From Haloarcula japonica DSM 6131 (GTDB lineage: Archaea; Halobacteriota; Halobacteria; Halobacteriales; Haloarculaceae), in NCBI RefSeq assembly GCF_000336635.1, contig NZ_AOLY01000040.1, positions 89,544 to 153,543 on the forward strand: a stretch of DNA of 64,000 nucleotides, read 5' to 3'. Made by a program: the position numbers and the translations under genes. This document shows positions 1 through 64,000 of the stretch, piece by piece. The notes beneath the pieces were generated by a model. It was not told the origin of the DNA. It was given only the letters and a program-made list of their open reading frames with translations, and made no database searches. Numbering within the stretch: the stretch's first letter is position 1; every line of letters starts with the position of its first letter.

Positions 1-1546
1 CCCTCCCGGCGGACTCTATCGGGCCTTGTCCTGTCATACGCGTATATTTGGCTAACTGTTTATAAAATTATTCAACAAGCTTGAATTCTGTGTCCGGGAC
101 TGTGATAGCTAGCGACTGCACCATGATATGCTGCCCAAAACTCGGCCATCCAGTAGCCCTCCTGAATTCCGTCCGTTTACGCACCCACTGCCCACTGTAC
201 CCCAACTGAGAAACGGAGTAAGGAAGCATCATAGCGGTGTTCTAGTTCCGGCCGATGCAGATCGCGGACGCTGGCATTTTCTCAGTCACCACTCTGTTCA
301 ATCTGTTTGAATCACGTCCCAGCATACGAAATACAAATCAAAACGTGGCGAGGATAGCAGCGTTACCAGGACCAGTCCTGTCACGGTCTCCTAGCCCGTT
401 TCGATTCGCCCTGTTCGTGCTCGGTACTCTCCTTGCACAACTTCTCGTAGCGTCCCGATACTGGTCTTCACTCCAACGCCGATACCATCACCTACAACCG
501 GCAACTCTCAGACTGGTTCTAACCCAGATAACAGCTGTACGCCTGTTATTGTTTGGCCGTATCTCTGAGGTATGCGGGCTCTATATCTGCAGTACAACCA
601 TCCGGCCTATAGTGAGGATTGTTCACAGGTGTTGAATTTTAATCAGGGTTGCGTCTGTCTCTCCGCTACTCGCAACCGTCTAGTGACAAGTGTAGATCTA
701 TCGACCACCTACCTCAATTCTCGATAGACAACCGTGGATCAGATCCCCGCAGTCCACGAGCCAATGGATCTGGTGTTTGAGGCGACGGGGCACGCATAAC
801 ACGCGTTTTCGACGGTCGTGAGATTCGGTGCGAACGGAGTTGGAGTCCTCCCCGGCATCCCTGAAGACTGGGTATTTACTGTCAACGGTGGAGCGATTCA
901 CAGGCAGTTGGTCCTCCAGAACAAAGCGTTGCTCGGGAACGTGAATTCCAACCTTCGGCATTACAAACGCGCTCGTAACATACCCAGCGACATGTACATT
1001 TAACTCAAAGAGTGGTATCCATTCCGAATTTATCCATAAATAATCATCCAAATTATTTTTCGACGGGCATATTCGAAATCAGGCCTCTATAGCGATAGTT
1101 GTATCTAGAGATATCATTATATGCAGATACTTTCCGTATGTTTAGATAGAAATATCGGATAAGTAAATAGAAGTACATTGAACACTTCAAAACTGTTTCC
1201 GAACACGGTATCTAGAGGCTGTTGAACCCCAGAGCACGCTCGAAGCGGTCGACAGTTTCGTTATTGAAGGCACGGCTATCCCTTCGGCTGTCCCCGAGAA
1301 CGCGTTCGGAGACTGACAATATGAGCTCGACTTATTGACACCCGGACGTGGACGCGTTGCATCGTGACACCCGACCGCTCAAAATGCGAGTAAGGGTATT
1401 CCGTGGTTAGTGCCTTCGCGTACCGTCGAACTCGAAGCTATCAGCGGACTTCGAAGGCTGGGTAGCATGCTACGACCAGTGATCGCGAAGGGACTAGCTT
1501 CACCGGCCGACGCCTTGGCAGGGAGTGCTATCGTTCGCGCCAGTGG
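1..1546. other. Gene-poor left end
   Basis: I see no gene here that I can support. Short open frames at 255-635 (+) and 698-1051 (-) have no recognisable motif, no good start signal and a composition unlike the acidic neighbours. The stretch 1081-1200 is AT-rich. It may be decayed sequence, but I cannot name what it derives from. Confidence 0.5.
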
Positions 1547-2131
1547 CTACGTCTGGGAGTACTCATCAACCCACTCCTGCAGCGTGATACCCATCGTTGA
1601 CTGCGTAATCGCGTTTGAGGACGCGGAGTTCGCACTTTTGACGAGTTCGGCTTCCAGTGTCCGCGTCGGGATCTCGCCGATAAAGTGCGGAATCGCTCGC
1701 TGGACCGCCAGCGGACAGCCGACCTCGTGCGCGAGTGCATAGCCTGACAGGGAGTGTGGGACCTCTTCGGTTGCGTATTTCGGGTCCGGATCGAGTAGTT
1801 TCTCGTCCTCGACGAAGTCGACGTACTCATAGCACTTTCCCACGTCGTGGAGTAATGTCGCCGCGACAATGACGTCGATATCGGGATCGGCACCGTGGAA
1901 CTCCTGCTGTTCGATAGCGGATTCCCGTGCGATCCTGGTGACACCGCGGACGTGCCTGACGTTGCTTACTTCGTGGATATTCCAGGCGTACGGAATGTCC
2001 ACAATGTCGCGCCAGCCACCCCGTTCAAGCGCGAGTGTCCACGCTTCGATGACTTTGCTACGAAGGTCGTCCGATGAGATGTAATCGAGTTCCGGGAACG
2101 CCTGCGTGACCTGCTCCTCGTAGTTAGGCAT
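1547..2131 (-). CDS. HD-domain phosphohydrolase-like protein
   Basis: A 194-residue cytoplasmic protein with an HD-superfamily metal site: His60 (NVRHVRG), the His95-Asp96 pair in LLHDVGKCYEY, and a later His in PHFIGE. The family hydrolyses phosphate esters or related bonds with bound divalent metal; the substrate cannot be read from sequence. It starts two bases after the stop of the upstream EthD gene, so the two are almost surely co-transcribed and may serve the same pathway. Single compact HD domains of about 190 residues are typical of small-molecule rather than cyclic-nucleotide enzymes, but that is inference. No regulatory domain is attached. Confidence 0.8.
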   Translation of the reverse strand: MPNYEEQVTQAFPELDYISSDDLRSKVIEAWTLALERGGWRDIVDIPYAWNIHEVSNVRHVRGVTRIARESAIEQQEFHGADPDIDVIVAATLLHDVGKCYEYVDFVEDEKLLDPDPKYATEEVPHSLSGYALAHEVGCPLAVQRAIPHFIGEIPTRTLEAELVKSANSASSNAITQSTMGITLQEWVDEYSQT

Positions 2132-2132
2132 A

Positions 2133-2852
2133 CTACCCCTCGTCCTTGACGAGCTGTTCCTGTCCGATAAACCGGGGCCGCTCGTCGATAGCCAGGAAGT
2201 TGTTCACGTCTTCGCGGGCCGCTTTCGCTTTCCCTTTGTCAGGCGCGTAATCCCGCGATCCTTCGCTGCCGAGCGCGTCGTATAGCTTCTCGATGTCGTC
2301 GAAGTAGAGTTCGGCGACACCGTCGAACTCGGCGTTCTCTGGGTCTGTTGGGATGACGGTATTGTACTTGACGACCCCCTCGATTTCACGGGCAATCGGC
2401 GTATGGTTGGTTTGCCAGTAGTCGACGAACTCCTCGTGGGTCATGTCGTCCTGCCGGACGAGAAACGCCGAGTGCTTGTAGAGGCCGTCAGTGTCGCCGT
2501 CGACCTCGTCTTTCTGGACGATCTCTTCGCCGATGATACGCGGCCGCTCCTCGACCGCGAGGAAGTTGTTCACGTCCTCGCGGGCCTTTGCGGCGATCTC
2601 CTTGGTGGGGTCATAGTCCCGAGAGCCGGGACTGCCCAGCGCCTCGTGTAGGTCTTCAAGCGTCTCGAAGTACAGCTCCGCCAGTCCGTCAAATTCGGCG
2701 TGTACCGGTTCTGTTGGCAGGACTTGCTGGTAGCGAACCACGCCCTCGATGTCCTTCGCAATCGGCGTGTGATTGGTCTGCCAGTAGTCAACGAACTCCT
2801 CGTGAGACATATCGTCCTGTCTGACTAACAGGGCTACGTGCTTGTACATCAT
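2133..2852 (-). CDS. Tandem EthD-domain protein
   Basis: A 239-residue protein made of two near-identical EthD-type dimeric alpha/beta-barrel domains (about 1-115 and 125-239). Each opens with YKH..xLVRQDDM(S/T)HEEFVDYW and carries GSRDY, AREDVNNFLA and ERPR near its end. EthD-like proteins are small oxidoreductase or accessory proteins in catabolic clusters; the fold normally forms from two separate chains, so this fusion would supply both halves in one polypeptide. I chose the ATG at 2852 (ATG-ATG-TAC) over a GTG two codons upstream, because a TATA box sits 23-29 bases before it. Followed at 2 bases by the HD gene. Substrate unknown. Confidence 0.8.
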   Translation of the reverse strand: MMYKHVALLVRQDDMSHEEFVDYWQTNHTPIAKDIEGVVRYQQVLPTEPVHAEFDGLAELYFETLEDLHEALGSPGSRDYDPTKEIAAKAREDVNNFLAVEERPRIIGEEIVQKDEVDGDTDGLYKHSAFLVRQDDMTHEEFVDYWQTNHTPIAREIEGVVKYNTVIPTDPENAEFDGVAELYFDDIEKLYDALGSEGSRDYAPDKGKAKAAREDVNNFLAIDERPRFIGQEQLVKDEG

Positions 2853-2874
2853 CAACACGTTTCTGATCTATGAG

Positions 2875-2881
2875 TATAAAA
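2875..2881 (-). promoter_or_regulatory. TATA box of the EthD-HD operon
   Basis: TTTTATA on the minus strand, 23-29 bases upstream of the ATG at 2852, the spacing expected for a leaderless haloarchaeal transcript. It lies in the roughly 100-base divergent gap shared with the aldehyde dehydrogenase gene. Confidence 0.6.
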
Positions 2882-2956
2882 GCTAACGTTGTTGCCTATC
2901 AGAATATTTAGGTCAGTAAAGATTAATGTATGCATGACGCCGAAGGTTGAACCGAT

Positions 2957-4318
2957 ATGGAGGCAGTCAACCCGGCTACGGGCGAGCGGCTGGACGTGTA
3001 CGACCCTGATGATGACGAGGCAGTCGAACGAAAACTGGACCGTGCCACGTCGACGTTCGAGGACTGGCGTGAGGTTCCGTTGCGCGAGCGCGAGCAATTG
3101 CTGGTAAACGCCGGCGAGGTCCTACGGGAGAACAAACAGCGGTACGCTGAGCTGATGACCCGGGAGATGGGCAAACCAATCACGCAAGCCGTCGCTGAAG
3201 TCGAAAAGTGTGCCTGGGCGTGTGACCATTACGCCGAATACGCACACAAGTATCTCTCCGAGGAGCACCACCCCAGTCCGCCGGGGACAGAAGTAAAAAC
3301 AGTCCATGACCCGCTCGGGCCAGTGCTTGCAGTGATGCCCTGGAACTATCCGTTCTGGCAGGTCATTCGCTTTGCCGCGCCCTATCTCACTGCCGGCAAC
3401 GTGGGCCTCCTCAAACACGCTTCGAACGTTCCCGGGTGTGCGCTCGCGCTCGAAGAAGTGTTTGCCGAAGCCGGCTATCCCGATGGCGCGTTCCAGACGC
3501 TGTTGGTTGGCTCCAGTGACGTTGACGGCATCCTCGCAGATGATCGTGTCCGTGCGGCAACGCTGACCGGAAGTGGCCCCGCCGGCCGTGCCGTCGCCGA
3601 AACGGCCGGCAAACATCTGAAAAAGACCGTCCTGGAACTCGGTGGGTCTGACCCGTTTATCGTCCTCGACGACGCAGACCTCGATGCGGCCATCGAGACT
3701 GGGGTGCAGGCACGGACGCTCAACGGCGGCCAGTCGTGTATCGCCGCCAAGCGTTTCATCGTTCACACAGACGTCTACGAGGAGTACGTTGATCGGCTCG
3801 TCGCTGCCTTCGAAGACCTCACTGTCGGCGACCCGATGTCCGACGAAACCGATGTCGGCCCGCAGGCTGACCCCGACCTCATGGCTGAACTCCACGACCA
3901 GGTACAGGCCAGCGTTAACGCCGGTGCAACGGTGCTGACTGGCGGCGAACCGCTTGACCGGCCGGGGGCCTTCTATCCACCGACAGTACTGACTGATGTC
4001 CCTTCGGGGTGTCCCGCTGACACCGAGGAGACGTTCGGCCCAGTGGCGACCGTCTACGAGGTTGCCGATGCGGAGGAAGCGATTGAGGTCGCGAACGACA
4101 CCCGGTTTGGCCTTGGTGCAAGCCTCTGGACAGCGGACCGGGAACGCGGCCAGCGTCTGGCACGAGACATCTCCGCGGGCTGTGTCTACATCAACGAGAT
4201 GACCAAATCGGACCCCCGGGTCCCGTTCGGCGGCATCAAAGACGCCGGCTACGGTCGTGAACTCTCGGAGATGGGTATCAAGGAGTTCGTCAACAAAAAG
4301 ACGGTCTGGATCGAATAA
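2957..4318 (+). CDS. NAD(P)-dependent aldehyde dehydrogenase (succinate-semialdehyde type)
   Basis: A 453-residue member of the aldehyde dehydrogenase superfamily that oxidises an aldehyde to an acid. The catalytic Cys261 (NGGQSCIAAKR) and general-base Glu227 (LELGGSDP) are present, as is the MPWNYPFW motif near 127-134. Its short length and motif wording resemble GabD/SSADH-type enzymes, but the true aldehyde is not established. It is divergent from the EthD-HD operon with only about 100 bases between, implying shared control. The F420:NADP reductase follows 127 bases downstream on the same strand. Likely role: removing an aldehyde intermediate made by this cluster. Confidence 0.88.
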   Translation: MEAVNPATGERLDVYDPDDDEAVERKLDRATSTFEDWREVPLREREQLLVNAGEVLRENKQRYAELMTREMGKPITQAVAEVEKCAWACDHYAEYAHKYLSEEHHPSPPGTEVKTVHDPLGPVLAVMPWNYPFWQVIRFAAPYLTAGNVGLLKHASNVPGCALALEEVFAEAGYPDGAFQTLLVGSSDVDGILADDRVRAATLTGSGPAGRAVAETAGKHLKKTVLELGGSDPFIVLDDADLDAAIETGVQARTLNGGQSCIAAKRFIVHTDVYEEYVDRLVAAFEDLTVGDPMSDETDVGPQADPDLMAELHDQVQASVNAGATVLTGGEPLDRPGAFYPPTVLTDVPSGCPADTEETFGPVATVYEVADAEEAIEVANDTRFGLGASLWTADRERGQRLARDISAGCVYINEMTKSDPRVPFGGIKDAGYGRELSEMGIKEFVNKKTVWIE

Positions 4319-4445
4319 CCGTTCGCGATTGCTACTGGAGTTCCCTCTATTGTTGGCGTGCCCGGTTTTCACGTGATGGCAGCAGCTACGGTCGTCACCG
4401 GTTTGCGTGACAGAACAAACCTTCTTGTTTCACGGGGCGTTACGA

Positions 4446-5123
4446 ATGTGTATGGAGTTGGCCATACTCGGCGGTACTGGTGACATCGGTGAGGGACTCG
4501 CGATGCGATTCGCCTCCGACACGGACCATGCGATTACAATCGGCTCGCGGGACGCTGCAAAAGCTAGCGAGCGAGCCAGAACGTATGAAGAACGGTTGTC
4601 CGCCCACGCTGTCGAGACTGAAATCAACGGGACGGACAACAGTAGCGCCGCGGCCAGTGCAGACGTGGTTATCCTGGCTATTCCACCGCACCACGTCGGC
4701 GATACAGTCGAAGCACTGGCGGAAGCTGACGTACTTTCGGACCAACTGCTTATTAGCCCTGCAGTCGGGATGAGTGGTGATGGGGATGGACTTCACTACC
4801 GACCACCGTCGACGGGGAGCGTTACTGAGTTTGTCGCAGAGCGGGCCCCTGAATCTGTTCCAGTGGCTGGCGCGTTCCACAACCTTGCAGCGGACCGGCT
4901 GGCGGATCTAGAGGCCACGCTCGACGTAGATACGCTGGTGGTCGCGGACGACCCGGCGGTCAGTGACCGAGTCGTGTCGCTGACTGCTGACCTCGCCGGC
5001 GTCCGACCGATCCCTGCTGGCCCGCTTTCGAACGCTGCGGAAGTCGAGAGTCTGACACCACTGCTCATCAACATCGCTCGATACAACGAGGATATGCACG
5101 ACGTCGGTGTGACATTCAGCTAG
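4446..5123 (+). CDS. npdG: F420H2:NADP oxidoreductase family protein
   Basis: A protein of about 225 residues with an N-terminal Rossmann motif GGTGDIGEGLAMRF and the family's VILAIPPHHVGDTV and NLAADRL segments, as in archaeal F420-dependent NADP reductases. It moves hydride between reduced F420 and NADP. I start at the ATG at 4446 (MCMELAILGG); the ATG at 4452 is equally good and a GTG at 4407 would add an unconserved tail. The nearby luciferase-like enzyme is of a type that usually depends on F420, so this gene probably links the cluster's F420 pool to NADP. Some F420-family relatives have unknown partners, so the exact reaction is inferred. Confidence 0.8.
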   Translation: MCMELAILGGTGDIGEGLAMRFASDTDHAITIGSRDAAKASERARTYEERLSAHAVETEINGTDNSSAAASADVVILAIPPHHVGDTVEALAEADVLSDQLLISPAVGMSGDGDGLHYRPPSTGSVTEFVAERAPESVPVAGAFHNLAADRLADLEATLDVDTLVVADDPAVSDRVVSLTADLAGVRPIPAGPLSNAAEVESLTPLLINIARYNEDMHDVGVTFS

Positions 5124-5193
5124 ACTCCGGCACCGCTTCTCCCGTGGTTCAAATAGTGTCGTAGCCAGAAGCTGTGCAGTTGCTGCAGTCGAG

Positions 5194-5583
5194 CTACCCT
5201 GTCTTGTAGACGCCGCGTGCATTCGCGACCTGTGTATCGTCCTCAGCGTACACTTCAACACTGACGACGCCAACGTCACCACCGTGGCGAACCACGTCGG
5301 CTTCCGCTCGAAGGTCACCTGTCCCGGCTTCGAGGTAATCGATGCGCATATCGATGGTTGGCACCGGCTGGTCGACGAGGGAGACGAGAGCGGCCCCACC
5401 AACGGTGTCAGCGAGCGTGAACGTAACGCCGCCGTGGGCCATTATTTGCTCCTCGTTCCACGACAGTTCCTCGCGCATTTCGATATGGCCCTCGGCGTGC
5501 CCGTTATCCACAGTGGTTATTTCGATATCGAGCAGGTCGGCAAACGGCATGTTCTCGAAGAATGCTTCGATGTCCATACTCAT
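5194..5583 (-). CDS. PaaI-type hotdog thioesterase
   Basis: A 129-residue hotdog-fold protein. The segment NEEQIMAHGGVTFTLADTVGG is the PaaI signature (HGG with a downstream Asp), followed by the strand IDYLEAGTGDLRAEA. Such enzymes hydrolyse acyl-CoA thioesters and relieve CoA trapping in aromatic or fatty-acid degradation. The ATG at 5583 is preferred because TTATTT lies about 23-28 bases upstream, fitting a leaderless transcript. It sits between the F420 reductase (opposite strand, convergent) and the luciferase-like gene (same strand, 160 bases upstream). Substrate unknown. Confidence 0.82.
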   Translation of the reverse strand: MSMDIEAFFENMPFADLLDIEITTVDNGHAEGHIEMREELSWNEEQIMAHGGVTFTLADTVGGAALVSLVDQPVPTIDMRIDYLEAGTGDLRAEADVVRHGGDVGVVSVEVYAEDDTQVANARGVYKTG

Positions 5584-5743
5584 CAATTATGTTCTTCACC
5601 TGGGGAAATAAGTATTGGTGTTCACAGGGGGTCCGAAACACACGGTCACCACTTGGCGAGTCACTGGCGCTCGTACTGTCGTAGCCCCTCCGAGTCAGAC
5701 GGTATCTGACGTCTCAACAGTCACCGATACGACGTGCCAGTCC

Positions 5744-6748
5744 TTAGCTGACCTTCGGCCGCACCTCTTCACCCAGTCGCCGGATACACTCGGCCATCTC
5801 CTGCGTTCCGGCTCCGGGGTGGTACGTCCGGAAGATGAAGTGAATGTCGTCGCCCAGCGCCTCGCGGTACGTTTCCAGTTCCGCTGTGACTTGTTCGGGC
5901 GTCCCGAAGATGGCCTGCTCTTTGAGTTCCTGTTTGCGGTCTTCGTCCAGTTCCGGAACAGTCTCGCCGGAAAATATCTCCTCGTACCGGCGCTGGATGT
6001 AGAGGTAGCCGTCGCGCATCTGCTCCCACGCGTCCTCGCGGGAGTCACCGACGAACCCGTGCTGGAGAACGTACATCTGAAAGTCACCCTCAATATCCTC
6101 GTCCTCACGGACGTTTCGGATGTCCTCGACGCGCTTCCGGACGCCATCGACTGACAGCGATGAGGGGGCACACCATGCGTCAGCAGTTCGGGCGGCCCGT
6201 CGGACGGCAGGCCGCGATGCCCCACCGAGCATGAGGGGGACGTCGTGTGCGGGTTTCGGTGTCACAGTGACGTCCGACGAGATGTCGTGGAATTCCGGCT
6301 CGTAGTCGAGCGGCCCGTCAGACCAGGCACCGCGAAGCGTATCGACCGTATCGGCTAGCCGTTCAGCCCGTTCGTCGTCGGGAATCCCGAAGGCGTCAAA
6401 CTCGGAGACGTTGGACCCGATTGCCAGCCCGAGCGTCGTTCGGCCACCGGCGATCTGATCGACCGTTGCGATGTCTTCGGCGAGCCGGATTGAATCATAC
6501 AGCGGTGCGAGTGCGATGCAGGACCCGATTTCGATATTGTCGGTAACCGCGGCTAACGCTCCGAGTGCCGGTGTGACGCCCGACAGATAATCGTCGTCGA
6601 GGAAGTGATGCTCTGAGACCCAGGCGCTATCGAGACCCGCGCTGTCGATAACTTCCCCCAGTTCGAGCATTTCGTCGTAAATCTCGCTGGTTTCGCGGTC
6701 GTCGTCCGGGCGCTGCTGACAGGTAAACAGGCCTGTTCCCAGTTGCAT
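5744..6748 (-). CDS. LLM-class F420-dependent oxidoreductase
   Basis: A 334-residue luciferase-like TIM-barrel protein. Visible family features are SAWVSEHHF near the N-terminus, GRTTLGLAIGSNVSEFDAFGI, and VPLMLGGASRPAVRRAARTADAW, typical of F420- or flavin-using members. The haloarchaeal setting and nearby F420:NADP reductase favour F420, but this is inference. These enzymes reduce or oxidise carbonyl, alcohol or sulfur substrates; the specific one cannot be read here. Terminates about 160 bases before the thioesterase gene, and the M24 gene lies 91 bases upstream on the same strand, suggesting a shared pathway. Confidence 0.85.
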   Translation of the reverse strand: MQLGTGLFTCQQRPDDDRETSEIYDEMLELGEVIDSAGLDSAWVSEHHFLDDDYLSGVTPALGALAAVTDNIEIGSCIALAPLYDSIRLAEDIATVDQIAGGRTTLGLAIGSNVSEFDAFGIPDDERAERLADTVDTLRGAWSDGPLDYEPEFHDISSDVTVTPKPAHDVPLMLGGASRPAVRRAARTADAWCAPSSLSVDGVRKRVEDIRNVREDEDIEGDFQMYVLQHGFVGDSREDAWEQMRDGYLYIQRRYEEIFSGETVPELDEDRKQELKEQAIFGTPEQVTAELETYREALGDDIHFIFRTYHPGAGTQEMAECIRRLGEEVRPKVS

Positions 6749-6839
6749 AAAATCACGTTACGGTGCAACCGACTTAACGGTAGTGGCACGCCGGCAACCG
6801 AACAGTATGTGAGACCGGTCGCGATGCCTGCCAGTCAGT

Positions 6840-8108
6840 TCAGTAGTCGATCCGAGTGATCTCCGAAACGGGCCACTCACTGAGGATTTCAACGCCGTTT
6901 TCGCGGACAACAACCATCTCTTCGACGCGAACTCCCTGGCGCTCCGCGGGTTGCATCGTCTCGACAGCCATCGTCATGCCCTCCTCGATTTCTATCGGAT
7001 GGTCCGGCGAAAGGCCGCGCCAGATGAGCGGCGTTTCGTAGAGCTGCAGCCCTAGCCCATGCGCCCAGTGGTTGGTCGTCATCTGCCAGAACTCGTCGGC
7101 GTTGTACCAGTCCATATGCTCACCCTCTCTGTCGGGGAAGCCCTTGCAGATCTCGTCGGTCGTAGTCCCCGGCTCGATCCGTTCGAGGACGTCGTAGAGG
7201 TCGTCACGAGCTTTTTCGTAGGCATCTCTCTGTGCCTGTGTCGGCTCGCCCATGCTGAACGTACGGTAGTAACAGGAGCGGTAGCCCAGATAACCGATGT
7301 TGTAGAAATCGGCGTAGACGAGGTCGTTCGGCCGAATCATTCGGTCGGTCGTGTTCGCTTGGTGTTTCGGCCAGGTATTCGGGCCGGAGGTAACATAGCC
7401 ACCCTGGGCCATTGCGCCGTGTCCCCAGAGTTCGCCGACCGCATCGCCCCACACTTCTGATTCGCGTTTGCCTGGCTTGGCACTCTCCGTAATCTTCTGG
7501 AAGCCTGCCTCACAGATGGCAGCGACCTGTCGCAGACACTCGATCTCGTCGCGGGTTTTGGTCTTCCGCGCGTCGAGCATGATATCAGTCGCCGCGCTGG
7601 TATCAACATCGACGCCGCGGTCTTCGAACTTCTGAATAAGCGCCCCGTTCCCCACGTCGATGCCCATCGGCTCCCGGTCGACACCGTACTCCTCCATGGC
7701 CGTGTACACCGTCTCGGCCATCTTGTTTTTGAGCCAGTCGCGCGCGGAAGCGCTGCCTGACGCCCGAGGCACGTTACCGAGTCCCGGGCAGGCATACCGG
7801 ATATCGTCGAGCCAGGGACAGTTGAATCGCTGGTTCGATGCGTGATCCGCAGTGTCCCAGTGGACCACGTCACCGTCTTCGGTCAGCAGTGTGTAGTGGT
7901 CTGCCCCGCTCCCGCCGGTCATGGCCAGCCCGGTGATATACCGGACGTTCGGGTCGTTGATCAGCAGCACCGACCCGAGTTCGGAGTCCTGCAATCGGTC
8001 GAGGGCTCGTTCTTTCCGCTCGCGTCGCATCCGCTGGACGTCGATCCGCTCTTCCCAGTCGACGGCCATGGTGCCACGCGTTCCTTCCATGAAGTCGCGC
8101 TCGTACAT
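6840..8108 (-). CDS. M24-fold (creatinase/prolidase-like) hydrolase with altered metal site
   Basis: A 422-residue pita-bread-fold protein: N-terminal creatinase-type domain (about 1-170), then the M24 domain. The dinuclear-metal ligands are only partly kept. The first Asp (VYADFYNIGY), a His (AHGLGL) and two Glu (AVETMQ, VRVEEMVVV) are present, but the second Asp of the usual YxSDxTRT motif is Cys (YRSCYYRT) and the HE motif is YE. Creatinase itself works without metal on this fold, so a non-peptidase hydrolase or lyase is plausible. I chose ATG 8108, with GATTA about 25-29 bases upstream, over GTG 8111. Same strand as its neighbours on both sides. Substrate unknown. Confidence 0.8.
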   Translation of the reverse strand: MYERDFMEGTRGTMAVDWEERIDVQRMRRERKERALDRLQDSELGSVLLINDPNVRYITGLAMTGGSGADHYTLLTEDGDVVHWDTADHASNQRFNCPWLDDIRYACPGLGNVPRASGSASARDWLKNKMAETVYTAMEEYGVDREPMGIDVGNGALIQKFEDRGVDVDTSAATDIMLDARKTKTRDEIECLRQVAAICEAGFQKITESAKPGKRESEVWGDAVGELWGHGAMAQGGYVTSGPNTWPKHQANTTDRMIRPNDLVYADFYNIGYLGYRSCYYRTFSMGEPTQAQRDAYEKARDDLYDVLERIEPGTTTDEICKGFPDREGEHMDWYNADEFWQMTTNHWAHGLGLQLYETPLIWRGLSPDHPIEIEEGMTMAVETMQPAERQGVRVEEMVVVRENGVEILSEWPVSEITRIDY

Positions 8109-8222
8109 CACCTATGCGTACAGAGAGGTCCCTAATCAAACACTGGGTTCATTCTGATCCACTGAGCGAAAAACGCGAGCACCCACGAGACATATGTCAC
8201 AATCTGACGGTCGAACGGTGTG

Positions 8223-9191
8223 TCAGAGCCGTTCGAGCCCGTTTTCTTCCCGGAGCGTGGTGATGTAGGACCGGAACCCGGTTTCGAGGTCGTACTCGAC
8301 CTCGTAGCCGAGGTCTTCCTGTGCAGCGGTCATATCGAGATTCTGGGTCCATGGGAGTTCGCCCTCGTCGGAGACATCGAGGTCGGCGTCCGGGACGATT
8401 TCCCGGACAGCGTTAGCGGCTTCACGGATCGTCGCGAGGACGCCACGGACGTTGTAGATGCGCTGGCTGAGGTCGTCCTCGTCGACGAACGTTGCCTTCC
8501 GGAACGCCTGTGCGATATCGCGGGCGTGTTGCCAGTCGATCACCTGATCGCCGTACTCGACGCTGAACGGTTCGCCGAGTGCTGGCTTCTCGATGATGTT
8601 TGCGAGGAACGCCGACCCACCGGTTTCCCGATAGGGACCGTACGCGACTGTGGGACGGAGCCCGACGTGGTCAACACCGTAGTCCTCGTGATAGACACGG
8701 GCCTGATGTTCGTTGTACTCTTTGGTCGCGCCGTAGAGCGTATCAGGATAGACGAGTTCGTTCTCGTCGACGTACTCGGCGGCGTAGTTGTGTGGCGGCG
8801 CGTACACCGCAGCGCTGGAAGCCCAGGTGACGCGCTCGATCTGGTCGTCAAGAGTGCGTGCAGCCTCGAAGACGTTGTTCGTTCCTTTGATGTTGACATC
8901 GAGGCCAGCCCGGGGGTTGTCCCGTGCTGTGTTCGTCAGCAGCGCCGCAAGGTGAACGATGTGTGTCGTCCCCGTCTCTTTGACCGCACGGATCACGTCC
9001 GTTGCCTCCGAGACGTCACCGCGCCGGATGGTCACGTCGTCGGCGACACCCAACTTCGAGAGGATGTGGTCGTCCGTCGAGAGATCGTAGGCGACGACGT
9101 CGTGCCCGTGTTCGATGAGATCCTCGACCACATACGAGCCGAGGAAGCCGGTTCCACCAGTGACAAGCACCGTTGTCTCTGTCATTGTCAT
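8223..9191 (-). CDS. NAD-dependent epimerase/dehydratase family protein (extended SDR)
   Basis: A 322-residue extended short-chain dehydrogenase. The N-terminal NAD motif TGGTGFLGSYV lies near residue 11, and the YxxxK catalytic pair appears in LYGATKEYNEH. Relatives epimerise or dehydrate nucleotide sugars, but many cluster-associated members act on other substrates, such as 3-hydroxy or uronic acids, so no substrate is assigned. Located between the M24-fold gene and the ThDP enzyme on the same strand (gaps of about 115 and 55 bases), probably within one operon reading leftward from the regulatory gap at 11 kb. Confidence 0.85.
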   Translation of the reverse strand: MTMTETTVLVTGGTGFLGSYVVEDLIEHGHDVVAYDLSTDDHILSKLGVADDVTIRRGDVSEATDVIRAVKETGTTHIVHLAALLTNTARDNPRAGLDVNIKGTNNVFEAARTLDDQIERVTWASSAAVYAPPHNYAAEYVDENELVYPDTLYGATKEYNEHQARVYHEDYGVDHVGLRPTVAYGPYRETGGSAFLANIIEKPALGEPFSVEYGDQVIDWQHARDIAQAFRKATFVDEDDLSQRIYNVRGVLATIREAANAVREIVPDADLDVSDEGELPWTQNLDMTAAQEDLGYEVEYDLETGFRSYITTLREENGLERL

Positions 9192-9246
9192 ATCAGTGTG
9201 TGTTCCGTAGTTGATTTATATTCTTTGCTAACCCGTGTCTGGGAAG

Positions 9247-10950
9247 TCATTCGTGGAGCCCACCGACTTCTTTGTAGAACGACGATTGGAGGGACTCGAC
9301 CATCTCTTCGTCACGGTCGATGCGAACGTCGATGACGAACGGGACATCGGCGTTGGTCCCGTCTTCGAGTGCCGCCGCGAGTTCAGCAGGCGTCACCGCC
9401 TGCGTCGCTTCGGCACCGAACGCCTCGGCTGCTTTCACGAAGTCGGTGTCGTGGAACTCGACGCCAGCGATGTCGCCCTCCTCGTGTTGCATCTGACGAA
9501 CCATCCCAAGGCTGGTGTCGTTGAGGACAACGAACGTGGGCGCGACGCCGTTCTCGACAGCTGTCTCCACGCTAGTCATCGTCATCGTGAAGCCACCGTC
9601 GCCGGCGACGGCGATGATATCCTTCTCTGTGGTAATGGCGGCTGACACCGCGGCCGGTGTTGCCCATCCCATCGCGCCGACGCCACCACTCCCGTAGTAG
9701 GTCCCGGTCTCCGGTGTCTGGAGGTAATTGAGCAGCCAGAACCGGTTATTGCCGGAGTCGGCGGTCACAATGGTATCCGAATCAACGACGGTCTCAATCT
9801 CTTTAATCGCACGCTGTGGCTTGATTGGCGACGCATCCGACTCGCATACGGGTGCACAGAATGACTCCTGCGCTGCGGCCGCACGGTCACGTGCCCAGTC
9901 GTTTCCAGCGCTCTCGGGGAGGTTCGCCGCTATGTCGTCGAGACTGTGTGCTGCATCACCGATGAGTGCGACATCTGCGGGGTAGACCCAGCCAGCGTTG
10001 CGTGTGTCGATGTCAGCGTGGATGATGGTCTGCTCGTCGGGCCGGATGAACTCCGGGGACTGCCAGTTCGTGTCCATTGGGTTCATGCGACAACCGACGA
10101 CGAGCAGTACGTCTGCCTCACTGACAACCTGATTTGCGCCCTCATGACCGAAGGAGCCGATAACACCCGCGGCCAGCTCATGGGTTTCGGGGAACGTCGA
10201 CTTGCCGAGATAGGAGGTAGTGACGACGGCATCAGTAGCCTCAGCGACGGTTTCGAGCTGGTCGTAGGCGTCGGCCGCGTGAACGCCGTTGCCGGCGATG
10301 ATGACCGGGCGGTCTGCCTCGCTCAATGCTGTAATCGCTGTCTGAACATCCTCTTGGGCCGGTCGCGCTTCCCAGTTTTGCACCTGATCGTGGCCATCCC
10401 AGACCGGCGGAATCGGGTCTTCGGGCATCTCCTCGGTGACGGCGTCGCCGTCGAGGATTAGTGCCGTTGGCCCTGGCCGGCCAGCAGTCGCGTGTTTGAA
10501 CGCGAGCTGGAGGCTCCGTACCGTCTCCGTCGGTGAGCGCGGGAACCAGTTTTCCTTGGTGTAGGCATCGAGCGCTGACGGCAGGTCCAGCCCCCCGTAG
10601 TCACCGCGGGCCTGCTGGTACGGCGCAAGCGTGGAATAGTCGCCACGCTCGCTGGCCTCGGTAATAACGACCATCGGGGAGGAAGCGAGCTTCCCTTCCA
10701 TCTGGCCGATTGCGCCGAGGCTCCCGATCCAGGGGCCCTGTCCCGCGAGGACCCCAGGATTGCCGGTGAGTCGGCCGTGCATCTCGGCCATGACGCTGGC
10801 TTCGCGCTCATCGCGTGGTCGGACCATCTCGACGTCGGCATCCGGTACATGATCGAGAATCTCGATGGCACGACCACCGGGATATCCGAAAACGTACTCG
10901 ACGCCTTGCTCGTCCAGTTCTTCGACAAGGCGCTTTCCTGTTTCAGTCAT
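9247..10950 (-). CDS. Thiamine-diphosphate-dependent enzyme (acetolactate synthase/decarboxylase family)
   Basis: A 567-residue three-domain ThDP enzyme. Seen are FGYPGG near residue 21, the cofactor-activating Glu48 region (RPRDEREASVMAEMHGR), a central domain with the ADRPVIIAGNGVHAADA segment, and the ThDP/Mg motif GDGGFTM ending in VVLND about 28 residues later. The family carries out decarboxylation or carboligation of 2-oxoacids. No regulatory subunit gene is adjacent, so a biosynthetic acetolactate synthase is less likely than a catabolic decarboxylase, acetyltransferase or lyase. First gene of the leftward group, facing the importer across the gap. Exact reaction not determinable here. 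Confidence 0.85.
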   Translation of the reverse strand: MTETGKRLVEELDEQGVEYVFGYPGGRAIEILDHVPDADVEMVRPRDEREASVMAEMHGRLTGNPGVLAGQGPWIGSLGAIGQMEGKLASSPMVVITEASERGDYSTLAPYQQARGDYGGLDLPSALDAYTKENWFPRSPTETVRSLQLAFKHATAGRPGPTALILDGDAVTEEMPEDPIPPVWDGHDQVQNWEARPAQEDVQTAITALSEADRPVIIAGNGVHAADAYDQLETVAEATDAVVTTSYLGKSTFPETHELAAGVIGSFGHEGANQVVSEADVLLVVGCRMNPMDTNWQSPEFIRPDEQTIIHADIDTRNAGWVYPADVALIGDAAHSLDDIAANLPESAGNDWARDRAAAAQESFCAPVCESDASPIKPQRAIKEIETVVDSDTIVTADSGNNRFWLLNYLQTPETGTYYGSGGVGAMGWATPAAVSAAITTEKDIIAVAGDGGFTMTMTSVETAVENGVAPTFVVLNDTSLGMVRQMQHEEGDIAGVEFHDTDFVKAAEAFGAEATQAVTPAELAAALEDGTNADVPFVIDVRIDRDEEMVESLQSSFYKEVGGLHE

Positions 10951-11191
10951 GGGTAGTGAATTTGGGTGTCATTATCGATTGTCGCGTTACGTCACACTGT
11001 GGGTAACTCCCAAGATATAGAGTTTGGGGTGCAACGTTGCAGCAATCACAATTGGGGAGGCATACGGCCGGAGCCCTGCGAAACAAGATGGACTGTTGTG
11101 GTGTTCAAGTAATTCGACCACACTCTAGTCCCCGTTTCTAGTGGGGTCAACGCCTCTGGGGCTCGTACTCTCTATCACTGTCCACCAAACA

Positions 11192-11208
11192 GTTCGAATA
11201 ATTAGAAC
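11192..11208. promoter_or_regulatory. Palindromic operator candidate, copy 1
   Basis: GTTCGAATAATTAGAAC, a 17-base imperfect palindrome with GTTC/GAAC arms. A TATA-rich stretch (11232-11248) begins 23 bases downstream on the plus strand. The second copy at 11625-11641 is its inverted repeat with one mismatch. Confidence 0.5.
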
Positions 11209-11363
11209 AGATCAAATTCCAACGTAGACTACATATATTCATATATACTCTGAAGTAATGAATCGTCTGAATGGTCGATAAAGCCCCTTTAACTGAGATT
11301 TCACCTGCTGAGTGAGACAACTACATCTCGAAGCATCGGACACTCCAGCCCGTGGATTACAGC

Positions 11364-11478
11364 GTTACTTTTGTAACAGCGTTTATCCCAGGATTTTCGC
11401 ATAGTGTTACACTCATATAGATGTAACAAACTCCTGCTACGCAGACTCGATTTACATTCTGCTACTGTTTTTGTTACA
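11364..11478. repeat. Cluster of TGTTACA/TGTAACA heptamers
   Basis: Four copies occur at 11372-11378, 11405-11411, 11422-11428 and 11472-11478. The middle two form an inverted pair separated by 10 bases. GTTAC at 11364 pairs with the first copy as a small palindrome. Two further GTTACA copies follow at 11585 and 11599. They look like binding sites for a dimeric protein; which protein is unknown. Confidence 0.5.
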
Positions 11479-11624
11479 TATCCCGGCAAGTAATTCTGGT
11501 CTGGAGTGGAAATATTCGTTCTTCGACGCTGTAGGGACAGTAGTGGTTTCGAGGGGTCCCTAGCGGATGGGATTCATTCATCGAGTTACACATGAGAGGT
11601 TACAGTGGGCCTGGCTGTCTGTTC

Positions 11625-11641
11625 GTTCTAATAATTCGAAC
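11625..11641. promoter_or_regulatory. Palindromic operator candidate, copy 2
   Basis: GTTCTAATAATTCGAAC, matching the reverse complement of the 11192 copy at 16 of 17 positions. The TATA box TTTATATA at 11661-11668 starts 19 bases downstream, an arrangement seen when an archaeal activator binds just upstream of the promoter core elements. Confidence 0.5.
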
Positions 11642-12091
11642 CACCATACTCTATGATTGATTTATATACCAGCGTCCTCCGGATAGCTGCCTGTACGAAC
11701 GGAGAATGACAACGGATCGCCAATCTGAGACTGCATTCCGATACGAGAACCGGACTACGCGCTCGGCATAGCTAGTCCAGCGCCGCTGACCGATTACACG
11801 CTTGAATCAGCACTCTCGTATCGGATCCCCGTGCCTATGTGAGGCAGAAGTGCATTGTAGCGGTCATAGAGTACGCATGATGCCCTGTCGTCGACACCGT
11901 TCGTATGGTTCGAACGAGTATCAGCACTGGAACGGCACGCACCCGACAGCGTGGACAACACAGACCAGTCAGATGATGGCCCTCTGCGTATCGATGTGTT
12001 CGAGGCCAGACCGGACCCCTCTCAGAGTCCGTCTTGTCTCTGCGCAGAACCGCTACGGTTCATAATAACGTTTATCACGAAAGATTGTGTC

Positions 12092-13336
12092 ATGGAGAGT
12101 GTTGCGATGCACGATACAGTCAGCCGTCGAACTGTCATGAAGAGCATTGGTGCCGCAGGCGCTGTCGGACTTGCAGGCTGTTCGACAGACGGTGGTAGTA
12201 GTGGTAACACCATCAGCATGGGCATCCTAATGGGGGTAACGGGTGGGTTGTCCGAAGTGGGCCCCGCAATTCGGGATGCCGCAGAACTAGCTGTAAAACA
12301 GGTCCGAGACGCGGACAACGGGTTCTCAGTCGAGACGCAGTTTGAGAATACGGAGACCAAGCCGAGTCGAGGTGTGAGTGGCGCAGAAGCCCTCGTAAAC
12401 GGTGGCTATCCGATGATCTGCGGGGGATTGGCATCATCGGTGACACTGCAGGTCGCAGAGAACGTCGCAATTCCGAACCAGACGGTGATGTGCTCACCAT
12501 CGGCGACGTCGCCGGATGTCTCCACACTGGAAGATAACGACTTCGTGTACCGGACGCCGCCAACGGACAAGCTGCAGGGATCGCTACTGGCACAGATCGC
12601 GGCCGAACGGCTCGAGAAAGAGAGCGCAGCTATCCTCTTTCTCAATAACGCGTACGGGAACGGCCTGTCAAACGGATTCACGAAGACGTTTGAAGAGGAA
12701 TACAGTGGGGAGGTCCTGAATCAGGTCTCGTACTCTGCGGGTCGTTCCTCCTACACGTCACAGTTGCAAAACGTCCTTGACGGTGACCCGGAGACGCTCG
12801 TGATTATCGGCTACCCGGAGAGCGGGAACAAGATCTTCCGGAATTTCTACGAGAACTTCGACAGAGCGGACATGGATATTCTGGTGCCGGACGGACTCAG
12901 GGCCGATGACTTGCCCGGAAATGTGGGACACGACATGACAAACGTCCGCGGGACCAATCCGTCCTCGGCCGGACCGGGGATCGAGTACTTCAGATCCGCA
13001 TACGAAGAGGAATACGGTTCCGCACCGGGGCCGTTCAATCAGCAGTCGTTCGATGCTGCGGCGGTTCTGATACTGGCACGTGCGGCAGCCGGTGAAGATG
13101 CCGGGACCGCAATTCGCGAGCAAATGCGGGCAGTCACAGATCCCGGTGGCGAAACAGTCGGACCCGAAAACCTGGGGGAGGGCGTTTCACTGGCGGCCGA
13201 CGGGACCGAAATCAATTATCAGGGTGTCTCGGGCCCAGTTGAGTTCGACGACAATGGGGACTTGGCCAGCGCCGTGTACAATTACTTCAGGTATACAGAG
13301 AACGGCACGGAGAATATCGAACAGGTGGAAGTGTAA
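12092..13336 (+). CDS. livK: Branched-chain-type ABC transporter substrate-binding lipoprotein
   Basis: A 414-residue exported protein. The N-terminus has a twin-arginine signal (SRRTVMKSIG) and a lipobox ending LAGC, so it is probably Tat-exported and lipid-anchored at the Cys. The mature part is a type I periplasmic-binding fold (MGILMGVTGGLSEVGPAIRDAA; later GGLASSVTLQVAENVAIPNQ), as in Leu/Ile/Val and amide-binding proteins. The ATG at 12092 is chosen because AATAA lies about 24-28 bases upstream and longer frames add non-signal sequence. The permeases and ATPases follow after the aminotransferase gene. The ligand could be an amino acid, amide or organic acid. Confidence 0.88.
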   Translation: MESVAMHDTVSRRTVMKSIGAAGAVGLAGCSTDGGSSGNTISMGILMGVTGGLSEVGPAIRDAAELAVKQVRDADNGFSVETQFENTETKPSRGVSGAEALVNGGYPMICGGLASSVTLQVAENVAIPNQTVMCSPSATSPDVSTLEDNDFVYRTPPTDKLQGSLLAQIAAERLEKESAAILFLNNAYGNGLSNGFTKTFEEEYSGEVLNQVSYSAGRSSYTSQLQNVLDGDPETLVIIGYPESGNKIFRNFYENFDRADMDILVPDGLRADDLPGNVGHDMTNVRGTNPSSAGPGIEYFRSAYEEEYGSAPGPFNQQSFDAAAVLILARAAAGEDAGTAIREQMRAVTDPGGETVGPENLGEGVSLAADGTEINYQGVSGPVEFDDNGDLASAVYNYFRYTENGTENIEQVEV

Positions 13337-13524
13337 CGAGGACACCTTGGGCTTCCCCACTTCGGATTACGATTACCCTGCAGATACGGCAAACTAACTG
13401 GGTTTTGTGCCATAGTTGCAACTCAGATAGAGACCATTCGCGATATTGTCTGTGAACGCTGGTGTCATAGTCAGTATCACACAACCCAAAGACTATAATC
13501 AAATACTGTTATAGTCATGAACTG

Positions 13525-14643
13525 ATGTCTCAGTACGCAGCACGCGTCGAAGAGATGGATATCAGCGGCATCCGAGAAGTCTTCGAGGCGGCAGGCGAAG
13601 ACGCAATCAATCTGGGTCTCGGTCAGCCTGATTTCCCAACTCCAGAACACGCCCGGGAGGCAGCGATGAGTGCGATTCAGGATGGGATGGGTGATTCATA
13701 CACGTCCAACAAGGGCATTCCAGAACTCAGAGAGGCTATCAGTGAACGCTACGCCACCGACAACGGACAGGACATACCGCCCGAAAACATCATTGCCACT
13801 GCCGGCGCAAGCGAGGCGATCCACGTCGCAATCGAAGCCCACGTCCAGCCAGGTGACGAAGTGCTCTGTCCCGACCCTGGGTTCCTGGCCTATGAACAAC
13901 TGGTGCTACTCGCCGGCGGCGAACCAAAGCGGGTCGAACTCAGAGATGACCTGACCCTCGACCCCGCTGCTGTCGAGAATGCCATTACGGATAACACGTC
14001 GCTGTTTATCGTTAACAGTCCTGCGAACCCGACTGGTGCGGTGCAATCGAAGCGAGACATGGCGGAGTTCGCACGGCTAGCGGATGAGCACGAAGTCATT
14101 TGCCTCTCCGATGAGGTCTATGAGAAGATCGTCTTCGATGGTGAACACCATTCACCGGCGGAATTCGCTAGCTCCGATAGAGTCATTCAGGCCAGCGCGT
14201 GCTCGAAAACGTACTCGATGACAGGGTGGCGGCTCGGGTGGGTGGCGGCCAGTTCGGAGCGAATCGAACGGATGCTCCGGGTGCACCAGTACGTGCAGGC
14301 CTGTGCCAGTGCCCCATCACAGTACGCTGCCGAAGCGGCGCTCACCGGTCCACAGGAACCGGTGAGAGAGATGGTGTCGGCCTTCGAGGAGCGCCGAGAC
14401 GTCCTTCTCGATGGGTTAGAGGACATCGGCCTCGACACACCAGTGCCGAAGGGCGCGTTCTACGCGATGCCCCACGTCCCGGACGGATGGACTCAGAAGA
14501 TGCTGGACAACGATGTTATTGTCGTCCCCGGCGAAGCGTTTGGGCCGAGCGGCAAGGGGCAGGCACGTATTTCGTACGCCACGAGCACAGCTGAACTGAA
14601 AGAGGCGCTGGAGGTAATACACACAGTCACGAACTCTTTGTAG
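13525..14643 (+). CDS. Class I/II PLP-dependent aminotransferase
   Basis: A 372-residue fold-type I aminotransferase. It has NLGLGQPDFPTP at the N-terminus, the NSPANPTG motif, LSDEVYEKI, and the PLP lysine in ASACSKTYSMTGWRLGW, followed by the carboxylate-binding Arg near the C-terminus (GQARISYA). It transfers the amino group of an amino acid to a 2-oxoacid. TATAAT 28-33 bases upstream of the ATG suggests a leaderless promoter of its own. Its place between an amino-acid-type binding protein and the permeases, upstream of a 2-oxoacid dehydrogenase complex, fits deamination of the imported substrate. Confidence 0.88.
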   Translation: MSQYAARVEEMDISGIREVFEAAGEDAINLGLGQPDFPTPEHAREAAMSAIQDGMGDSYTSNKGIPELREAISERYATDNGQDIPPENIIATAGASEAIHVAIEAHVQPGDEVLCPDPGFLAYEQLVLLAGGEPKRVELRDDLTLDPAAVENAITDNTSLFIVNSPANPTGAVQSKRDMAEFARLADEHEVICLSDEVYEKIVFDGEHHSPAEFASSDRVIQASACSKTYSMTGWRLGWVAASSERIERMLRVHQYVQACASAPSQYAAEAALTGPQEPVREMVSAFEERRDVLLDGLEDIGLDTPVPKGAFYAMPHVPDGWTQKMLDNDVIVVPGEAFGPSGKGQARISYATSTAELKEALEVIHTVTNSL

Positions 14644-14938
14644 GGCAACACCAGGGAGTCGCGACTGACTGTTTCATCCGGCAGTCGGCCTCATATTTAC
14701 CACCCGATGGGCGGTTTCATATTTTCTCGTCGCGGGCGCATGCGTTCGCGACTACACATTGGATCCCGCTATCGCCACCTTCCGTTGCAAAGCCCGTCTA
14801 ATTTCGCTGTCACGTCTGGTATTGTCAAGCGGTACCGTGTGTAATGCTAGCATGAAACCGGCGTATATCTTCGGTTCTCTGGGATTCTATGACGATTTTA
14901 CATCAAGATTTTTAACACTGGGTACAGAGCACCAAAGT

Positions 14939-16036
14939 ATGGCGGCACGAGACTACTACAGCCGTGGACAGAATCTGGTATACAACCGCCCAGTACTCGT
15001 TATATTCGCAGTTATTGGCGTGTTTCTCGTCTTCGACATCCTTCGACAGGTAGGCACTGGAACAATCGTCATCACAGACCTCATGAGTTACCTCTGGAAC
15101 GGACTGGTGCTTGGAATGTCGCTTGGACTGGCCGGTGTCGGTCTCTCGATGACATACAGTATCCTCAATTTCGCGAACTTTGCCCACGGTGACCTGATTA
15201 CGAGCGGTGCGTTTGCCGGCTGGGCGACGGCGTTTCTGATTGCCGGGCTGGGAGAGTTCTCTGTCGAATCGCTCATTCTTATCGGTGGCCCAATCGCAGT
15301 CGGTTCGAATGAGCTTGGGATCAATGTCGTCAATACCCCACTGGCGCTTCTGGCTGGCTTACTCGTCGCTGCGGTCCTGACAGCCGCTCTTTCGCTTTTA
15401 CTGGATCGCATCGTGTTCAAACCGATGCGCAGCGCCGACGGTGTGACGCTGATGATTGCCAGTGTCGGCGTCGCACTGTTCCTTCGTAACTTCCTCACCT
15501 ATTCGTTCCTGACCGATAGCCGCGGGCTGACAGGCGGGAACGTCCCCCAGTTTACTATTGCGGGCGTCACGTTCGGCGGACACCAGATTACGCTGGTCGT
15601 CGTCGCCGCACTCCTGATGCTTGGCACTCACATTCTGCTCCAGTACACAAAGATCGGCACGGCGATGCGTGCAATGGCCGCGAACAAGGACCTCGCAAAA
15701 GTCACGGGCATCCCGACGGAGCGCGTTGTCAAGCTCACGTGGATTATCGGCGGCGGGCTTACCGGGTGTGCAGGTTTTCTCATCGCATTACAGCAGGGGA
15801 CGCTCACAGTGACAATGGGGTGGGACCTGCTGTTACTGGTGTTCGCAGCGGTTATCCTCGGCGGTGTCGGTTCGATCTACGGAGCCATGGTCGGCGGCGT
15901 CATTCTCGGCATCGCGAGCCGACTCGCGCTCGTCTGGATTCCAGCCAGCTTCCTGCTGGTTGCGGCATTTGTTATCATGATCGTCATGCTGCTCGTGCGC
16001 CCGTCGGGGCTATTCAGTGGGAGGACGACGGCATGA
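14939..16036 (+). CDS. livH: Branched-chain-type ABC transporter permease (LivH)
   Basis: A 365-residue integral membrane protein with about nine hydrophobic segments and the family signatures SMTYSILNFANFAHGD and the EAA-like loop ANKDLAKVTGIPTERV. It forms one half of the membrane channel. I start at ATG 14939, with TTTTTAAC about 23-30 bases upstream; the longer frame from 14759 adds unconserved residues. It is longer than typical LivH because of an N-terminal extension and an inserted loop near residues 110-130. Its TGA overlaps the next ATG (ATGA), showing translational coupling. Confidence 0.88.
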   Translation: MAARDYYSRGQNLVYNRPVLVIFAVIGVFLVFDILRQVGTGTIVITDLMSYLWNGLVLGMSLGLAGVGLSMTYSILNFANFAHGDLITSGAFAGWATAFLIAGLGEFSVESLILIGGPIAVGSNELGINVVNTPLALLAGLLVAAVLTAALSLLLDRIVFKPMRSADGVTLMIASVGVALFLRNFLTYSFLTDSRGLTGGNVPQFTIAGVTFGGHQITLVVVAALLMLGTHILLQYTKIGTAMRAMAANKDLAKVTGIPTERVVKLTWIIGGGLTGCAGFLIALQQGTLTVTMGWDLLLLVFAAVILGGVGSIYGAMVGGVILGIASRLALVWIPASFLLVAAFVIMIVMLLVRPSGLFSGRTTA

Positions 16037-17340
16037 GTACGGGGTCCATTCAGGCGCGGGCTGAGGGCTGGCTTGGCAACAATGACGTGCGCCTGCTTGT
16101 CGCGCTTGCTCTCGCAATCGGAGGACTGTACGCGCTTTTCAGTGTCGTCCTCGGGTTCCAGCTGAATGGCACAGTCAACACGCTCCGTCGTGTCGCGTTC
16201 CTCTCGGCGATCTATGCCATGTTAGCGCTCGCACTGAACCTCCAGTGGGGGTACGCGGGCCTGTTCAATCTCGGTGCGGCCGGGTTCATGGCCATCGGTG
16301 TGTACACGATGGGGATACTGACCGCTCCAGTGACGGCTAGTCCGCCCGGTTTCGGGCTGCCACTGCCGGTCGCGATTGTGGGTGCTATCCTCATGACCGG
16401 GGTCATCGGCGGCCTCGCAGCGTTGCCTGCGATCCGACTCCGTGCCGACTATCTTGCAATCGTCACTGTCGCGTTCTCGGAAATCGTCCGCCTCACACTC
16501 CGTGCGCCGGAGTTCGCGAACACTCGAATCGCCGGCGTTGCATTCGGAACGGGCGGTGCGACGGGGCTGTCCTTGCCATCGAACCCGATCCGGATTCTCT
16601 TTTACACAGATCCGGCCGCAACAGCCCCAGCGCCAAATGCCCTGGGTGCGGCGATATTCAGCGCCGTGGAACCACTCGGAATTGAGCAGACGCTGGTCAT
16701 CGGCTGGGCGTACGTGGTTGTGTTGTGTCTCTGTCTCGGCCTTCTGTACTGGCTGATGATCCGTATCGGGAAGTCTCCCTTCGGACGGGTCCTCAAGAGC
16801 ATCCGGGAGGACCAGCAGGTCACGCAGGCGCTGGGAAAAGACACGCGCCTGTTCAAGATCAAGACGTTCGCGCTCGGCTGTGCGCTCATGGGCCTGATCG
16901 CTATCCTCTGGCGGCTCTCCGGGGGCTATGCATCGCCACGGATGTTCAAACCGATACAGACGTTCTATATCTTCATTGCGCTGTTTATCGGTGGGACCGG
17001 GTCACCAACGGGGAGTATTGTCGGCGGTGCCCTGTTCGCGAGTCTGCTCTTCGAGGGGCCATCGTTCATCCGCCGGGTCGTGGCAGAGTACCTCCAACTC
17101 AGCAACGCTCCCGATACGCTCGTCGGTGCTCTCGCCCAGTTAGGGACGCTCGATGTCACGCCACTGCTGGCGTATTCCGTGCAGGACGTGAGCATCTCCG
17201 CGCTCCGGCTCATGCTGTTAGGTATCGTTCTGGTGTATCTCATGCAACGGCATCCGGACGGGCTGCTCGGCCATCGAAAAGCAATCGCATCGAGCGTTGA
17301 CCTCTCACAACAGGCGACGCAAGAGGACGACAATGAGTAA
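16033..17340 (+). CDS. livM: Branched-chain-type ABC transporter permease (LivM)
   Basis: A 435-residue multi-spanning permease, the second channel subunit. Family wording includes NLQWGYAGLFNLGAAGFMAIG, ALPAIRLRADYLAIVTVAFSEIVR and the cytoplasmic loop FGRVLKSIREDQQVTQALGKD that contacts the ATPase. The start is set by the 4-base overlap with livH. A long insert between about 170 and 220 and a C-terminal cytoplasmic tail make it larger than many bacterial LivM proteins. The stop overlaps the livG start by 8 bases. Confidence 0.88.
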   Translation: MSTGSIQARAEGWLGNNDVRLLVALALAIGGLYALFSVVLGFQLNGTVNTLRRVAFLSAIYAMLALALNLQWGYAGLFNLGAAGFMAIGVYTMGILTAPVTASPPGFGLPLPVAIVGAILMTGVIGGLAALPAIRLRADYLAIVTVAFSEIVRLTLRAPEFANTRIAGVAFGTGGATGLSLPSNPIRILFYTDPAATAPAPNALGAAIFSAVEPLGIEQTLVIGWAYVVVLCLCLGLLYWLMIRIGKSPFGRVLKSIREDQQVTQALGKDTRLFKIKTFALGCALMGLIAILWRLSGGYASPRMFKPIQTFYIFIALFIGGTGSPTGSIVGGALFASLLFEGPSFIRRVVAEYLQLSNAPDTLVGALAQLGTLDVTPLLAYSVQDVSISALRLMLLGIVLVYLMQRHPDGLLGHRKAIASSVDLSQQATQEDDNE

Positions 17341-18160
17341 GAACGTACAATCAGCACGGAGCGACCAGACCCAGAAGGGACAGCAAGAGCAGATACTCAA
17401 AGTGGAAAACCTGCGGAAGACGTTCGGCGGTATTACCGCTGTCGCTGACGTCTCTTTCCACGTCCAAAAGGGGTCGATCACCGGTCTGATTGGTCCGAAT
17501 GGGGCTGGCAAGTCGACGACGTTCGACCTGATTACCGGTGTACAACGTCCGGATGGGGGCGAAGTCGAGTTCAACGACACGGAGATAACGGGGTATCGGT
17601 CGGATCAGGTCGCAAACCAGGGCCTCGTCCGGACCTTCCAGATCGCACGAGAGCTATCGGAGATGACCGTTCTGGAAAACCTGATGCTGGCACCACAGAA
17701 TCAGGCCGGCGAAGCAGTCTGGCGGGCGGTCCTCCCGCGAGCCAGAACGCGGGTCGTTGAACAGGAAAAAGAACTTCGAGAACAGGCCTGGGAGATGCTC
17801 GAACTGTTCGAGATCGAGCACGTCGCGCACGAATCCGCCGGCAATCTGTCAGGGGGCCAACGGAAGCTCTTGGAGATGGCGCGTGTGCTCATGACCGACC
17901 CCGAGATGGTACTGCTGGATGAACCGCTTGCGGGAGTCAATCCGACGCTTGAGGAGAAACTCATCGACCGGTTACATACGCTCAAAGAGCAGGGCTACAC
18001 CTTCCTCTTCGTCGAACACGATATGGACGTTATTATGAACAACTGCGACACGGTCATCGTGATGCACCAGGGGAGTGTTCTCACAGAGGGGCAACCGGAC
18101 GCAGTGAAAAACAACGATAAAGTGCTTGATGCCTACCTCGGAGAAGAGGTGAAAATATGA
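17333..18160 (+). CDS. livG: Branched-chain-type ABC transporter ATPase (LivG)
   Basis: A 275-residue ABC ATPase. Walker A GPNGAGKST at 54-62, signature LSGGQRKLLEMAR, and Walker B MVLLDEPLAGVNP are intact, followed by the LivG-type helix and the C-terminal VLDAYLGEE. It powers import together with LivF. The polar 20-residue N-terminal tail before the first strand is unusual but open. The ATG lies 8 bases inside livM; its TGA overlaps the livF ATG by 4 bases. Confidence 0.9.
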   Translation: MSKNVQSARSDQTQKGQQEQILKVENLRKTFGGITAVADVSFHVQKGSITGLIGPNGAGKSTTFDLITGVQRPDGGEVEFNDTEITGYRSDQVANQGLVRTFQIARELSEMTVLENLMLAPQNQAGEAVWRAVLPRARTRVVEQEKELREQAWEMLELFEIEHVAHESAGNLSGGQRKLLEMARVLMTDPEMVLLDEPLAGVNPTLEEKLIDRLHTLKEQGYTFLFVEHDMDVIMNNCDTVIVMHQGSVLTEGQPDAVKNNDKVLDAYLGEEVKI

Positions 18161-18861
18161 GTCTGCTGTCAGTACAGCAACTCGATGCCGGGTACGGTGA
18201 TCTGCAGATTCTCACAGACGTCGATATGGAAGTCGGGCAGGGTGAGTACATCACCATCGTCGGCCCGAACGGTGCGGGCAAGTCCACCGTGATGAAGTCA
18301 GTGTTCGGACTGACGACGTATATCGGGGGGGAAATCGTCTTCAATGACAGGGATATCGCCGGCGAACAGCCGGAAGAGATCATCTCGTATGGGTTGAGCT
18401 TCGTCCCCCAGAGCAACAACGTGTTCGAGCCACTGACAGTCACGGAGAACCTCAAGATGGGTGCATACACGCTGGACCAATTCCCGGAAGAGCGGCTACA
18501 GACAGTTTACGACCGGTTCCCGATACTCGAAACGCGATCAGAGCAGAAGGCAGGCACACTTTCAGGGGGGCAACAACAGATGCTGGCGATGGGCCGTGCG
18601 CTCATGCTCGATCCAGATCTGTTACTGCTTGACGAGCCCAGTGCAGGCCTCGCACCAGACCTCGTCGACGAGATGTTTGACCGCATCGACGAGATTAACG
18701 ACGCCGGAACCGCCGTCCTCCTCGTCGAACAAAACGCCAAAGAGGCATTGCGGCGGTGCGACCGCGGCTATGTACTCGTGCAGGGACAGAACCGACACGA
18801 AGACAGCGGTGAGGCACTTCTCAACGACCAACAGGTGCGCGAGGACTTCCTCGGCGGGTAG
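18157..18861 (+). CDS. livF: Branched-chain-type ABC transporter ATPase (LivF)
   Basis: A 234-residue ABC ATPase with Walker A GPNGAGKST at 36-44, the LivF-typical Q-loop region SFVPQSNNVFEPLTV, signature LSGGQQQMLAMGRALM and Walker B LLLLDEPSAGLAP. It pairs with LivG. Last gene of the importer operon; the next 414 bases hold no gene until microprotein copy A. Confidence 0.9.
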   Translation: MSLLSVQQLDAGYGDLQILTDVDMEVGQGEYITIVGPNGAGKSTVMKSVFGLTTYIGGEIVFNDRDIAGEQPEEIISYGLSFVPQSNNVFEPLTVTENLKMGAYTLDQFPEERLQTVYDRFPILETRSEQKAGTLSGGQQQMLAMGRALMLDPDLLLLDEPSAGLAPDLVDEMFDRIDEINDAGTAVLLVEQNAKEALRRCDRGYVLVQGQNRHEDSGEALLNDQQVREDFLGG

Positions 18862-19275
18862 GTCTTGGACTCCAGCGTGGCTTGGAAACTGCTTTTTGTC
18901 ACGGAAAGGCGTCTACGCGAGACACTGTCCGGATCGTTGAGTCGGCACGGGCTGTTGAGTCCTTGACGGCCCATAATCAGCGAGCGGCTCTCTACACTGC
19001 AGATCCGGCCCAGTGAAATTGTAGATATTTGAATGTATTTAGTTCTTCACAGTACCTCGTTATATCGACTTATCCGTATTAGCGTCTGAATATATGTTGT
19101 GTTACCATCATCACAAGATACGGGAGATAGATATAATGGTAAACTATATCTCATTTCTCGCTGTCTCCATGCTCCTTCGGACCAGTAACTGTCACCGTTC
19201 ACACCGGGATAGCTACTGTGTCGTGTGAACGAATATCGCACAAACAATAAGTATCTACCATGTAAGTCTCCACAT

Positions 19276-19398
19276 ATGCATCCGGGTTTGAACCCCATCG
19301 CCTGCCCTGCAGGTCAGCTGTCCCGGCAGTTAATGGATTGGGCACTGCCCTCTTCCGCAGCTACATTTTTTACATTTTCGACATTTAAACTGGCGTAG
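19276..19398 (+). CDS. Leaderless microprotein, copy A (40 aa)
   Basis: A 40-codon frame starting MHPGLNPIA and ending ATFFTFSTFKLA. It belongs to a set of three in this window (others at 25734-25829 and 26065-26178) that share M-x-P-G at the start and TFFT at the end, with conservative changes (Leu/Val, Asn/Asp, Ile/Met) between copies A and B. AATAAG lies about 27-31 bases upstream of the ATG, the place of a leaderless TATA box, and that region aligns with copy B. No obvious TATA box lies between this frame and the E1-alpha gene 144 bases on, so it may be the 5' leader of the 2-oxoacid dehydrogenase operon. Function unknown; the hydrophobic C-terminus could insert in a membrane or act as a stalling sequence. 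Confidence 0.5.
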   Translation: MHPGLNPIACPAGQLSRQLMDWALPSSAATFFTFSTFKLA

Positions 19399-19444
19399 AC
19401 TGCCAGCGCACAGGTGGGTCCTGTGCCCAGGTGGAAAACGCCAG
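19390..19444 (+). other. Foldable element after microprotein, copy A
   Basis: CTGGCGT (19390-19396) pairs perfectly with ACGCCAG (19438-19444). Inside, GCACAGG (19408-19414) pairs with CCTGTGC (19420-19426), closing a five-base loop. The same arrangement with different bases follows the other two microproteins (25676-25730 and 26180-26235). The conserved unpaired parts are AGAC before and GGTGGAAA (GGCGGAAA in copy C) after the inner hairpin. It could be an RNA switch or attenuator, or a protein site. Confidence 0.5.
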
Positions 19445-19541
19445 CCTTGAACCGCTCGGAGAGCCGTACTCAGCGGCTGTTCGGGTTATCAGGGCCTGTT
19501 TCGGGAGCGTCTGTCGAATACAACAAACATCATCGAAAACA

Positions 19542-20690
19542 ATGAACATGAAAAACGAAGCAGGAAGCAAGGACATGCCAGCGGCCGTCAGAACAGATTC
19601 GGATCTAGTCCAGATACTGGATGCTGAAGGCAACGTACTGCCACAGGCGTCTGTCCCGGATATTTCAGATAGGCAGTTACTTGAGCTGTATGAGACAATC
19701 ACGCTCGCTCGTCACTTCGACCAGCGAGCGATCAGCTTCCAGCGACAGGGGCGGCTAGCGACGTACGCACCAATGACCGGACAAGAGGGGTCACAGGTCG
19801 CTACAAGCCTGGCACTTGCCGAGCAAGACTGGTTGTTCCCGACCTATAGGGAGCACGCGGCGAAGTACGCTCACGGGATGGACCTTGCATCCCTTTTCGA
19901 GCCACTGCGGGGCTATCGAGACGGATACGCAATCCCCGAAGACGTCAACGTGATGCCGGAGTATATTCCGATTGCCACCCAGGTACCACAGGCCATGGGA
20001 ATGGCGTGGGGACATAAGCTACAGGGAAAGACCGATACGGCCGTCCTGTGTCATCTCGGTGATGGTGCGACCTCCGAAGGAGATTTCCACGAAGGACTGA
20101 ACTTCGCCGGGGTGTTCGATGTCCCTGCTGTATTCGTCTGTAACAACAACCAGTGGGCGATTTCGGTCCCCCGAGAGCGACAGACTGCGAGCGAAACCAT
20201 CGCTGAAAAGGCACAGGCATATGGCATTGACGGCGTTCGAGTCGACGGGCTGGACCCGCTCGCGGTCTACAAAGTCGCCAGCGAGGCACTGGAGAAAGCC
20301 CGGAATCCGGGTCCCGGGGAGCTACGCCCAACCCTTATTGAGTCCGTCCAGTATCGCTTCGGTGCGCACACGACCGCGGATGACCCGTCTGTTTACAGAG
20401 ACGAATCGGAGGAGGAGGTCTGGCGGGACCGCGACCCTGTGGACCGCATTGAAACGTATCTGTACAACGAGGGCATCCTCGACTCCGACCTCGAGAGTGA
20501 GATCCAAGACAGAATCGAACAGGAAGTCAGCGAGGCGATAGAAACGGCGGAGCAGACAGAGACAAGTCCGGACAATATTGTCAAGCACGTGTACGAGGAC
20601 GTTCCAGCGCGACTCGAAGAACAGCGGGACGAACTGAACCGACTGCGTGAGAAGTATGACGACGGCGCGTTCTCGGAGGTACTGGAATGA
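19542..20690 (+). CDS. 2-oxoacid dehydrogenase E1 component, alpha subunit
   Basis: A 382-residue ThDP-dependent subunit. LGDGATSEGDFHEGLNFAG plus FVCNNNQ is the ThDP/Mg motif, and YREHAAKYAHG and the phosphorylation-loop-like YRFGAHTTADDPS are also family features. With E1-beta it decarboxylates a 2-oxoacid and passes the acyl group to E2. Haloarchaea oxidise pyruvate mainly by ferredoxin enzymes, so such complexes usually serve other 2-oxoacids; branched-chain acids are a reasonable guess given the Liv-type importer and aminotransferase. The ATG at 19542 is used; the frame extends 37 codons upstream without conservation. It overlaps E1-beta by 4 bases. Confidence 0.9.
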   Translation: MNMKNEAGSKDMPAAVRTDSDLVQILDAEGNVLPQASVPDISDRQLLELYETITLARHFDQRAISFQRQGRLATYAPMTGQEGSQVATSLALAEQDWLFPTYREHAAKYAHGMDLASLFEPLRGYRDGYAIPEDVNVMPEYIPIATQVPQAMGMAWGHKLQGKTDTAVLCHLGDGATSEGDFHEGLNFAGVFDVPAVFVCNNNQWAISVPRERQTASETIAEKAQAYGIDGVRVDGLDPLAVYKVASEALEKARNPGPGELRPTLIESVQYRFGAHTTADDPSVYRDESEEEVWRDRDPVDRIETYLYNEGILDSDLESEIQDRIEQEVSEAIETAEQTETSPDNIVKHVYEDVPARLEEQRDELNRLREKYDDGAFSEVLE

Positions 20691-21703
20691 GTTCGACAGC
20701 CAGTACGCAGGCGGAGCAAAACGCACAGAGCCTCACCCTCGTGGAGGCGATACAGGACGGGTTGTACACAGAGATGGCACAGGACGACAACGTCGTCGTT
20801 CTGGGCGAAGACGTCGGGAAGAACGGCGGTGTTTTCAGAGCCACCGACCAGCTATACGAGGAGTTCGGCGAAGACCGCGTCATCGACACGCCACTGGCAG
20901 AAGCCGGTATCGTCGGCGCATCCATCGGTCTCGCCCAGACCGGTATGAAGCCTGTTCCCGAGATGCAGTTCATGGGCTTCATGTATCCCGCCTTCGATCA
21001 GATTGTCAGTCACGCCGCCCGCCTCCGGAGCCGTAGCCAGGGACAGTATTCGGTGCCGATGGTAATACGGGCTCCATACGGCGGTGGTATCCGGGCCCCG
21101 GAACACCACTCCGAGTCAAAGGAAGCGTTCTTCGTGCACGAGCCCGGCCTCAAGGTCGTCTCGCCGAGCACGCCCTACGATGCGAAGGGGCTCCTGGCGG
21201 CGTCCATCCACGACCCGGATCCAGTCATCTTCCTGGAACCGAAGTTGATCTATCGCGCCTTCCGTGAAGATGTCCCGACGAAACCGTATGAGGTGTCGCT
21301 GAGTGAGGCTGCTGTCCGGCGTGACGGAAGCGATATTTCAGTCTACACGTGGGGCGCAATGACCCGCCCCGCCCTGATCGCCGCGGAGAATCTCAGCCAG
21401 TCACACGGCATCGATGTCGAAGTCATCGACTTGCGGACCCTGTCACCCCTCGATACAGAGACGATTACTGACTCGTTCAAAAAGACCGGCAGAGCCGCGA
21501 TTGTACACGAAGCACCGAAAACTGGCGGACTAGGGGCGGAAATCGCAACGACGATTCAGGAAGAAGCGCTCGTTCATCAGGAAGCGCCAATCAAACGAAT
21601 CGCCGGCTTCGATGCCCCCATGCCACTCCATTCGCTGGAGGATTACTACTTACCACAGGCGGTCCGCATCCAAGACGGTATCCGCGAAATAGTTGACTTC
21701 TAA
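20687..21703 (+). CDS. 2-oxoacid dehydrogenase E1 component, beta subunit
   Basis: A 338-residue transketolase-like beta subunit. VVVLGEDVGKNGGVFRATDQL, VIDTPLAEAGIVGASIGLA and the C-terminal GFDAPMPLHSLEDYYLP are characteristic. It completes the alpha2-beta2 E1 and supplies the Glu that activates ThDP. The start overlaps the E1-alpha stop (ATGA) and the E2 start follows 1 base after its stop, so the four subunits are made from one tightly coupled operon. Confidence 0.92.
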   Translation: MSSTASTQAEQNAQSLTLVEAIQDGLYTEMAQDDNVVVLGEDVGKNGGVFRATDQLYEEFGEDRVIDTPLAEAGIVGASIGLAQTGMKPVPEMQFMGFMYPAFDQIVSHAARLRSRSQGQYSVPMVIRAPYGGGIRAPEHHSESKEAFFVHEPGLKVVSPSTPYDAKGLLAASIHDPDPVIFLEPKLIYRAFREDVPTKPYEVSLSEAAVRRDGSDISVYTWGAMTRPALIAAENLSQSHGIDVEVIDLRTLSPLDTETITDSFKKTGRAAIVHEAPKTGGLGAEIATTIQEEALVHQEAPIKRIAGFDAPMPLHSLEDYYLPQAVRIQDGIREIVDF

Positions 21704-21704
21704 C

Positions 21705-23234
21705 ATGGTCCGTGAATTCGAACTTCCCGATGTCGGTGAAGGCGTCGCCGAGGGCGAACTGCTTCGCTGGCGGGTTGCGCCGGGCGACTCAGTTTCGGAA
21801 GACCAACCAGTAGCGGAAGTCGAGACCGACAAAGCCGTCGTTGACGTCCCATCCCCCGTCGACGGTGTTGTCGAAGAACTCCGTGCCGCGGAAGGTGAGA
21901 TCGTCCCAGTCGGTGATGTGATTATCGTCTTCCGGATCGACGGGGAAGACGAACCGGACGGAACTGAAACACCGCCTGCAGACGATGCCACTGCGGACAG
22001 TGGGCAACAAACCGACGACGAAGCAACAACACAGCAAGCCGAAGATACGCAGTCAGAACCAGCGGTGACACAGCGTGTCCAGGTCGCTGCTCCGCCGTCT
22101 GTACGGCGTCTAGCCCGCGAACTGGGCGTCGATATCTCCAGCATTGCGGACTCGTCTCTTGGACGTATAACGGAGTCGGATGTCCGCGCGCACGCGGATG
22201 CAAACCCTCCAACTCAGGACCATTCAAATCAGCAGACCACTGCTGCAGAGCGACAAAAACAGCAGGCAACTTCGATGCAGTCTGTCAGCTCAGTTCAGGC
22301 GAGAGAAACGGCAGACCGGGAGACGACGGTGGCCGTCCCGAAAACCAGACACGTCGCAGCGGAGGAGGGGATCGATCTCGATACTGTTCCCACTGATGAG
22401 CGTAAGGACGGAGAACCGTTTGTCACGCTCGAAACGGTCCAAGAGTACGCACAGGCCCAACAGCAGGCACAGAAAAAGGATCAGGAAGCGGTAGCCGAAA
22501 GGGCAGCGGCTGATGAGCCGGCGCGCCCGGAGTCTCGGACGCCGTACAACGGGATCAGGCAGACGATTGGATCGGCGATGACAGCGTCGAAATATACGGC
22601 CCCACACGTCACTCATCAGGACGAGGTCGATGTTACTGCGCTGGTCGACGCTCGTTCGACGCTCAGACAGGAGGCCGAGGAGCACGATATACGACTGACG
22701 TACATGCCGTTCGTGATGAAAGCGTGTGCCGCGGCCCTGCAGGAGAACCCACATGTGAACGTCTCCCTTGACGAAGCAAACGAAGAAATCGTCGAAAAGC
22801 AGTATTACAATATCGGTGTCGCAACGGCGACTGATGCCGGGCTGCTGGTTCCCGTTGTCGAGGATGTCGATACGAAAGGCCTGCTCGAAGTCGCATCGGA
22901 AACTAACGAAAAAACCCAGAGAGCAAGGGAACGGCGTCTTTCGCCGGAGGAAATGCGTGGCGGGACGTTCACTATCTCGAACATCGGCGGGATCGGCGGG
23001 GAGTACGGAACACCGATCATCAATCAGCCGGAAAGCGCCATCCTGGCACTGGGCGAGATCAAAAAGAAGCCACGAGTCGTCGAAGCCGATGGTGAAGAAA
23101 CGATAGAACCACGTCACGTGATGACACTATCGCTCTCGTTCGACCACCGAGTGCTCGACGGCGCAGACGCCGCACGGTTCACGAACTCCGTACAGAAGTA
23201 CCTGCGAAATCCAAACCTGCTACTACTAGAATAA
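21705..23234 (+). CDS. 2-oxoacid dehydrogenase E2 (dihydrolipoyl acyltransferase)
   Basis: A 509-residue acyltransferase. A lipoyl domain (1-80) carries the lipoyl Lys43 in VETDKAVVDVPS. An acidic, Gln-rich linker precedes a peripheral-subunit-binding domain (129-166, PPSVRRLARELGVDIS). A second PSBD-like segment appears at about 208-248 (VPKTRHVAAEEGIDLDTVP). The catalytic domain (about 278-509) ends with the active-site His in SFDHRVLDGADA. It accepts the acyl group from E1, transfers it to CoA and forms the complex core. The repeated PSBD could raise E3 or E1 binding. The E3 ATG shares a base with its stop. Confidence 0.9.
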   Translation: MVREFELPDVGEGVAEGELLRWRVAPGDSVSEDQPVAEVETDKAVVDVPSPVDGVVEELRAAEGEIVPVGDVIIVFRIDGEDEPDGTETPPADDATADSGQQTDDEATTQQAEDTQSEPAVTQRVQVAAPPSVRRLARELGVDISSIADSSLGRITESDVRAHADANPPTQDHSNQQTTAAERQKQQATSMQSVSSVQARETADRETTVAVPKTRHVAAEEGIDLDTVPTDERKDGEPFVTLETVQEYAQAQQQAQKKDQEAVAERAAADEPARPESRTPYNGIRQTIGSAMTASKYTAPHVTHQDEVDVTALVDARSTLRQEAEEHDIRLTYMPFVMKACAAALQENPHVNVSLDEANEEIVEKQYYNIGVATATDAGLLVPVVEDVDTKGLLEVASETNEKTQRARERRLSPEEMRGGTFTISNIGGIGGEYGTPIINQPESAILALGEIKKKPRVVEADGEETIEPRHVMTLSLSFDHRVLDGADAARFTNSVQKYLRNPNLLLLE

Positions 23235-24667
23235 TGGTCGTCGGAGATGTCACTACCTCGACTGATGTACTGGTTATTGGTGCGGGCCCTGGCGGATACG
23301 TTGCCGCAATCCGTGCTGCACAGCTTGACCTCGATGTCACTCTCGTTGAAAAAGGAGCGTACGGGGGTGCCTGTCTCAACCGTGGCTGTATCCCATCTAA
23401 AGCGCTGCTTAACGGTTCAGAACTGGCATCGGGGGCAGGCCAGGCGGAGGAACTGGGGGTTTACGCAGACCCAACAGTTGCGCTCGACGAGATGATTAGC
23501 TGGAAAGACGGACTCGTCGACCAACTAACGAGCGGTATCGAGCAATTATGTACGGCAGCCGGCGTGAATCTGATGAAAGGGACTGCCGAATTTGCCGATG
23601 AAAACAAGATCAGAATCGTCCATCAGGGAGAAGGGCAAGGCTCTGAATCGCTGAAATTCGACCACTGCATCATCGCAACGGGGTCCCGGCCAATCGAGGT
23701 TCCGGGGTTCGACTTCGATGACGACCGCATCGTTTCCTCCGATGGCGCGCTGAACTTCGAAACGGTACCCGACGAACTCGTAATCGCTGGTGCCGGATAC
23801 ATTGGTATGGAGCTGGCGACAGTCTACAGCCGACTCGGGAGCGACGTCTCGGTAATCGAGCTGCTAGAGCAGGCGCTGCCCGGCTATCAGGAAGACGTCG
23901 CCTCGATAGTTCGGAAGCGAGCAGAGGATCTCGGCGTTGACTTCTACTTCGGGTACAGGGCGGATAGCTGGGCAGAGTCGGACGGTGGGGCCGTCCTGAC
24001 TGCTGTCCCCGCCGACGAGGCGGCGCATGATAGCGATATAGAACTCACTGCTGACAAAATACTCGTTGCGGTGGGCAGACGCCCGGTGACTGATACGCTC
24101 GGTATCGGTGCTGCCGGCGTCGAAACCGATGCGCAGGGGTTCATTCCAACGGATAGCAGATGTCGGACGAACAAGGAGCACATTTTCGCAGTTGGTGACG
24201 TTGCGGGTGAGCCGATGCTGGCACACAAGGGATCGAAAGAGGGAGAAGTTGCAGCGGAAGTAATCGCCGGCAAGCCCGCTGCAGTCGATTATCGGGCACT
24301 CCCGGCTGCAGTGTTCACCGATCCGGAGATCGGAACTGTCGGGCTGACGGAGGACGAAGCTGCGAACGAGGGTCTTACTCCAGTTACAGGTGAGTTCCAG
24401 TTCCAAGCGTCTGGACGGGCATTAACAGCAAATCGGACAGAAGGCTTTGTCCGAATTGTCGCCGCAAAAGAAACCGAACGTGTGATCGGTGCACAGATCG
24501 TCGGTCCGGATGCATCCGAGTTGATTGCAGAAATCGCAGCCATGATCGAAATGGGTGCAAAGCTTCAGGACATCAGTTCTACCATCCATGTGCATCCAAC
24601 GTTAAGTGAAGCGGTAATGGAAGCCGCACAGAATGCAAGAGGGAAGGCAATACACAGACAAAACTAA
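23234..24667 (+). CDS. lpdA: Dihydrolipoamide dehydrogenase (E3)
   Basis: A 477-residue flavoprotein disulfide reductase that reoxidises the E2 lipoyl group with NAD. FAD motif VIGAGPGGYVAA, redox pair Cys47/Cys52 in GGACLNRGCIPSK, NAD motif IAGAGYIGMELA, and the C-terminal His-Glu dyad in HVHPTLSEAV are all intact. Last gene of the complex operon. It probably serves the E2 encoded immediately upstream; a replicon-specific E3 avoids dependence on a chromosomal copy. Confidence 0.93.
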   Translation: MVVGDVTTSTDVLVIGAGPGGYVAAIRAAQLDLDVTLVEKGAYGGACLNRGCIPSKALLNGSELASGAGQAEELGVYADPTVALDEMISWKDGLVDQLTSGIEQLCTAAGVNLMKGTAEFADENKIRIVHQGEGQGSESLKFDHCIIATGSRPIEVPGFDFDDDRIVSSDGALNFETVPDELVIAGAGYIGMELATVYSRLGSDVSVIELLEQALPGYQEDVASIVRKRAEDLGVDFYFGYRADSWAESDGGAVLTAVPADEAAHDSDIELTADKILVAVGRRPVTDTLGIGAAGVETDAQGFIPTDSRCRTNKEHIFAVGDVAGEPMLAHKGSKEGEVAAEVIAGKPAAVDYRALPAAVFTDPEIGTVGLTEDEAANEGLTPVTGEFQFQASGRALTANRTEGFVRIVAAKETERVIGAQIVGPDASELIAEIAAMIEMGAKLQDISSTIHVHPTLSEAVMEAAQNARGKAIHRQN

Positions 24668-24866
24668 CCGGGCTATATTGACCTCTCAGAAACCAGATCT
24701 ACGACCAAACCTGTTGGATCTATACTCACATATGCCCTATCCGATACTGTCTACTAAAATGAAACAACAACTCGGAAACAGAACGCTCGCTGAGTGACCC
24801 CTACGTTCGTTTGTGAGTAGAGATCAAAGTTAGTCTCTAGCGTCGGACACCAGATATATCCCGGAT

Positions 24867-25004
24867 TCAGTCGTTTGCGACCGTTTGGCTTGCGCCACCG
24901 TCACTGGCGCTCAGCTTGGTCTCTTCTTCTTCTTCTTCGGGTCTCGGTACATCTGTTGGAAGGTTTTCGTACAGAATTCCCTTGCTTGCGTTGTAGCATG
25001 TCAT
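24867..25004 (-). CDS. Small acidic protein (45 aa), leaderless
   Basis: A 45-codon frame, MTCYNASKGILYENLPTD at the start, then a run of six Glu and an acidic/polar tail. TTTTATTT lies about 24-31 bases upstream of its ATG, a well-placed leaderless TATA box. The acidic composition fits a real haloarchaeal protein. I do not recognise the family with certainty. It stands alone between the E3 gene and the zinc-finger gene, and nothing links it to either. Confidence 0.55.
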   Translation of the reverse strand: MTCYNASKGILYENLPTDVPRPEEEEEETKLSASDGGASQTVAND

Positions 25005-25314
25005 GAGTTGTCATGACTGATGGAAACAAATAAAACCGTCCCTTATTCTGTACCGTCGAATATTAACATTCCGGGAATATTTATATATCGATCAATTTTC
25101 CAGAACGAGGTAATAGAGTATCTGTTCGGATTTAATGTAGCTGAGGATACACTCGACATATTTTTTGCGCTGAAAGTACAGCTACTGTGTCATATACTGG
25201 TTCCTTCTCTCATTTGTCTTTTCTAAAGTGTCGGAGACAATCGGAACATCTTGGATTATATACTATATCGCTGGATATCTGAGATTTGGTCTGGTCCCAA
25301 TCCAAACAGGTAGG

Positions 25315-25590
25315 TTAGATGTCGGGGTACTGTGATGTCATACATTTCTCTTCACAGAAGAAATGCTCTGTTATCTCCCCGTTAGGATCACGTATCGTAA
25401 CCCCGCTGAACCGAATCTGTTCGTTGATCACTTGTCCACAGTAATCACAGCGGTAGCTCGGTGACCCGCCGACCAAGATTCGAGTCGACTTGTTTTGGAT
25501 ATTCAGTTCGGCAGCGGCCGTGTTGCTGCTGGCTTCCATAGCGCAACGAACAGTTGCTAGTGACTGGTCCAGCTCAGTTTGTCCATTCAT
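25315..25590 (-). CDS. Small zinc-finger protein, copy 1 (91 aa)
   Basis: A 91-residue protein whose second half has two cysteine pairs: CDYCGQVINEQIR and FFCEEKCMTSQYPD, likely one zinc site. The pattern matches the 92-residue protein at 26337-26615 across about 45 residues, including the intervening RDPNGE/RDSAGT turn, so the two are paralogues. The N-terminal half is polar and not conserved. No clear TATA box lies between its ATG and the foldable element at 25676-25730, so it may be read from the microprotein C promoter. Role unknown; small CxxCG zinc fingers are often regulators or adaptors in haloarchaea. Confidence 0.75.
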   Translation of the reverse strand: MNGQTELDQSLATVRCAMEASSNTAAAELNIQNKSTRILVGGSPSYRCDYCGQVINEQIRFSGVTIRDPNGEITEHFFCEEKCMTSQYPDI

Positions 25591-25675
25591 CGTTTGTATC
25601 GATTCGTTGTTGACATGGGTCGGACTCGTTCCGTCTATTGTTACACAGTGCTCCGGAGCCGCTACTATCGTTTCA

Positions 25676-25730
25676 CCGACGTTTTCCGCCTATGCCGGGT
25701 TACTGCCCGGACCGTGGTGGTCTACGTGGG
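25676..25730 (-). other. Foldable element after microprotein, copy C
   Basis: On the minus strand, CCCACGT pairs with ACGTCGG (one mismatch) around an inner CCGGG/CCCGG hairpin. The AGACCACCAC and GCGGAAAACG boundaries match copy B almost base for base. It lies between microprotein C and the zinc-finger gene at 25590. Confidence 0.5.
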
Positions 25731-25733
25731 TTA

Positions 25734-25829
25734 TTATGGAAAAAGTGTAAAAAACGTATAACCGGACGCTACTGTCGCTAATTGGCTCGCTTTCCGGGGC
25801 GTCTCTACCGTTTCGGTACCCGGTTCCAT
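25734..25829 (-). CDS. Leaderless microprotein, copy C (31 aa)
   Basis: A 31-codon frame starting MEPGTETVE and ending SGYTFFTLFP. It is the most diverged of the three related microproteins; the start (M-x-P-G) and the end (SG-aromatic-TFFT) are kept. ATTAAATA sits 23-30 bases upstream of the ATG, a leaderless TATA box, which supports this start over longer in-frame extensions. The foldable element and the zinc-finger gene follow on the same strand. Confidence 0.5.
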   Translation of the reverse strand: MEPGTETVETPRKASQLATVASGYTFFTLFP

Positions 25830-26064
25830 ACCTCCCAGTAAGGAACTTTCGTATTTAATCATTTGGTTAGTTCCTATCGCTTCGCCACTGAGATGGGCTC
25901 GATCACAAACTCGAAGCAAGCTAGATGTTTTAGAGTGATGGCCGCTGCAGGCCCCGGCTACGTTGTACAGCCTTGCTGTACTCACCGGTCTCGTCCGACT
26001 ATATTCGTCGAGTGTGAACACCACTCACGGAACTATTAAGTGTACATCCATTAAAGATACACAT

Positions 26065-26178
26065 ATGAACCCGGGCGTTGACTGTATGGCTTGGCAGGCA
26101 AGCCCGCTGTCCCGGCACTTGACAGGTGCAGATCCCTTCACATCCGGTTTTACGTTTTTTACATTTTTCAAATTTTAA
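26065..26178 (+). CDS. Leaderless microprotein, copy B (37 aa)
   Basis: A 37-codon frame starting MNPGVDCMAW and ending SGFTFFTFFKF. Its promoter (TATTAAG, about 25-31 bases before the ATG), frame and downstream hairpin align with copy A over roughly 220 bases. The changes from copy A to copy B are mostly conservative at the start and in the LSR(Q/H)L core, suggesting selection on the peptide. It precedes the second zinc-finger gene at 26337. Confidence 0.5.
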   Translation: MNPGVDCMAWQASPLSRHLTGADPFTSGFTFFTFFKF

Positions 26179-26179
26179 A

Positions 26180-26235
26180 CTGACGTAGACCACCACAGTG
26201 CGGGCAAACGCCGGCACACAGGTGGAAAACGTCGG
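26180..26235 (+). other. Foldable element after microprotein, copy B
   Basis: CTGACGT (26180-26186) pairs with ACGTCGG (26229-26235) with one G-T wobble. CCACC and GGTGG form a second helix, and TGCGGGC/GCCGGCA an inner hairpin with one mismatch. Relative to copy A the outer helix has changed on both sides while still pairing, which is covariation evidence for structure. Confidence 0.5.
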
Positions 26236-26336
26236 TCCTGGCTGGTTCCCAAACACCAGCTGACGGTTTTCGGGTCGCGATGACCCATCTCACGTAGCGC
26301 TGCGACACTAACTATAAATCCATAATCAGCGACATC

Positions 26337-26615
26337 ATGAACGCCCAAAACACGCAGGAGTACCGGAGCCAACAATCAGCGGACATCGCAAACGCAGACC
26401 GAGCGCGGAGTGCAACCCCCGAAAGCGTTGAGAGCCAATCTATCAGGATCGTAATTAGCTCGATTGAAACGCGACATTGCGACCACTGCGGGGCATCAAT
26501 TGACGAAAACGTCCGGTATCGTAATGTCACGACCAGAGATAGTGCTGGCACCGTTTCGGAATACGCGTTCTGCGGTGTCGACTGCAAGACCGCTCGGTTC
26601 CCGAGGCTTGGCTGA
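26337..26615 (+). CDS. Small zinc-finger protein, copy 2 (92 aa)
   Basis: A 92-residue paralogue of the 25315-25590 protein, with CDHCGASIDENVR and AFCGVDCKTARFP providing four cysteines. The N-terminus is Gln/Ala-rich and polar. The two genes are divergent, each preceded by a microprotein and foldable element. TATAAAT lies 18-24 bases before the ATG, slightly close for a leaderless start, so either a weak own promoter or read-through from the microprotein promoter is possible. Function unknown. Confidence 0.75.
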   Translation: MNAQNTQEYRSQQSADIANADRARSATPESVESQSIRIVISSIETRHCDHCGASIDENVRYRNVTTRDSAGTVSEYAFCGVDCKTARFPRLG

Positions 26616-26686
26616 CCGCTGGCTGGGTTGGCGCATTGTCGGTCTACAGGACTACTGCCTTCGTTTTGATAACACGGTCAGCGCCC

Positions 26687-27301
26687 TCATTCGGAGTGGC
26701 AGTCGCAGCCACCCTGTTCCAGAAACGTCACAATATCGTAGCTACGGCCGCAGTCCTCACACAGTACCTGTACCTCGTTGATGATGTTGAAATCGCCTGC
26801 CGAGATGGCGTCGTTCTTTTCGAGGCTCTCGATAGTCTGCCTCGCTACAGCGGTGGTTCGGCCCCGGAGACGCTGTATTGTGTTGATGGCGTTTTCTTTC
26901 CGCTCTGCCGGCGTCTGCTCGGGTCTGGCCGCCCCACGGTCGTTCTTGAGATAGCGATACACGGTCTGGTGGGAGATAAAGTCGCCCATAACCGAGTCGA
27001 TATCGACCCCGCTCTGTTCGAGACGGGAGCGTATGAGCGGGGCGTCCGCGTCATCTTCACGAAGTGACTGATAGACCTGTTGGATGTCGCCACTCAATGT
27101 CGGAGCGTCGCTCCCTTCGATGGCGGACTCGAGCACCGATTGATTGAAATAGTCGGCGAGGTCTCGGGTACTTTCTTCCTCTCCGTCGGCGCCGACCCAC
27201 CGATCTTCGAGTTCTGCACCCATCCCGACAAGATCGTATTCTCGAATTACGGCATCGACCTTGCTCGTTCCCCCACCGGACTGTGAGTCGTCTGTGGTCA
27301 T
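26687..27301 (-). CDS. rdfA: Rod-determining factor RdfA family protein
   Basis: A 204-residue protein matching the haloarchaeal RdfA family: SKVDAVIREYDLVGMGAELEDRW at the N-terminus, STRDLADYFNQSVLESA, RLRGRTTAV, and a C-terminal cysteine cluster CEDCGRSYDIVTFLEQGGCDC likely to bind zinc. RdfA is required for rod shape in Haloferax. The ATG at 27301 is chosen; the frame extends 23 codons upstream without family resemblance. Nearby genes for an actin homologue and a tetraspan protein suggest a shape-related group, though they are not in one operon with it. Confidence 0.82.
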   Translation of the reverse strand: MTTDDSQSGGGTSKVDAVIREYDLVGMGAELEDRWVGADGEEESTRDLADYFNQSVLESAIEGSDAPTLSGDIQQVYQSLREDDADAPLIRSRLEQSGVDIDSVMGDFISHQTVYRYLKNDRGAARPEQTPAERKENAINTIQRLRGRTTAVARQTIESLEKNDAISAGDFNIINEVQVLCEDCGRSYDIVTFLEQGGCDCHSE

Positions 27302-27415
27302 GATCCGATATAAATGAACGCCATAGTTACTAAACACTCCCGCATACCGGGAGGATTGTCGAGGACTCACACGGAGAGATGTATCAGGCCCGTACTCTGG
27401 AACAAGTTGGCCGAT

Positions 27416-27600
27416 TCACGAACTGAATTGCTCATCTGATTCGGATACAGGCTCGCGAACCCACGTCACTGGGACCGGGGACTGCCGGACGATTTTGGCG
27501 CTGACACCTCCCATGACGTACCTGCTGAAATCAGTCTGTCCGTGTGTCGGCATAACGATGCAGTCAATGTCGGACTGTTTGCTGTAGTCGACTATCGTTT
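27416..27600 (-). pseudogene. Universal stress protein (UspA), C-terminal fragment
   Basis: The minus strand reads DYSKQSDIDCIVMPTHG, then VMGGVSAKIVRQSPVPVTWV before a stop at 27416. This is the ATP-binding C-terminal third of a UspA domain (usually G-x2-G-x9-G(S/T)). There is no start and the rest of the domain is missing: the frame loses resemblance at about 27600, where a truncated DoxX-like gene begins on the other strand. The juxtaposition marks a deletion or recombination junction. Confidence 0.75.
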
Positions 27601-27910
27601 TGTGCGGGTGCCGGAACTATTCGTCCAGATCGTGTCACCGGTCTTGCCGGCACCACTTGCGCTGGTGTATCTGTCCGGCGTCGCCGAAACCGCTGTCGGG
27701 CTCAGCCTGTTGGTACCCTGGACGCGTTCGTACGCTGCATGGGCGACGATCGCATTGTCCGTCGCAATCTTTCCCGCGAACGTCGATATGGCTGTGTCCA
27801 TGGTCACCATCGAGGGGACCGGTGGCGGCGATCCCTCTGTGCTGGTCCGCTGGGCACGGTTGCCGCTGCAGGGCGTGTTACTCCTCTGGAGGTACTGGTA
27901 CACCGACTGA
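27600..27910 (+). pseudogene. DoxX-like membrane protein, 5'-truncated
   Basis: Reads ELFVQIVSPVLPAPLALVYLSG, then AETAVGLSLLVPWTRSYAAW, FPANVDMAVS and a terminal helix ending LLLWRYWYTD. This covers roughly the last three transmembrane helices of a DoxX/DUF-type quinone-linked membrane protein; the first helix and start region are replaced by UspA remnant sequence. An ATG-like start in frame at 27542 would add unrelated residues. Probably non-functional. Confidence 0.65.
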
Positions 27911-28470
27911 GCGTGGAGAACGCCCCGAGTGGCCGGGCCGGTTCGACCGTATTTCATCGTCTACGATGGATTTGAACGACGCTGTCGTCGTCGGTTTTGG
28001 GGTGACGCTGTCGGCGTGGACATGATGGGTAGCCAGCGTCGCTGGGTCGCAACAACCAAATCAAGCGATGCCACTGCGGTCCTATGGGTATCGCCATCTA
28101 GAGTGAGACACAAAGGATCTCTCAACCCGGCCGAGAGGGCCGCTCACCGCCATCATCAGAGCCATGCCGAGACTCAGAACAACCGCGAGCGACCGCCAGT
28201 TTTCAGCGGATATCCGCTTGGAATGACGCAACGCGACGCCCGTGTCCACGGCGGCGGAGTTATCCGTGAAGAGGACACACGGCACAGATGATATTTGGTT
28301 TCTTGCGCTTCCAAGGTTCCGGGGATCTGCTTTGCCAGATTAGACATGAATGGGTACCGATTGGAACCCAGCATATATCTACACTACATGTGAGTTTGCG
28401 TTAATGACATATAGATGCACTGTATATTCATAAGACATATTTGTAATTACAGCATAGATACGGTGTCGAC
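27911..28470. other. Intergenic stretch with possible coding remnant
   Basis: No confident gene. On the minus strand, 28082-28285 could encode a polar segment followed by one hydrophobic helix (SLAVVLSLGMALMMAVSG), perhaps the end of a lost membrane protein. The last 100 bases are AT-rich and probably hold the promoter of the gene at 28471. Confidence 0.4.
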
Positions 28471-28821
28471 ATGCCCTCCAAGAGTCCTAAACTTCTCTCG
28501 ACGAACAGTGAACAGTGGCGTCTGGCGCATGAAGACCTCCACATCAGAAACACCAGCGATACCAAACATGATGTCCGCATAGAAATATACGATAGTGAGG
28601 TGTGTTGTCATACAGCCCACTATCAGCTCTTGCCAGGCCAGTCCGGCTGTTCGGTCAACTTGCTACAGGCTGGCTGCTACAGGGTTAAAGCCGTTCTCGA
28701 TCGACAACACGAATCAGTCGCTGCCGTGACAGTCTCTGACGAGCCCGAACGGACTATCTTCGTCCACATTCAGAACGACGGGCTCACCATCAAGGAGGGA
28801 GTGACTCCCTCGCGTCCCTGA
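28471..28821 (+). CDS. Hypothetical beta-rich protein (116 aa)
   Basis: A 116-residue protein I do not recognise. Alternating hydrophobic strands (DVRIEIYD, CYRVKAVLD, SVAAVTVSD, RTIFVHIQN) suggest a small beta-sandwich, with four cysteines (VCCH, SGCSV, GCYRV). There is no signal peptide, so it is probably cytoplasmic. It lies 93 bases ahead of the tetraspan protein gene on the same strand and might be linked to it. Confidence 0.65.
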   Translation: MPSKSPKLLSTNSEQWRLAHEDLHIRNTSDTKHDVRIEIYDSEVCCHTAHYQLLPGQSGCSVNLLQAGCYRVKAVLDRQHESVAAVTVSDEPERTIFVHIQNDGLTIKEGVTPSRP

Positions 28822-28913
28822 ACTAGCGTGTCGCCTCTCTCTCCCGCAGGTAGGATCGAACGAAATGGGGTAAGCCCATCTTTAACACCCATCGGAATCA
28901 AATAACAAATGGA

Positions 28914-29870
28914 ATGAGCTCTGCATCTACATCGGACAGGTCCCCCGAATCTGCCGACCCAGTGTCGGGCTATCGCGACACGCTTGCGTCGATTTATCAC
29001 GAATATGTCGGCGAACCAGCTAAAGAGCGAGATATCTATGTTGGGTTCGGACTCTTTTTTGCTGGAGTTACGCTTTCAATCGTCGGCTTCTGCCTCTTCC
29101 TGTACAGTAACGTTCTGGTGTCCGGGAGCGCACCGTACTGGCAAATTCGTGAGGTTGCGCTCGTCGTCGGATTCGTCGGACTGCCCTCCGTGCTGTTGAG
29201 CGTCGTCGTACTCCTCCCAGTCGGTTTCAAGACCCGGGTCGTCAGTGCCACCGGCACGCTGTTCTGTCTCGCCGCAACGATAATTCTGGTTAGCGTCTTT
29301 CCGTATGGATGGACGAACAGTGGCGGAATCAACGGCAGCGTCTGGACGATCAGCGTTTACGCCACTGGCTTAGTCATGCTTGCGGCCTCAACAGGAGCGG
29401 CGCTGGTTGCACACTACCTCGAGAAAGCGGCAACCCCGAGCGACTCAACTGGTTCAGTCGAGTCGGCCGAGAGCGAGTCAGAGTCTATCAGCAAGGCAGA
29501 TGTGGACGACGATATCGAACAGGCACTAGATGGAGCGGAACTATCGTGGGGTGGTGTCGAACAGCAGCCCAAAACTAAGCGGCTAAATCTGGATATGCCA
29601 GAAACGGACTCTGACCTCGATCGGACGGCTATCGAGAATTCAGAGGCGACCACGACACGAGCCGACAGCAATGATGTTGATGACGCAGTAGATGGACTCA
29701 GGCAACTACAGGGAGGCGAATCAAAGACGGAGCGAAGCACCGGTACCGAAGAACAGGTCAATGCTCTCACGCAGTTTCGAAATGAGCAGGGCGAAGATGA
29801 CGATGTAGAAACCGGTGTCAAAGAGCAACGAAGCATTGTTACTCGTCTTCGGTCACTGTTCTTTGAATAG
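28914..29870 (+). CDS. Four-helix membrane protein with long acidic cytoplasmic tail
   Basis: A 318-residue protein. YVGEPAKERDIYVGFGLFFAGV opens the first of four transmembrane helices (about 42-165). The remaining 150 residues are acidic and probably disordered, with short hydrophobic motifs (LSWGGVEQQP near 210, VTRLRSLFFE at the end) that could bind partners. It resembles a conserved haloarchaeal family (DUF7139-like) with the same plan; I recall the haloarchaeal division protein CdpA being of this general type, so division or shape is a candidate role. TTTAAC about 30 bases upstream marks the promoter. The actin homologue follows. Confidence 0.7.
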   Translation: MSSASTSDRSPESADPVSGYRDTLASIYHEYVGEPAKERDIYVGFGLFFAGVTLSIVGFCLFLYSNVLVSGSAPYWQIREVALVVGFVGLPSVLLSVVVLLPVGFKTRVVSATGTLFCLAATIILVSVFPYGWTNSGGINGSVWTISVYATGLVMLAASTGAALVAHYLEKAATPSDSTGSVESAESESESISKADVDDDIEQALDGAELSWGGVEQQPKTKRLNLDMPETDSDLDRTAIENSEATTTRADSNDVDDAVDGLRQLQGGESKTERSTGTEEQVNALTQFRNEQGEDDDVETGVKEQRSIVTRLRSLFFE

Positions 29871-30035
29871 ACTGTCTGCTCACTACAGACACTCCGCTGT
29901 GGTCCTCTCGTTGCGTGGGGTTAAATCATAGTAATATGTTCCTACGAACCATCCCGTCTATTTCGATAAATAACATGTAACCTACTGCAACAAAACAAGA
30001 TAGTTTTTTCAACTTGGTGGGAGGAATACAACTGT

Positions 30036-31064
30036 ATGCCCCAAGGTCTCGATGTCGGTACGATGAACCTCCTGTCTGCACGGCAAGATGGTAACGAAAC
30101 GGTATTCGTGCAGCAGCGGAACTCCTTCGTCGAAATTGACTACAGCGACATGGCCGAACAGATGCTGTCGAGAAGTGATGTTCTCCACATCCGCAAGGAT
30201 GATCGGGTCTACATCGTTGGCGATGACGCCCTGAATTTCGCGAACATCTTCAGTGAGGAGACACGCCGCCCGATGCAAGCCGGGATTCTCTCAAGCGACG
30301 AGCAATCAGCTATTCCGATGATTAAGCTCATTACTGAACAGGTGGTGGGACAGCCGGAGTTCCCGAATGAGCGCCTGTTTTTCTCGGTTCCCGCGGACCC
30401 AATCGATGCCGATGTCTCGACGCTATATCATCAAAAGACGATTGAATCCCTCCTCACTGATATGGGCTACAGCCCGGAACCGATCAATGAAGGGATGGCC
30501 GTCATCTACTCCGAGCTTGCCAACCGTGAGTTCACTGGCCTCGGTATCAGCTTTGGCGCTGGGATGACCAACGTCTGTCTGTCATACTATGCAGTCCCCG
30601 TAATGAAGTTCTCCATCGCACGCGGTGGCGACTGGATCGACGAGCAGGCTGCACAGGCGACTGGCACGCCCGTCGATAAGGTCACCTCGGTTAAAGAAGA
30701 GGACTTCGCACTCAACTTCGAGACGGACGTCGGCGGTATCGAAGGTGCACTGAGTATCTATTACGACAATCTCCTCGACTATGTCATCGAGAACATCATC
30801 AGTGAAGTCGATGAGGAAGATGTCGAGGAGGGACTGGATGTCCCGGTTGTCGTGACTGGTGGGACATCCAGTCCTGACGGCTTCGAAGAGTTGTTCGCCG
30901 AACGGATCAACGAATCCGAGATACCGTTCTCAATCAGCGACGTCCGCCAAGCCGAGAATCCACTATATAGTGTCGCACAGGGCGCACTCGTCGCAGCGCG
31001 GTCGGAAGAAGAGCGCGAGGGGCAAAACGAGCAGGCCGAAGAATCTGAAACCCCCGCCGAATAA
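30036..31064 (+). CDS. Haloarchaeal actin homologue (salactin/volactin type)
   Basis: A 342-residue actin/MreB-superfamily ATPase. The phosphate-1 loop is [12 protein letters not shown], phosphate-2 is [14 protein letters not shown], and the adenosine motif is [13 protein letters not shown]. An acidic C-terminal tail follows residue 320. Salactin and volactin, its closest described kin, form dynamic filaments that affect shape and growth. A GGGAGGA ribosome site lies just before the ATG. It sits downstream of the tetraspan membrane protein (166 bases), and is followed by a convergent zinc-ribbon gene. A plasmid-borne paralogue may serve this replicon or a specialised form of the cell. Confidence 0.82.
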
Positions 31065-31154
31065 CGGCCGGTCTCGAACAGAAGCACTGTTCGCCGGCGT
31101 CAGTCGAGACATACTACTGGTCCCCGTCCCGGGCAATACAACTGACGTCGGACG

Positions 31155-31628
31155 CTACTCAGTTTCTTTCTCGCTTTCCTCGGCTTCAGTCTCCATGTCT
31201 TTGCTATTCTCATCGTTCTCACCGGATTTGGCTGTAGCCTCTCCGCTTTGTTCAATATCGCTCTCGTCGATAACACGGTTCAGTTCGTCAGCAGCGTCCT
31301 GCCGGAACCCGTTAGCGTCAGACCCTATAGATACACCCACCGCGACACCAGCCTGTTCAAGCGAGAACTCTGGTCGGTCTGTGGACTTGTCCTGTTCCGG
31401 AATCGGGATGCTGGGTGTACGGCCAGTGTTTTCGGGTCTACCGGGGTTAGAATCAGGGTTCTGGTTGAACCGAGCGAGAGCGAACTCCCAGGACTCTGGG
31501 GGGGAGGCCTCGTTGTGATGCGACGCAGAGATGTCTGCGAAGCCGCACGATTCACAGACGATAGCTGTCTGGTCAACGGTCGCAAGCGTATACGTGCTGA
31601 GGTCGGATTCGCAGCGGGGACACCGCAT
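31155..31628 (-). CDS. Zinc-ribbon protein with acidic tail (157 aa)
   Basis: A 157-residue protein with an N-terminal zinc ribbon (MRCPRCESDLST then IVCESCGFAD) followed by a Pro-rich linker and a strongly acidic C-terminus (Glu-rich last 40 residues). The segment ESWEFALARFN after the ribbon may be a short binding helix. Such proteins are common in haloarchaea and usually unassigned. Convergent with the actin gene and divergent from the gene at 31722. Confidence 0.72.
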   Translation of the reverse strand: MRCPRCESDLSTYTLATVDQTAIVCESCGFADISASHHNEASPPESWEFALARFNQNPDSNPGRPENTGRTPSIPIPEQDKSTDRPEFSLEQAGVAVGVSIGSDANGFRQDAADELNRVIDESDIEQSGEATAKSGENDENSKDMETEAEESEKETE

Positions 31629-31721
31629 ACTAGCTCATCCGTGCCTCTGCTATACAATGGTTCCGTCAGCTATCGCCGTCTAGGGAACGAGTTATGAGAT
31701 GGGCGACCGATGTTGGTGGTG

Positions 31722-32408
31722 ATGCCGGAGATCGAGATTACGGACGCACAACAGGATGACTTGACGTCGATTCGGGAGGATCTTGAAGACGCGTTCATCG
31801 AGACGTACGGGCACATTCGTACGCAAGATGTCGTTGCCTACCTCCTCGATACATACACACCGCCGGACCAACTGGAAGACGAGCAAGGCCTGAGCCGTAC
31901 CGACTACGAACGAATCGCCTCGGCTGAGTATCCGGAACTCCAACACATCGCGTCCGAGGTGCCGGAAGTTCCCGGAAGCGGGATTGAGGCCGACGAGATG
32001 CGGGGGAAGCTACTCGCAGCACTTGGAACGAGTGAACTTGCGGATCGCCTCGCGGATATCGAACCTGAAAGAAGAGCGAACGAGAGGGGTGAGGAGGCGG
32101 CCGCCGGCCCAACTATGCCAGGGGACGCGCCAGACGACGGACGTGGCGTCGCACAGCACGATACGCCGACACAAACTACACCGTCATCTGAGACCATCGA
32201 AAGCGCCGGCGCGGCCGAGTCGGACGCGGCAGCTGACGACACTCCGAGCGCCCTTTCCGCTGCCAACCGTTTGCTAACCGAACATGACGAGAAGTGGACC
32301 CGGTCAGACGAGAACGACGAACCATACGAAGTCACACTTCCCGACGGTTCAACGGTGAGCGTCCGGACGAGAGACGACGTACGAAAACTGCTGTTTCAAA
32401 ACTACTGA
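31722..32408 (+). CDS. Hypothetical protein with helical head and disordered middle (228 aa)
   Basis: A 228-residue protein not recognised. The N-terminal 95 residues look helical (ITDAQQDDLTSIREDLEDAF, VVAYLLDTY). Residues 100-180 are Ala/Asp/Thr-rich and probably disordered. The C-terminus forms a small folded piece (YEVTLPDGSTVSVRTRDDV). I use the ATG at 31722 rather than an upstream TTG. It shares a 93-base divergent gap with the zinc-ribbon gene, suggesting joint control near the actin homologue. Confidence 0.7.
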   Translation: MPEIEITDAQQDDLTSIREDLEDAFIETYGHIRTQDVVAYLLDTYTPPDQLEDEQGLSRTDYERIASAEYPELQHIASEVPEVPGSGIEADEMRGKLLAALGTSELADRLADIEPERRANERGEEAAAGPTMPGDAPDDGRGVAQHDTPTQTTPSSETIESAGAAESDAAADDTPSALSAANRLLTEHDEKWTRSDENDEPYEVTLPDGSTVSVRTRDDVRKLLFQNY

Positions 32409-32476
32409 ATGGGCTTTCCTCGCGAAAACACTGTGTGACGTTGGCTCTCTCAACGGGGTTACGTCCCATCGAGCGC

Positions 32477-33241
32477 CTACGACTCACTATCTGAGACGTC
32501 CTCGAGGTAGCCCACCCGACACTGTGGGCAAACGTCACCGGTAAAGAACGACGATTCACTCACGGGGAGTTCGAACTCGCACCTCGGACACTGATACATC
32601 GGAACTGAGTCGTTTGTGGTACTCTCTGAGCGGTCCGCCGAGTACGAATGTCCGTCTCGATCGTTTCCAATATCCGGTTCTTCGAGGGTTTCAGACGACG
32701 GTTCTGTCGTGTCTGTAGCAGCATCATCAATGATGACTGCATCGTCGTTATTCGATGGCGTGTAGCTGTCGTCATCTGGCTCCTCTGTCTCCGACAGTAT
32801 CACGGCGTCATCAGTCGTTTCCAGAAGCGTCGATTCGGTCACCGACGATGACTCGTCACTCGCCTCCACATCTGGAGCTGTTTCTGCCACATTGTCTGAC
32901 GCGGCCATCGTCGATGCGGGTGATTCGTTCGGTTCCGTTTCGTCCGCTGCCTGCACCGGGTCTCTCGCTTCGGTCTTGACCTCCGCGTTCTCTCTCACCC
33001 CCGCTGGCCTCTTGTTTTCGGTTCTGTGTTCGACTTCATCCGCCCTCTCGGCATTCGCTTTTGATTCCTCTATGGTGGATATCAAGCCTTGATTCTCAGA
33101 GATATCTCGGATATGCTCACAGCGGTCGCAAGACTTGTATTCCCGAACCGTTAGAACAGTGCCACGCTGACCTTCGTCATACGACTCCTCTATCATCGAC
33201 TCCCCGAAGTCGTGTCCAAATAGCTCACAACGCAGTCCCAT
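32477..33241 (-). CDS. Haloarchaeal protein with N- and C-terminal zinc sites
   Basis: A 254-residue protein. The start MGLRCELFGHDFGE, then SCDRCEHIRD, match a conserved haloarchaeal N-terminal domain (DUF7093-like) with paired cysteines. The centre is about 150 residues of acidic low-complexity sequence. The end is a second zinc site (YQCPRCEFELPV then DVCPQCRVGYLE). I start at the ATG 33241, because the 63 extra codons upstream do not resemble the family. It may be an adaptor holding two partners. Convergent with the gene at 31722. Confidence 0.72.
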   Translation of the reverse strand: MGLRCELFGHDFGESMIEESYDEGQRGTVLTVREYKSCDRCEHIRDISENQGLISTIEESKANAERADEVEHRTENKRPAGVRENAEVKTEARDPVQAADETEPNESPASTMAASDNVAETAPDVEASDESSSVTESTLLETTDDAVILSETEEPDDDSYTPSNNDDAVIIDDAATDTTEPSSETLEEPDIGNDRDGHSYSADRSESTTNDSVPMYQCPRCEFELPVSESSFFTGDVCPQCRVGYLEDVSDSES

Positions 33242-33488
33242 GCACGGCCATTTGCTTCGTACGATTAAGAATGTATTCACCAGCAGTGACATCTCTGTCG
33301 CGTTAGACGCAGGTGAAAACGTGTCTGTGAGCAGTCTCGCCCCGTCGCTAAAGGGAATTACTGATAGAGACGGCTGACCCTTCAAAATATTTAGCCCGAG
33401 GAAGACGACAAGTAGCGCGGCTGGTTTCACTCATCGATACGACGACCCGAGCACCGCTGAAAGTTGGCTTTCGAATTTCTCGGCACCT

Positions 33489-33651
33489 ATGCCAGAAATC
33501 AGCGACTTCCGCGGACATAGAGACTGAATTGAGTTGCGTTTTGTGGAGCGTGCACGGACACCCGAGTCGGTGATGGCGCTGGTCACTGGGCAACCCGTGG
33601 AGACTCAGGCAATTATCCTGGTGATCCGGGTCCGAGATCCTGCTCAGTGAT
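33489..33651 (+). pseudogene. IS6-type transposase N-terminal fragment
   Basis: Reads MPEISDFRGHRD, a TGA stop, then IELRFVERARTPESVMALV, which matches the start of haloarchaeal IS6-like transposases (EIDLDFVERxRTPxxxMxLG). The following residues do not resemble the family and end at 33651. The rest of the element is lost. A second, longer relic of the same family lies at 56030-56712. Confidence 0.65.
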
Positions 33652-33917
33652 TTATAAAACCGAACATTCAGTGGTGGTTGCGGGTCGCTGGAATACATTC
33701 CCGAAGAACTACCGGCTTGTAGAGGGGTTTTCAGCGACATTGCCTGTGTGAGAAACCGCTGGATAGAATCAGTTAAATTATTGTATCTTACAACCGTACG
33801 CTTGTTATATCATGATGTGGGAATTTGGACCTGTAAATTCAAGCTATACTATAAGAGAACTATTTCATGTTCTCACATAGCCGGATGTAGCGTATTCAAT
33901 AGCGCGTCCGGTCTCGT

Positions 33918-34319
33918 TCATTTGAGATGCTCGTAGCCCCAACTCTCCAGTATTGAAGCCACAGTGTCGGGATTCTCTGCCGCCAGTTCGACGAACGCCT
34001 CACGCAGATCCGTTACCGAGACATCCTTTGATCGCATACCGAGTTCATCGGCCACGTCAGCCCTCACTTGGTCCTCTAATTCGGCGTATTCGTCACGGAG
34101 GAAAGCGACGTGTTCGTTATCTCGATCTTCTTTGACCGTCTGCCGGCGAATGACGTACGGGATTTCGTCTGTACTCATGCTGTCAGTGGTGTCGCTTTCG
34201 GATTCGGATTGAGAGCCGGCTGTCGTCTCAGGTGTTGTCTCCAGTGCCGGGTCGTCTTGCTCGTCGGTCGTATCCTCGGCGAACGGGTCCTCTCCGGGGC
34301 CTTCTTTCATTCCCGCCAT
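33918..34319 (-). CDS. ParA partner protein, copy 1 (133 aa)
   Basis: A 133-residue protein coded directly after parA copy 1 with no gap (TAA then ATG). The first 50 residues are acidic and low-complexity. The C-terminal 80 form a conserved domain: IPYVIRRQTVKEDRDN, then helices ending ILESWGYEHL. The same domain ends the 172-residue partner of the second parA (56793-57311): PY-(V/F)-hydrophobic-RR, RDN, ADELG/ASELG, TD-x-RE and a final GY. It is not a ParB or ribbon-helix-helix protein that I recognise. By position it is the likely DNA-binding or adaptor subunit of the partition complex. Confidence 0.72.
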   Translation of the reverse strand: MAGMKEGPGEDPFAEDTTDEQDDPALETTPETTAGSQSESESDTTDSMSTDEIPYVIRRQTVKEDRDNEHVAFLRDEYAELEDQVRADVADELGMRSKDVSVTDLREAFVELAAENPDTVASILESWGYEHLK

Positions 34320-35189
34320 TTACGCCACCTCCTCGATAGCGCCGGGTTCCGGTGGGTTCGGGGCTTCAATCCCGGCTTGTGCTTCCAGGTAGCGAGCCAA
34401 TCGGTCGTATTGTGCCAACGTTTCGACCTCGTAGTCACGTCGGCGGTCGCGATGATCCCGGATGTACGTGAACGCCGAACACTGCTGTGCCCACGAACCT
34501 TCCATCAGGGAAGTACGGTCGCCGAAGATCTCTGGCGTCGAATACGGGATCTCGTTAAGGATGCGCTTCTGGTCGTTCGTTCCCTTCACGCCGACTGGGA
34601 CGGCGGCAAGGACGCCCACATCGATTTCAAGCGTGTCTTCAAGCCCGGAAACGAGCTGTTCTAACCCCTCAACAGCGGCTTGGCCCTTCGCGCTCGGTTC
34701 GACTGGGATAACCAACGACCGTGTGGCGTTGATAGCGTTGTGTAGGTGTGGGCCTTCCGTCGCCGGAGGGTCACAAATCAGCACATCGTACTCGTCACGA
34801 ACGCCAGCATCGGCAAGCGTGCTGAGTAACGCGGCGTGAATATTGAACGCATCCCCGACAGCGGCAGCCTGGTCCTGTTCGCGGCGGAGCCAGTCCCCGA
34901 GATCGGCGAGTTGGTTGTGTTCAGCGATGACGTCGACGCCGTGTTCAGCGGTGACGATGAGGTCCTCAAAGTCACCTTTGGGCCGGTTGATCATATGCCG
35001 GGCGAGATGGTCGACGTCTTTCGAGCGGTCCTTGTCGACGCCAAACAGCCGCGAGAGATTCCCCTCTTGCGGATCTAGTGGGACGACCAGTGGCTTGAGA
35101 CCGGCGCGGGCGTGCGCAACGGCGAGGTTCGCGGCGGTCGTCGTCTTGCCGACGCCGCCGGCCTCGCTGTAGGTGCTGTATGAGAGCAT
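34320..35189 (-). CDS. parA: ParA-family partition ATPase, copy 1
   Basis: A 289-residue ParA/MinD-type ATPase for plasmid segregation. The Walker A region is SEAGGVGKTTTAANLAVAHA: the catalytic loop is kept, but the signature lysine of KGGxGKT is replaced by Ala. Walker A' VVPLDPQEGNLS and Walker B DVLICDPPATEG follow. TTATTTG 25-31 bases before the ATG is a leaderless TATA box, and the 13-base repeat array begins only 8 bases further upstream. Followed without a gap by its partner. Length is as expected for a small chromosomal-type ParA without an N-terminal HTH. Confidence 0.88.
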   Translation of the reverse strand: MLSYSTYSEAGGVGKTTTAANLAVAHARAGLKPLVVPLDPQEGNLSRLFGVDKDRSKDVDHLARHMINRPKGDFEDLIVTAEHGVDVIAEHNQLADLGDWLRREQDQAAAVGDAFNIHAALLSTLADAGVRDEYDVLICDPPATEGPHLHNAINATRSLVIPVEPSAKGQAAVEGLEQLVSGLEDTLEIDVGVLAAVPVGVKGTNDQKRILNEIPYSTPEIFGDRTSLMEGSWAQQCSAFTYIRDHRDRRRDYEVETLAQYDRLARYLEAQAGIEAPNPPEPGAIEEVA

Positions 35190-35227
35190 AGCTGGTTGTT
35201 ATAGTCTCCCGTTCAAATAACCTATTG

Positions 35228-35318
35228 GTTGAATCTTCTGGTTCAATCAATCGGTTCAACTAATCGATTCAACGAGGTGGTTCAATCGATTGGTTCAACC
35301 ATGCAGTTCAAGTAGCAA
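35228..35318. repeat. 13-base repeat array upstream of parA copy 1
   Basis: Seven direct repeats with core GGTTCAAY start their GTTCAA (or GTTGAA, GATTCAA-shifted variants) at 35228, 35241, 35254, 35267, 35280, 35293 and 35306, exactly 13 bases apart. An extra GTTCAA at 35211 is out of register, next to the TATA box. This is the likely centromere (parS-like site) and also an operator for parA, because it abuts the promoter. Confidence 0.75.
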
Positions 35319-35435
35319 TACAAACCGGCAAAAATACTGTCAGGACACACTGCTGGCGGGTTGCGTCTGGTCATCCGGGTCGCTGTAAGAATAGTACCAT
35401 GGCTTAAGTACACAACCGCACTACAGAGGAGTCGA

Positions 35436-36647
35436 ATGGGTTCGGAGCCGGGGCCGACACACACGTCGCTAGAGACTCTGCAGGAAGCACTCCAAACGGA
35501 GCGAATCACCTACGTCGATACACTGAACGAGGATATCGGCGCGGTCGTCGAGAGCGCGGACCAGCTCGCCTTCGATTACGTCGTCGGTGATATCTCCGAC
35601 TATGGTGTGTCCTCGAACGACCATGTCCACCTCGATCTGGTCCACGGGGGTTCGACGATCCACTGCGTGCTCTTTGAGTACAAACGATCGACCATCGACA
35701 CCACAATCGAGGATGGGATGCAGGTAGCTGTCAAAGGCTCACTGTCGTATTACGAAGACGGGGGCAACGTTTCCGTCATCATCGAAGACATTGTGGAGGT
35801 CGGTGAGGGTACCTACCAGCAGATCTACGAGCAAAACAGGGAACTGCTGGACTCGGATGGATTGCTCGATCCGGAGCACAAGCAAGCCCTGCCGGACTTC
35901 CCAGAACGAATCGGGATCGCGACCAGTGCGACGAGCGATGCCCGTATGGATGCAATCACCAGTATTCACGAGCGGTATCCCGACGTTGATATCGTCGTCC
36001 AGAACACGAGCGTTCAGGGCGACAACGCGATGATGTCGATCATGGGTGCGATAAGTAAACTCGATGACGACCCGTTGATCGACGTTATCGTTCTTACTCG
36101 TGGTGGTGGGTCCGACAAGCATCTCCGGGTGTTCAACGAAACGCCGCTCTGCCGTGTTATCCACAAAACCGAGACACCAATCGTAGTTGGGGTCGGCCAC
36201 GAGAACGACCGAACACTGGCCGATGAAGTGGCTGACAGACGAGTGATGACACCGACCGAGGTGGGCACCATCGTTCCGGAGCGGACAACACTAGACGCGG
36301 AACTAGAAACGCTCGAAGAGCGTTTCAACACAGCCTACACAGAGACCGTCGAAACGACGCTAGAGATGATGGATTCCCGACTCACCCAAGCCTACAGACG
36401 GACCGTCGAATCCGATCTGTCCTCGTTCGAAGCCGAGCTTGACCGCACATACGACACGCACGTTCGCGATGAACTGACCGATTTCGAGAACCGGCTAGAG
36501 CAAGCACGAACCCAGTACGATCAGCAGCGGAAACGAAAACAGGCGGCCGCAGCCCATCGCCGCCAGCGTCGACGGCTGCTGCTTGTCCTGCTCGCGCTGG
36601 GCCTGCTTGTTGTGGCTCTGCTCCTGTACATTCTGCTTCCACTATGA
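35436..36647 (+). CDS. xseA: Exonuclease VII large subunit, with C-terminal membrane helix
   Basis: A 403-residue large subunit. An N-terminal OB-fold (about 20-125) binds single-stranded DNA. The nuclease core follows, with PERIGIATSATSDARMDA, DVIVLTRGGGSDKHLRVFNE and PIVVGVGHENDRTLADEVADRR. A coiled-coil stretch (about 285-375) precedes a basic patch RRQRRR and a hydrophobic helix (LLLVLLALGLLVVALLLYIL) ending at the C-terminus, unexpected for a cytosolic nuclease. The GAGGAG ribosome site sets the start at 35436. It overlaps xseB by 4 bases. Role: degrading single-stranded DNA in repair or recombination. Confidence 0.88.
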   Translation: MGSEPGPTHTSLETLQEALQTERITYVDTLNEDIGAVVESADQLAFDYVVGDISDYGVSSNDHVHLDLVHGGSTIHCVLFEYKRSTIDTTIEDGMQVAVKGSLSYYEDGGNVSVIIEDIVEVGEGTYQQIYEQNRELLDSDGLLDPEHKQALPDFPERIGIATSATSDARMDAITSIHERYPDVDIVVQNTSVQGDNAMMSIMGAISKLDDDPLIDVIVLTRGGGSDKHLRVFNETPLCRVIHKTETPIVVGVGHENDRTLADEVADRRVMTPTEVGTIVPERTTLDAELETLEERFNTAYTETVETTLEMMDSRLTQAYRRTVESDLSSFEAELDRTYDTHVRDELTDFENRLEQARTQYDQQRKRKQAAAAHRRQRRRLLLVLLALGLLVVALLLYILLPL

Positions 36648-36820
36648 AAGACGAGACAATCGCCGACAAGACCGAGCGGCTCGAACAGATTATCGAACAG
36701 CTCGAAAACGGAGACGTCTCGCTGGAACGGGCGAACGAACTCCATGCTGAGGGAACGGAACTGATCGCCGAACTCGAATCAGAACTAGCTGTTGGTGATG
36801 GCGAGGTTATCGACCGCTGA
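36644..36820 (+). CDS. xseB: Exonuclease VII small subunit (58 aa)
   Basis: A 58-residue small subunit: TERLEQIIEQLENGDVSLERANELHAEG is the XseB two-helix pattern (L-x2-IIxxLExGdxxLexaxxlyeeG). It binds the coiled coil of XseA. The ATG lies inside the xseA stop (ATGA), as usual for this pair. Slightly shorter than bacterial XseB (about 75-80 residues). Confidence 0.88.
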   Translation: MKDETIADKTERLEQIIEQLENGDVSLERANELHAEGTELIAELESELAVGDGEVIDR

Positions 36821-36906
36821 AGCCAGGTTGTGACTGTGTTGTGCTGTGGGACCCCTCTCCACGAAACCGCCCGAGAAGTACACTTCAGGCACAGCCTCCG
36901 TTCCGA

Positions 36907-37155
36907 TTAATTCGTCAGCCAGCCGAGTGAGTCATTGTGTTGCCGGAGATACGTTGGCGCGACGTTGCCGTACAGTTGGGGGACTGACTCACCAGTTCGG
37001 TCGACGATTGTCTGTTCCAGCAGGTCACTGTCGGTCTCGGAGTCAGGACTGACGTGCAGCCGATAGTTGCGGCCGATAGTGAATAGTTCGGGGTCGAAGG
37101 CTGCGTGGTGAATCTTGCTGAGTGGCAGGACATTGGTGGGACCGCCCGAGTCTGT
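36907..37155 (-). pseudogene. HNH endonuclease, C-terminal fragment
   Basis: The minus strand reads GGPTNVLPLSKIHHAAFDPELF, then NYRLHVSPDSE and ends LGWLTN at 36907. The N and H of the HNH fold (TNVLPLSKIHHAAFD) are visible, as in restriction-type HNH nucleases. The first part of the gene, including the first His and the rest of the zinc site, is absent. The frame continues upstream without a recognisable start. Probably a decayed defence or mobile nuclease. Confidence 0.6.
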
Positions 37156-37233
37156 GGCTAGTCGCCTCAGCCGCTTCTGAATCCGGTGAGAAGACCGACA
37201 GTAATAATTTTGCTTGTAATAACCCAGAAATAG

Positions 37234-38448
37234 ATGCCCTCCACACGACGTCGCTTTCTCGGATTAGCCGCCTTGGGAGTTACCGGTTCAGCCGGCTTCA
37301 CGTCTCTCGATACGCGGGCGTACACTGGTAGTCAATCACCCACCGACTGGCCGATGGGCCGATACGATCCTCCCGGAACCGGGTACAACCCCACAGTATC
37401 AGGTCCAAAGGACAATGTGGCAGTTGCGTGGACACACAGGGCACCGGATTGGTTTCGGGGGAGTACCCAACCGATCCGTCGCGGGAAGACGCTATACGTC
37501 GGTGGCAACGGGCTGCTTGCGCTCGATACCGAGACTGGAAAACGACGATTCAGCTTCCAGGGGCCGTATCACTCAAGTCCAGCAATCGCCCCAGCCTCAA
37601 GCTATCAGACAAAGACACTCGGTATAGCCGGTTTAGCTGGTATTTACGGGCTTAACGCGAATGGCGGATGGGAACTCCCCTTCACAGATATGAGCGTAGG
37701 TGGCGAGCGATGGACAGGACCACAGTCGTCCAGGCCCGGTTTCTTCGGGCCGGCCGAGTCAACAACTCCAGTCACTGTGAACGGGACGATATACACGGCA
37801 CTACCTGGGACGAACTCGGTCGTAGCACTGAATCCGAACAATGGGAAAGTTCTATGGCAGCGAACGCATCACAAAGACGAGTCGGTCAGCGGGATGTTCA
37901 ACAGACCCGCGGTAGACGACGGCATCGTGTTTGTCACCGCGTGGCCCCAACAGGCCACTGCGTATCGTGCCGATACTGGTGAGCAACACTGGCACCGTGA
38001 ACTCGAAGAAATGACAGTTCTGCCGCCAGTGGCGACAGACGAGGGCGTCGTCATTCCGACGCGTGAGTCAGTTCAGTTGCGTGCCCGATCCGATGGTGCG
38101 CTCCTGTGGGAACGCAACCTCGACGGGAATGTGACCGACAGCACGCCAGCAGTAGCCGACGGGACGATATTCGTTGCCGATGAGCGGGAGTCACTGTACG
38201 CGCTCTCGCTGGCAACGGGCGAGACACGGTGGACAGTTCCGTTCGACGGAAAAACGACGCCGGTTGTCGCTGACGGTCGCGTCTACGCTGTGGACTCACT
38301 CTGGGCACTGGAGGCGTTCGACGTCGCCACGGGTGAGAAACAGTTCGAGTACCATCCTTCGGAAGTACCTCTCTCCCCACCGATGGTCGGGGATGGTATG
38401 CTGTATCTGGCGAATCGTGGCCGAGTTCTCGCACTGGAGGAAGCATAA
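37234..38448 (+). CDS. Secreted PQQ-type beta-propeller protein
   Basis: A 404-residue protein with a twin-arginine signal (STRRRFLGLAALG) and no lipobox; it is likely exported folded. Repeated blades carry the motif ALDTETGKxRF / ALNPNNGKVLW / LSLATGETRW / AFDVATGEKQF, typical of PQQ-like (BamB-like) propellers. Metal- or quinone-binding residues of true quinoprotein dehydrogenases are not evident, so a scaffold or binding role is more likely. Its stop shares one base with the start of the next membrane-protein gene, so the two are translated together and perhaps work together. Confidence 0.82.
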   Translation: MPSTRRRFLGLAALGVTGSAGFTSLDTRAYTGSQSPTDWPMGRYDPPGTGYNPTVSGPKDNVAVAWTHRAPDWFRGSTQPIRRGKTLYVGGNGLLALDTETGKRRFSFQGPYHSSPAIAPASSYQTKTLGIAGLAGIYGLNANGGWELPFTDMSVGGERWTGPQSSRPGFFGPAESTTPVTVNGTIYTALPGTNSVVALNPNNGKVLWQRTHHKDESVSGMFNRPAVDDGIVFVTAWPQQATAYRADTGEQHWHRELEEMTVLPPVATDEGVVIPTRESVQLRARSDGALLWERNLDGNVTDSTPAVADGTIFVADERESLYALSLATGETRWTVPFDGKTTPVVADGRVYAVDSLWALEAFDVATGEKQFEYHPSEVPLSPPMVGDGMLYLANRGRVLALEEA

Positions 38449-39299
38449 TGCCCGGAAACGAGGAGGCTGGAAACGAGACGGTGTCTTCACTTGGACACTC
38501 GTCCCCGACGACTCAACTGTCTACCCTGGGCGTGCTCAAGTCTGCGCTCGGGTGCATTCGTCGCGACCCTGTGCTCGCTGTCCCATTCGCTGTCGTCGGT
38601 ATGCTGGTTGCACTCGTCGACTGGCTTCGCCAGCACGATTCGGTTCCAGCGGTGCCGACCGACGCACTGGGTCAATCGGTCAGTGTCACCTACTCAGTGT
38701 TCCCGCAGGGTACTACACGAACGGTCCGCCACGTTGGTGCGCTGGTCGACCTCGAAACACGGTATCTCCTCTGGGCTGTCGGGCTTGAAGTCCTCGTTCC
38801 ACTCGCTGTCGGAATCGCCGGTTGGGTGACGATTACACGAGTACTCGATACGCACTCTGGCCCCCGTGCGTTGAGCAGGTATATCGCACTGGCTGCGGTC
38901 GTCTCCATCCCGAAGCTGTTGGGCGGTTTCTCGGTAGATATCCCTGGTTTCCTGTTCGGACTGCTGCTGTTGGCGGTGGCTCTGTTCGTCCTGACCCGTC
39001 TGTTCCTGCTCCCTGCGTTGCTAGTCACTGGCAGTAGCTTTGTGACGGCGCTCAGGCAGAGCTATCATCGAGCACGGGGGCAGGGCATGACCATCGCCGG
39101 TCTCATCGTCCTTATTGGCCTCGCCTACTGGGGCCTCGCGACCGTACCGGTCGCCGGCGGCTTTCTGAGTACTGCAGTAGTGGCACCGATCCACGCGGTT
39201 GCGATCGGAACCGTCTTTTCGACCGGCTCCGGTGAGACACCCTCAATCCCAGCCGACCATATCGCATCGAGAGACACACGCTCAGACGAGAGCCAGTAA
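38448..39299 (+). CDS. Multi-spanning membrane protein (283 aa)
   Basis: A 283-residue protein with about six hydrophobic segments, polar ends and no enzyme motif that I recognise. The layout (RRDPVLAVPFAVVGML at the start, paired helices around GGFSVDIPGFLFGLLLLAVALFVL, C-terminal polar tail) resembles haloarchaeal DUF7847-type proteins, as does the shorter protein at 43060. Coupled to the secreted propeller gene by a one-base overlap, so it could be its membrane anchor or export partner. Confidence 0.75.
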   Translation: MPGNEEAGNETVSSLGHSSPTTQLSTLGVLKSALGCIRRDPVLAVPFAVVGMLVALVDWLRQHDSVPAVPTDALGQSVSVTYSVFPQGTTRTVRHVGALVDLETRYLLWAVGLEVLVPLAVGIAGWVTITRVLDTHSGPRALSRYIALAAVVSIPKLLGGFSVDIPGFLFGLLLLAVALFVLTRLFLLPALLVTGSSFVTALRQSYHRARGQGMTIAGLIVLIGLAYWGLATVPVAGGFLSTAVVAPIHAVAIGTVFSTGSGETPSIPADHIASRDTRSDESQ

Positions 39300-39335
39300 C
39301 GGCGTTCGCGTGGTCTCTCTTGTAACCAGTCATCA

Positions 39336-39833
39336 TCAAGCACAGAGTGAGCTACCACTGATTCCTCCATCTTCCTTGAAGGTCACACTGTGTTTCTGAC
39401 CAGTTCGGGGACACGTCCGCATTCTTGTATAGACGTGTGTCTCGTTATCGGAGATCTTCTCGCCGAGGTACACCGTCACATCCCCACGCGCCCACCCATC
39501 AATCGTGGTCGTCACCGTCTCGCCGGGAGCGACGGTGATCTGTTGTATGGGGACCCCATCGTCAGCGAATGTGACGTTTCGATCCCCATCCGGCCAGACC
39601 AACTGCGAGAGCGTCTTGAGCCTGCGTTCGCCATCTCTGGTCGTGACCTCGAAATTCATGTACATCGCCTGCTCGCTGCTTTCGACAGTGTACGCTGACA
39701 GTTGATACGCTGTCGTGTCGTTATTTTCAACAGTCAGTGTGGGTTGGACGGATCCAAAGACGGTATCATACTGGACATAGCCAAGCACAAGCGCCGATCC
39801 GAGAAGGAGCGCGATCATTCGACGGGAAACCAT
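39336..39833 (-). CDS. Membrane-anchored exported protein (165 aa)
   Basis: A 165-residue protein with one N-terminal hydrophobic helix (MIALLLGSALVLGYV) followed by an extracellular beta-rich part (TLTVENNDTTAYQLSAYTV, VAPGETVTTTIDGWARGDVTVYLG). This resembles an Ig-like or fasciclin-free small domain; no family is assigned. Convergent with the membrane protein at 38448, 36 bases from it. Two late cysteines (RTCPRT, SSLCA) might form a disulfide. Confidence 0.65.
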   Translation of the reverse strand: MVSRRMIALLLGSALVLGYVQYDTVFGSVQPTLTVENNDTTAYQLSAYTVESSEQAMYMNFEVTTRDGERRLKTLSQLVWPDGDRNVTFADDGVPIQQITVAPGETVTTTIDGWARGDVTVYLGEKISDNETHVYTRMRTCPRTGQKHSVTFKEDGGISGSSLCA

Positions 39834-40200
39834 CCGTAGGATTGTGTTCCAACAGGAAACAGAATATCATTCCGATTGTCTCATCCGGATGTCACGCCGG
39901 AGTTGACAAATCAAGACCGAACCAGCGATTCGGATCGAGATTGCTGCTGACGGGCAAGGGATTCCCGCAGAAAACGGGACGTATTACCGCTGAGGAAGAT
40001 ACGGCCCTCGAACACAGTACTGGTAGGGATTGTACTGATTTGCTGGACTGTCTCCGTACTCGATGTGACAGTCGAACGAACGGATGACTTCTTCCTCCCA
40101 TGCTAAATCAGGAACGCAGCCGATCATGTGCGTTCTGTCTGTCCCCGTAATGTCGATAAACTCACATGGATTTAATACACTTCAGTGACAATTGTGCGGT
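39834..40200. other. Intergenic stretch, nothing seen
   Basis: About 370 bases without a supportable gene, repeat or structured element. The last 40 bases before 40201 are AT-rich and may hold the promoter of the next gene. Confidence 0.5.
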
Positions 40201-40608
40201 ATGGTTGCTCAATCGACACAACGACAAGACTCGTTTTTTACGCTTCCATCGCATCCAGTGGGATACCTCGCAATCGTAGCCACGCTTACCACTGCTGGCA
40301 TCCACTTACTGCTCGGCCCACGTGTCATGGGATTCAGTCAGACATTAGGGACGCTGTTTATTCTGAATGGACTTGGATTTCTTGGCGGGGTCCTCCTATA
40401 CAGTAGCCGATACTGGCGACCCGAGCTGTACCTTGTCGCTGCGGGATACGCCATTGTCACTATTCTCGCACTGTTTGCGTTCCAGGGGTTCAGCTTTGAC
40501 GCGTTCTATATGCAGGGGAACCTGAATCCGCTTGCTGTCGCGGCGAAGGTAGCTGAGGCTATCCTCGCCCTCTGTGCCGTCTACTTATATAGAACATCAG
40601 CTCCATGA
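40201..40608 (+). CDS. Four-helix membrane protein (135 aa)
   Basis: A 135-residue protein with four hydrophobic segments (VGYLAIVATLTTAGIHLLLG, LGTLFILNGLGFLGGVLLY, YLVAAGYAIVTILALFAF, AKVAEAILALCAVYLY) and little else. It resembles small haloarchaeal membrane proteins of unknown function (DUF7475-like). I start at the ATG 40201 rather than GTG 40192. It stands alone, so context gives no clue. Confidence 0.7.
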   Translation: MVAQSTQRQDSFFTLPSHPVGYLAIVATLTTAGIHLLLGPRVMGFSQTLGTLFILNGLGFLGGVLLYSSRYWRPELYLVAAGYAIVTILALFAFQGFSFDAFYMQGNLNPLAVAAKVAEAILALCAVYLYRTSAP

Positions 40609-40957
40609 GAAGGCCATATTGATCGTCCATAGAGTTCCGCTACGGGAGTAAACCCTTCAACGATATACTGTTTTCAAGGCTATCAAAGAATTTGTGACCG
40701 TCTCAACCGAGGGATTGGTTCAAATTTGGGGTGACGTTCGTCGTCTTCAATCGAGTAATACTGTAGTGGCACCGATTCGGGGAGAGCACGTAGCATGTGA
40801 GTAAAATATCAACAATCATATGAATAGACAGATAGACAGATGTCCCTTCTATTGGCTCTGGTGTTGGATACGCTCCGTCAATCGGCTTTCTTGCTCTCAA
40901 AGTCATCGTCGACTCCGAGAGTAACAAAAATAAGTGTCGCGACTGGTCTGGACAGGT
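40609..40957. other. Intergenic stretch with leaderless promoter
   Basis: About 350 bases without a gene. AAAAATAAG at 40926-40934 lies 24-32 bases before the acetyltransferase ATG and is its likely TATA box. The rest shows nothing I can support. Confidence 0.5.
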
Positions 40958-41476
40958 ATGGAGATCGTGGAGCTCTCAGCAAACGAGCCTGCTGTCCGGC
41001 GCTTTATCGAGGAGCTCTGGCTACCGTACTACCGCGAACTCGAGGCGACTGTCGATGCCTTCTTACTCGCCGACGATGTCGACCTCGTCGCGGAGGAACT
41101 TCCGTTCCGCGTCAATCGCCTTGACTCGGAGGAGTACCGAACGTGGCTCGCCGTCGATGGATTCACTGACGGTACTCCTCTCGCCGATGTCGATGGTGAG
41201 TTTGCCGGGTATATCGCGGCCGAAATCGACGAAGCGCCGAGTGTCTTCGACCGCCCCGACCGACTGTTCATCTGTGATATCTACGTTCACGAACCGTATC
41301 GCGGAACCGGACTGGCTGACGACCTGTTCGACCGTATCAGAGACTGGGCACGCGATGCCGGGTGCGAGGAGTTCAGCCTCGATCCACACGTAGACAACGA
41401 CCGAGCCATCGCTTTCTACGAAAAGCTCGGGTTCGAAAGGACACAGTATCACATGGTGGCTAGCGTAGACGACTAA
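40958..41476 (+). CDS. GNAT-family N-acetyltransferase
   Basis: A 172-residue acetyltransferase. The acetyl-CoA loop is ICDIYVHEPYRGTGLADDLFD (motif A, with R-G-x-G-L-A) and the late strand is NDRAIAFYEKLGFERTQYHM, both standard for the family. It transfers an acetyl group from acetyl-CoA to an amine; the target (small molecule or protein N-terminus) cannot be read. The ATG at 40958 has a leaderless TATA box about 27 bases upstream, which decides it over an upstream in-frame start at 40934. It stands alone. Confidence 0.88.
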   Translation: MEIVELSANEPAVRRFIEELWLPYYRELEATVDAFLLADDVDLVAEELPFRVNRLDSEEYRTWLAVDGFTDGTPLADVDGEFAGYIAAEIDEAPSVFDRPDRLFICDIYVHEPYRGTGLADDLFDRIRDWARDAGCEEFSLDPHVDNDRAIAFYEKLGFERTQYHMVASVDD

Positions 41477-41655
41477 TATCATTTTACAAATAACAGAATA
41501 GTGGTATTTTCACTTGCTATCTATAGCTGCCTGAGAGTAATGTCTCTTTTAATCCGCTCAGTCCCGACTGTTCTAATGAAGTTATTCGAGGGTGTACTCG
41601 ACCCAGTCTGACGGCTGTCGACACTGAATAGTACCGGGCGGCAGAGTATAACTTC

Positions 41656-41780
41656 TCAGTAATCTAAACAGTCGCTACAACGGCTGGCCCCAGGTGACGC
41701 TGGTGTATCGCACTCTACACAGGTATCGACAGCAATGGTCGCTGCCGAACCCGAGTTAGAGTTTTGTGTAAAACGTGCTC
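41656..41780 (-). pseudogene. Possible zinc-finger gene remnant
   Basis: The minus strand reads AATIAVDTCVECDTPASPGASR, truncated here for length, and ends CSDCLDY before a stop at 41656. Two CxxC pairs about 12 residues apart look like the end of a small haloarchaeal zinc protein. An in-frame stop lies about 40 codons upstream with no ATG between, so a start is missing. Confidence 0.35.
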
Positions 41781-42106
41781 AGAGCCACTGAAGCATATCA
41801 ATAAGCATCGCTCTCTAACTATCTGAAGTCATTTATGGATAATCTAATGAATAGGATAGTGCCAGCTGTACCACATCGACGCTGGTAATAACATCGCCGA
41901 TGTATCGAGCGGCGGTCTCGCGGGAGGGGGGAAGGGACGGGTACTGACATTCTTCGCCACTGTTCTGATGACATTCACTCGCGCCATGCTGAGACACCTG
42001 CAGGTCTCTGTGATCACTCACATTTGACCGGAGACGCCAATAGTGACAGCAACAGTGCTAACAATCGGACGAATACGATACAACCTTTGCCGTTCTTTGG
42101 AGGGAA

Positions 42107-42840
42107 AATGGTGGGCTGCAATGGGCACCTTGCGTAGCGCCCACCATTCTGCATGTCAGAGGCACGGCTGGGTTCTGGACCCGAGAAACCCAGTCAGATG
42201 ACCAGCAGTCAGGGGAGCTCGAAGCGGGGACCAGAACCCATTCGGATGTGACATACGCCTCATAAATATCCTTTTTGGAACCACGATACCAAATGCCATG
42301 TTTCCATTCACCTGCGATAATAGCCAGCCCTACACCGTACCGATGTTTCCATTGGCGTACGCGCTTGGACGTACAACAATACCCTTAGATCAGCTGTGTC
42401 CACTAGCAGATTGGTGGTTGCTAGGGGTTGGAGAAACGGTATGCAACCCACCATCCGAAGTTGTCTACTTCGACGACGGGCTCTAGCCCTGCACCAATCG
42501 ATGGGATGGGTGAATCCAATGAAATTGGACAGGGCACAAAACCTACTTGATGCTGACATGAGTGGTCACGAAAACATCTGTGATATCATCGCTGTCTGTC
42601 GGTTTTCGCTGTATCACAGCTCACTCAACAATGAAGTTCAATTAGACACTGACACGCTTGTACGACTCTTGGGTCCAAGCAGCACAGGATGGGAGAGATG
42701 ATGTGCAGTTGGGGGGAGCGGCGTGCTACACACCATTGGAAGTCGTCATCCACGACAGCGGGTTCTGGATCCGGGCCAATCGGTGAATCGGATACGATTC
42801 AGGGGGAAGTGGAGTGGGGACCAGAACCTAACTAACCGGT
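42107..42840 (+). repeat. Three diverged ~140-base repeats at ~300-base spacing
   Basis: Units begin near 42107, 42411 and 42707. Each has a GGTGG...CCACC-type hairpin (perfect AATGGTGGGC/GCCCACCATT in unit 1) followed by a GGGTTCTGG-like segment. Units 1 and 3 end with GGGGACCAGAACC, which pairs with GGTTCTGG some 60-70 bases earlier. Units 2 and 3 align over about 70 bases around CACCAT..GAAGT.GTC. The spacers between units do not match. Could be structured RNAs, a non-autonomous mobile element, or decayed coding repeats. Confidence 0.45.
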
Positions 42841-43059
42841 ATGTGCTTGGTATCAAAAAAACTTACCACTCAGTTTGATAGTCTACCAATCCGACAGCTA
42901 CTGCGGTTCCACCGTCACCACCAGAAGGTGGCCCGATGCCTACCCAACCGAGCGTTGGCGAGATCGGGACTCGTCGCCTGTTCTCCCGTTCAAAATGCTT
43001 AAATCTGATTTTGATACTACGCTCGGCCTAATACGCGACGACCGTAATTCGGGAATGCA

Positions 43060-43383
43060 ATGGTGACAGTCTCCGCATTCAAAGATGGATCCGCTGCCCT
43101 CCGGGAAAACCCGATCCTGTTCGTCGCCGGCCTCCTCCTCGGGGCCGTAAGTCAGCTCCAGTACGTGGACCACCTGATCGAATCACCACTACTATCGGCG
43201 GGTGTCTCGCTCGTATGGCTCATTGTGTTCCCGCTCGTTCTTGGTGGCTTCATCGGAACCGCTCAGGCCGCGATTGAAGGATTTGACCCGCCGCTCACCC
43301 AGTTTTTCATTGAAGCGCGGACACACTACTTCCCGCTTCTGCTTGCAACTGTGTTGTACGTACCTCAAGAGATTGTCTCGTAA
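43060..43383 (+). CDS. Short membrane protein, possibly 3'-truncated (107 aa)
   Basis: A 107-residue protein with three hydrophobic stretches (NPILFVAGLLLGAVSQL, SAGVSLVWLIVFPLVLGGFIG, YFPLLLATVLYVPQ). The start KDGSAALRENPILFVAG resembles the opening of DUF7847-type haloarchaeal membrane proteins, which are about 250-280 residues (compare 38448-39299). Here a stop ends the frame after the third segment and the following 110 bases do not continue the family, so it may be a truncated gene. Confidence 0.55.
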   Translation: MVTVSAFKDGSAALRENPILFVAGLLLGAVSQLQYVDHLIESPLLSAGVSLVWLIVFPLVLGGFIGTAQAAIEGFDPPLTQFFIEARTHYFPLLLATVLYVPQEIVS

Positions 43384-43497
43384 ACGCAGTTCTCCAGACA
43401 GAAACAGGACAGGACTTAGAGGGCCAGACAGCACAGCGGCTTCATTTGTTTTGGATACGCTCCGTTGGATCAACTCCTCAACATGCGTTCGGAGTGA

Positions 43498-43785
43498 TCA
43501 CTCGATTTCTAACTGACTACTTCCGCCGCCTTCCTCGCTATCATTTTCGTCCCATTCGAGTTCGAATTCGACACTTAATTCAGTCATATTGTCTGCCGGC
43601 CCTTCACGTTCGGCTTTGACCTCGAAGGTCGGTCGGGCAGGGGGAGTTAGCGTTACAGACTCGGAGCCCGCTTTCAGATTGATAGCGTTTCCGGTGTCGA
43701 GATTATCGGCAACTTTCCGGAGGTACGATGCGATCTCTTCTCGGCTCTGGTCACTTTCTGACTTGAACAGGACTTCTTCGGGCAT
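43498..43785 (-). CDS. amphi-Trp domain protein
   Basis: A 95-residue protein matching the amphi-Trp domain: EVLFKSESDQSREEIASYLRKVADNL, then ARPTFEVKAEREG and FELEWDEN, with the conserved late Trp. These small acidic proteins are common in haloarchaea and in some bacteria; their role is not established. The C-terminus is an acidic and Gly/Ser tail. Convergent with the membrane-protein fragment at 43060. Confidence 0.85.
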   Translation of the reverse strand: MPEEVLFKSESDQSREEIASYLRKVADNLDTGNAINLKAGSESVTLTPPARPTFEVKAEREGPADNMTELSVEFELEWDENDSEEGGGSSQLEIE

Positions 43786-43995
43786 ACGAGAAGTGCTACA
43801 CAGCCAGTTACAATAAACCCGTCCGCCGTCTGACTACACTGAGACAGTTTCGATGGTCCTTCTCGAACCAGTTGGTGGACTTGGCAGCACACATCAGAAA
43901 AAATCTCGTCTCTTCTCAGCGCTGTACGATTGTCTTAGCGCTGAAACATCTATAGTCTGACGGCCAAGTGATGACAGAGCTTCCGTTTCATGGAC

Positions 43996-44181
43996 TTGAT
44001 CTCGGCAGAGTCTATTTTCCGGCGGGGGGAGACAGGCCACGTGAAATCAACCGGTTCCGGGTTTGGGCTCTTCTTTGTTGATTCGATGGTCGAAGAATAC
44101 GGCGGCACCGTCTGGGTTGAGGACAACGAACCGACGGGTGCGGTATTCGTCATCGAACTACCGCTCCCGGAGGCACAATGA
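43996..44181 (+). pseudogene. Histidine kinase, C-terminal ATPase fragment
   Basis: Reads AESIFRRGETG, then STGSGFGLFFVDSMVEEYGG and GAVFVIELPLP. These are the F and G2 boxes of a histidine-kinase HATPase domain. The N box, dimerisation helix and sensor part are missing: upstream sequence does not continue the family and contains no alternative frame. The stop overlaps the next gene's ATG (ATGA), the remains of a kinase-regulator operon. Confidence 0.75.
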
Positions 44182-44803
44182 CACAGTCATGCGCACAACC
44201 AGTTGTGCTCGTCGTCGAGGACGAAACAGACATTGCCGATTCATACGAACTCTGGCTGAATAATGCGTATGAAGTCTATCGGGCAGAAACCGGTGAAGTA
44301 GCACTTTCGAAGCTCGACGAACTTGCGGTCGACGTTGTGCTATTAGACCGGATGCTACCCGGCGTATCCGGTGATGAAGTGCTCGACGAAATCCGAAAAC
44401 AAGGCTATAGATGTCGGGTGGCGATGGTTTCGGCTGTCCAGCCTGGTATCGACGTTGTCGAGATGGGGTTCGACGGATACATCACGAAACCCCCGGACAA
44501 AGAGGAGTTACGAGAGACGGTGGAGCGATTGCTCGCTCGCTCGACGACGAGTTGCAGGAATACTATTCACTGGTCGCCCGGAAGTCAGCATTACAGTCAG
44601 AATTCTCTGATGAGGAGTTAGCGAAGAACACAGACTACCAAGCACTCGTCAAATGCATCGAGACGCAGCGGGCGTTGATCGATACGTCGGTTCCGGACTT
44701 GGCATCTGATACCGATTTCGTCGGTGCCGTGCGCGAGATCGAGGATCAGTCCGAAACCACCGACGAGTATGATGGCCAGTCTTGGGGGACTGAACCAGAG
44801 TAA
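44178..44803 (+). pseudogene. HalX-type response regulator, frameshifted at a CTCG repeat
   Basis: The receiver domain (PVVLVVEDETDIADSYELWL, phospho-Asp in VVLLDRMLPG, Lys in YITKPPDK) runs to about residue 122. The HalX domain (SLDDELQEYYSLVARKSALQ, then VREI near the end) continues in another frame to 44803. The break is at CTCG-CTCG-CTCG (44532-44543). Adding one CTCG unit gives a continuous ERLLARSLDDELQ. As written the frame ends at 44621 with an unrelated tail. Slippage, phase variation or a sequencing error would all explain it. Intact, it would be a 208-residue-class regulator paired with the lost kinase. Confidence 0.8.
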
Positions 44804-44808
44804 GTCAA

Positions 44809-45462
44809 ATGTACGATATAAATAGCAGTCTTCCTGACGGAGTGCCGTCCGAGATTCAGCCGGGTACAAATCTCCTGATAAAAAGTCCCCCGATGATTGG
44901 GAAGCAGGATCTTGCGCTGGAATTGTTGGCGAAGGGGTTTGACGATGGTGACGGCCTACTGTGTATCACAACGAGCGACAGTCCTAGTGTACTCACAGAA
45001 TCCCTCGCACAACACGTAGAATCACCAGACTGTGACCAGATAGGAATCGTTAGCTGTTCGGGCCGAGAATCATCACATACACCGGATGGTGTTGACACGG
45101 AATTTGTGTCATCACCGAGTGATCTGACAGGGATCAGTATTGGAACGGTGAAAATCCTCAACTCTTTCACCAACCAGAACATATCATTAATACGCCATGG
45201 AGTACTATCGGTCAGCACGCTCCAACAATATCTCGAAACCCAATCAGTATTCAAATTTTTACATATTTACACGTCCAGAGTGAGCGATACGGATGGACTA
45301 GGTATCTACACGCTCAATAGTGCCACACAGAATTCGGAGGTCATAAACACTATATCGAGCGAATTCGATGGAATAATAGAACTCCGCGAGACAGCAGAGG
45401 GGTCCCGCGAGGCCCGTCTTACGGGCATCCCTACAGCCTCCCGGAATTGGTATACATATTGA
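44809..45462 (+). CDS. RecA/KaiC-like ATPase-fold protein with weak Walker A (217 aa)
   Basis: A 217-residue protein resembling haloarchaeal KaiC/GvpD-like proteins (DUF7504-type). The N-terminal GTNLLIKSPPMIGKQDLALELL is in the place of a P-loop, but the last position is Gln instead of Ser/Thr and the leading Gly is Ser, so nucleotide hydrolysis is doubtful. GDGLLCITTSDSP is the second strand. It lies 5 bases after the response regulator, suggesting that it was part of the same signalling operon, perhaps as an output or adaptor. Confidence 0.65.
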   Translation: MYDINSSLPDGVPSEIQPGTNLLIKSPPMIGKQDLALELLAKGFDDGDGLLCITTSDSPSVLTESLAQHVESPDCDQIGIVSCSGRESSHTPDGVDTEFVSSPSDLTGISIGTVKILNSFTNQNISLIRHGVLSVSTLQQYLETQSVFKFLHIYTSRVSDTDGLGIYTLNSATQNSEVINTISSEFDGIIELRETAEGSREARLTGIPTASRNWYTY

Positions 45463-46318
45463 TTGATGTTCTGAGAACAAAAGGCTCTACCGAGTACTAT
45501 AATCGACACTAACGACCGTTTTTCTCGTTCAGTTAGGAACGTTTACCTGATTAATAAAATAGTGCCTACTGTCGCTATACCGACATCGATCGATTGATAA
45601 TCAGATATTTCTATTAGAGGAATATATTACTACTTAAATAAAATTAAATATCCATATTTAGTTTTAACATCATATGGCCATTCGATATCTACCAATATGG
45701 ATGGTAAATACGTATATGTTGGTCTTATAGAAGAACAGTACAACAGGGCTGGATCCTTGATGAGCAAGAGAGTATTAAACTGACTTAGAATTATGTCCGT
45801 ATGGAGACGGTATTCTATAACATCAAATGTGGTATCTGACGTTATCGATGTTGGAAGTATCAAGCGTCTCGTCGGGGACTTGGAATAGGCCGCCCGCATA
45901 TTGGGGTCGCTCCAGTTAGCGTATTCTGTAATCTAAACGCTTTCCGGAATAACACCATTCTGTTTTATATTATGGAACATTATGAGCTCCGTATTTTAAT
46001 ACGAGATATATAATAAGAATTTAAGTATTGGCAGCCCGCTGATTTACGTATTTTTGACCGGTATAAGTGAGATTGGCTTAATCCGAACCCAACCTAACAA
46101 AAGTACTATTGTTATATATGCGTTCCATATAGGTGAACAGCTGACTGCTGGCCCATGCGTACTAAGCCGACGATGAGTCGTATAGCCCGAGTGAACTTCT
46201 GCGTAGCTCGAAAAAGCATACTGTATCCCGGCTTTGGACTCTAATTGGGTAACATTATACTTAAAAGGTCTCTGTAGTTTCAGTACACTGTGCTGCATTT
46301 CACGGATATCGGAAGCTC
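45463..46318. other. AT-rich gene-free stretch
   Basis: About 850 bases with markedly higher AT content than the surroundings and no supportable gene. Frames at 45630 and 46044 on the minus strand have non-acidic, low-quality translations. It separates the signalling remnants from the IS5-type relic and the GC-rich sugar island. Confidence 0.5.
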
Positions 46319-46640
46319 CGGTGAAGGTCGTAGACGGTGGCTTTGAGGATAATTTCACGGAACTCAACCCACCAGCTTCGCGCACGTACGGTACTGTACG
46401 AGCGTGCGTTTGATGCTTGAGAAGACGGTTTCAGACAGTGATCGCCGGTGGTACCGATCACTGTCCATGCGAGCGTGTGAGCGGGGAGTAGAACGGACGG
46501 TGGTCACTTTCAACGCTCGGACGTGGTCGTCTGTGCGGTTGGCGTAGTGTCGGCTTGGCTGGTCCCGTTCAAAGCCGGTTGCGTCAATAGCAGCATGGCC
46601 TGTGCATTTCTCGGCTGACGCGCCGAGAAACTACGCCATG
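46319..46640 (-). mobile_element. IS5-type transposase relic
   Basis: The minus strand reads TGHAAIDATGFERDQPSRHYAN, shortened here, then SETVFSSIKRTL, and after a frameshift WWVEFREIILKATVYDL. This is the catalytic-core and C-terminal wording of haloarchaeal IS5-family (ISH) DDE transposases. About 60 residues in the middle are missing or scrambled. No terminal repeats were found. It sits at the left edge of the GC-rich island. Confidence 0.65.
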
Positions 46641-46830
46641 TTTCGGTCGGGCTGACTGTCGCCACGGACATTACAGAGCCACACTCGCTTGGGCTCTCAA
46701 TGTCGATTCACCGCGACAGTGGGTGTGGTCGCAGTAATGCTGGGAACCGCTGTGCGCTAATTCGAGTCGCGTGATACCACGCCGCCACCCGGAACTGTTT
46801 TTATCATGGGCCTGGATTTCCGTCTGTCGC

Positions 46831-48063
46831 ATGAGCTACGCAGACCTACGAGACCCGAATGCAGAGTACACCATGCGCGATCTCTCGGCGGAGACGATGG
46901 GACTCACCGATTCCCGCGGCGAGAGGCGCGACGTGGAGATCACCGACGTCCAGACAGTAATTGTCGACGGGAACTACCCGTGGACGCTCGTTCGAGTGTA
47001 TACGGACGCCGGCGTCGCCGGTAACGGCGAGGCGTACTGGGGCGGCGCGATCCCGGAGATCATCGAGCGGCTGAAGCCGTTCGTCGTCGGCGAGAACCCG
47101 CTGGACATCGACCGCCTCTACGAGCACATGGTCCAGAAGATGTCCGGCGAGGGCTCCGTCGCCGGAAAGGACATCGCCGCCATCTCCGGTATCGAACTGG
47201 CCCTACACGACGTGGCCGGGAAGATCCTCGACGTGCCGGCTTACCAGCTGCTGGGCGGGAAATACCGCGACGAAGTCCGGACCTACTGTGACTGTCACAC
47301 CGAGGAGGAGGCCGACCCCGATGCCTGCGCCGACGAGGCCGAGCGGGTCGTCCACGAACTGGGCTACGACGCGCTGAAGTTCGACCTCGACGTACCCTCT
47401 GGCCACGAGAAGGACCGCGCGAACCGCCACCTCCGCCAGCCCGAAATCGAGCACAAGGCCGAGATTGTCGAGAAGGTCACCGAGCGGATCGGTGACGCCG
47501 CGGACGTGGCCTTCGACTGCCACTGGGCCTTCGCGAGCGGGAGCGCCAAGCGCCTCGCACGCCGCCTCGAACAGTACGACGTCTGGTGGCTGGAAGACCC
47601 CGTCCCGCCGGAGAATCACGACGTGCAGCGCGAGGTGACACAGTCGACAGGGACGCCAATCGCCGTCGGCGAGAACGTCTACCGGACCCACGGCCAGCGC
47701 CAACTCATCACGGACCAGGCCGTTGACATCATCGCGCCCGACTGTCCGAAGGTCGGCGGGATGCGCGAGACAGCGAAGATCGCCACGCTAGCGGACATGT
47801 TCTACGTACCGGTGGCGATGCACAACGTCTCCTCGCCCATCGGAACGATGGCCTCCGCACAGGTCGGTGCGGCGATCCCGAACGCCCTCGCTGTCGAGTA
47901 CCACTCATACGAACTGGGCTGGTGGGAGGACCTCGTCGAGGAAGACAACCTCATCGAGGACGGGTACATGGGTATCCCCGAAGAACCTGGGCTCGGCTTG
48001 ACGCTCAACTTCGACGCTGTCGAGGCACATCTCGCTGATGGGCAGGAACTCTTCGATGAGTAG
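46831..48063 (+). CDS. Enolase-superfamily (mandelate racemase/MLE) sugar-acid dehydratase
   Basis: A 410-residue member of the enolase superfamily. Metal ligands are an Asp in VAFDCHWAF, Glu in WWLEDPVPP and Glu in AVGENVYR. The catalytic His lies in PVAMHNVSSPIG and a Lys in ALKFDLDVP. The layout matches haloarchaeal gluconate, galactonate and xylonate/arabinoate dehydratases, which make 2-keto-3-deoxy acids. The substrate is not fixed by sequence. TTTTTATC about 27-34 bases before ATG 46831 marks a leaderless promoter. The importer genes follow on the same strand after 327 bases. Confidence 0.85.
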   Translation: MSYADLRDPNAEYTMRDLSAETMGLTDSRGERRDVEITDVQTVIVDGNYPWTLVRVYTDAGVAGNGEAYWGGAIPEIIERLKPFVVGENPLDIDRLYEHMVQKMSGEGSVAGKDIAAISGIELALHDVAGKILDVPAYQLLGGKYRDEVRTYCDCHTEEEADPDACADEAERVVHELGYDALKFDLDVPSGHEKDRANRHLRQPEIEHKAEIVEKVTERIGDAADVAFDCHWAFASGSAKRLARRLEQYDVWWLEDPVPPENHDVQREVTQSTGTPIAVGENVYRTHGQRQLITDQAVDIIAPDCPKVGGMRETAKIATLADMFYVPVAMHNVSSPIGTMASAQVGAAIPNALAVEYHSYELGWWEDLVEEDNLIEDGYMGIPEEPGLGLTLNFDAVEAHLADGQELFDE

Positions 48064-48357
48064 TGGACTGGCGGTTTCGGGAGGAGTATACCACAGCGGG
48101 TCTGACTGAACCGTCCCGATCTTGTGTGGTTTGGTCTTCCACAGTCGTTCTCAGACCGGTGATAGCACTGTGTGGTCACACTGATCGCGGGTGGGTATTA
48201 TCTCGCTGACTCGGACCGAGCTTTCGCGTGCGTCGCACGCGTCTGCGTTGTCGAAGAAAATCGACTCGAACTTCGTCCCTTCATCCCCCACTGGTATGGG
48301 TATTCTGCCCGCTGTTTTACAGGATTAACTATTATTGTCGTATAATATTCCGGTAGA

Positions 48358-48365
48358 TTTATTTG
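48358..48365 (+). promoter_or_regulatory. TATA box of the sugar ABC importer
   Basis: TTTATTTG 26-33 bases upstream of the binding-protein ATG, in a clearly AT-rich gap (48064-48390) inside an otherwise GC-rich island. It implies that the importer operon has its own promoter apart from the dehydratase. Confidence 0.55.
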
Positions 48366-48390
48366 TATTACCCGCACTGTAGAATAGTAT

Positions 48391-49764
48391 ATGTCAGATA
48401 ATGACAGGCCCAGTGTGGGTATAGACAGGCGGAAGTACATGGCGGCGCTCAGTGCTGGGATTGCCGCAGGTGTCGCGGGCTGTTCGGGTGACGGTGGCGA
48501 CGGCAGTAGCGGCGACGGCAGTAGCGGTGACGGCAGTAGCGGCGACGGTGAGAGTACAAGCGGTGACGGAAGCAGTGGCAGCCAGTGGTCGAACACGCTC
48601 GAAGTCCTCCACGGGTGGTCCGGTGGGGACGGTGAAGCGGCGATAACCGCCCTCATCGAGACGTTCAACGAGGAATACCCCGACATGGACACCGACTTCC
48701 AGGCCGTCGGGGCGAGCGCGAACGTCAATCTCAACGCGACGATCCTCCGACGAATGGTCAACGGGAACCCGATGAGTTCCTTCGCCAACTGGCCGGGTAA
48801 CAACCTCGAACGCTACCGCGGCAATCTCAAGGACCTCGAAGCCGACGTTTGGGACGCCGAAGGGTACAAGGACATCATGCAGAGCCGGGCGGTCGAGCTG
48901 TGTACGTTCAACGACCAGATGCCTGCCGTCCCGCTTGGCTCCCACCGGATGAATAACCTGTTCTACAACATCTCGGCGTTCGAGGAGGCCGGCGTCGATC
49001 CGGAGAGCCTCGACGGCATGGACGCGCTGATTGACGCCCTCGACACGATCGATCAGGAAACCGACATCACGCCGATGGGGCAGGCCATGGTCGCCCCGTG
49101 GACCGTCCTTCAGCTATGGGTGCAGGTGCTCCAGAGCCAGGCCGGCGTCGACGCGTACATGGACTTCATCGAGGGCAACGGCGACCGGCAGGCGCTCATC
49201 GACTCGCTGGAACTCGTCAAGGAGATCCAGCAGAACTACATCACGAACGACGCCTCTACCTCCAGCTTCACGGACATGGGCGGCAAGATGATCTCGGGGG
49301 AAGTCGCCTGTATGCACCAGGGGAACTGGCTCGCCGGCCAGTTCCGTACCGACGACTCGTTCAACTTCGGGGAGCACTGGGACTGGATCGCGTTCCCCGG
49401 AACCGAAGGCACGTACACGTACCACATCGACGCGATCGTCGCCCCGGCGAGCAACCCCAGCGAGGAAGAGACGATCGCGTGGCAGAAGTTCGTCGGCACG
49501 AAGAAGGCCCAGATCGCGTTCAACAACCTCAAGGGCTCCGTCCCGCTACGGACCGACATCGACCCGAACGAACTCGGCGACTTCATCGGGCTGACCTACG
49601 AGGACCTTACCAGCTCAGAGTCGTATCCGCCGACGCTCGCCCACGGCCTCGCTGTGACGCCCGAGCAGATGGGTAACTGCAAGACGGCGATGAGCGAGCA
49701 CATGATGGGGCCGTACGACGTTGAAGCCGCCGCCGACGGTCTCCTCAACGCCGTTTCGGAGTAA
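48391..49764 (+). CDS. Sugar ABC transporter substrate-binding lipoprotein
   Basis: A 457-residue exported protein. Twin-arginine-like RRKYMAALSAG and lipobox GVAGC give a Tat lipoprotein. A tethering linker of repeated GSSGD units follows (about 32-66). The mature domain is a type II (sugar) binding fold (LEVLHGWSGGDGEAAITALIE, later PLGSHRMNNLFYN and GEVACMHQGNW). The gene order binding protein, permease, permease, ATPase, ATPase is that of the Haloferax XacGHIJK xylose/arabinose importer. The real ligand is unknown. Confidence 0.9.
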   Translation: MSDNDRPSVGIDRRKYMAALSAGIAAGVAGCSGDGGDGSSGDGSSGDGSSGDGESTSGDGSSGSQWSNTLEVLHGWSGGDGEAAITALIETFNEEYPDMDTDFQAVGASANVNLNATILRRMVNGNPMSSFANWPGNNLERYRGNLKDLEADVWDAEGYKDIMQSRAVELCTFNDQMPAVPLGSHRMNNLFYNISAFEEAGVDPESLDGMDALIDALDTIDQETDITPMGQAMVAPWTVLQLWVQVLQSQAGVDAYMDFIEGNGDRQALIDSLELVKEIQQNYITNDASTSSFTDMGGKMISGEVACMHQGNWLAGQFRTDDSFNFGEHWDWIAFPGTEGTYTYHIDAIVAPASNPSEEETIAWQKFVGTKKAQIAFNNLKGSVPLRTDIDPNELGDFIGLTYEDLTSSESYPPTLAHGLAVTPEQMGNCKTAMSEHMMGPYDVEAAADGLLNAVSE

Positions 49765-49813
49765 GCAACGACGGACCGAACAATTTACTTCGGTAACACG
49801 ATTCATCCAATTT

Positions 49814-50770
49814 ATGGGTACTACTGACACAACAGAATCAACGAAACCGCGAACGGAAGAGGTCGGCTGGGAGACGAAGGTTCGCTACTTCCTGAACAAC
49901 GACCTCGTCCGGTCGTCGCCGTACTGGGGGATCCCGTTCCTCCTGATGGGGATCGCCGTGTACGGCGGCATTGGCTTCAACACCGCCATTTCGTTGACAG
50001 ACGCTCGCGGGTTGGGGGCACCGGATTACAGCCTCTCCAACCTTGATTTCGAGATGTACACGCAGGCGTTGGGGAGTAGCGCGTTCCTGAGTGCGGCCCA
50101 GAACAACCTCGTGTTGCTGATCGTTTTCACGACGATCTGTCTACTGCTGGGGCTGTTTCTCGCTATCCTGCTTGATCAGGGGATCAGGTACAACAACACG
50201 GTGCAGACGATCTACCTGCTACCGATGGCGCTGTCGTTCGTCATCACGGCGCAGGTGTGGCTCTGGATTTACAACTACGACTTCGGGTTGATGAACATCA
50301 TCACGAGAGCCGTCGGTATCGGCCCCGTCGACTGGATCGGGAACCCGTCTATCGCCCTCGGATCCGTGATATTCGCCCTTATCTGGCAGTTCAGCGGCTA
50401 CACGATGGTCGTTTACCTGGCCGGACTCCGGTCGCTGCCCGACGATCAGTTCGAAGCGGCACACGTCGACGGCGCGAGCACGCTCAAGACGTACATCCGG
50501 ATCATCATCCCGCAGATGAAGGAGGCGTCGGTCAGCGCGGCCGTCGTGCTGATGGTGTTCGCCCTGAAGGCGTTCACGTTCCTGTATGCACTGACCGGCC
50601 GCTACCGGCCGCCAAACGGGACTGACATCCTAGCGACGCTGATGGTCCGCCAGGCGTTCAAGCTCGGGAAGTGGGCGTACTCGGCCGCTATCGCCACGTA
50701 CCTCCTGATCCTGGCGCTGGGGGTCATCGCCCCGTACCTCTACTACCAGTACAGACAGGGGAGTCTCTGA
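49814..50770 (+). CDS. Sugar ABC transporter permease 1 (MalF/UgpA type)
   Basis: A 318-residue permease with six membrane segments. The cytoplasmic EAA loop reads EAAHVDGASTLKTYIRIIIPQM, matching the sugar-importer consensus. A polar 35-residue N-terminus precedes the first helix. The start at ATG 49814 follows the binding-protein stop by 49 bases. The next permease begins 2 bases after its stop, so these genes form one operon. Confidence 0.9.
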   Translation: MGTTDTTESTKPRTEEVGWETKVRYFLNNDLVRSSPYWGIPFLLMGIAVYGGIGFNTAISLTDARGLGAPDYSLSNLDFEMYTQALGSSAFLSAAQNNLVLLIVFTTICLLLGLFLAILLDQGIRYNNTVQTIYLLPMALSFVITAQVWLWIYNYDFGLMNIITRAVGIGPVDWIGNPSIALGSVIFALIWQFSGYTMVVYLAGLRSLPDDQFEAAHVDGASTLKTYIRIIIPQMKEASVSAAVVLMVFALKAFTFLYALTGRYRPPNGTDILATLMVRQAFKLGKWAYSAAIATYLLILALGVIAPYLYYQYRQGSL

Positions 50771-50772
50771 CA

Positions 50773-51702
50773 ATGGCCAGCTCATCATCCGACCAGACGT
50801 TCGACGTGGCATCGCTCGTCGAGGACTACAGCCTCTACCGCATCAGCCAGTACGTCCTGGTCGTCCTGTTCATCGGGTTCTTCCTCGCGCCACTGGAGAC
50901 AGGCCTCATGACGGCGTTCAAGACGAACCGCGCCGTCGCGGAGACCATCCCGCTCATGCCGCCGCTGGCCGAGGGGTTCACGCTCGACAACATGACGTTC
51001 GCGCTGGACGCGCTCTCCGGTGCGTTCTTCAACTCCCTGTTCATGGCGATCCCGGCGACGATCGGGAGCGTCCTGTTCGGGAGCATGGCCGCCTACGGCC
51101 TCACGATGGTCGATTGGCGCGGGCAGCTGGGCGTCCTCGTGTTGTTCCTCGTCGGTATCTTCCTGCCGTACCAGGCGGTGCTGGTCCCGCTCGCGCGGTT
51201 CTGGAACAACATCTTCCCGCTCGCGTCGATGGTCGAGCCGATCTTCGTCGCACTCCCGATCCTCCAGAGCTATCACGCGAACCTCGTGCCGCTTATCATC
51301 ACCCACATCGCGTACGGGATCCCGATCTGTACGATCCTCTTCCGGTCGTACTACCAGGGGCTCCCGACGTCGTACGTGGAGGCGGCGAAGATCGACGGCG
51401 CGTCGATCACGAAGATCTACCGCCGGATCATCCTGCCGATCTCGAAGCCGATGTTCGGCGTGGTGTTCATCTACCAGTTCACCCAGATCTACAACGAGTT
51501 CCTCTTCGCGTTTACGCTCATCACCGGGTCGGACACGCCCGAGGCCGTCGTGACGCTGATTCTCCCGGCCGTGGGGGCATCGACCTCCGGCGTCGACTTC
51601 GGCATCCGGATGTCGGCGGCGTTCCTCGCGGCGCTGCCGACGCTCATCATCTACGTCGCGTTCGCTGAACAGTTCGCGAAAGGACTGAAGACTGACGCAT
51701 AA
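50773..51702 (+). CDS. Sugar ABC transporter permease 2 (MalG/UgpE type)
   Basis: A 309-residue permease with six membrane segments and the EAA loop VEAAKIDGASITKIYRRIILPI. It completes the channel with permease 1. The ATG at 50773 is preferred over the in-frame upstream extension, because it follows the previous stop by 2 bases. The first ATPase gene starts 2 bases after its stop. Confidence 0.9.
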   Translation: MASSSSDQTFDVASLVEDYSLYRISQYVLVVLFIGFFLAPLETGLMTAFKTNRAVAETIPLMPPLAEGFTLDNMTFALDALSGAFFNSLFMAIPATIGSVLFGSMAAYGLTMVDWRGQLGVLVLFLVGIFLPYQAVLVPLARFWNNIFPLASMVEPIFVALPILQSYHANLVPLIITHIAYGIPICTILFRSYYQGLPTSYVEAAKIDGASITKIYRRIILPISKPMFGVVFIYQFTQIYNEFLFAFTLITGSDTPEAVVTLILPAVGASTSGVDFGIRMSAAFLAALPTLIIYVAFAEQFAKGLKTDA

Positions 51703-51704
51703 CA

Positions 51705-52845
51705 ATGGGACGAATAGAAATCTCACACATGACGAAGCGGTTCGGCGACACGACGGCAGTCGAGGACCTCTCCCTCGACATCCCCGACAGCGAGTTCCTC
51801 GTGCTGGTCGGGCCGTCGGGCTGTGGCAAATCGACGACGCTACGGTGTATCGCCGGCCTGGAATCCCCGACCGAGGGGAGCATCTACATCGGCGGCGAAC
51901 ACATGAACTACCGGGTGCCACAGAACCGGGACATCGCGATGGTGTTCCAGGACTACGCGCTGTACCCGCACATGACCGTCCGGGAGAACATCCGGTTCGG
52001 CCTGGAGGAGGAATCGGGGTACACGTCTGAAGAGCGCGACGCGCGCGTCGAGGAGATCGCAGACCTGCTCGGCATCTCGTCGATGCTCGACCGGAACCCG
52101 GATGAACTCTCCGGCGGCCAGCAACAGCGCGTGGCGCTGGGTCGGGCTATCGTCCGGGACCCCGAAGTGTTCCTGATGGACGAGCCGCTGTCGAACCTGG
52201 ACGCGGAGCTTCGGGCGCAGATGCGGACCGAGCTCCAGCAATTGCAGAACCGGTTCGACGTGACGACGGTGTACGTCACGCACAACCAGACGGAGGCGAT
52301 GACGATGAGTGACCGTATCGCCGTGCTGAACAAGGGCAAACTCCAGCAGGTCGGCGAACCGCTGGAACTGTACCACGCCCCGGAGAACCGGTTCGTCGCC
52401 GGCTTCATCGGCGAGCCCTCGATGAACTTCGTCGAGGGCCGACACCGGAACGGGACGTTCACCAGCGAGTTCTTCGAGTACCCCTTCGACAGCGGGATCC
52501 GCGACGACGTCGGCGACACCAGCGACGTGGTGCTCGGCGTCAGGCCGGAGGATATCGACCTGAAACGGCTTCCCGAAGGTGGGTCGAGCGGCCTCGCGGA
52601 CCACGAGTTCCGGATGACCGTCTCCGTCGTCGAACCCCACGGCGACCGGAACGTCGTCCACCTCCGACACCCCGAGGACGCGTCGGAGTCCGAAACGATA
52701 CACGCACTCACTCCGGGGACCACCGTCGTCGATGCGGGAACCGATGTGGTCGTGTCGGTCGATCCGGACACCGTCCACGTCTTCGACGCGGCCACCGGCG
52801 AGGCGTTACACAACCGCCGTCTCGAATCCGAAGTGGAGGTGCACA

Positions 52846-52853
<8 letters not shown>
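51705..52853 (+). CDS. Sugar ABC transporter ATPase 1 (MsmK/UgpC type)
   Basis: A 382-residue ATPase. Walker A GPSGCGKST, signature LSGGQQQRVALGRAI and Walker B VFLMDEPLSNLDAE are intact, and a C-terminal OB-like regulatory domain (about 240-382) with NRFVAGFIGEPSMNF and VLGVRPEDI follows. Paralogous to the next gene, which overlaps it by 8 bases. Haloferax xacJ and xacK are an equivalent adjacent pair. Confidence 0.92.
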
Positions 52854-54000
<1,147 letters not shown>

Positions 54001-54048
54001 GGTCAGTTGGAGGCACTCGGTTCGTGCGGTGAAAACAGTACTGCGGGC

Positions 54049-54822
54049 TTACAGCGCGCTGTCAGCGAAGCCGCCGTCGACCGTCAGCACCTCGCCCGTC
54101 ACGTACGACGAGGCGTCGCTGCCAAGGAACACCGCGGCCCCGACCATCTCTTCGCGCTCGGCGACGCGTCCGGCGAGCGCTCGCTCGTCGATCTTGGCCC
54201 GCTTCTCCGTGCCTTCGGCGTAGGTCTCCTTGTTCTGTGGCGTGATGACGAACCCAGGGGCGATGGCGTTGACGCGGATACCCGGCGCTAACTCCTTGGC
54301 CGACGCGCGAGTGAAGGCCTCGACGCCGCCCTTGGCCGCGGCGTAGGCCGGCAGGTCGGCCATCGACAGGCGGGCGGCGAGCGACGAGATGTTGATGATC
54401 GAGCCGTCCTCGTCCATCGCGGGGGCCAGTTCCTGCGTGACACGACGGACGCCGTCGAGGGCCACGTCGGTGACGAAGTCCCAGTCGTCGTCGCCGATGT
54501 CGAGGATCCGCTCGCGGGAGATCGCGCCCTGCGAGGCGACCACTACGTCGATCCCGCCGAACGCCTCGACGGCCGTTTCGCGGAGCTGTTCGAGCGAGTC
54601 GGCGTCAGTCACGTCACAGGTGACCCTGGCGGTGTTTCCACCCCGCTCCTCGATGGCGTCGGCGGTCTCGGCGACCGCGTCCTCGCTCCGACTCGTAGCG
54701 ATAACGTCCGCGCCCTCGGTGGCGAAGCCAAGTGCGATAGCCTGTCCGATCCCGCTAGTCCCGCCGACGACAACGGCTCGCTTGTCACTGACCGATACCG
54801 GCGTGTGTTCGTAGGCAACCAT
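54049..54822 (-). CDS. Short-chain dehydrogenase/reductase
   Basis: A 257-residue classical SDR: cofactor motif VGGTSGIGQAIA, NNAG-equivalent VASQG, catalytic Ser in INISSLAARLS and the Tyr-Lys pair in PAYAAAKGG, and the C-terminal GEVLTVDGGFADS. It oxidises or reduces a hydroxyl/keto group with NAD(P). It is convergent with the ATPase gene and divergent from the zinc dehydrogenase, so it belongs by position to the sugar-acid island and may act on the imported sugar or a keto intermediate. Confidence 0.9.
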   Translation of the reverse strand: MVAYEHTPVSVSDKRAVVVGGTSGIGQAIALGFATEGADVIATSRSEDAVAETADAIEERGGNTARVTCDVTDADSLEQLRETAVEAFGGIDVVVASQGAISRERILDIGDDDWDFVTDVALDGVRRVTQELAPAMDEDGSIINISSLAARLSMADLPAYAAAKGGVEAFTRASAKELAPGIRVNAIAPGFVITPQNKETYAEGTEKRAKIDERALAGRVAEREEMVGAAVFLGSDASSYVTGEVLTVDGGFADSAL

Positions 54823-54914
54823 ACCCGTTCAGTGGACGCTTGCACACAATACGCTTTTGGGATTATGCAGCGAAATCCCATAGAATTATACGGGCTGCTG
54901 TCCACCTCATCTCC

Positions 54915-55958
54915 ATGCGAGGATTAGCTAAAGTTAGTCGTACCAGCGGCGCAATGGATTTTATCGACCGAAGCCGCCCGGAGCCGGCTGCCGACGAGGC
55001 GCTCGTCGAGATCGACTACGCCGGGCTGTGTGGCAGTGACGCGGGGATATACGAGTTCGAGTCCGCGTTCGAGCGCATGGAACTCCCGACGGTCATCGGC
55101 CACGAGTATGCGGGCCGCGTCATCGAAACCGGGGACAACGTCTCGAAGTTCGCCGTCGGCGACCGGGTCGTCGAGCGGCCGATCCGCGGTTGTGGCGACT
55201 GTTACCAGTGCGAGATCGGCTCGGCGAACGTCTGCCAGGACGCGGTCATCACTGGCGTGGACCACGATGGCGCGTACAAGCAGTTCATCACTGTCCCGGA
55301 GCGCGCGCTGCACCCCGTGCCGGACTCCGTGCCTCAGCAACACGCCGCCGTCGTGGAGCCGACGAGCATCGGCGCGCGGGCGGTCATCGAGAACTCCCGC
55401 GTCTCCCCCGGCGACCGCGTGCTGGTCGAGGGCCCCGGACCGATCGGACAGCTGACCGCACAGATCGCCGCCGCACAGGGCGGCACAGTGACCGTGTCGG
55501 GCGTCGGCCCGGACGCAAACTACAGGCTGCCACTGGCTGAAGAGTTCGGCTTCGAGACAATCAACGTCGCCGAGGACGACTTCGAGGCCCGCCGCGACGA
55601 ACAGACGGACGGCATCGGCTACGACGTCGTCTTCGACACGACCGGCCATCCGTCGGGGCTGCCGTCGGCCGTCGACGCGGTCCGGAAGGGCGGGCAGATC
55701 GTCCTCGTCGGCCAGACCGGCGAGACGACGATGGAGTACTCGCCGCTGGTCCGTTCCGAAATCGACCTCCAGTGTTCCTACGCGTCGATGTACGAGGACT
55801 TCGAGCGCGCGCTCAGGCTCATCGACACCGGCGACGTGGACTGCGAAACGTTCATCGACGACCGGTTCTCCCTCGAAGACGCCGACGAAGCCTTCGAGTC
55901 ATTCATCGCCGGCGAGACGTGCAAGCCGGTGTTCGACGTGTCTGAGGTCTGGGAGTGA
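54915..55958 (+). CDS. Zinc-dependent medium-chain dehydrogenase (sorbitol/threonine DH type)
   Basis: A 347-residue medium-chain dehydrogenase. Catalytic zinc ligands are in LCGSDAG, GHEYAG and VEPTSIGAR; the structural zinc site is the four-Cys cluster GCGDCYQCEIGSANVC. The Rossmann motif is VEGPGPIGQLTAQ. It oxidises a polyol or sugar-acid hydroxyl with NAD(P). I use the ATG at 54915; the longer frame adds unconserved residues. Divergent from the SDR, forming the right end of the island's metabolic genes. Confidence 0.9.
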   Translation: MRGLAKVSRTSGAMDFIDRSRPEPAADEALVEIDYAGLCGSDAGIYEFESAFERMELPTVIGHEYAGRVIETGDNVSKFAVGDRVVERPIRGCGDCYQCEIGSANVCQDAVITGVDHDGAYKQFITVPERALHPVPDSVPQQHAAVVEPTSIGARAVIENSRVSPGDRVLVEGPGPIGQLTAQIAAAQGGTVTVSGVGPDANYRLPLAEEFGFETINVAEDDFEARRDEQTDGIGYDVVFDTTGHPSGLPSAVDAVRKGGQIVLVGQTGETTMEYSPLVRSEIDLQCSYASMYEDFERALRLIDTGDVDCETFIDDRFSLEDADEAFESFIAGETCKPVFDVSEVWE

Positions 55959-56029
55959 ACTGCGGAGAGTCGGATTGTAGGTCGGTACTGTAATCATCGT
56001 CTGCTGATAACTCATCTCGGATTACCGCA

Positions 56030-56712
56030 GTGTTTAGTTAAGCATGAACAGTGAGGCGGGAGACTTTTCCGTGGTTCATACCTGTATTCACCCGCCTCAG
56101 CGGTAGTAGCGACTGGATTGATTTTGATTTTGTAGAGCGGCTCGGACACCCAAGTTGTCGATGGCGCTGGGTATTCAAGCGCATGTTGCGTGGCTGTCGC
56201 TGTCGAATACCGTGGCGTTACTCGATACGTTGGGTGACTAACGGTCGCGGAAAGCCATCCACCATTGGGTCCAGAAAGCCGATTTACAGCCAGAAGCTGG
56301 GCGATCTCCGAATCAAATCGCACCCGACGAAATAGTGATCGGATTACCGATCAGCAGTTCTGGCTGTACGTTGCCGCTGATCCCCCAGACGAACGGCCTG
56401 CTTCTCCTCCGGCTTTGTTCGACGACTCCCACCGTTCTCACGGAAGTATTTCTCCGCGAACTTCAGCAAAACCACGATGTCGAAACTGTTGTTCGTCGTC
56501 GGCGCTCAACACCTCCAAGCAGCACTGCAACGGGCCGGCCTCTGATTTCGGATACGTCACCACGGAAATCGGAACGCTATCGGGCGAATCTTTCGAGAAC
56601 TAAAGCGACGAACTTCGTTCCTCTCAAATTGCTTCAGCCACGCCGAACCAGAAACAGCCGACTATTGGTTGACGAGTTTCACTCGCTGGCACAATGCTAC
56701 AAACTGAACACT
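56030..56712 (+). mobile_element. Decayed IS6-type insertion sequence
   Basis: Ends AGTGTTTAGTTAAGCAT (56030-56046) and ATGCTACAAACTGAACACT (56694-56712) are imperfect inverted repeats. In between, shifted frames give WIDFDFVERLGHP, AIHHWVQKADLQPEAGRSPNQ (one frame, shortened), QFWLYVAADPP, a DDE-type FVVGAQHLQAAL region and CFSHAEPETADYWLTSF at the end: the pieces, in order, of an IS6-like transposase of about 210 residues. Several frameshifts make it inactive. I saw no matching target duplication. Confidence 0.75.
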
Positions 56713-56792
56713 ACAATTGAGAGACAGCAACTTTATTCACTCGAAAGGCTGGACCAACGACTTGCATCTCGTAATTCGGTCGTCTGTTACGA

Positions 56793-57311
56793 TTAATCGA
56801 GTTCTCCGTATCCGTCACCCCTCATGAGCTCTGCAACGTCTTCTACGTTGTCGAACGCCGCAAGAAGCGCATACTCACGGGCGTCCGTCTTCGAGATGTC
56901 GTCTGCTCCGAGCTCTGAAGCAAGCTGGCTCCGAAACTCCGCTTCCCGCGAGACGACTTTATCGCGGGCGAAGAGTTCGAGACGATTGTCCCGTTCGTCC
57001 CCAACGTTACTCCGACGCACGAAGTATGGATACTGGTGGCTACTCGTCTGGCGTGGTCCGGTATCGTTGGCGGTTGCGGCGCTCATCGTATTCTCTTCGT
57101 TGGTACTCTTCACTTCCTTCGCTTCTGAGGAGTCCCCGCTGTCATCTACTTTTTCAGAGGTGCCTTCCTTGGGCTCCTGATCATCCCCCTCCTCGTCCGC
57201 GATCTCATCGATTTCCTCATTGGCTTCCTCCGGCTCGTCGTCTGCTTCTTCCTCATCACTATCTCCGAAGCTGAGGTTACCTGATCCCGACTTGAAGGAA
57301 TCGCTCCCCAT
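56793..57311 (-). CDS. ParA partner protein, copy 2 (172 aa)
   Basis: A 172-residue protein whose ATG shares one base with the stop of parA copy 2. The first 90 residues are acidic (long Glu/Asp runs). The C-terminal 80 match the copy 1 partner (33918-34319): YPYFVRRSNVGDERDN, then FRSQLASELGADDISKTDAREYA and a final GDGYGEL. The order acidic tail then conserved domain is the same. It is probably the centromere-binding or adaptor component; no known DNA-binding fold is evident by eye. Confidence 0.72.
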   Translation of the reverse strand: MGSDSFKSGSGNLSFGDSDEEEADDEPEEANEEIDEIADEEGDDQEPKEGTSEKVDDSGDSSEAKEVKSTNEENTMSAATANDTGPRQTSSHQYPYFVRRSNVGDERDNRLELFARDKVVSREAEFRSQLASELGADDISKTDAREYALLAAFDNVEDVAELMRGDGYGELD

Positions 57312-58303
57312 TAGTCAGCCACCTCCGGTTCAGCGGTAAGGTCAAACTGCATCGTCTCTGTTCCATAGTCGTCGATATCTAAGACCAGTTCATCCTCAAC
57401 GTCGACATCGAACGTTTCAGTCGCAATGAATCCCGCCAGTTGCCAAAGTTTATCGAGAGTATCGAGCTCACGGTCGGGAACTCTGCGCTCCCCTTTCTTC
57501 GAGACCATCTCGCCGTCTTCTTCGTAGGTCTTCCACCGCTCCTCTACTACTTTGAACGCAGAGCCACGGGCTTCCCACATGGCGTCCATCAAACTTTCTC
57601 GTGACCCAATAGAGACTGGCGTTGCGAAGGCGTCTGTATTTTCGAACTGATCCCGATACTGCTTGTGGGCGTTCGTCTGGCCGACTCCGGATGGGACCAC
57701 GCACGAAAGCCCGATTTCGATATCCAGCGCAGTCTCCATGTTTACGACCATCTCTTCGAGACCATCAAGGCTTAGACTCCCTTTTCCAGCTGGCTTGACG
57801 GGGGCTACCAATGTCCGAAGTGCGTAGATAGCATTGTAAAGGAGATCTTCAGCGCGTGCGTTGGGGTCAATGAGGACCGCGTCGTACTCCTCGTTCAACT
57901 GCTCCTGCTCCCAAAGCAGATCATAGAGAAGTTCAAACCGGGGATACTCATCTCGGGAAATCCCTTTCATTCCTGTTTCGTAGGAAATCTTCTGCTCAAG
58001 GTTGGAAGTGAAGTCCCCCAGCATATCGTGACTCGGGATGATGTCAACACCTTCCTCAGCGGTCTCGATGAGGTCGTCGAAGTCCCCGTCTGGCATTTCG
58101 AGAATGTGCTTTACGAGATTGTCAGCAGCCGGGTCTCCACGGTTTTTCCCGACATCGAAGAGCGAGGTGAGGTTGCCTGTTTGTGGGTCCAGATCGATCA
58201 CAAGGACGTCCAGTCCCATTCGCTCGAGCCCAACCGCGAGATTCGCTGTCATGGTCGTTTTGTATGTTCCTCCAGACTCAGCGTAAACGACGGTCGTTAT
58301 CAT
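57311..58303 (-). CDS. parA: ParA-family partition ATPase, copy 2
   Basis: A 330-residue ParA-type ATPase. Its P-loop reads AESGGTYKTTMTANLAVG: the GKT is changed to YKT, and the signature lysine is Ser. Walker A' is VIDLDPQTGNLTSLF and Walker B AVLIDPNARAED. It is longer than copy 1 because of inserts near 110-135 and 235-265. The ATG at 58303, with GGAG just upstream, is preferred over 58315. TATATG lies 27-32 bases before it and overlaps the first repeat of the 13-base array, so autoregulation by the partner is plausible. Confidence 0.86.
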   Translation of the reverse strand: MITTVVYAESGGTYKTTMTANLAVGLERMGLDVLVIDLDPQTGNLTSLFDVGKNRGDPAADNLVKHILEMPDGDFDDLIETAEEGVDIIPSHDMLGDFTSNLEQKISYETGMKGISRDEYPRFELLYDLLWEQEQLNEEYDAVLIDPNARAEDLLYNAIYALRTLVAPVKPAGKGSLSLDGLEEMVVNMETALDIEIGLSCVVPSGVGQTNAHKQYRDQFENTDAFATPVSIGSRESLMDAMWEARGSAFKVVEERWKTYEEDGEMVSKKGERRVPDRELDTLDKLWQLAGFIATETFDVDVEDELVLDIDDYGTETMQFDLTAEPEVAD

Positions 58304-58323
58304 ATGCTCCCTCATTCGTTCTC

Positions 58324-58512
58324 CTGTTACATATATCTGTGTCAGACATTCGGGGCTGTTGCCTGTGACGGTTGTCTGTACCAAACATCTGTAACACCAA
58401 TCCGTATCAAGACCGGTACCAGATTGCGCCCGATCTGGGATACTTGTCTGTAACAATCAACTGTAATAGACATCTGTACCGAATGGCTGTGCCGGATATG
58501 CGTGCCAGATAT
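58324..58512. repeat. 13-base repeat array upstream of parA copy 2
   Basis: Direct repeats with consensus CTGTAMCNNNCAT start at 58324, 58337, 58363, 58376, 58389 and, degenerate, at 58402, all in exact 13-base register (the slot at 58350 is decayed). A second block starts at 58448, 58461, 58474 and 58487, again 13 apart, followed by a related CGTGCCAGATAT. The first unit overlaps the parA TATA box. This is the likely centromere of the second partition locus. Confidence 0.75.
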
Positions 58513-59180
58513 TTGGCACAGATATGTGTCTGAATGACCTCTTTCTGCCAGTTCGCACCGATTCCAGAACAGAGATTTGTTACAGATAGCGACTACATCT
58601 TTTGGCCTGTAATCAGTTCGATTACAATTAACTGTGTAGTCACCGGAACCGCCTTCAATGCAATCTGACCACCACTCTTCTACGTAATCAGCGATATGCT
58701 GATTAACAGAAGAAGGGTTGTCGTAGACTACGGGCAGAACTGTCGGTCATAACGAACGATATTTCAGTTATTGGTTTATCTCTTGATAAACCTCCACTCG
58801 ACCATGGTTGGCAACTTCTAATTTAGTGATCACTGTAATCTTAGACTTGTTCTCCCCGGAACTGTTTTGTTTGTCAGATTCAACTTTTTAGATAAATTAT
58901 CTGCTTTCTCAACGGACCGTTCTTCAGGATTCAGTTTTTTAACCATTGAACGTACTGATATCGTATCCGTACCTACTCTCTGCGTCACAACCTACAGGAT
59001 AGTAACCTGATCTCTTACACGTAATCGAGTTGTTGAGGTCCGATTTTCCGATATACGTACCGGACTGTACGTTACTTATTTCTCCATCTGTCGTATCTAT
59101 TCGAAAAGACGCCGTTCCGTGAGGGAGGGGGGAAACAGATCGAGTTGGAAAACTGGTATTCACACTGTTCCGGTGTCAAA
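58513..59180. other. AT-rich stretch, no clear gene
   Basis: About 670 bases. TTGTTACAGATAG at 58577 is a stray inverted copy of the array heptamer. A minus-strand frame at 58939-59163 (serine/glycine-rich, two cysteines) could be the end of an exported protein, but lacks an ATG and promoter, so I do not call it. Confidence 0.45.
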
Positions 59181-59519
59181 TCACGAGTGACTTCGTAGTG
59201 AGAGAGAATAAATTATCAACCCGATTCCGACGATTTCGATGATATTACTCAGCAACGGCGCGTAAAACGTATACACGATAAGTTCGCTTCTGAGTGGAAT
59301 CCCGATAGCCGGGATAATGAGCGATACCAACGGTGAAATGACGGTAATGAGCGCAAGACCGATAGCGAGAAACAGCATCTGGCGCCGTTCATTTCGAATA
59401 TACCCCTGGTACGCCTGATGGACGAGAAATGCCCCCATCGCAATAGCGAGTAACCCGACCAGTAGAAGAATGAGATAGTACGGAGGAATCAACGAGGGTT
59501 TAAGCTGAAGCGGTTGCAT
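59181..59519 (-). CDS. Three-helix membrane protein (112 aa)
   Basis: A 112-residue protein with three hydrophobic helices (YLILLLVGLLAIAMGAFLVH, MLFLAIGLALITVISPLVSL, IIEIVGIGLIIYSLSL), matching small haloarchaeal DUF7521-type proteins. The ATG shares bases with the stop of the winged-helix gene (TAATG), so the two are translated together. This pairing of a winged-helix regulator with a three-helix membrane protein recurs in haloarchaea and may be a membrane-coupled sensor. Confidence 0.78.
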   Translation of the reverse strand: MQPLQLKPSLIPPYYLILLLVGLLAIAMGAFLVHQAYQGYIRNERRQMLFLAIGLALITVISPLVSLIIPAIGIPLRSELIVYTFYAPLLSNIIEIVGIGLIIYSLSLRSHS

Positions 59520-59866
59520 TAGAGTTCTCCCCATATGTTGGTGAAACGGTCCGCCATCTTCTCCGCTGGTCGTTCTTCGATGTCGATTTTGAGTTCATTA
59601 TTCTCCAGTTCGATTGTGAGTCGCCTGAGCCGCGCCTTGTAGACACTGTGGTGGTGCCCCTCCTCTTCGAACTTGGTTTGCTCTTCGAGGAGCCCGCAGT
59701 CGATAAGGCGCTCAGTGCGTCGGTAAATCGTCGGGAGCGAAGCGTCACACTCGTCACTGAGCTCCTTCGCGGATTTTGCGGTCGTGTCCGTCGCCGTGAG
59801 GATCGCACGAGCATATTTGTCGTCGAGGAGGGCATAAATCTCGCTCGACTGCGGATCCTCACTCAC
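59519..59866 (-). CDS. Winged-helix transcription regulator (115 aa)
   Basis: A 115-residue DNA-binding protein: the wHTH reads ILTATDTTAKSAKELSDECDA, then SLPTIYRRTERLIDCGLLEE (recognition helix), with a beta-wing HHHSVYKARLRRLTIEL and a C-terminal helix for dimerisation. The start codon is GTG at 59866, as no ATG is available in frame. It probably regulates its own operon together with the membrane protein encoded downstream. Confidence 0.82.
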   Translation of the reverse strand: MSEDPQSSEIYALLDDKYARAILTATDTTAKSAKELSDECDASLPTIYRRTERLIDCGLLEEQTKFEEEGHHHSVYKARLRRLTIELENNELKIDIEERPAEKMADRFTNIWGEL

Positions 59867-60230
59867 ACATAGCTTTTCTCACGGGCATCCTTGGTATGAT
59901 TGCTGATTTTCTGACTCTGAAAATGTGCTCACCCTATTTGCAGACGCTCGAAAGCACCGTTTCACAGTACCTGTCGTCTCAGCCCAATTATCGGCCCCGT
60001 CCATATCTCGAACAAGTGAATTCCGATGCTACACCCGACAGCAACGCAGTTTTTCCGGCGCAGAAAATCTGGACGTCTGTTTACTACTCCCCATTGCATC
60101 TATTTTCCCGTGAGACGAGAACCGTTGCAGCACACACTTCGCAGCCGACATCAACAGACGATACAATTGCCTGGATTCTATAGAATGCGAGCCTGTTCAC
60201 CCCCATCGAGGCCACAGGGGAGGATACACA
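59867..60230. other. Intergenic stretch, nothing supported
   Basis: About 360 bases. A plus-strand frame from 59896 to 60183 has a non-acidic, Ser/Thr/Tyr-rich translation and no family resemblance, so I leave it out. The GGAGG at 60217-60223 is the ribosome site of the next gene. Confidence 0.5.
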
Positions 60231-62171
60231 ATGCAGCGTAGCAGTATTGCGAGTGTCATCTTCGCTGCTGTCGTGGTGTCGGTTGCGAGTGGTACCGCCG
60301 TCGCCGCTGTGACCGGAAGTCCGGCCATCGAAGTCGCACTCGCAGACAACACTGTCTCGCCGGGTGAGGAAACGACACTCGATGTCGTGCTCTCGAACAA
60401 CGGTGAGCTCGATTCCGGTTCCAGCACGAACCCGAGTCTGAACAGCGAGGTGACCACCGCCCGTGGTTTGACTGTCGGTGTCAGCGACGGCGACGAACCG
60501 ATATCGGTAACGACCTCGCGGCAGCTCACCGGAGATCTCGCCACGGGCGCATCGCAAACAGTGTCGTTCGATATCAGCGTTGACGACGACGCCAAATCCG
60601 GCTCCTATCGCGTCCCCGTCAAACTTGAGTACGATCACTACAGCTACGTCTCCGAGGGGACGGGCGCTCGCGACTACGAGAGCAAGTCCCAAACTAAGTA
60701 CGTCACTGTCCGAGTGAGCGACGACGCTACCTTCGACGTGGTAAATGTCGACTCCAACGCGCGTGTCGGTTCGACCGGCGGCGTCGAACTCACCGTTCAG
60801 AACACCGGAGAATCCGCCGCGACCGACGCTGCAGTAGCGCTGACGAGCCAGAACGCCGAGTTCACTGTCGGCGGCGGTGAGCAGAGTTCCCGGTTCGTCG
60901 ACTCGTGGGCGGTTGGCGAGAACCGAACCTTCAACTACCGCATCGGCGCGAGCGGCGATGCCGACCCCGAGCCGTACAACTTCGGACTCTCGGTCGCCTT
61001 CGACGACACCGATGGTGTCCGAACAGAGTCAGTCGGTAACACGGTCGGCATCGCTCCCGTACCTGAACAATCGTTCGCGGTGGTCAACACCTCCTCGACA
61101 GTACCCATCGGTAGCACCGGGGAGTACGAACTGACCCTTCGCAACACTGGCCCGGTCACCGTCGACGACGCGACGGTGACGGTCACCGCACAGAGCAGCG
61201 ACATCACATTCGGCGAAGCCAGTTCCACTTCGCAGTTTATCGGAGAGTGGAGTCCCGGCGAGGTCCGAACGGTAACTGTCGACGCAACGGCGAATTCGAA
61301 CGCCGAGGTCCGCTCGTACGCGATGTCGGCGTCTGTCCAGTACGATGATCTCGAGGGCGACACGGGTACCGACGACGACCTTTCGCTGGGTATAGAGACG
61401 ACACCGAAACAGAAGTTCTCGCTATCGGGTGTTTCCGGAAAGCTACAGGCAGGCGGGGACGGCACGCTCGAAGCCACGCTCACCAATGATGGCCCCCGGA
61501 CCGTCGAAAACGCCGTGGTCAACTGGGAGAGTGACCACTCCGCTCTCTCCCCACAGGGAACCCAGTACGCCGTCGGTAATCTCGAACCCGGCGAGTCGAC
61601 GACCGTGGATTTCGGCGTCGACGTTTCTGATAGCGCCCGTGCGGGACCACGGCAGTTCGACTTCACGGTCGGTTACGAGGACGACAACGGCGACCAGCAG
61701 GCCAGCGATACGCTATCGGTCCAGTCCGATATCGCTGCCGGCGAAGACGAGTTTGGTCTCGCGGTCGGAGAACGAGCCATTACCGTAGGAGAATCGCGGG
61801 TTGTCTCGGTCGAAGTGACGAACAACCTCAACGAGACGGTTACCGACGTTGAGGCACGGCTGTTTGCCGACGATCCACTCAGCATCAGCGGATCGGATAC
61901 TAGCTACATCGAGTCCTTAGAGCCCGGTGAGTCCACGACACTGGCGTTCGAGGTATCGGCGGCATCTGCCGCGACAGCGGGAAGCACGTATCCGATGTCA
62001 TTTGATTTCCGCTATACAGATACCGATGGGAATACCCATCTGTCGGATACGTTCAGGAAGCCACTCGATGCGACTCCCCAGAGCGGCGGTGGGCCGCCTA
62101 TCGCACTCATCCTGGGGCTGGGAGTAATTGTCATCGGTGGTGTCGCAGTCGTCTACTGGAGGCGCGACTGA
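60231..62171 (+). CDS. Secreted CARDB/NEW3-type repeat protein with C-terminal membrane anchor
   Basis: A 646-residue protein with a signal peptide (about 1-27), then four or five Ig-like domains each with VELTVQNTGESAATDA-like strands (COG1361/CARDB pattern: DVVLSNNGEL, ELTLRNTGPVTVDDA, EATLTNDGPRTVENA, VEVTNNLNETVTDV). It ends in a membrane helix (IALILGLGVIVIGGVAVVYW) and RRD. It is probably extracellular and anchored to the membrane. Its stop shares a base with the RND exporter start; this pair is a common haloarchaeal arrangement, suggesting an accessory role for the exporter. Confidence 0.85.
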   Translation: MQRSSIASVIFAAVVVSVASGTAVAAVTGSPAIEVALADNTVSPGEETTLDVVLSNNGELDSGSSTNPSLNSEVTTARGLTVGVSDGDEPISVTTSRQLTGDLATGASQTVSFDISVDDDAKSGSYRVPVKLEYDHYSYVSEGTGARDYESKSQTKYVTVRVSDDATFDVVNVDSNARVGSTGGVELTVQNTGESAATDAAVALTSQNAEFTVGGGEQSSRFVDSWAVGENRTFNYRIGASGDADPEPYNFGLSVAFDDTDGVRTESVGNTVGIAPVPEQSFAVVNTSSTVPIGSTGEYELTLRNTGPVTVDDATVTVTAQSSDITFGEASSTSQFIGEWSPGEVRTVTVDATANSNAEVRSYAMSASVQYDDLEGDTGTDDDLSLGIETTPKQKFSLSGVSGKLQAGGDGTLEATLTNDGPRTVENAVVNWESDHSALSPQGTQYAVGNLEPGESTTVDFGVDVSDSARAGPRQFDFTVGYEDDNGDQQASDTLSVQSDIAAGEDEFGLAVGERAITVGESRVVSVEVTNNLNETVTDVEARLFADDPLSISGSDTSYIESLEPGESTTLAFEVSAASAATAGSTYPMSFDFRYTDTDGNTHLSDTFRKPLDATPQSGGGPPIALILGLGVIVIGGVAVVYWRRD

Positions 62172-64000
62172 TGTCACTGGCGGACAGGGTTGAAACGGCG
62201 ACCGAACTCCTCAATACGACAATCGTGGACCGACCACGAGCGGTTATCGTCGTATTTCTGCTTCTTACAGGCGTCTTCGTCGGCGGGCTAGGGTCTGTAC
62301 AGGTGAGTGCTGGCGGACTTGATGCGTTCACGGACGGACTACCTGAACAGGAGGCCGAAGACGAAGTCACGGAGAATTTCGAGGGTCCGTTTCAGTCGGA
62401 CACGCAGGACACGACGCAACTCATCCGGACGGATAGCAATGTTCTGACCAAACAAGCACTTGTCCGTGACGCACGCCTTCTCGAACGCGTTGGGGAACGT
62501 GCTGACCTCCGGATGGAGTCGGCCAGTGGTCCGGCTCCGATTATCGCGCAGCAGCTAAACCCGTCAGCGACAACGCCGGAAGCATACCGGCGAACGCTCG
62601 AACGTGCGTCCCGGACCGAAATCAGACAGGCTGTTCGAGAGCTCGAAGATGAATCCCGGCTTACCGGCTCGCTGTCAAACGATTTCAACCCAACTAGTGT
62701 CTCGGCGTCTGCATCAATCACGACGGTCTCACACGACTTCCCCGTGAGTTTCGACGATCTAACCGCTGTCCAGACGGACATTCAGGCGATTGCTGACGAT
62801 GGACCCGGCGACGTTCGTGCGTTCGGGTCCGGGACTACCGAATCAGAGATACGGCAGTCCATGACGGATTCGCTTACGATTGTGATGCCAGTGGTGATAC
62901 TGCTGTTACTGTTCTTCCTGGTGGTCGCGTATCGTGACCCCATCGACGTACTGCTGGGACTGGTCGCGCTCGTGATGACGATTATCTGGACGTTTGGATT
63001 CCTCGGGTACGCCCGGATTCCGTTTAGCCAGCAGATGATCTCAGTCCCGGTGTTACTGCTTGCTGTTGGCGTTGACTTCGGTATCCACATCATCAATCGC
63101 TATCGGGAAGAGACAGAGCGCGGGTTCACAGCGGTTGAAGCGATGCGAGAAGCGAACGACCAGCTCATCGTCGCGTTTATTATCGTGACTGTGACAGCAG
63201 TGTTCGGGTTCGGTGCGAACGTTATTTCTACGCTTGCACCGATTCAGAACCTGGGCATCGCTTCAGCAGTTGGTATTCTCTTCACATTCCTCCTCTTTGG
63301 GGTGTTCTTACCCGCGGCCAAGTTGGTGAGCGATGACCTGCGCACGCGTCTCGGCGTTCCGGAATTCAACTCCGCTCCGATTGCGTCGGAGGATTCAGTC
63401 CTCGGACGAGTGCTAGCGTTTCCTGCACAAGTGAGCCAGTACGCCCCTACAGTGATCGTCTTGGGGTTACTCCTGTCTGGTGGCGTAATGGGCGCGTATG
63501 GGTCGGGCGTCGGGACCTCGTTCGAAAACGAGGACTTCCTTCCGCCCGAAGAGATTCCGGCCTACCTCACAGAGTTGCCTGAGGCGGTCAGTCCAGGTGA
63601 GTATACGGTCACGTCGACGATCAACTTGCTCGATGACAAATTCGGAAGCAGCCAAGGCAGTACCGTGACAGTATATGTCCAAGGGAACCTCAAGCAAGAC
63701 CACGCTCTCGAAGCCCTCGCCGCCCCGAACGACAACCCTCCAGAGCCACTTGCAGTCGGACCTGGCGGGCAGGCAGAGACACAAAGCATCGTAACTGTCA
63801 TCAAATCCCACGCGAATCAAAACGAAGAATTCGCCGAATTAGTCGCCCGAAACGACCAGAACGACAACGGAATTCCCGACCAGAATCTCGACCTGATTTA
63901 CGACGAACTGTTCTCGTCCTCGGCGAGCGACCGGGCCGAACAGTACCTCACTGAGGATTACCGGTCCGCGCAGATCGAGTATCGGACTGACTCCGACGCC
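62171..64000 (+). CDS. RND-superfamily (MMPL-type) exporter, 3' end outside window
   Basis: At least 610 codons, open to the window end. The first membrane helix (RAVIVVFLLLTGVFVGGLGS) precedes a large extracellular domain (about 40-235). A block of five helices follows (SLTIVMPVVILLLLFFLVVA onward) with the family motif LLLAVGVDFGIHIINRYREE, and the second extracellular domain has begun (about residue 450 on). The second helix block is missing because the window stops. It is a proton-driven exporter of lipids or hydrophobic compounds by family. Coupled to the upstream CARDB-type gene. Confidence 0.87.
   Translation, partial: MSLADRVETATELLNTTIVDRPRAVIVVFLLLTGVFVGGLGSVQVSAGGLDAFTDGLPEQEAEDEVTENFEGPFQSDTQDTTQLIRTDSNVLTKQALVRDARLLERVGERADLRMESASGPAPIIAQQLNPSATTPEAYRRTLERASRTEIRQAVRELEDESRLTGSLSNDFNPTSVSASASITTVSHDFPVSFDDLTAVQTDIQAIADDGPGDVRAFGSGTTESEIRQSMTDSLTIVMPVVILLLLFFLVVAYRDPIDVLLGLVALVMTIIWTFGFLGYARIPFSQQMISVPVLLLAVGVDFGIHIINRYREETERGFTAVEAMREANDQLIVAFIIVTVTAVFGFGANVISTLAPIQNLGIASAVGILFTFLLFGVFLPAAKLVSDDLRTRLGVPEFNSAPIASEDSVLGRVLAFPAQVSQYAPTVIVLGLLLSGGVMGAYGSGVGTSFENEDFLPPEEIPAYLTELPEAVSPGEYTVTSTINLLDDKFGSSQGSTVTVYVQGNLKQDHALEALAAPNDNPPEPLAVGPGGQAETQSIVTVIKSHANQNEEFAELVARNDQNDNGIPDQNLDLIYDELFSSSASDRAEQYLTEDYRSAQIEYRTDSDA

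Follow-up and report, generated by a model that had tools for sequence, protein, structure and literature searches.

The window analysed in this study, a stretch of 64,000 nucleotides of the Haloarcula japonica DSM 6131 genome (contig NZ_AOLY01000040.1), carries on its minus strand a compact locus, referred to as locus 1, in which an array of short tandem repeats is followed by a parA gene and by the gene of a small partner protein (Table 1). The original prediction, made from the letters of the locus, had described a ParA without the signature lysine, a gap-free downstream partner of 133 residues with an acidic head and a conserved C-terminal domain, and seven repeats in exact 13-base register abutting the parA TATA box, and every one of these features was recovered. 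The log-likelihood ratio (LLR) of the array is 39.6, while none of 300 dinucleotide shuffles exceeded 9.7, and Tandem Repeats Finder also returned a period of 13 at this locus. The xseA gene, whose product has a C-terminal hydrophobic segment, diverges from parA across the array, and a volactin gene, with an acidic open reading frame as its neighbour, is located at a distance of 3 kb from locus 1. No Rfam match was found in window positions 29000-60000.

Table 1. Features of the two par loci of the window and of neighbouring genes
Feature	Position	Strand	Description
Volactin gene	30036-31064		haloarchaeal actin homologue; PF25216, E 2.7e-133
Acidic open reading frame	31710-32408		without family
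Partner gene, locus 1	33918-34319	-	133 aa; first base directly after parA stop
parA, locus 1	34320-35189	-	289 aa; P-loop SEAGGVGKTT
Eighth half-unit TTGAA	35212-35216	-	17 bp beyond array; overlaps TATA box
TATA-like TTATTT	35215-35220	-	-31 to -26 from parA ATG; abuts last repeat
Array, locus 1	35221-35311	-	seven 13-bp units, gapless, exact register; minus-strand reading TTGAACCaattgg; candidate centromere and operator
xseA	35436-36647		exonuclease VII large subunit
Type 2 partner gene	56793-57311	-	172 aa; same family as locus 1 partner, E 8.6e-11
Type 2 parA paralogue	57311-58315	-	AESGGTYKTT; signature Lys absent, invariant KG kept
Type 2 array core	58434-58537	-	13-bp, ACAGAT/ATCTGT-type repeat, unlike locus 1; L003, z13 = 8.6

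The position of the TATA-like element coincides with the T-rich TATA peak of the pooled promoter of 89 related loci. Close Haloarcula relatives, whose partners are 93-95% identical, carry 7 to 10 units in the identical 13-bp frame, anchored at equal distance from the parA ATG, thus units are gained or lost whole. A triple GTTCAA at 13-bp spacing was found in 4 of 31 genomes, namely the window genome and three others of its genus, and only at locus 1. In 67 of the 89 related-locus promoters a GTCTGAC element is present, in nearly every case 42-44 bp ahead of the parA start; at locus 1 of the window a repeat unit occupies its place.

The ParA fold was recognized by profile (PF13614, AAA_31, E 1.3e-20; phrog_164, ParA-like, E 4.1e-29), and the P-loop starts at residue 8, without an N-terminal HTH; at 289 residues the protein falls within the size range of type Ib ParAs, about 200-290 aa. 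Alanine replaces the first lysine of KGGxxGKT, and this position is Ala or Ser in 108/108 ParAs of the family (motif E-[AS]-G-G-x-x-K-[ST]), which argues against decay. Just two lysines are invariant across the family, K15 of the P-loop and K168, the latter within a P-x-x-x-x-x-K-G motif whose K168-G169 pair is kept in all 108 proteins, the diverged type 2 ParAs with SGGTYKT included. Among ParA relatives, the signature lysine is likewise absent from type 1 McdA, an ATPase of very high activity (PMC6328274, PMC8262871). McdA is a distant match of the present ParA, in which K168 probably does the job of the missing lysine. As no more than a lead, K168 may correspond to the replacement lysine of McdA.

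The partner matched no Pfam, NCBIfam or PHROG model. Its acidic head opens with a motif, MKEGPGEDPFAED, that the original prediction had not noticed and that reads [MFL]KxGxGxDPFAD across the family, with K5 nearly invariant and G7 invariant; this motif has a conserved Lys and no conserved Arg. The acidic linker varies in length across the family and is predicted to be disordered, and the C-terminal domain spans about 80 residues (about 53-133) with invariant P, R, R, D, E and G. In type Ib partition systems a flexible N-terminal basic (Arg) finger of the partner acts on ParA (PMC5016525), and in McdB an N-terminal Lys is critical toward the ParA relative McdA (PMC12204374).

To place locus 1 in its family, 112 haloarchaeal loci were collected, 89 of which are non-redundant and served for the upstream-period statistics. 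A complete parA-partner pair was parsed in 108 of the 112, always with both genes on one strand, and the partner start lies at -4 relative to the parA stop in 84 loci, at -1 in 13 and at 0 in 9. The strongest upstream lag is 13, 26 or 39 bp in 85/89 non-redundant loci. Pooled over the 250 bp upstream of parA, identity at lag 13 reaches 0.408 versus 0.257 expected (z 47), with further peaks at lags 26 and 39 (z 37 and 32), while the 250 bp downstream of the partner show no 13-bp periodicity (0.259 versus 0.255); the median array LLR is 32 upstream versus 3 downstream. The unit itself differs between lineages, from TTGAACCA at locus 1 to TGTTCATT, CAGTAATACTG, AGTCTAACTA, TCTTAGAT, TATAGCTATA and ATCTGTAACAGAT, so the conserved feature of the array is its 13-bp period, not the repeat sequence.

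Of 195 relatives of the window genome, 105 carry the partner family, as do 29 of 295 genomes in the phylum sample, each of which is listed under the window's own order. Haloarchaea are also the listed hosts of 132 plasmid records that contain it, often beside a gene annotated 'ParA family protein', and the family lies on known plasmids such as pNG700 (Har. marismortui), pHsi204 (Har. sinaiiensis) and PL100 (Haloquadratum walsbyi). Scans of viral contigs yielded only three related contigs, and phage records only distant KGG-type ParAs. This plasmid recurrence bears on the possibility that the array is an operator only, with the partner acting as autorepressor of a ParA that has a different role, and without assembly of a partition complex. 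In line with such an operator, the TATA box is touched at a fixed distance by the last unit and the half-unit; however, the arrays are long, with a median of 8 units and up to 25 scored, and 13-bp periodicity stays above background more than 250 bp upstream of parA, far beyond operator needs, and we therefore regard a purely regulatory array as unlikely.

Two proteins of the cassette could in principle be linked to the repeat sequence, and the family provides a comparison between them. Repeat similarity between loci correlates with identity of the partner C-terminal domain (0.65) and with ParA identity (0.57), both values being inflated by shared ancestry, as the covariation of repeat and partner is partly phylogenetic. 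In partial Mantel analysis of the type 1 loci, the correlation of repeat with partner domain was 0.41 when ParA was held fixed (reached by 0/2000 permutations), while that of repeat with ParA was 0.08 when the partner was held fixed, and this asymmetry speaks for the partner as the putative DNA-reading component. In per-residue mapping no single strand position added to what overall identity of the domain says about repeat class; the highest-ranking columns, K63, V102, F109 and N68, may be clade markers. Repeats of co-resident loci were not significantly more different than chance, with 1/18 pairs similar and 925/5000 permutations as low.

The same covariation weighs against reading the repeats as replication-origin iterons or copy-control/incompatibility repeats bound by Rep or Orc1/Cdc6. 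The layout is iteron-like and an Orc1/Cdc6 gene is present on the same contig (C40:49824), but this gene lies about 74 kb from the array and no replication gene adjoins the array in three annotated plasmid neighbourhoods. In addition, KGG-type parA genes go without repeats: the eight canonical KGG ParA/MinD genes of the window genome have no array (LLR 1-6 versus 39.6 at locus 1). An iteron function is thus highly improbable.

The original prediction had further proposed that the partner has a fold unrelated to those of known partners and had suggested structure prediction and a profile search of its C-terminal domain. When 83 partner domains were compared by hhalign with RHH_1 proteins of haloarchaea, the probability was 0.5%, and no sequence homology was detected. 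The novelty of the fold did not find support, as the predicted topology is RHH-like. In the AlphaFold2 model the first ~60 residues are unstructured and the C-terminal domain is composed of a strand followed by three helices, the helices with pLDDT near 90 and the strands with low confidence, the models having been built from only 7-8 sequences. Foldseek gave no significant match for either partner model, with no named fold prominent. The best structural comparison, a weak one, is with the TraM RHH domain (Z 3.3, 48 residues, 3.1 A), followed by plant TCP domains. Shallow RHH homology often escapes detection by sequence, and RHH is the usual fold of type Ib partners. In these a flexible N-terminus precedes a C-terminal RHH domain (PMC5016525). 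A strand-helix-helix order, as predicted here at low strand confidence, is also that of ParG/omega-type partners, and an RHH domain is our leading guess for the modelled partner.

The type-Ib-like layout proposed for the locus, with a small ParA without HTH, a small partner and upstream repeats, holds well beyond the window, since it recurs on haloarchaeal replicons with repeats that track the partner. The type Ib systems TP228 ParF-ParG-parH and pSM19035 delta-omega-parS share with it a small ParA without HTH, a small co-stranded partner directly downstream with a flexible N-terminus and a C-terminal domain, and upstream repeats overlapping the promoter (PMC5016525), the last known here as sequence alone. 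The haloarchaeal cassette differs in that its ParA lacks the signature lysine, its partner is unrelated in sequence and conserves a Lys near the N-terminus where type Ib partners have Arg, its repeat unit is 13 bp, and within the phylum sample it occurs in a single archaeal order. As we read it, the cassette works like a type Ib system; membership of type Ib is not claimed, because the ParA departs from the class in its signature lysine and the RHH fold of the partner is only putative.

Three further systems offer partial parallels. McdAB, which positions carboxysomes, also pairs a ParA-family ATPase lacking the signature lysine (PMC6328274) with an acidic partner that has an N-terminal basic contact residue (PMC12204374), a residue that is putative in the haloarchaeal protein, while the cassette adds a conserved C-terminal partner domain and a repeat array as the proposed DNA cargo. 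That ParA and partner position a non-DNA cargo instead, as the acidic, largely disordered partner and an ATPase without the signature lysine, like type 1 McdA (PMC8262871), might imply, is hardly credible, since nearly every copy has a 13-bp array upstream and this, with the location on plasmids, points to DNA as cargo. The archaeal SegAB system likewise combines a ParA with a small partner encoded in overlapping genes, and SegB binds DNA, as the present partner would; however, SegB is a structurally proven RHH protein that acts on the chromosome, with dispersed palindromes (PMC12284271), and neither family libraries nor structure searches linked it to the partner. In the haloviruses phiH1 and phiCh1 a ParA gene is followed by that of a small acidic partner in an overlapping frame, and the GTCTGAC element of related loci is also found upstream of their KGG-type parA (L120, L121), while the viral ParA keeps KGG and the viral partner is not similar by eye.

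The window genome harbours three copies of the cassette: locus 1, a second copy 22 kb away (56793-58315) and a third on another contig. RefSeq plasmids annotate relatives of the type 2 partner as 'acyl-CoA dehydrogenase', which is probably a propagated misannotation, since Pfam and NCBIfam gave no match to a model of that enzyme. With two par loci that carry different repeats 22 kb apart and an Orc1/Cdc6 gene, contig C40 is possibly a fused replicon. Elsewhere in the family (L118, ~2040-2890), an N-terminal region resembling a nuclease is fused to a second partner-like domain that follows it, immediately upstream of another par locus and its array.

Taken together, we consider it likely that locus 1 is an active plasmid-partition cassette of the ParABS kind with type-Ib-like architecture. 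In the mechanism proposed with it, partner dimers would bind the 13-bp array side by side via the C-terminal domain, one site per unit, and the partner-coated array would constitute the partition complex; covering the promoter edge, the partner on the array would also repress the parA-partner genes. ParA-ATP dimers would sit on the host nucleoid, and the N-terminal Lys motif, at the tip of the flexible acidic tail, may contact ParA and thereby cause ATP hydrolysis and release, with the plasmid travelling along the resulting ParA gradient. Since each partner lineage has its own repeat sequence, co-resident replicons could be sorted independently. B-DNA makes one turn in ~10.5 bp. By geometry, 13-bp steps thus rotate successive sites by ~85 degrees, with about four units per circuit of the helix, which suggests a superhelical protein-DNA complex on this geometric ground only. 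The array, the missing lysine and the partner belong together in a branch of haloarchaeal ParABS systems that is apparently undescribed; no account of it came up in the literature searched, a coverage outside which most subscription journals fall. A bolder version, which we regard as doubtful, would make the cassette an archaeal partition class of its own, with the signature lysine moved to K168, a new DNA-binding partner fold, superhelical arrays locked at 13 bp, and repeat-partner specificities that are co-diversified and mutually exclusive.

The simultaneous segregation of a chromosome and several megaplasmids in halophilic archaea is listed among the open questions; halophiles are also polyploid, and it is thus not established that they need active partition (PMC5120986). 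To the question of segregation the cassette contributes genes together with candidate centromeres and a specificity code, and its ParA proteins form a second group without the signature lysine, with K168 as the candidate replacement residue. The family offers more than 80 natural partner-array pairs, with a single geometry and many sequences, and the combination of fixed spacing with a partner-dependent repeat sequence points to a way in which a single cell might distinguish its several plasmids.
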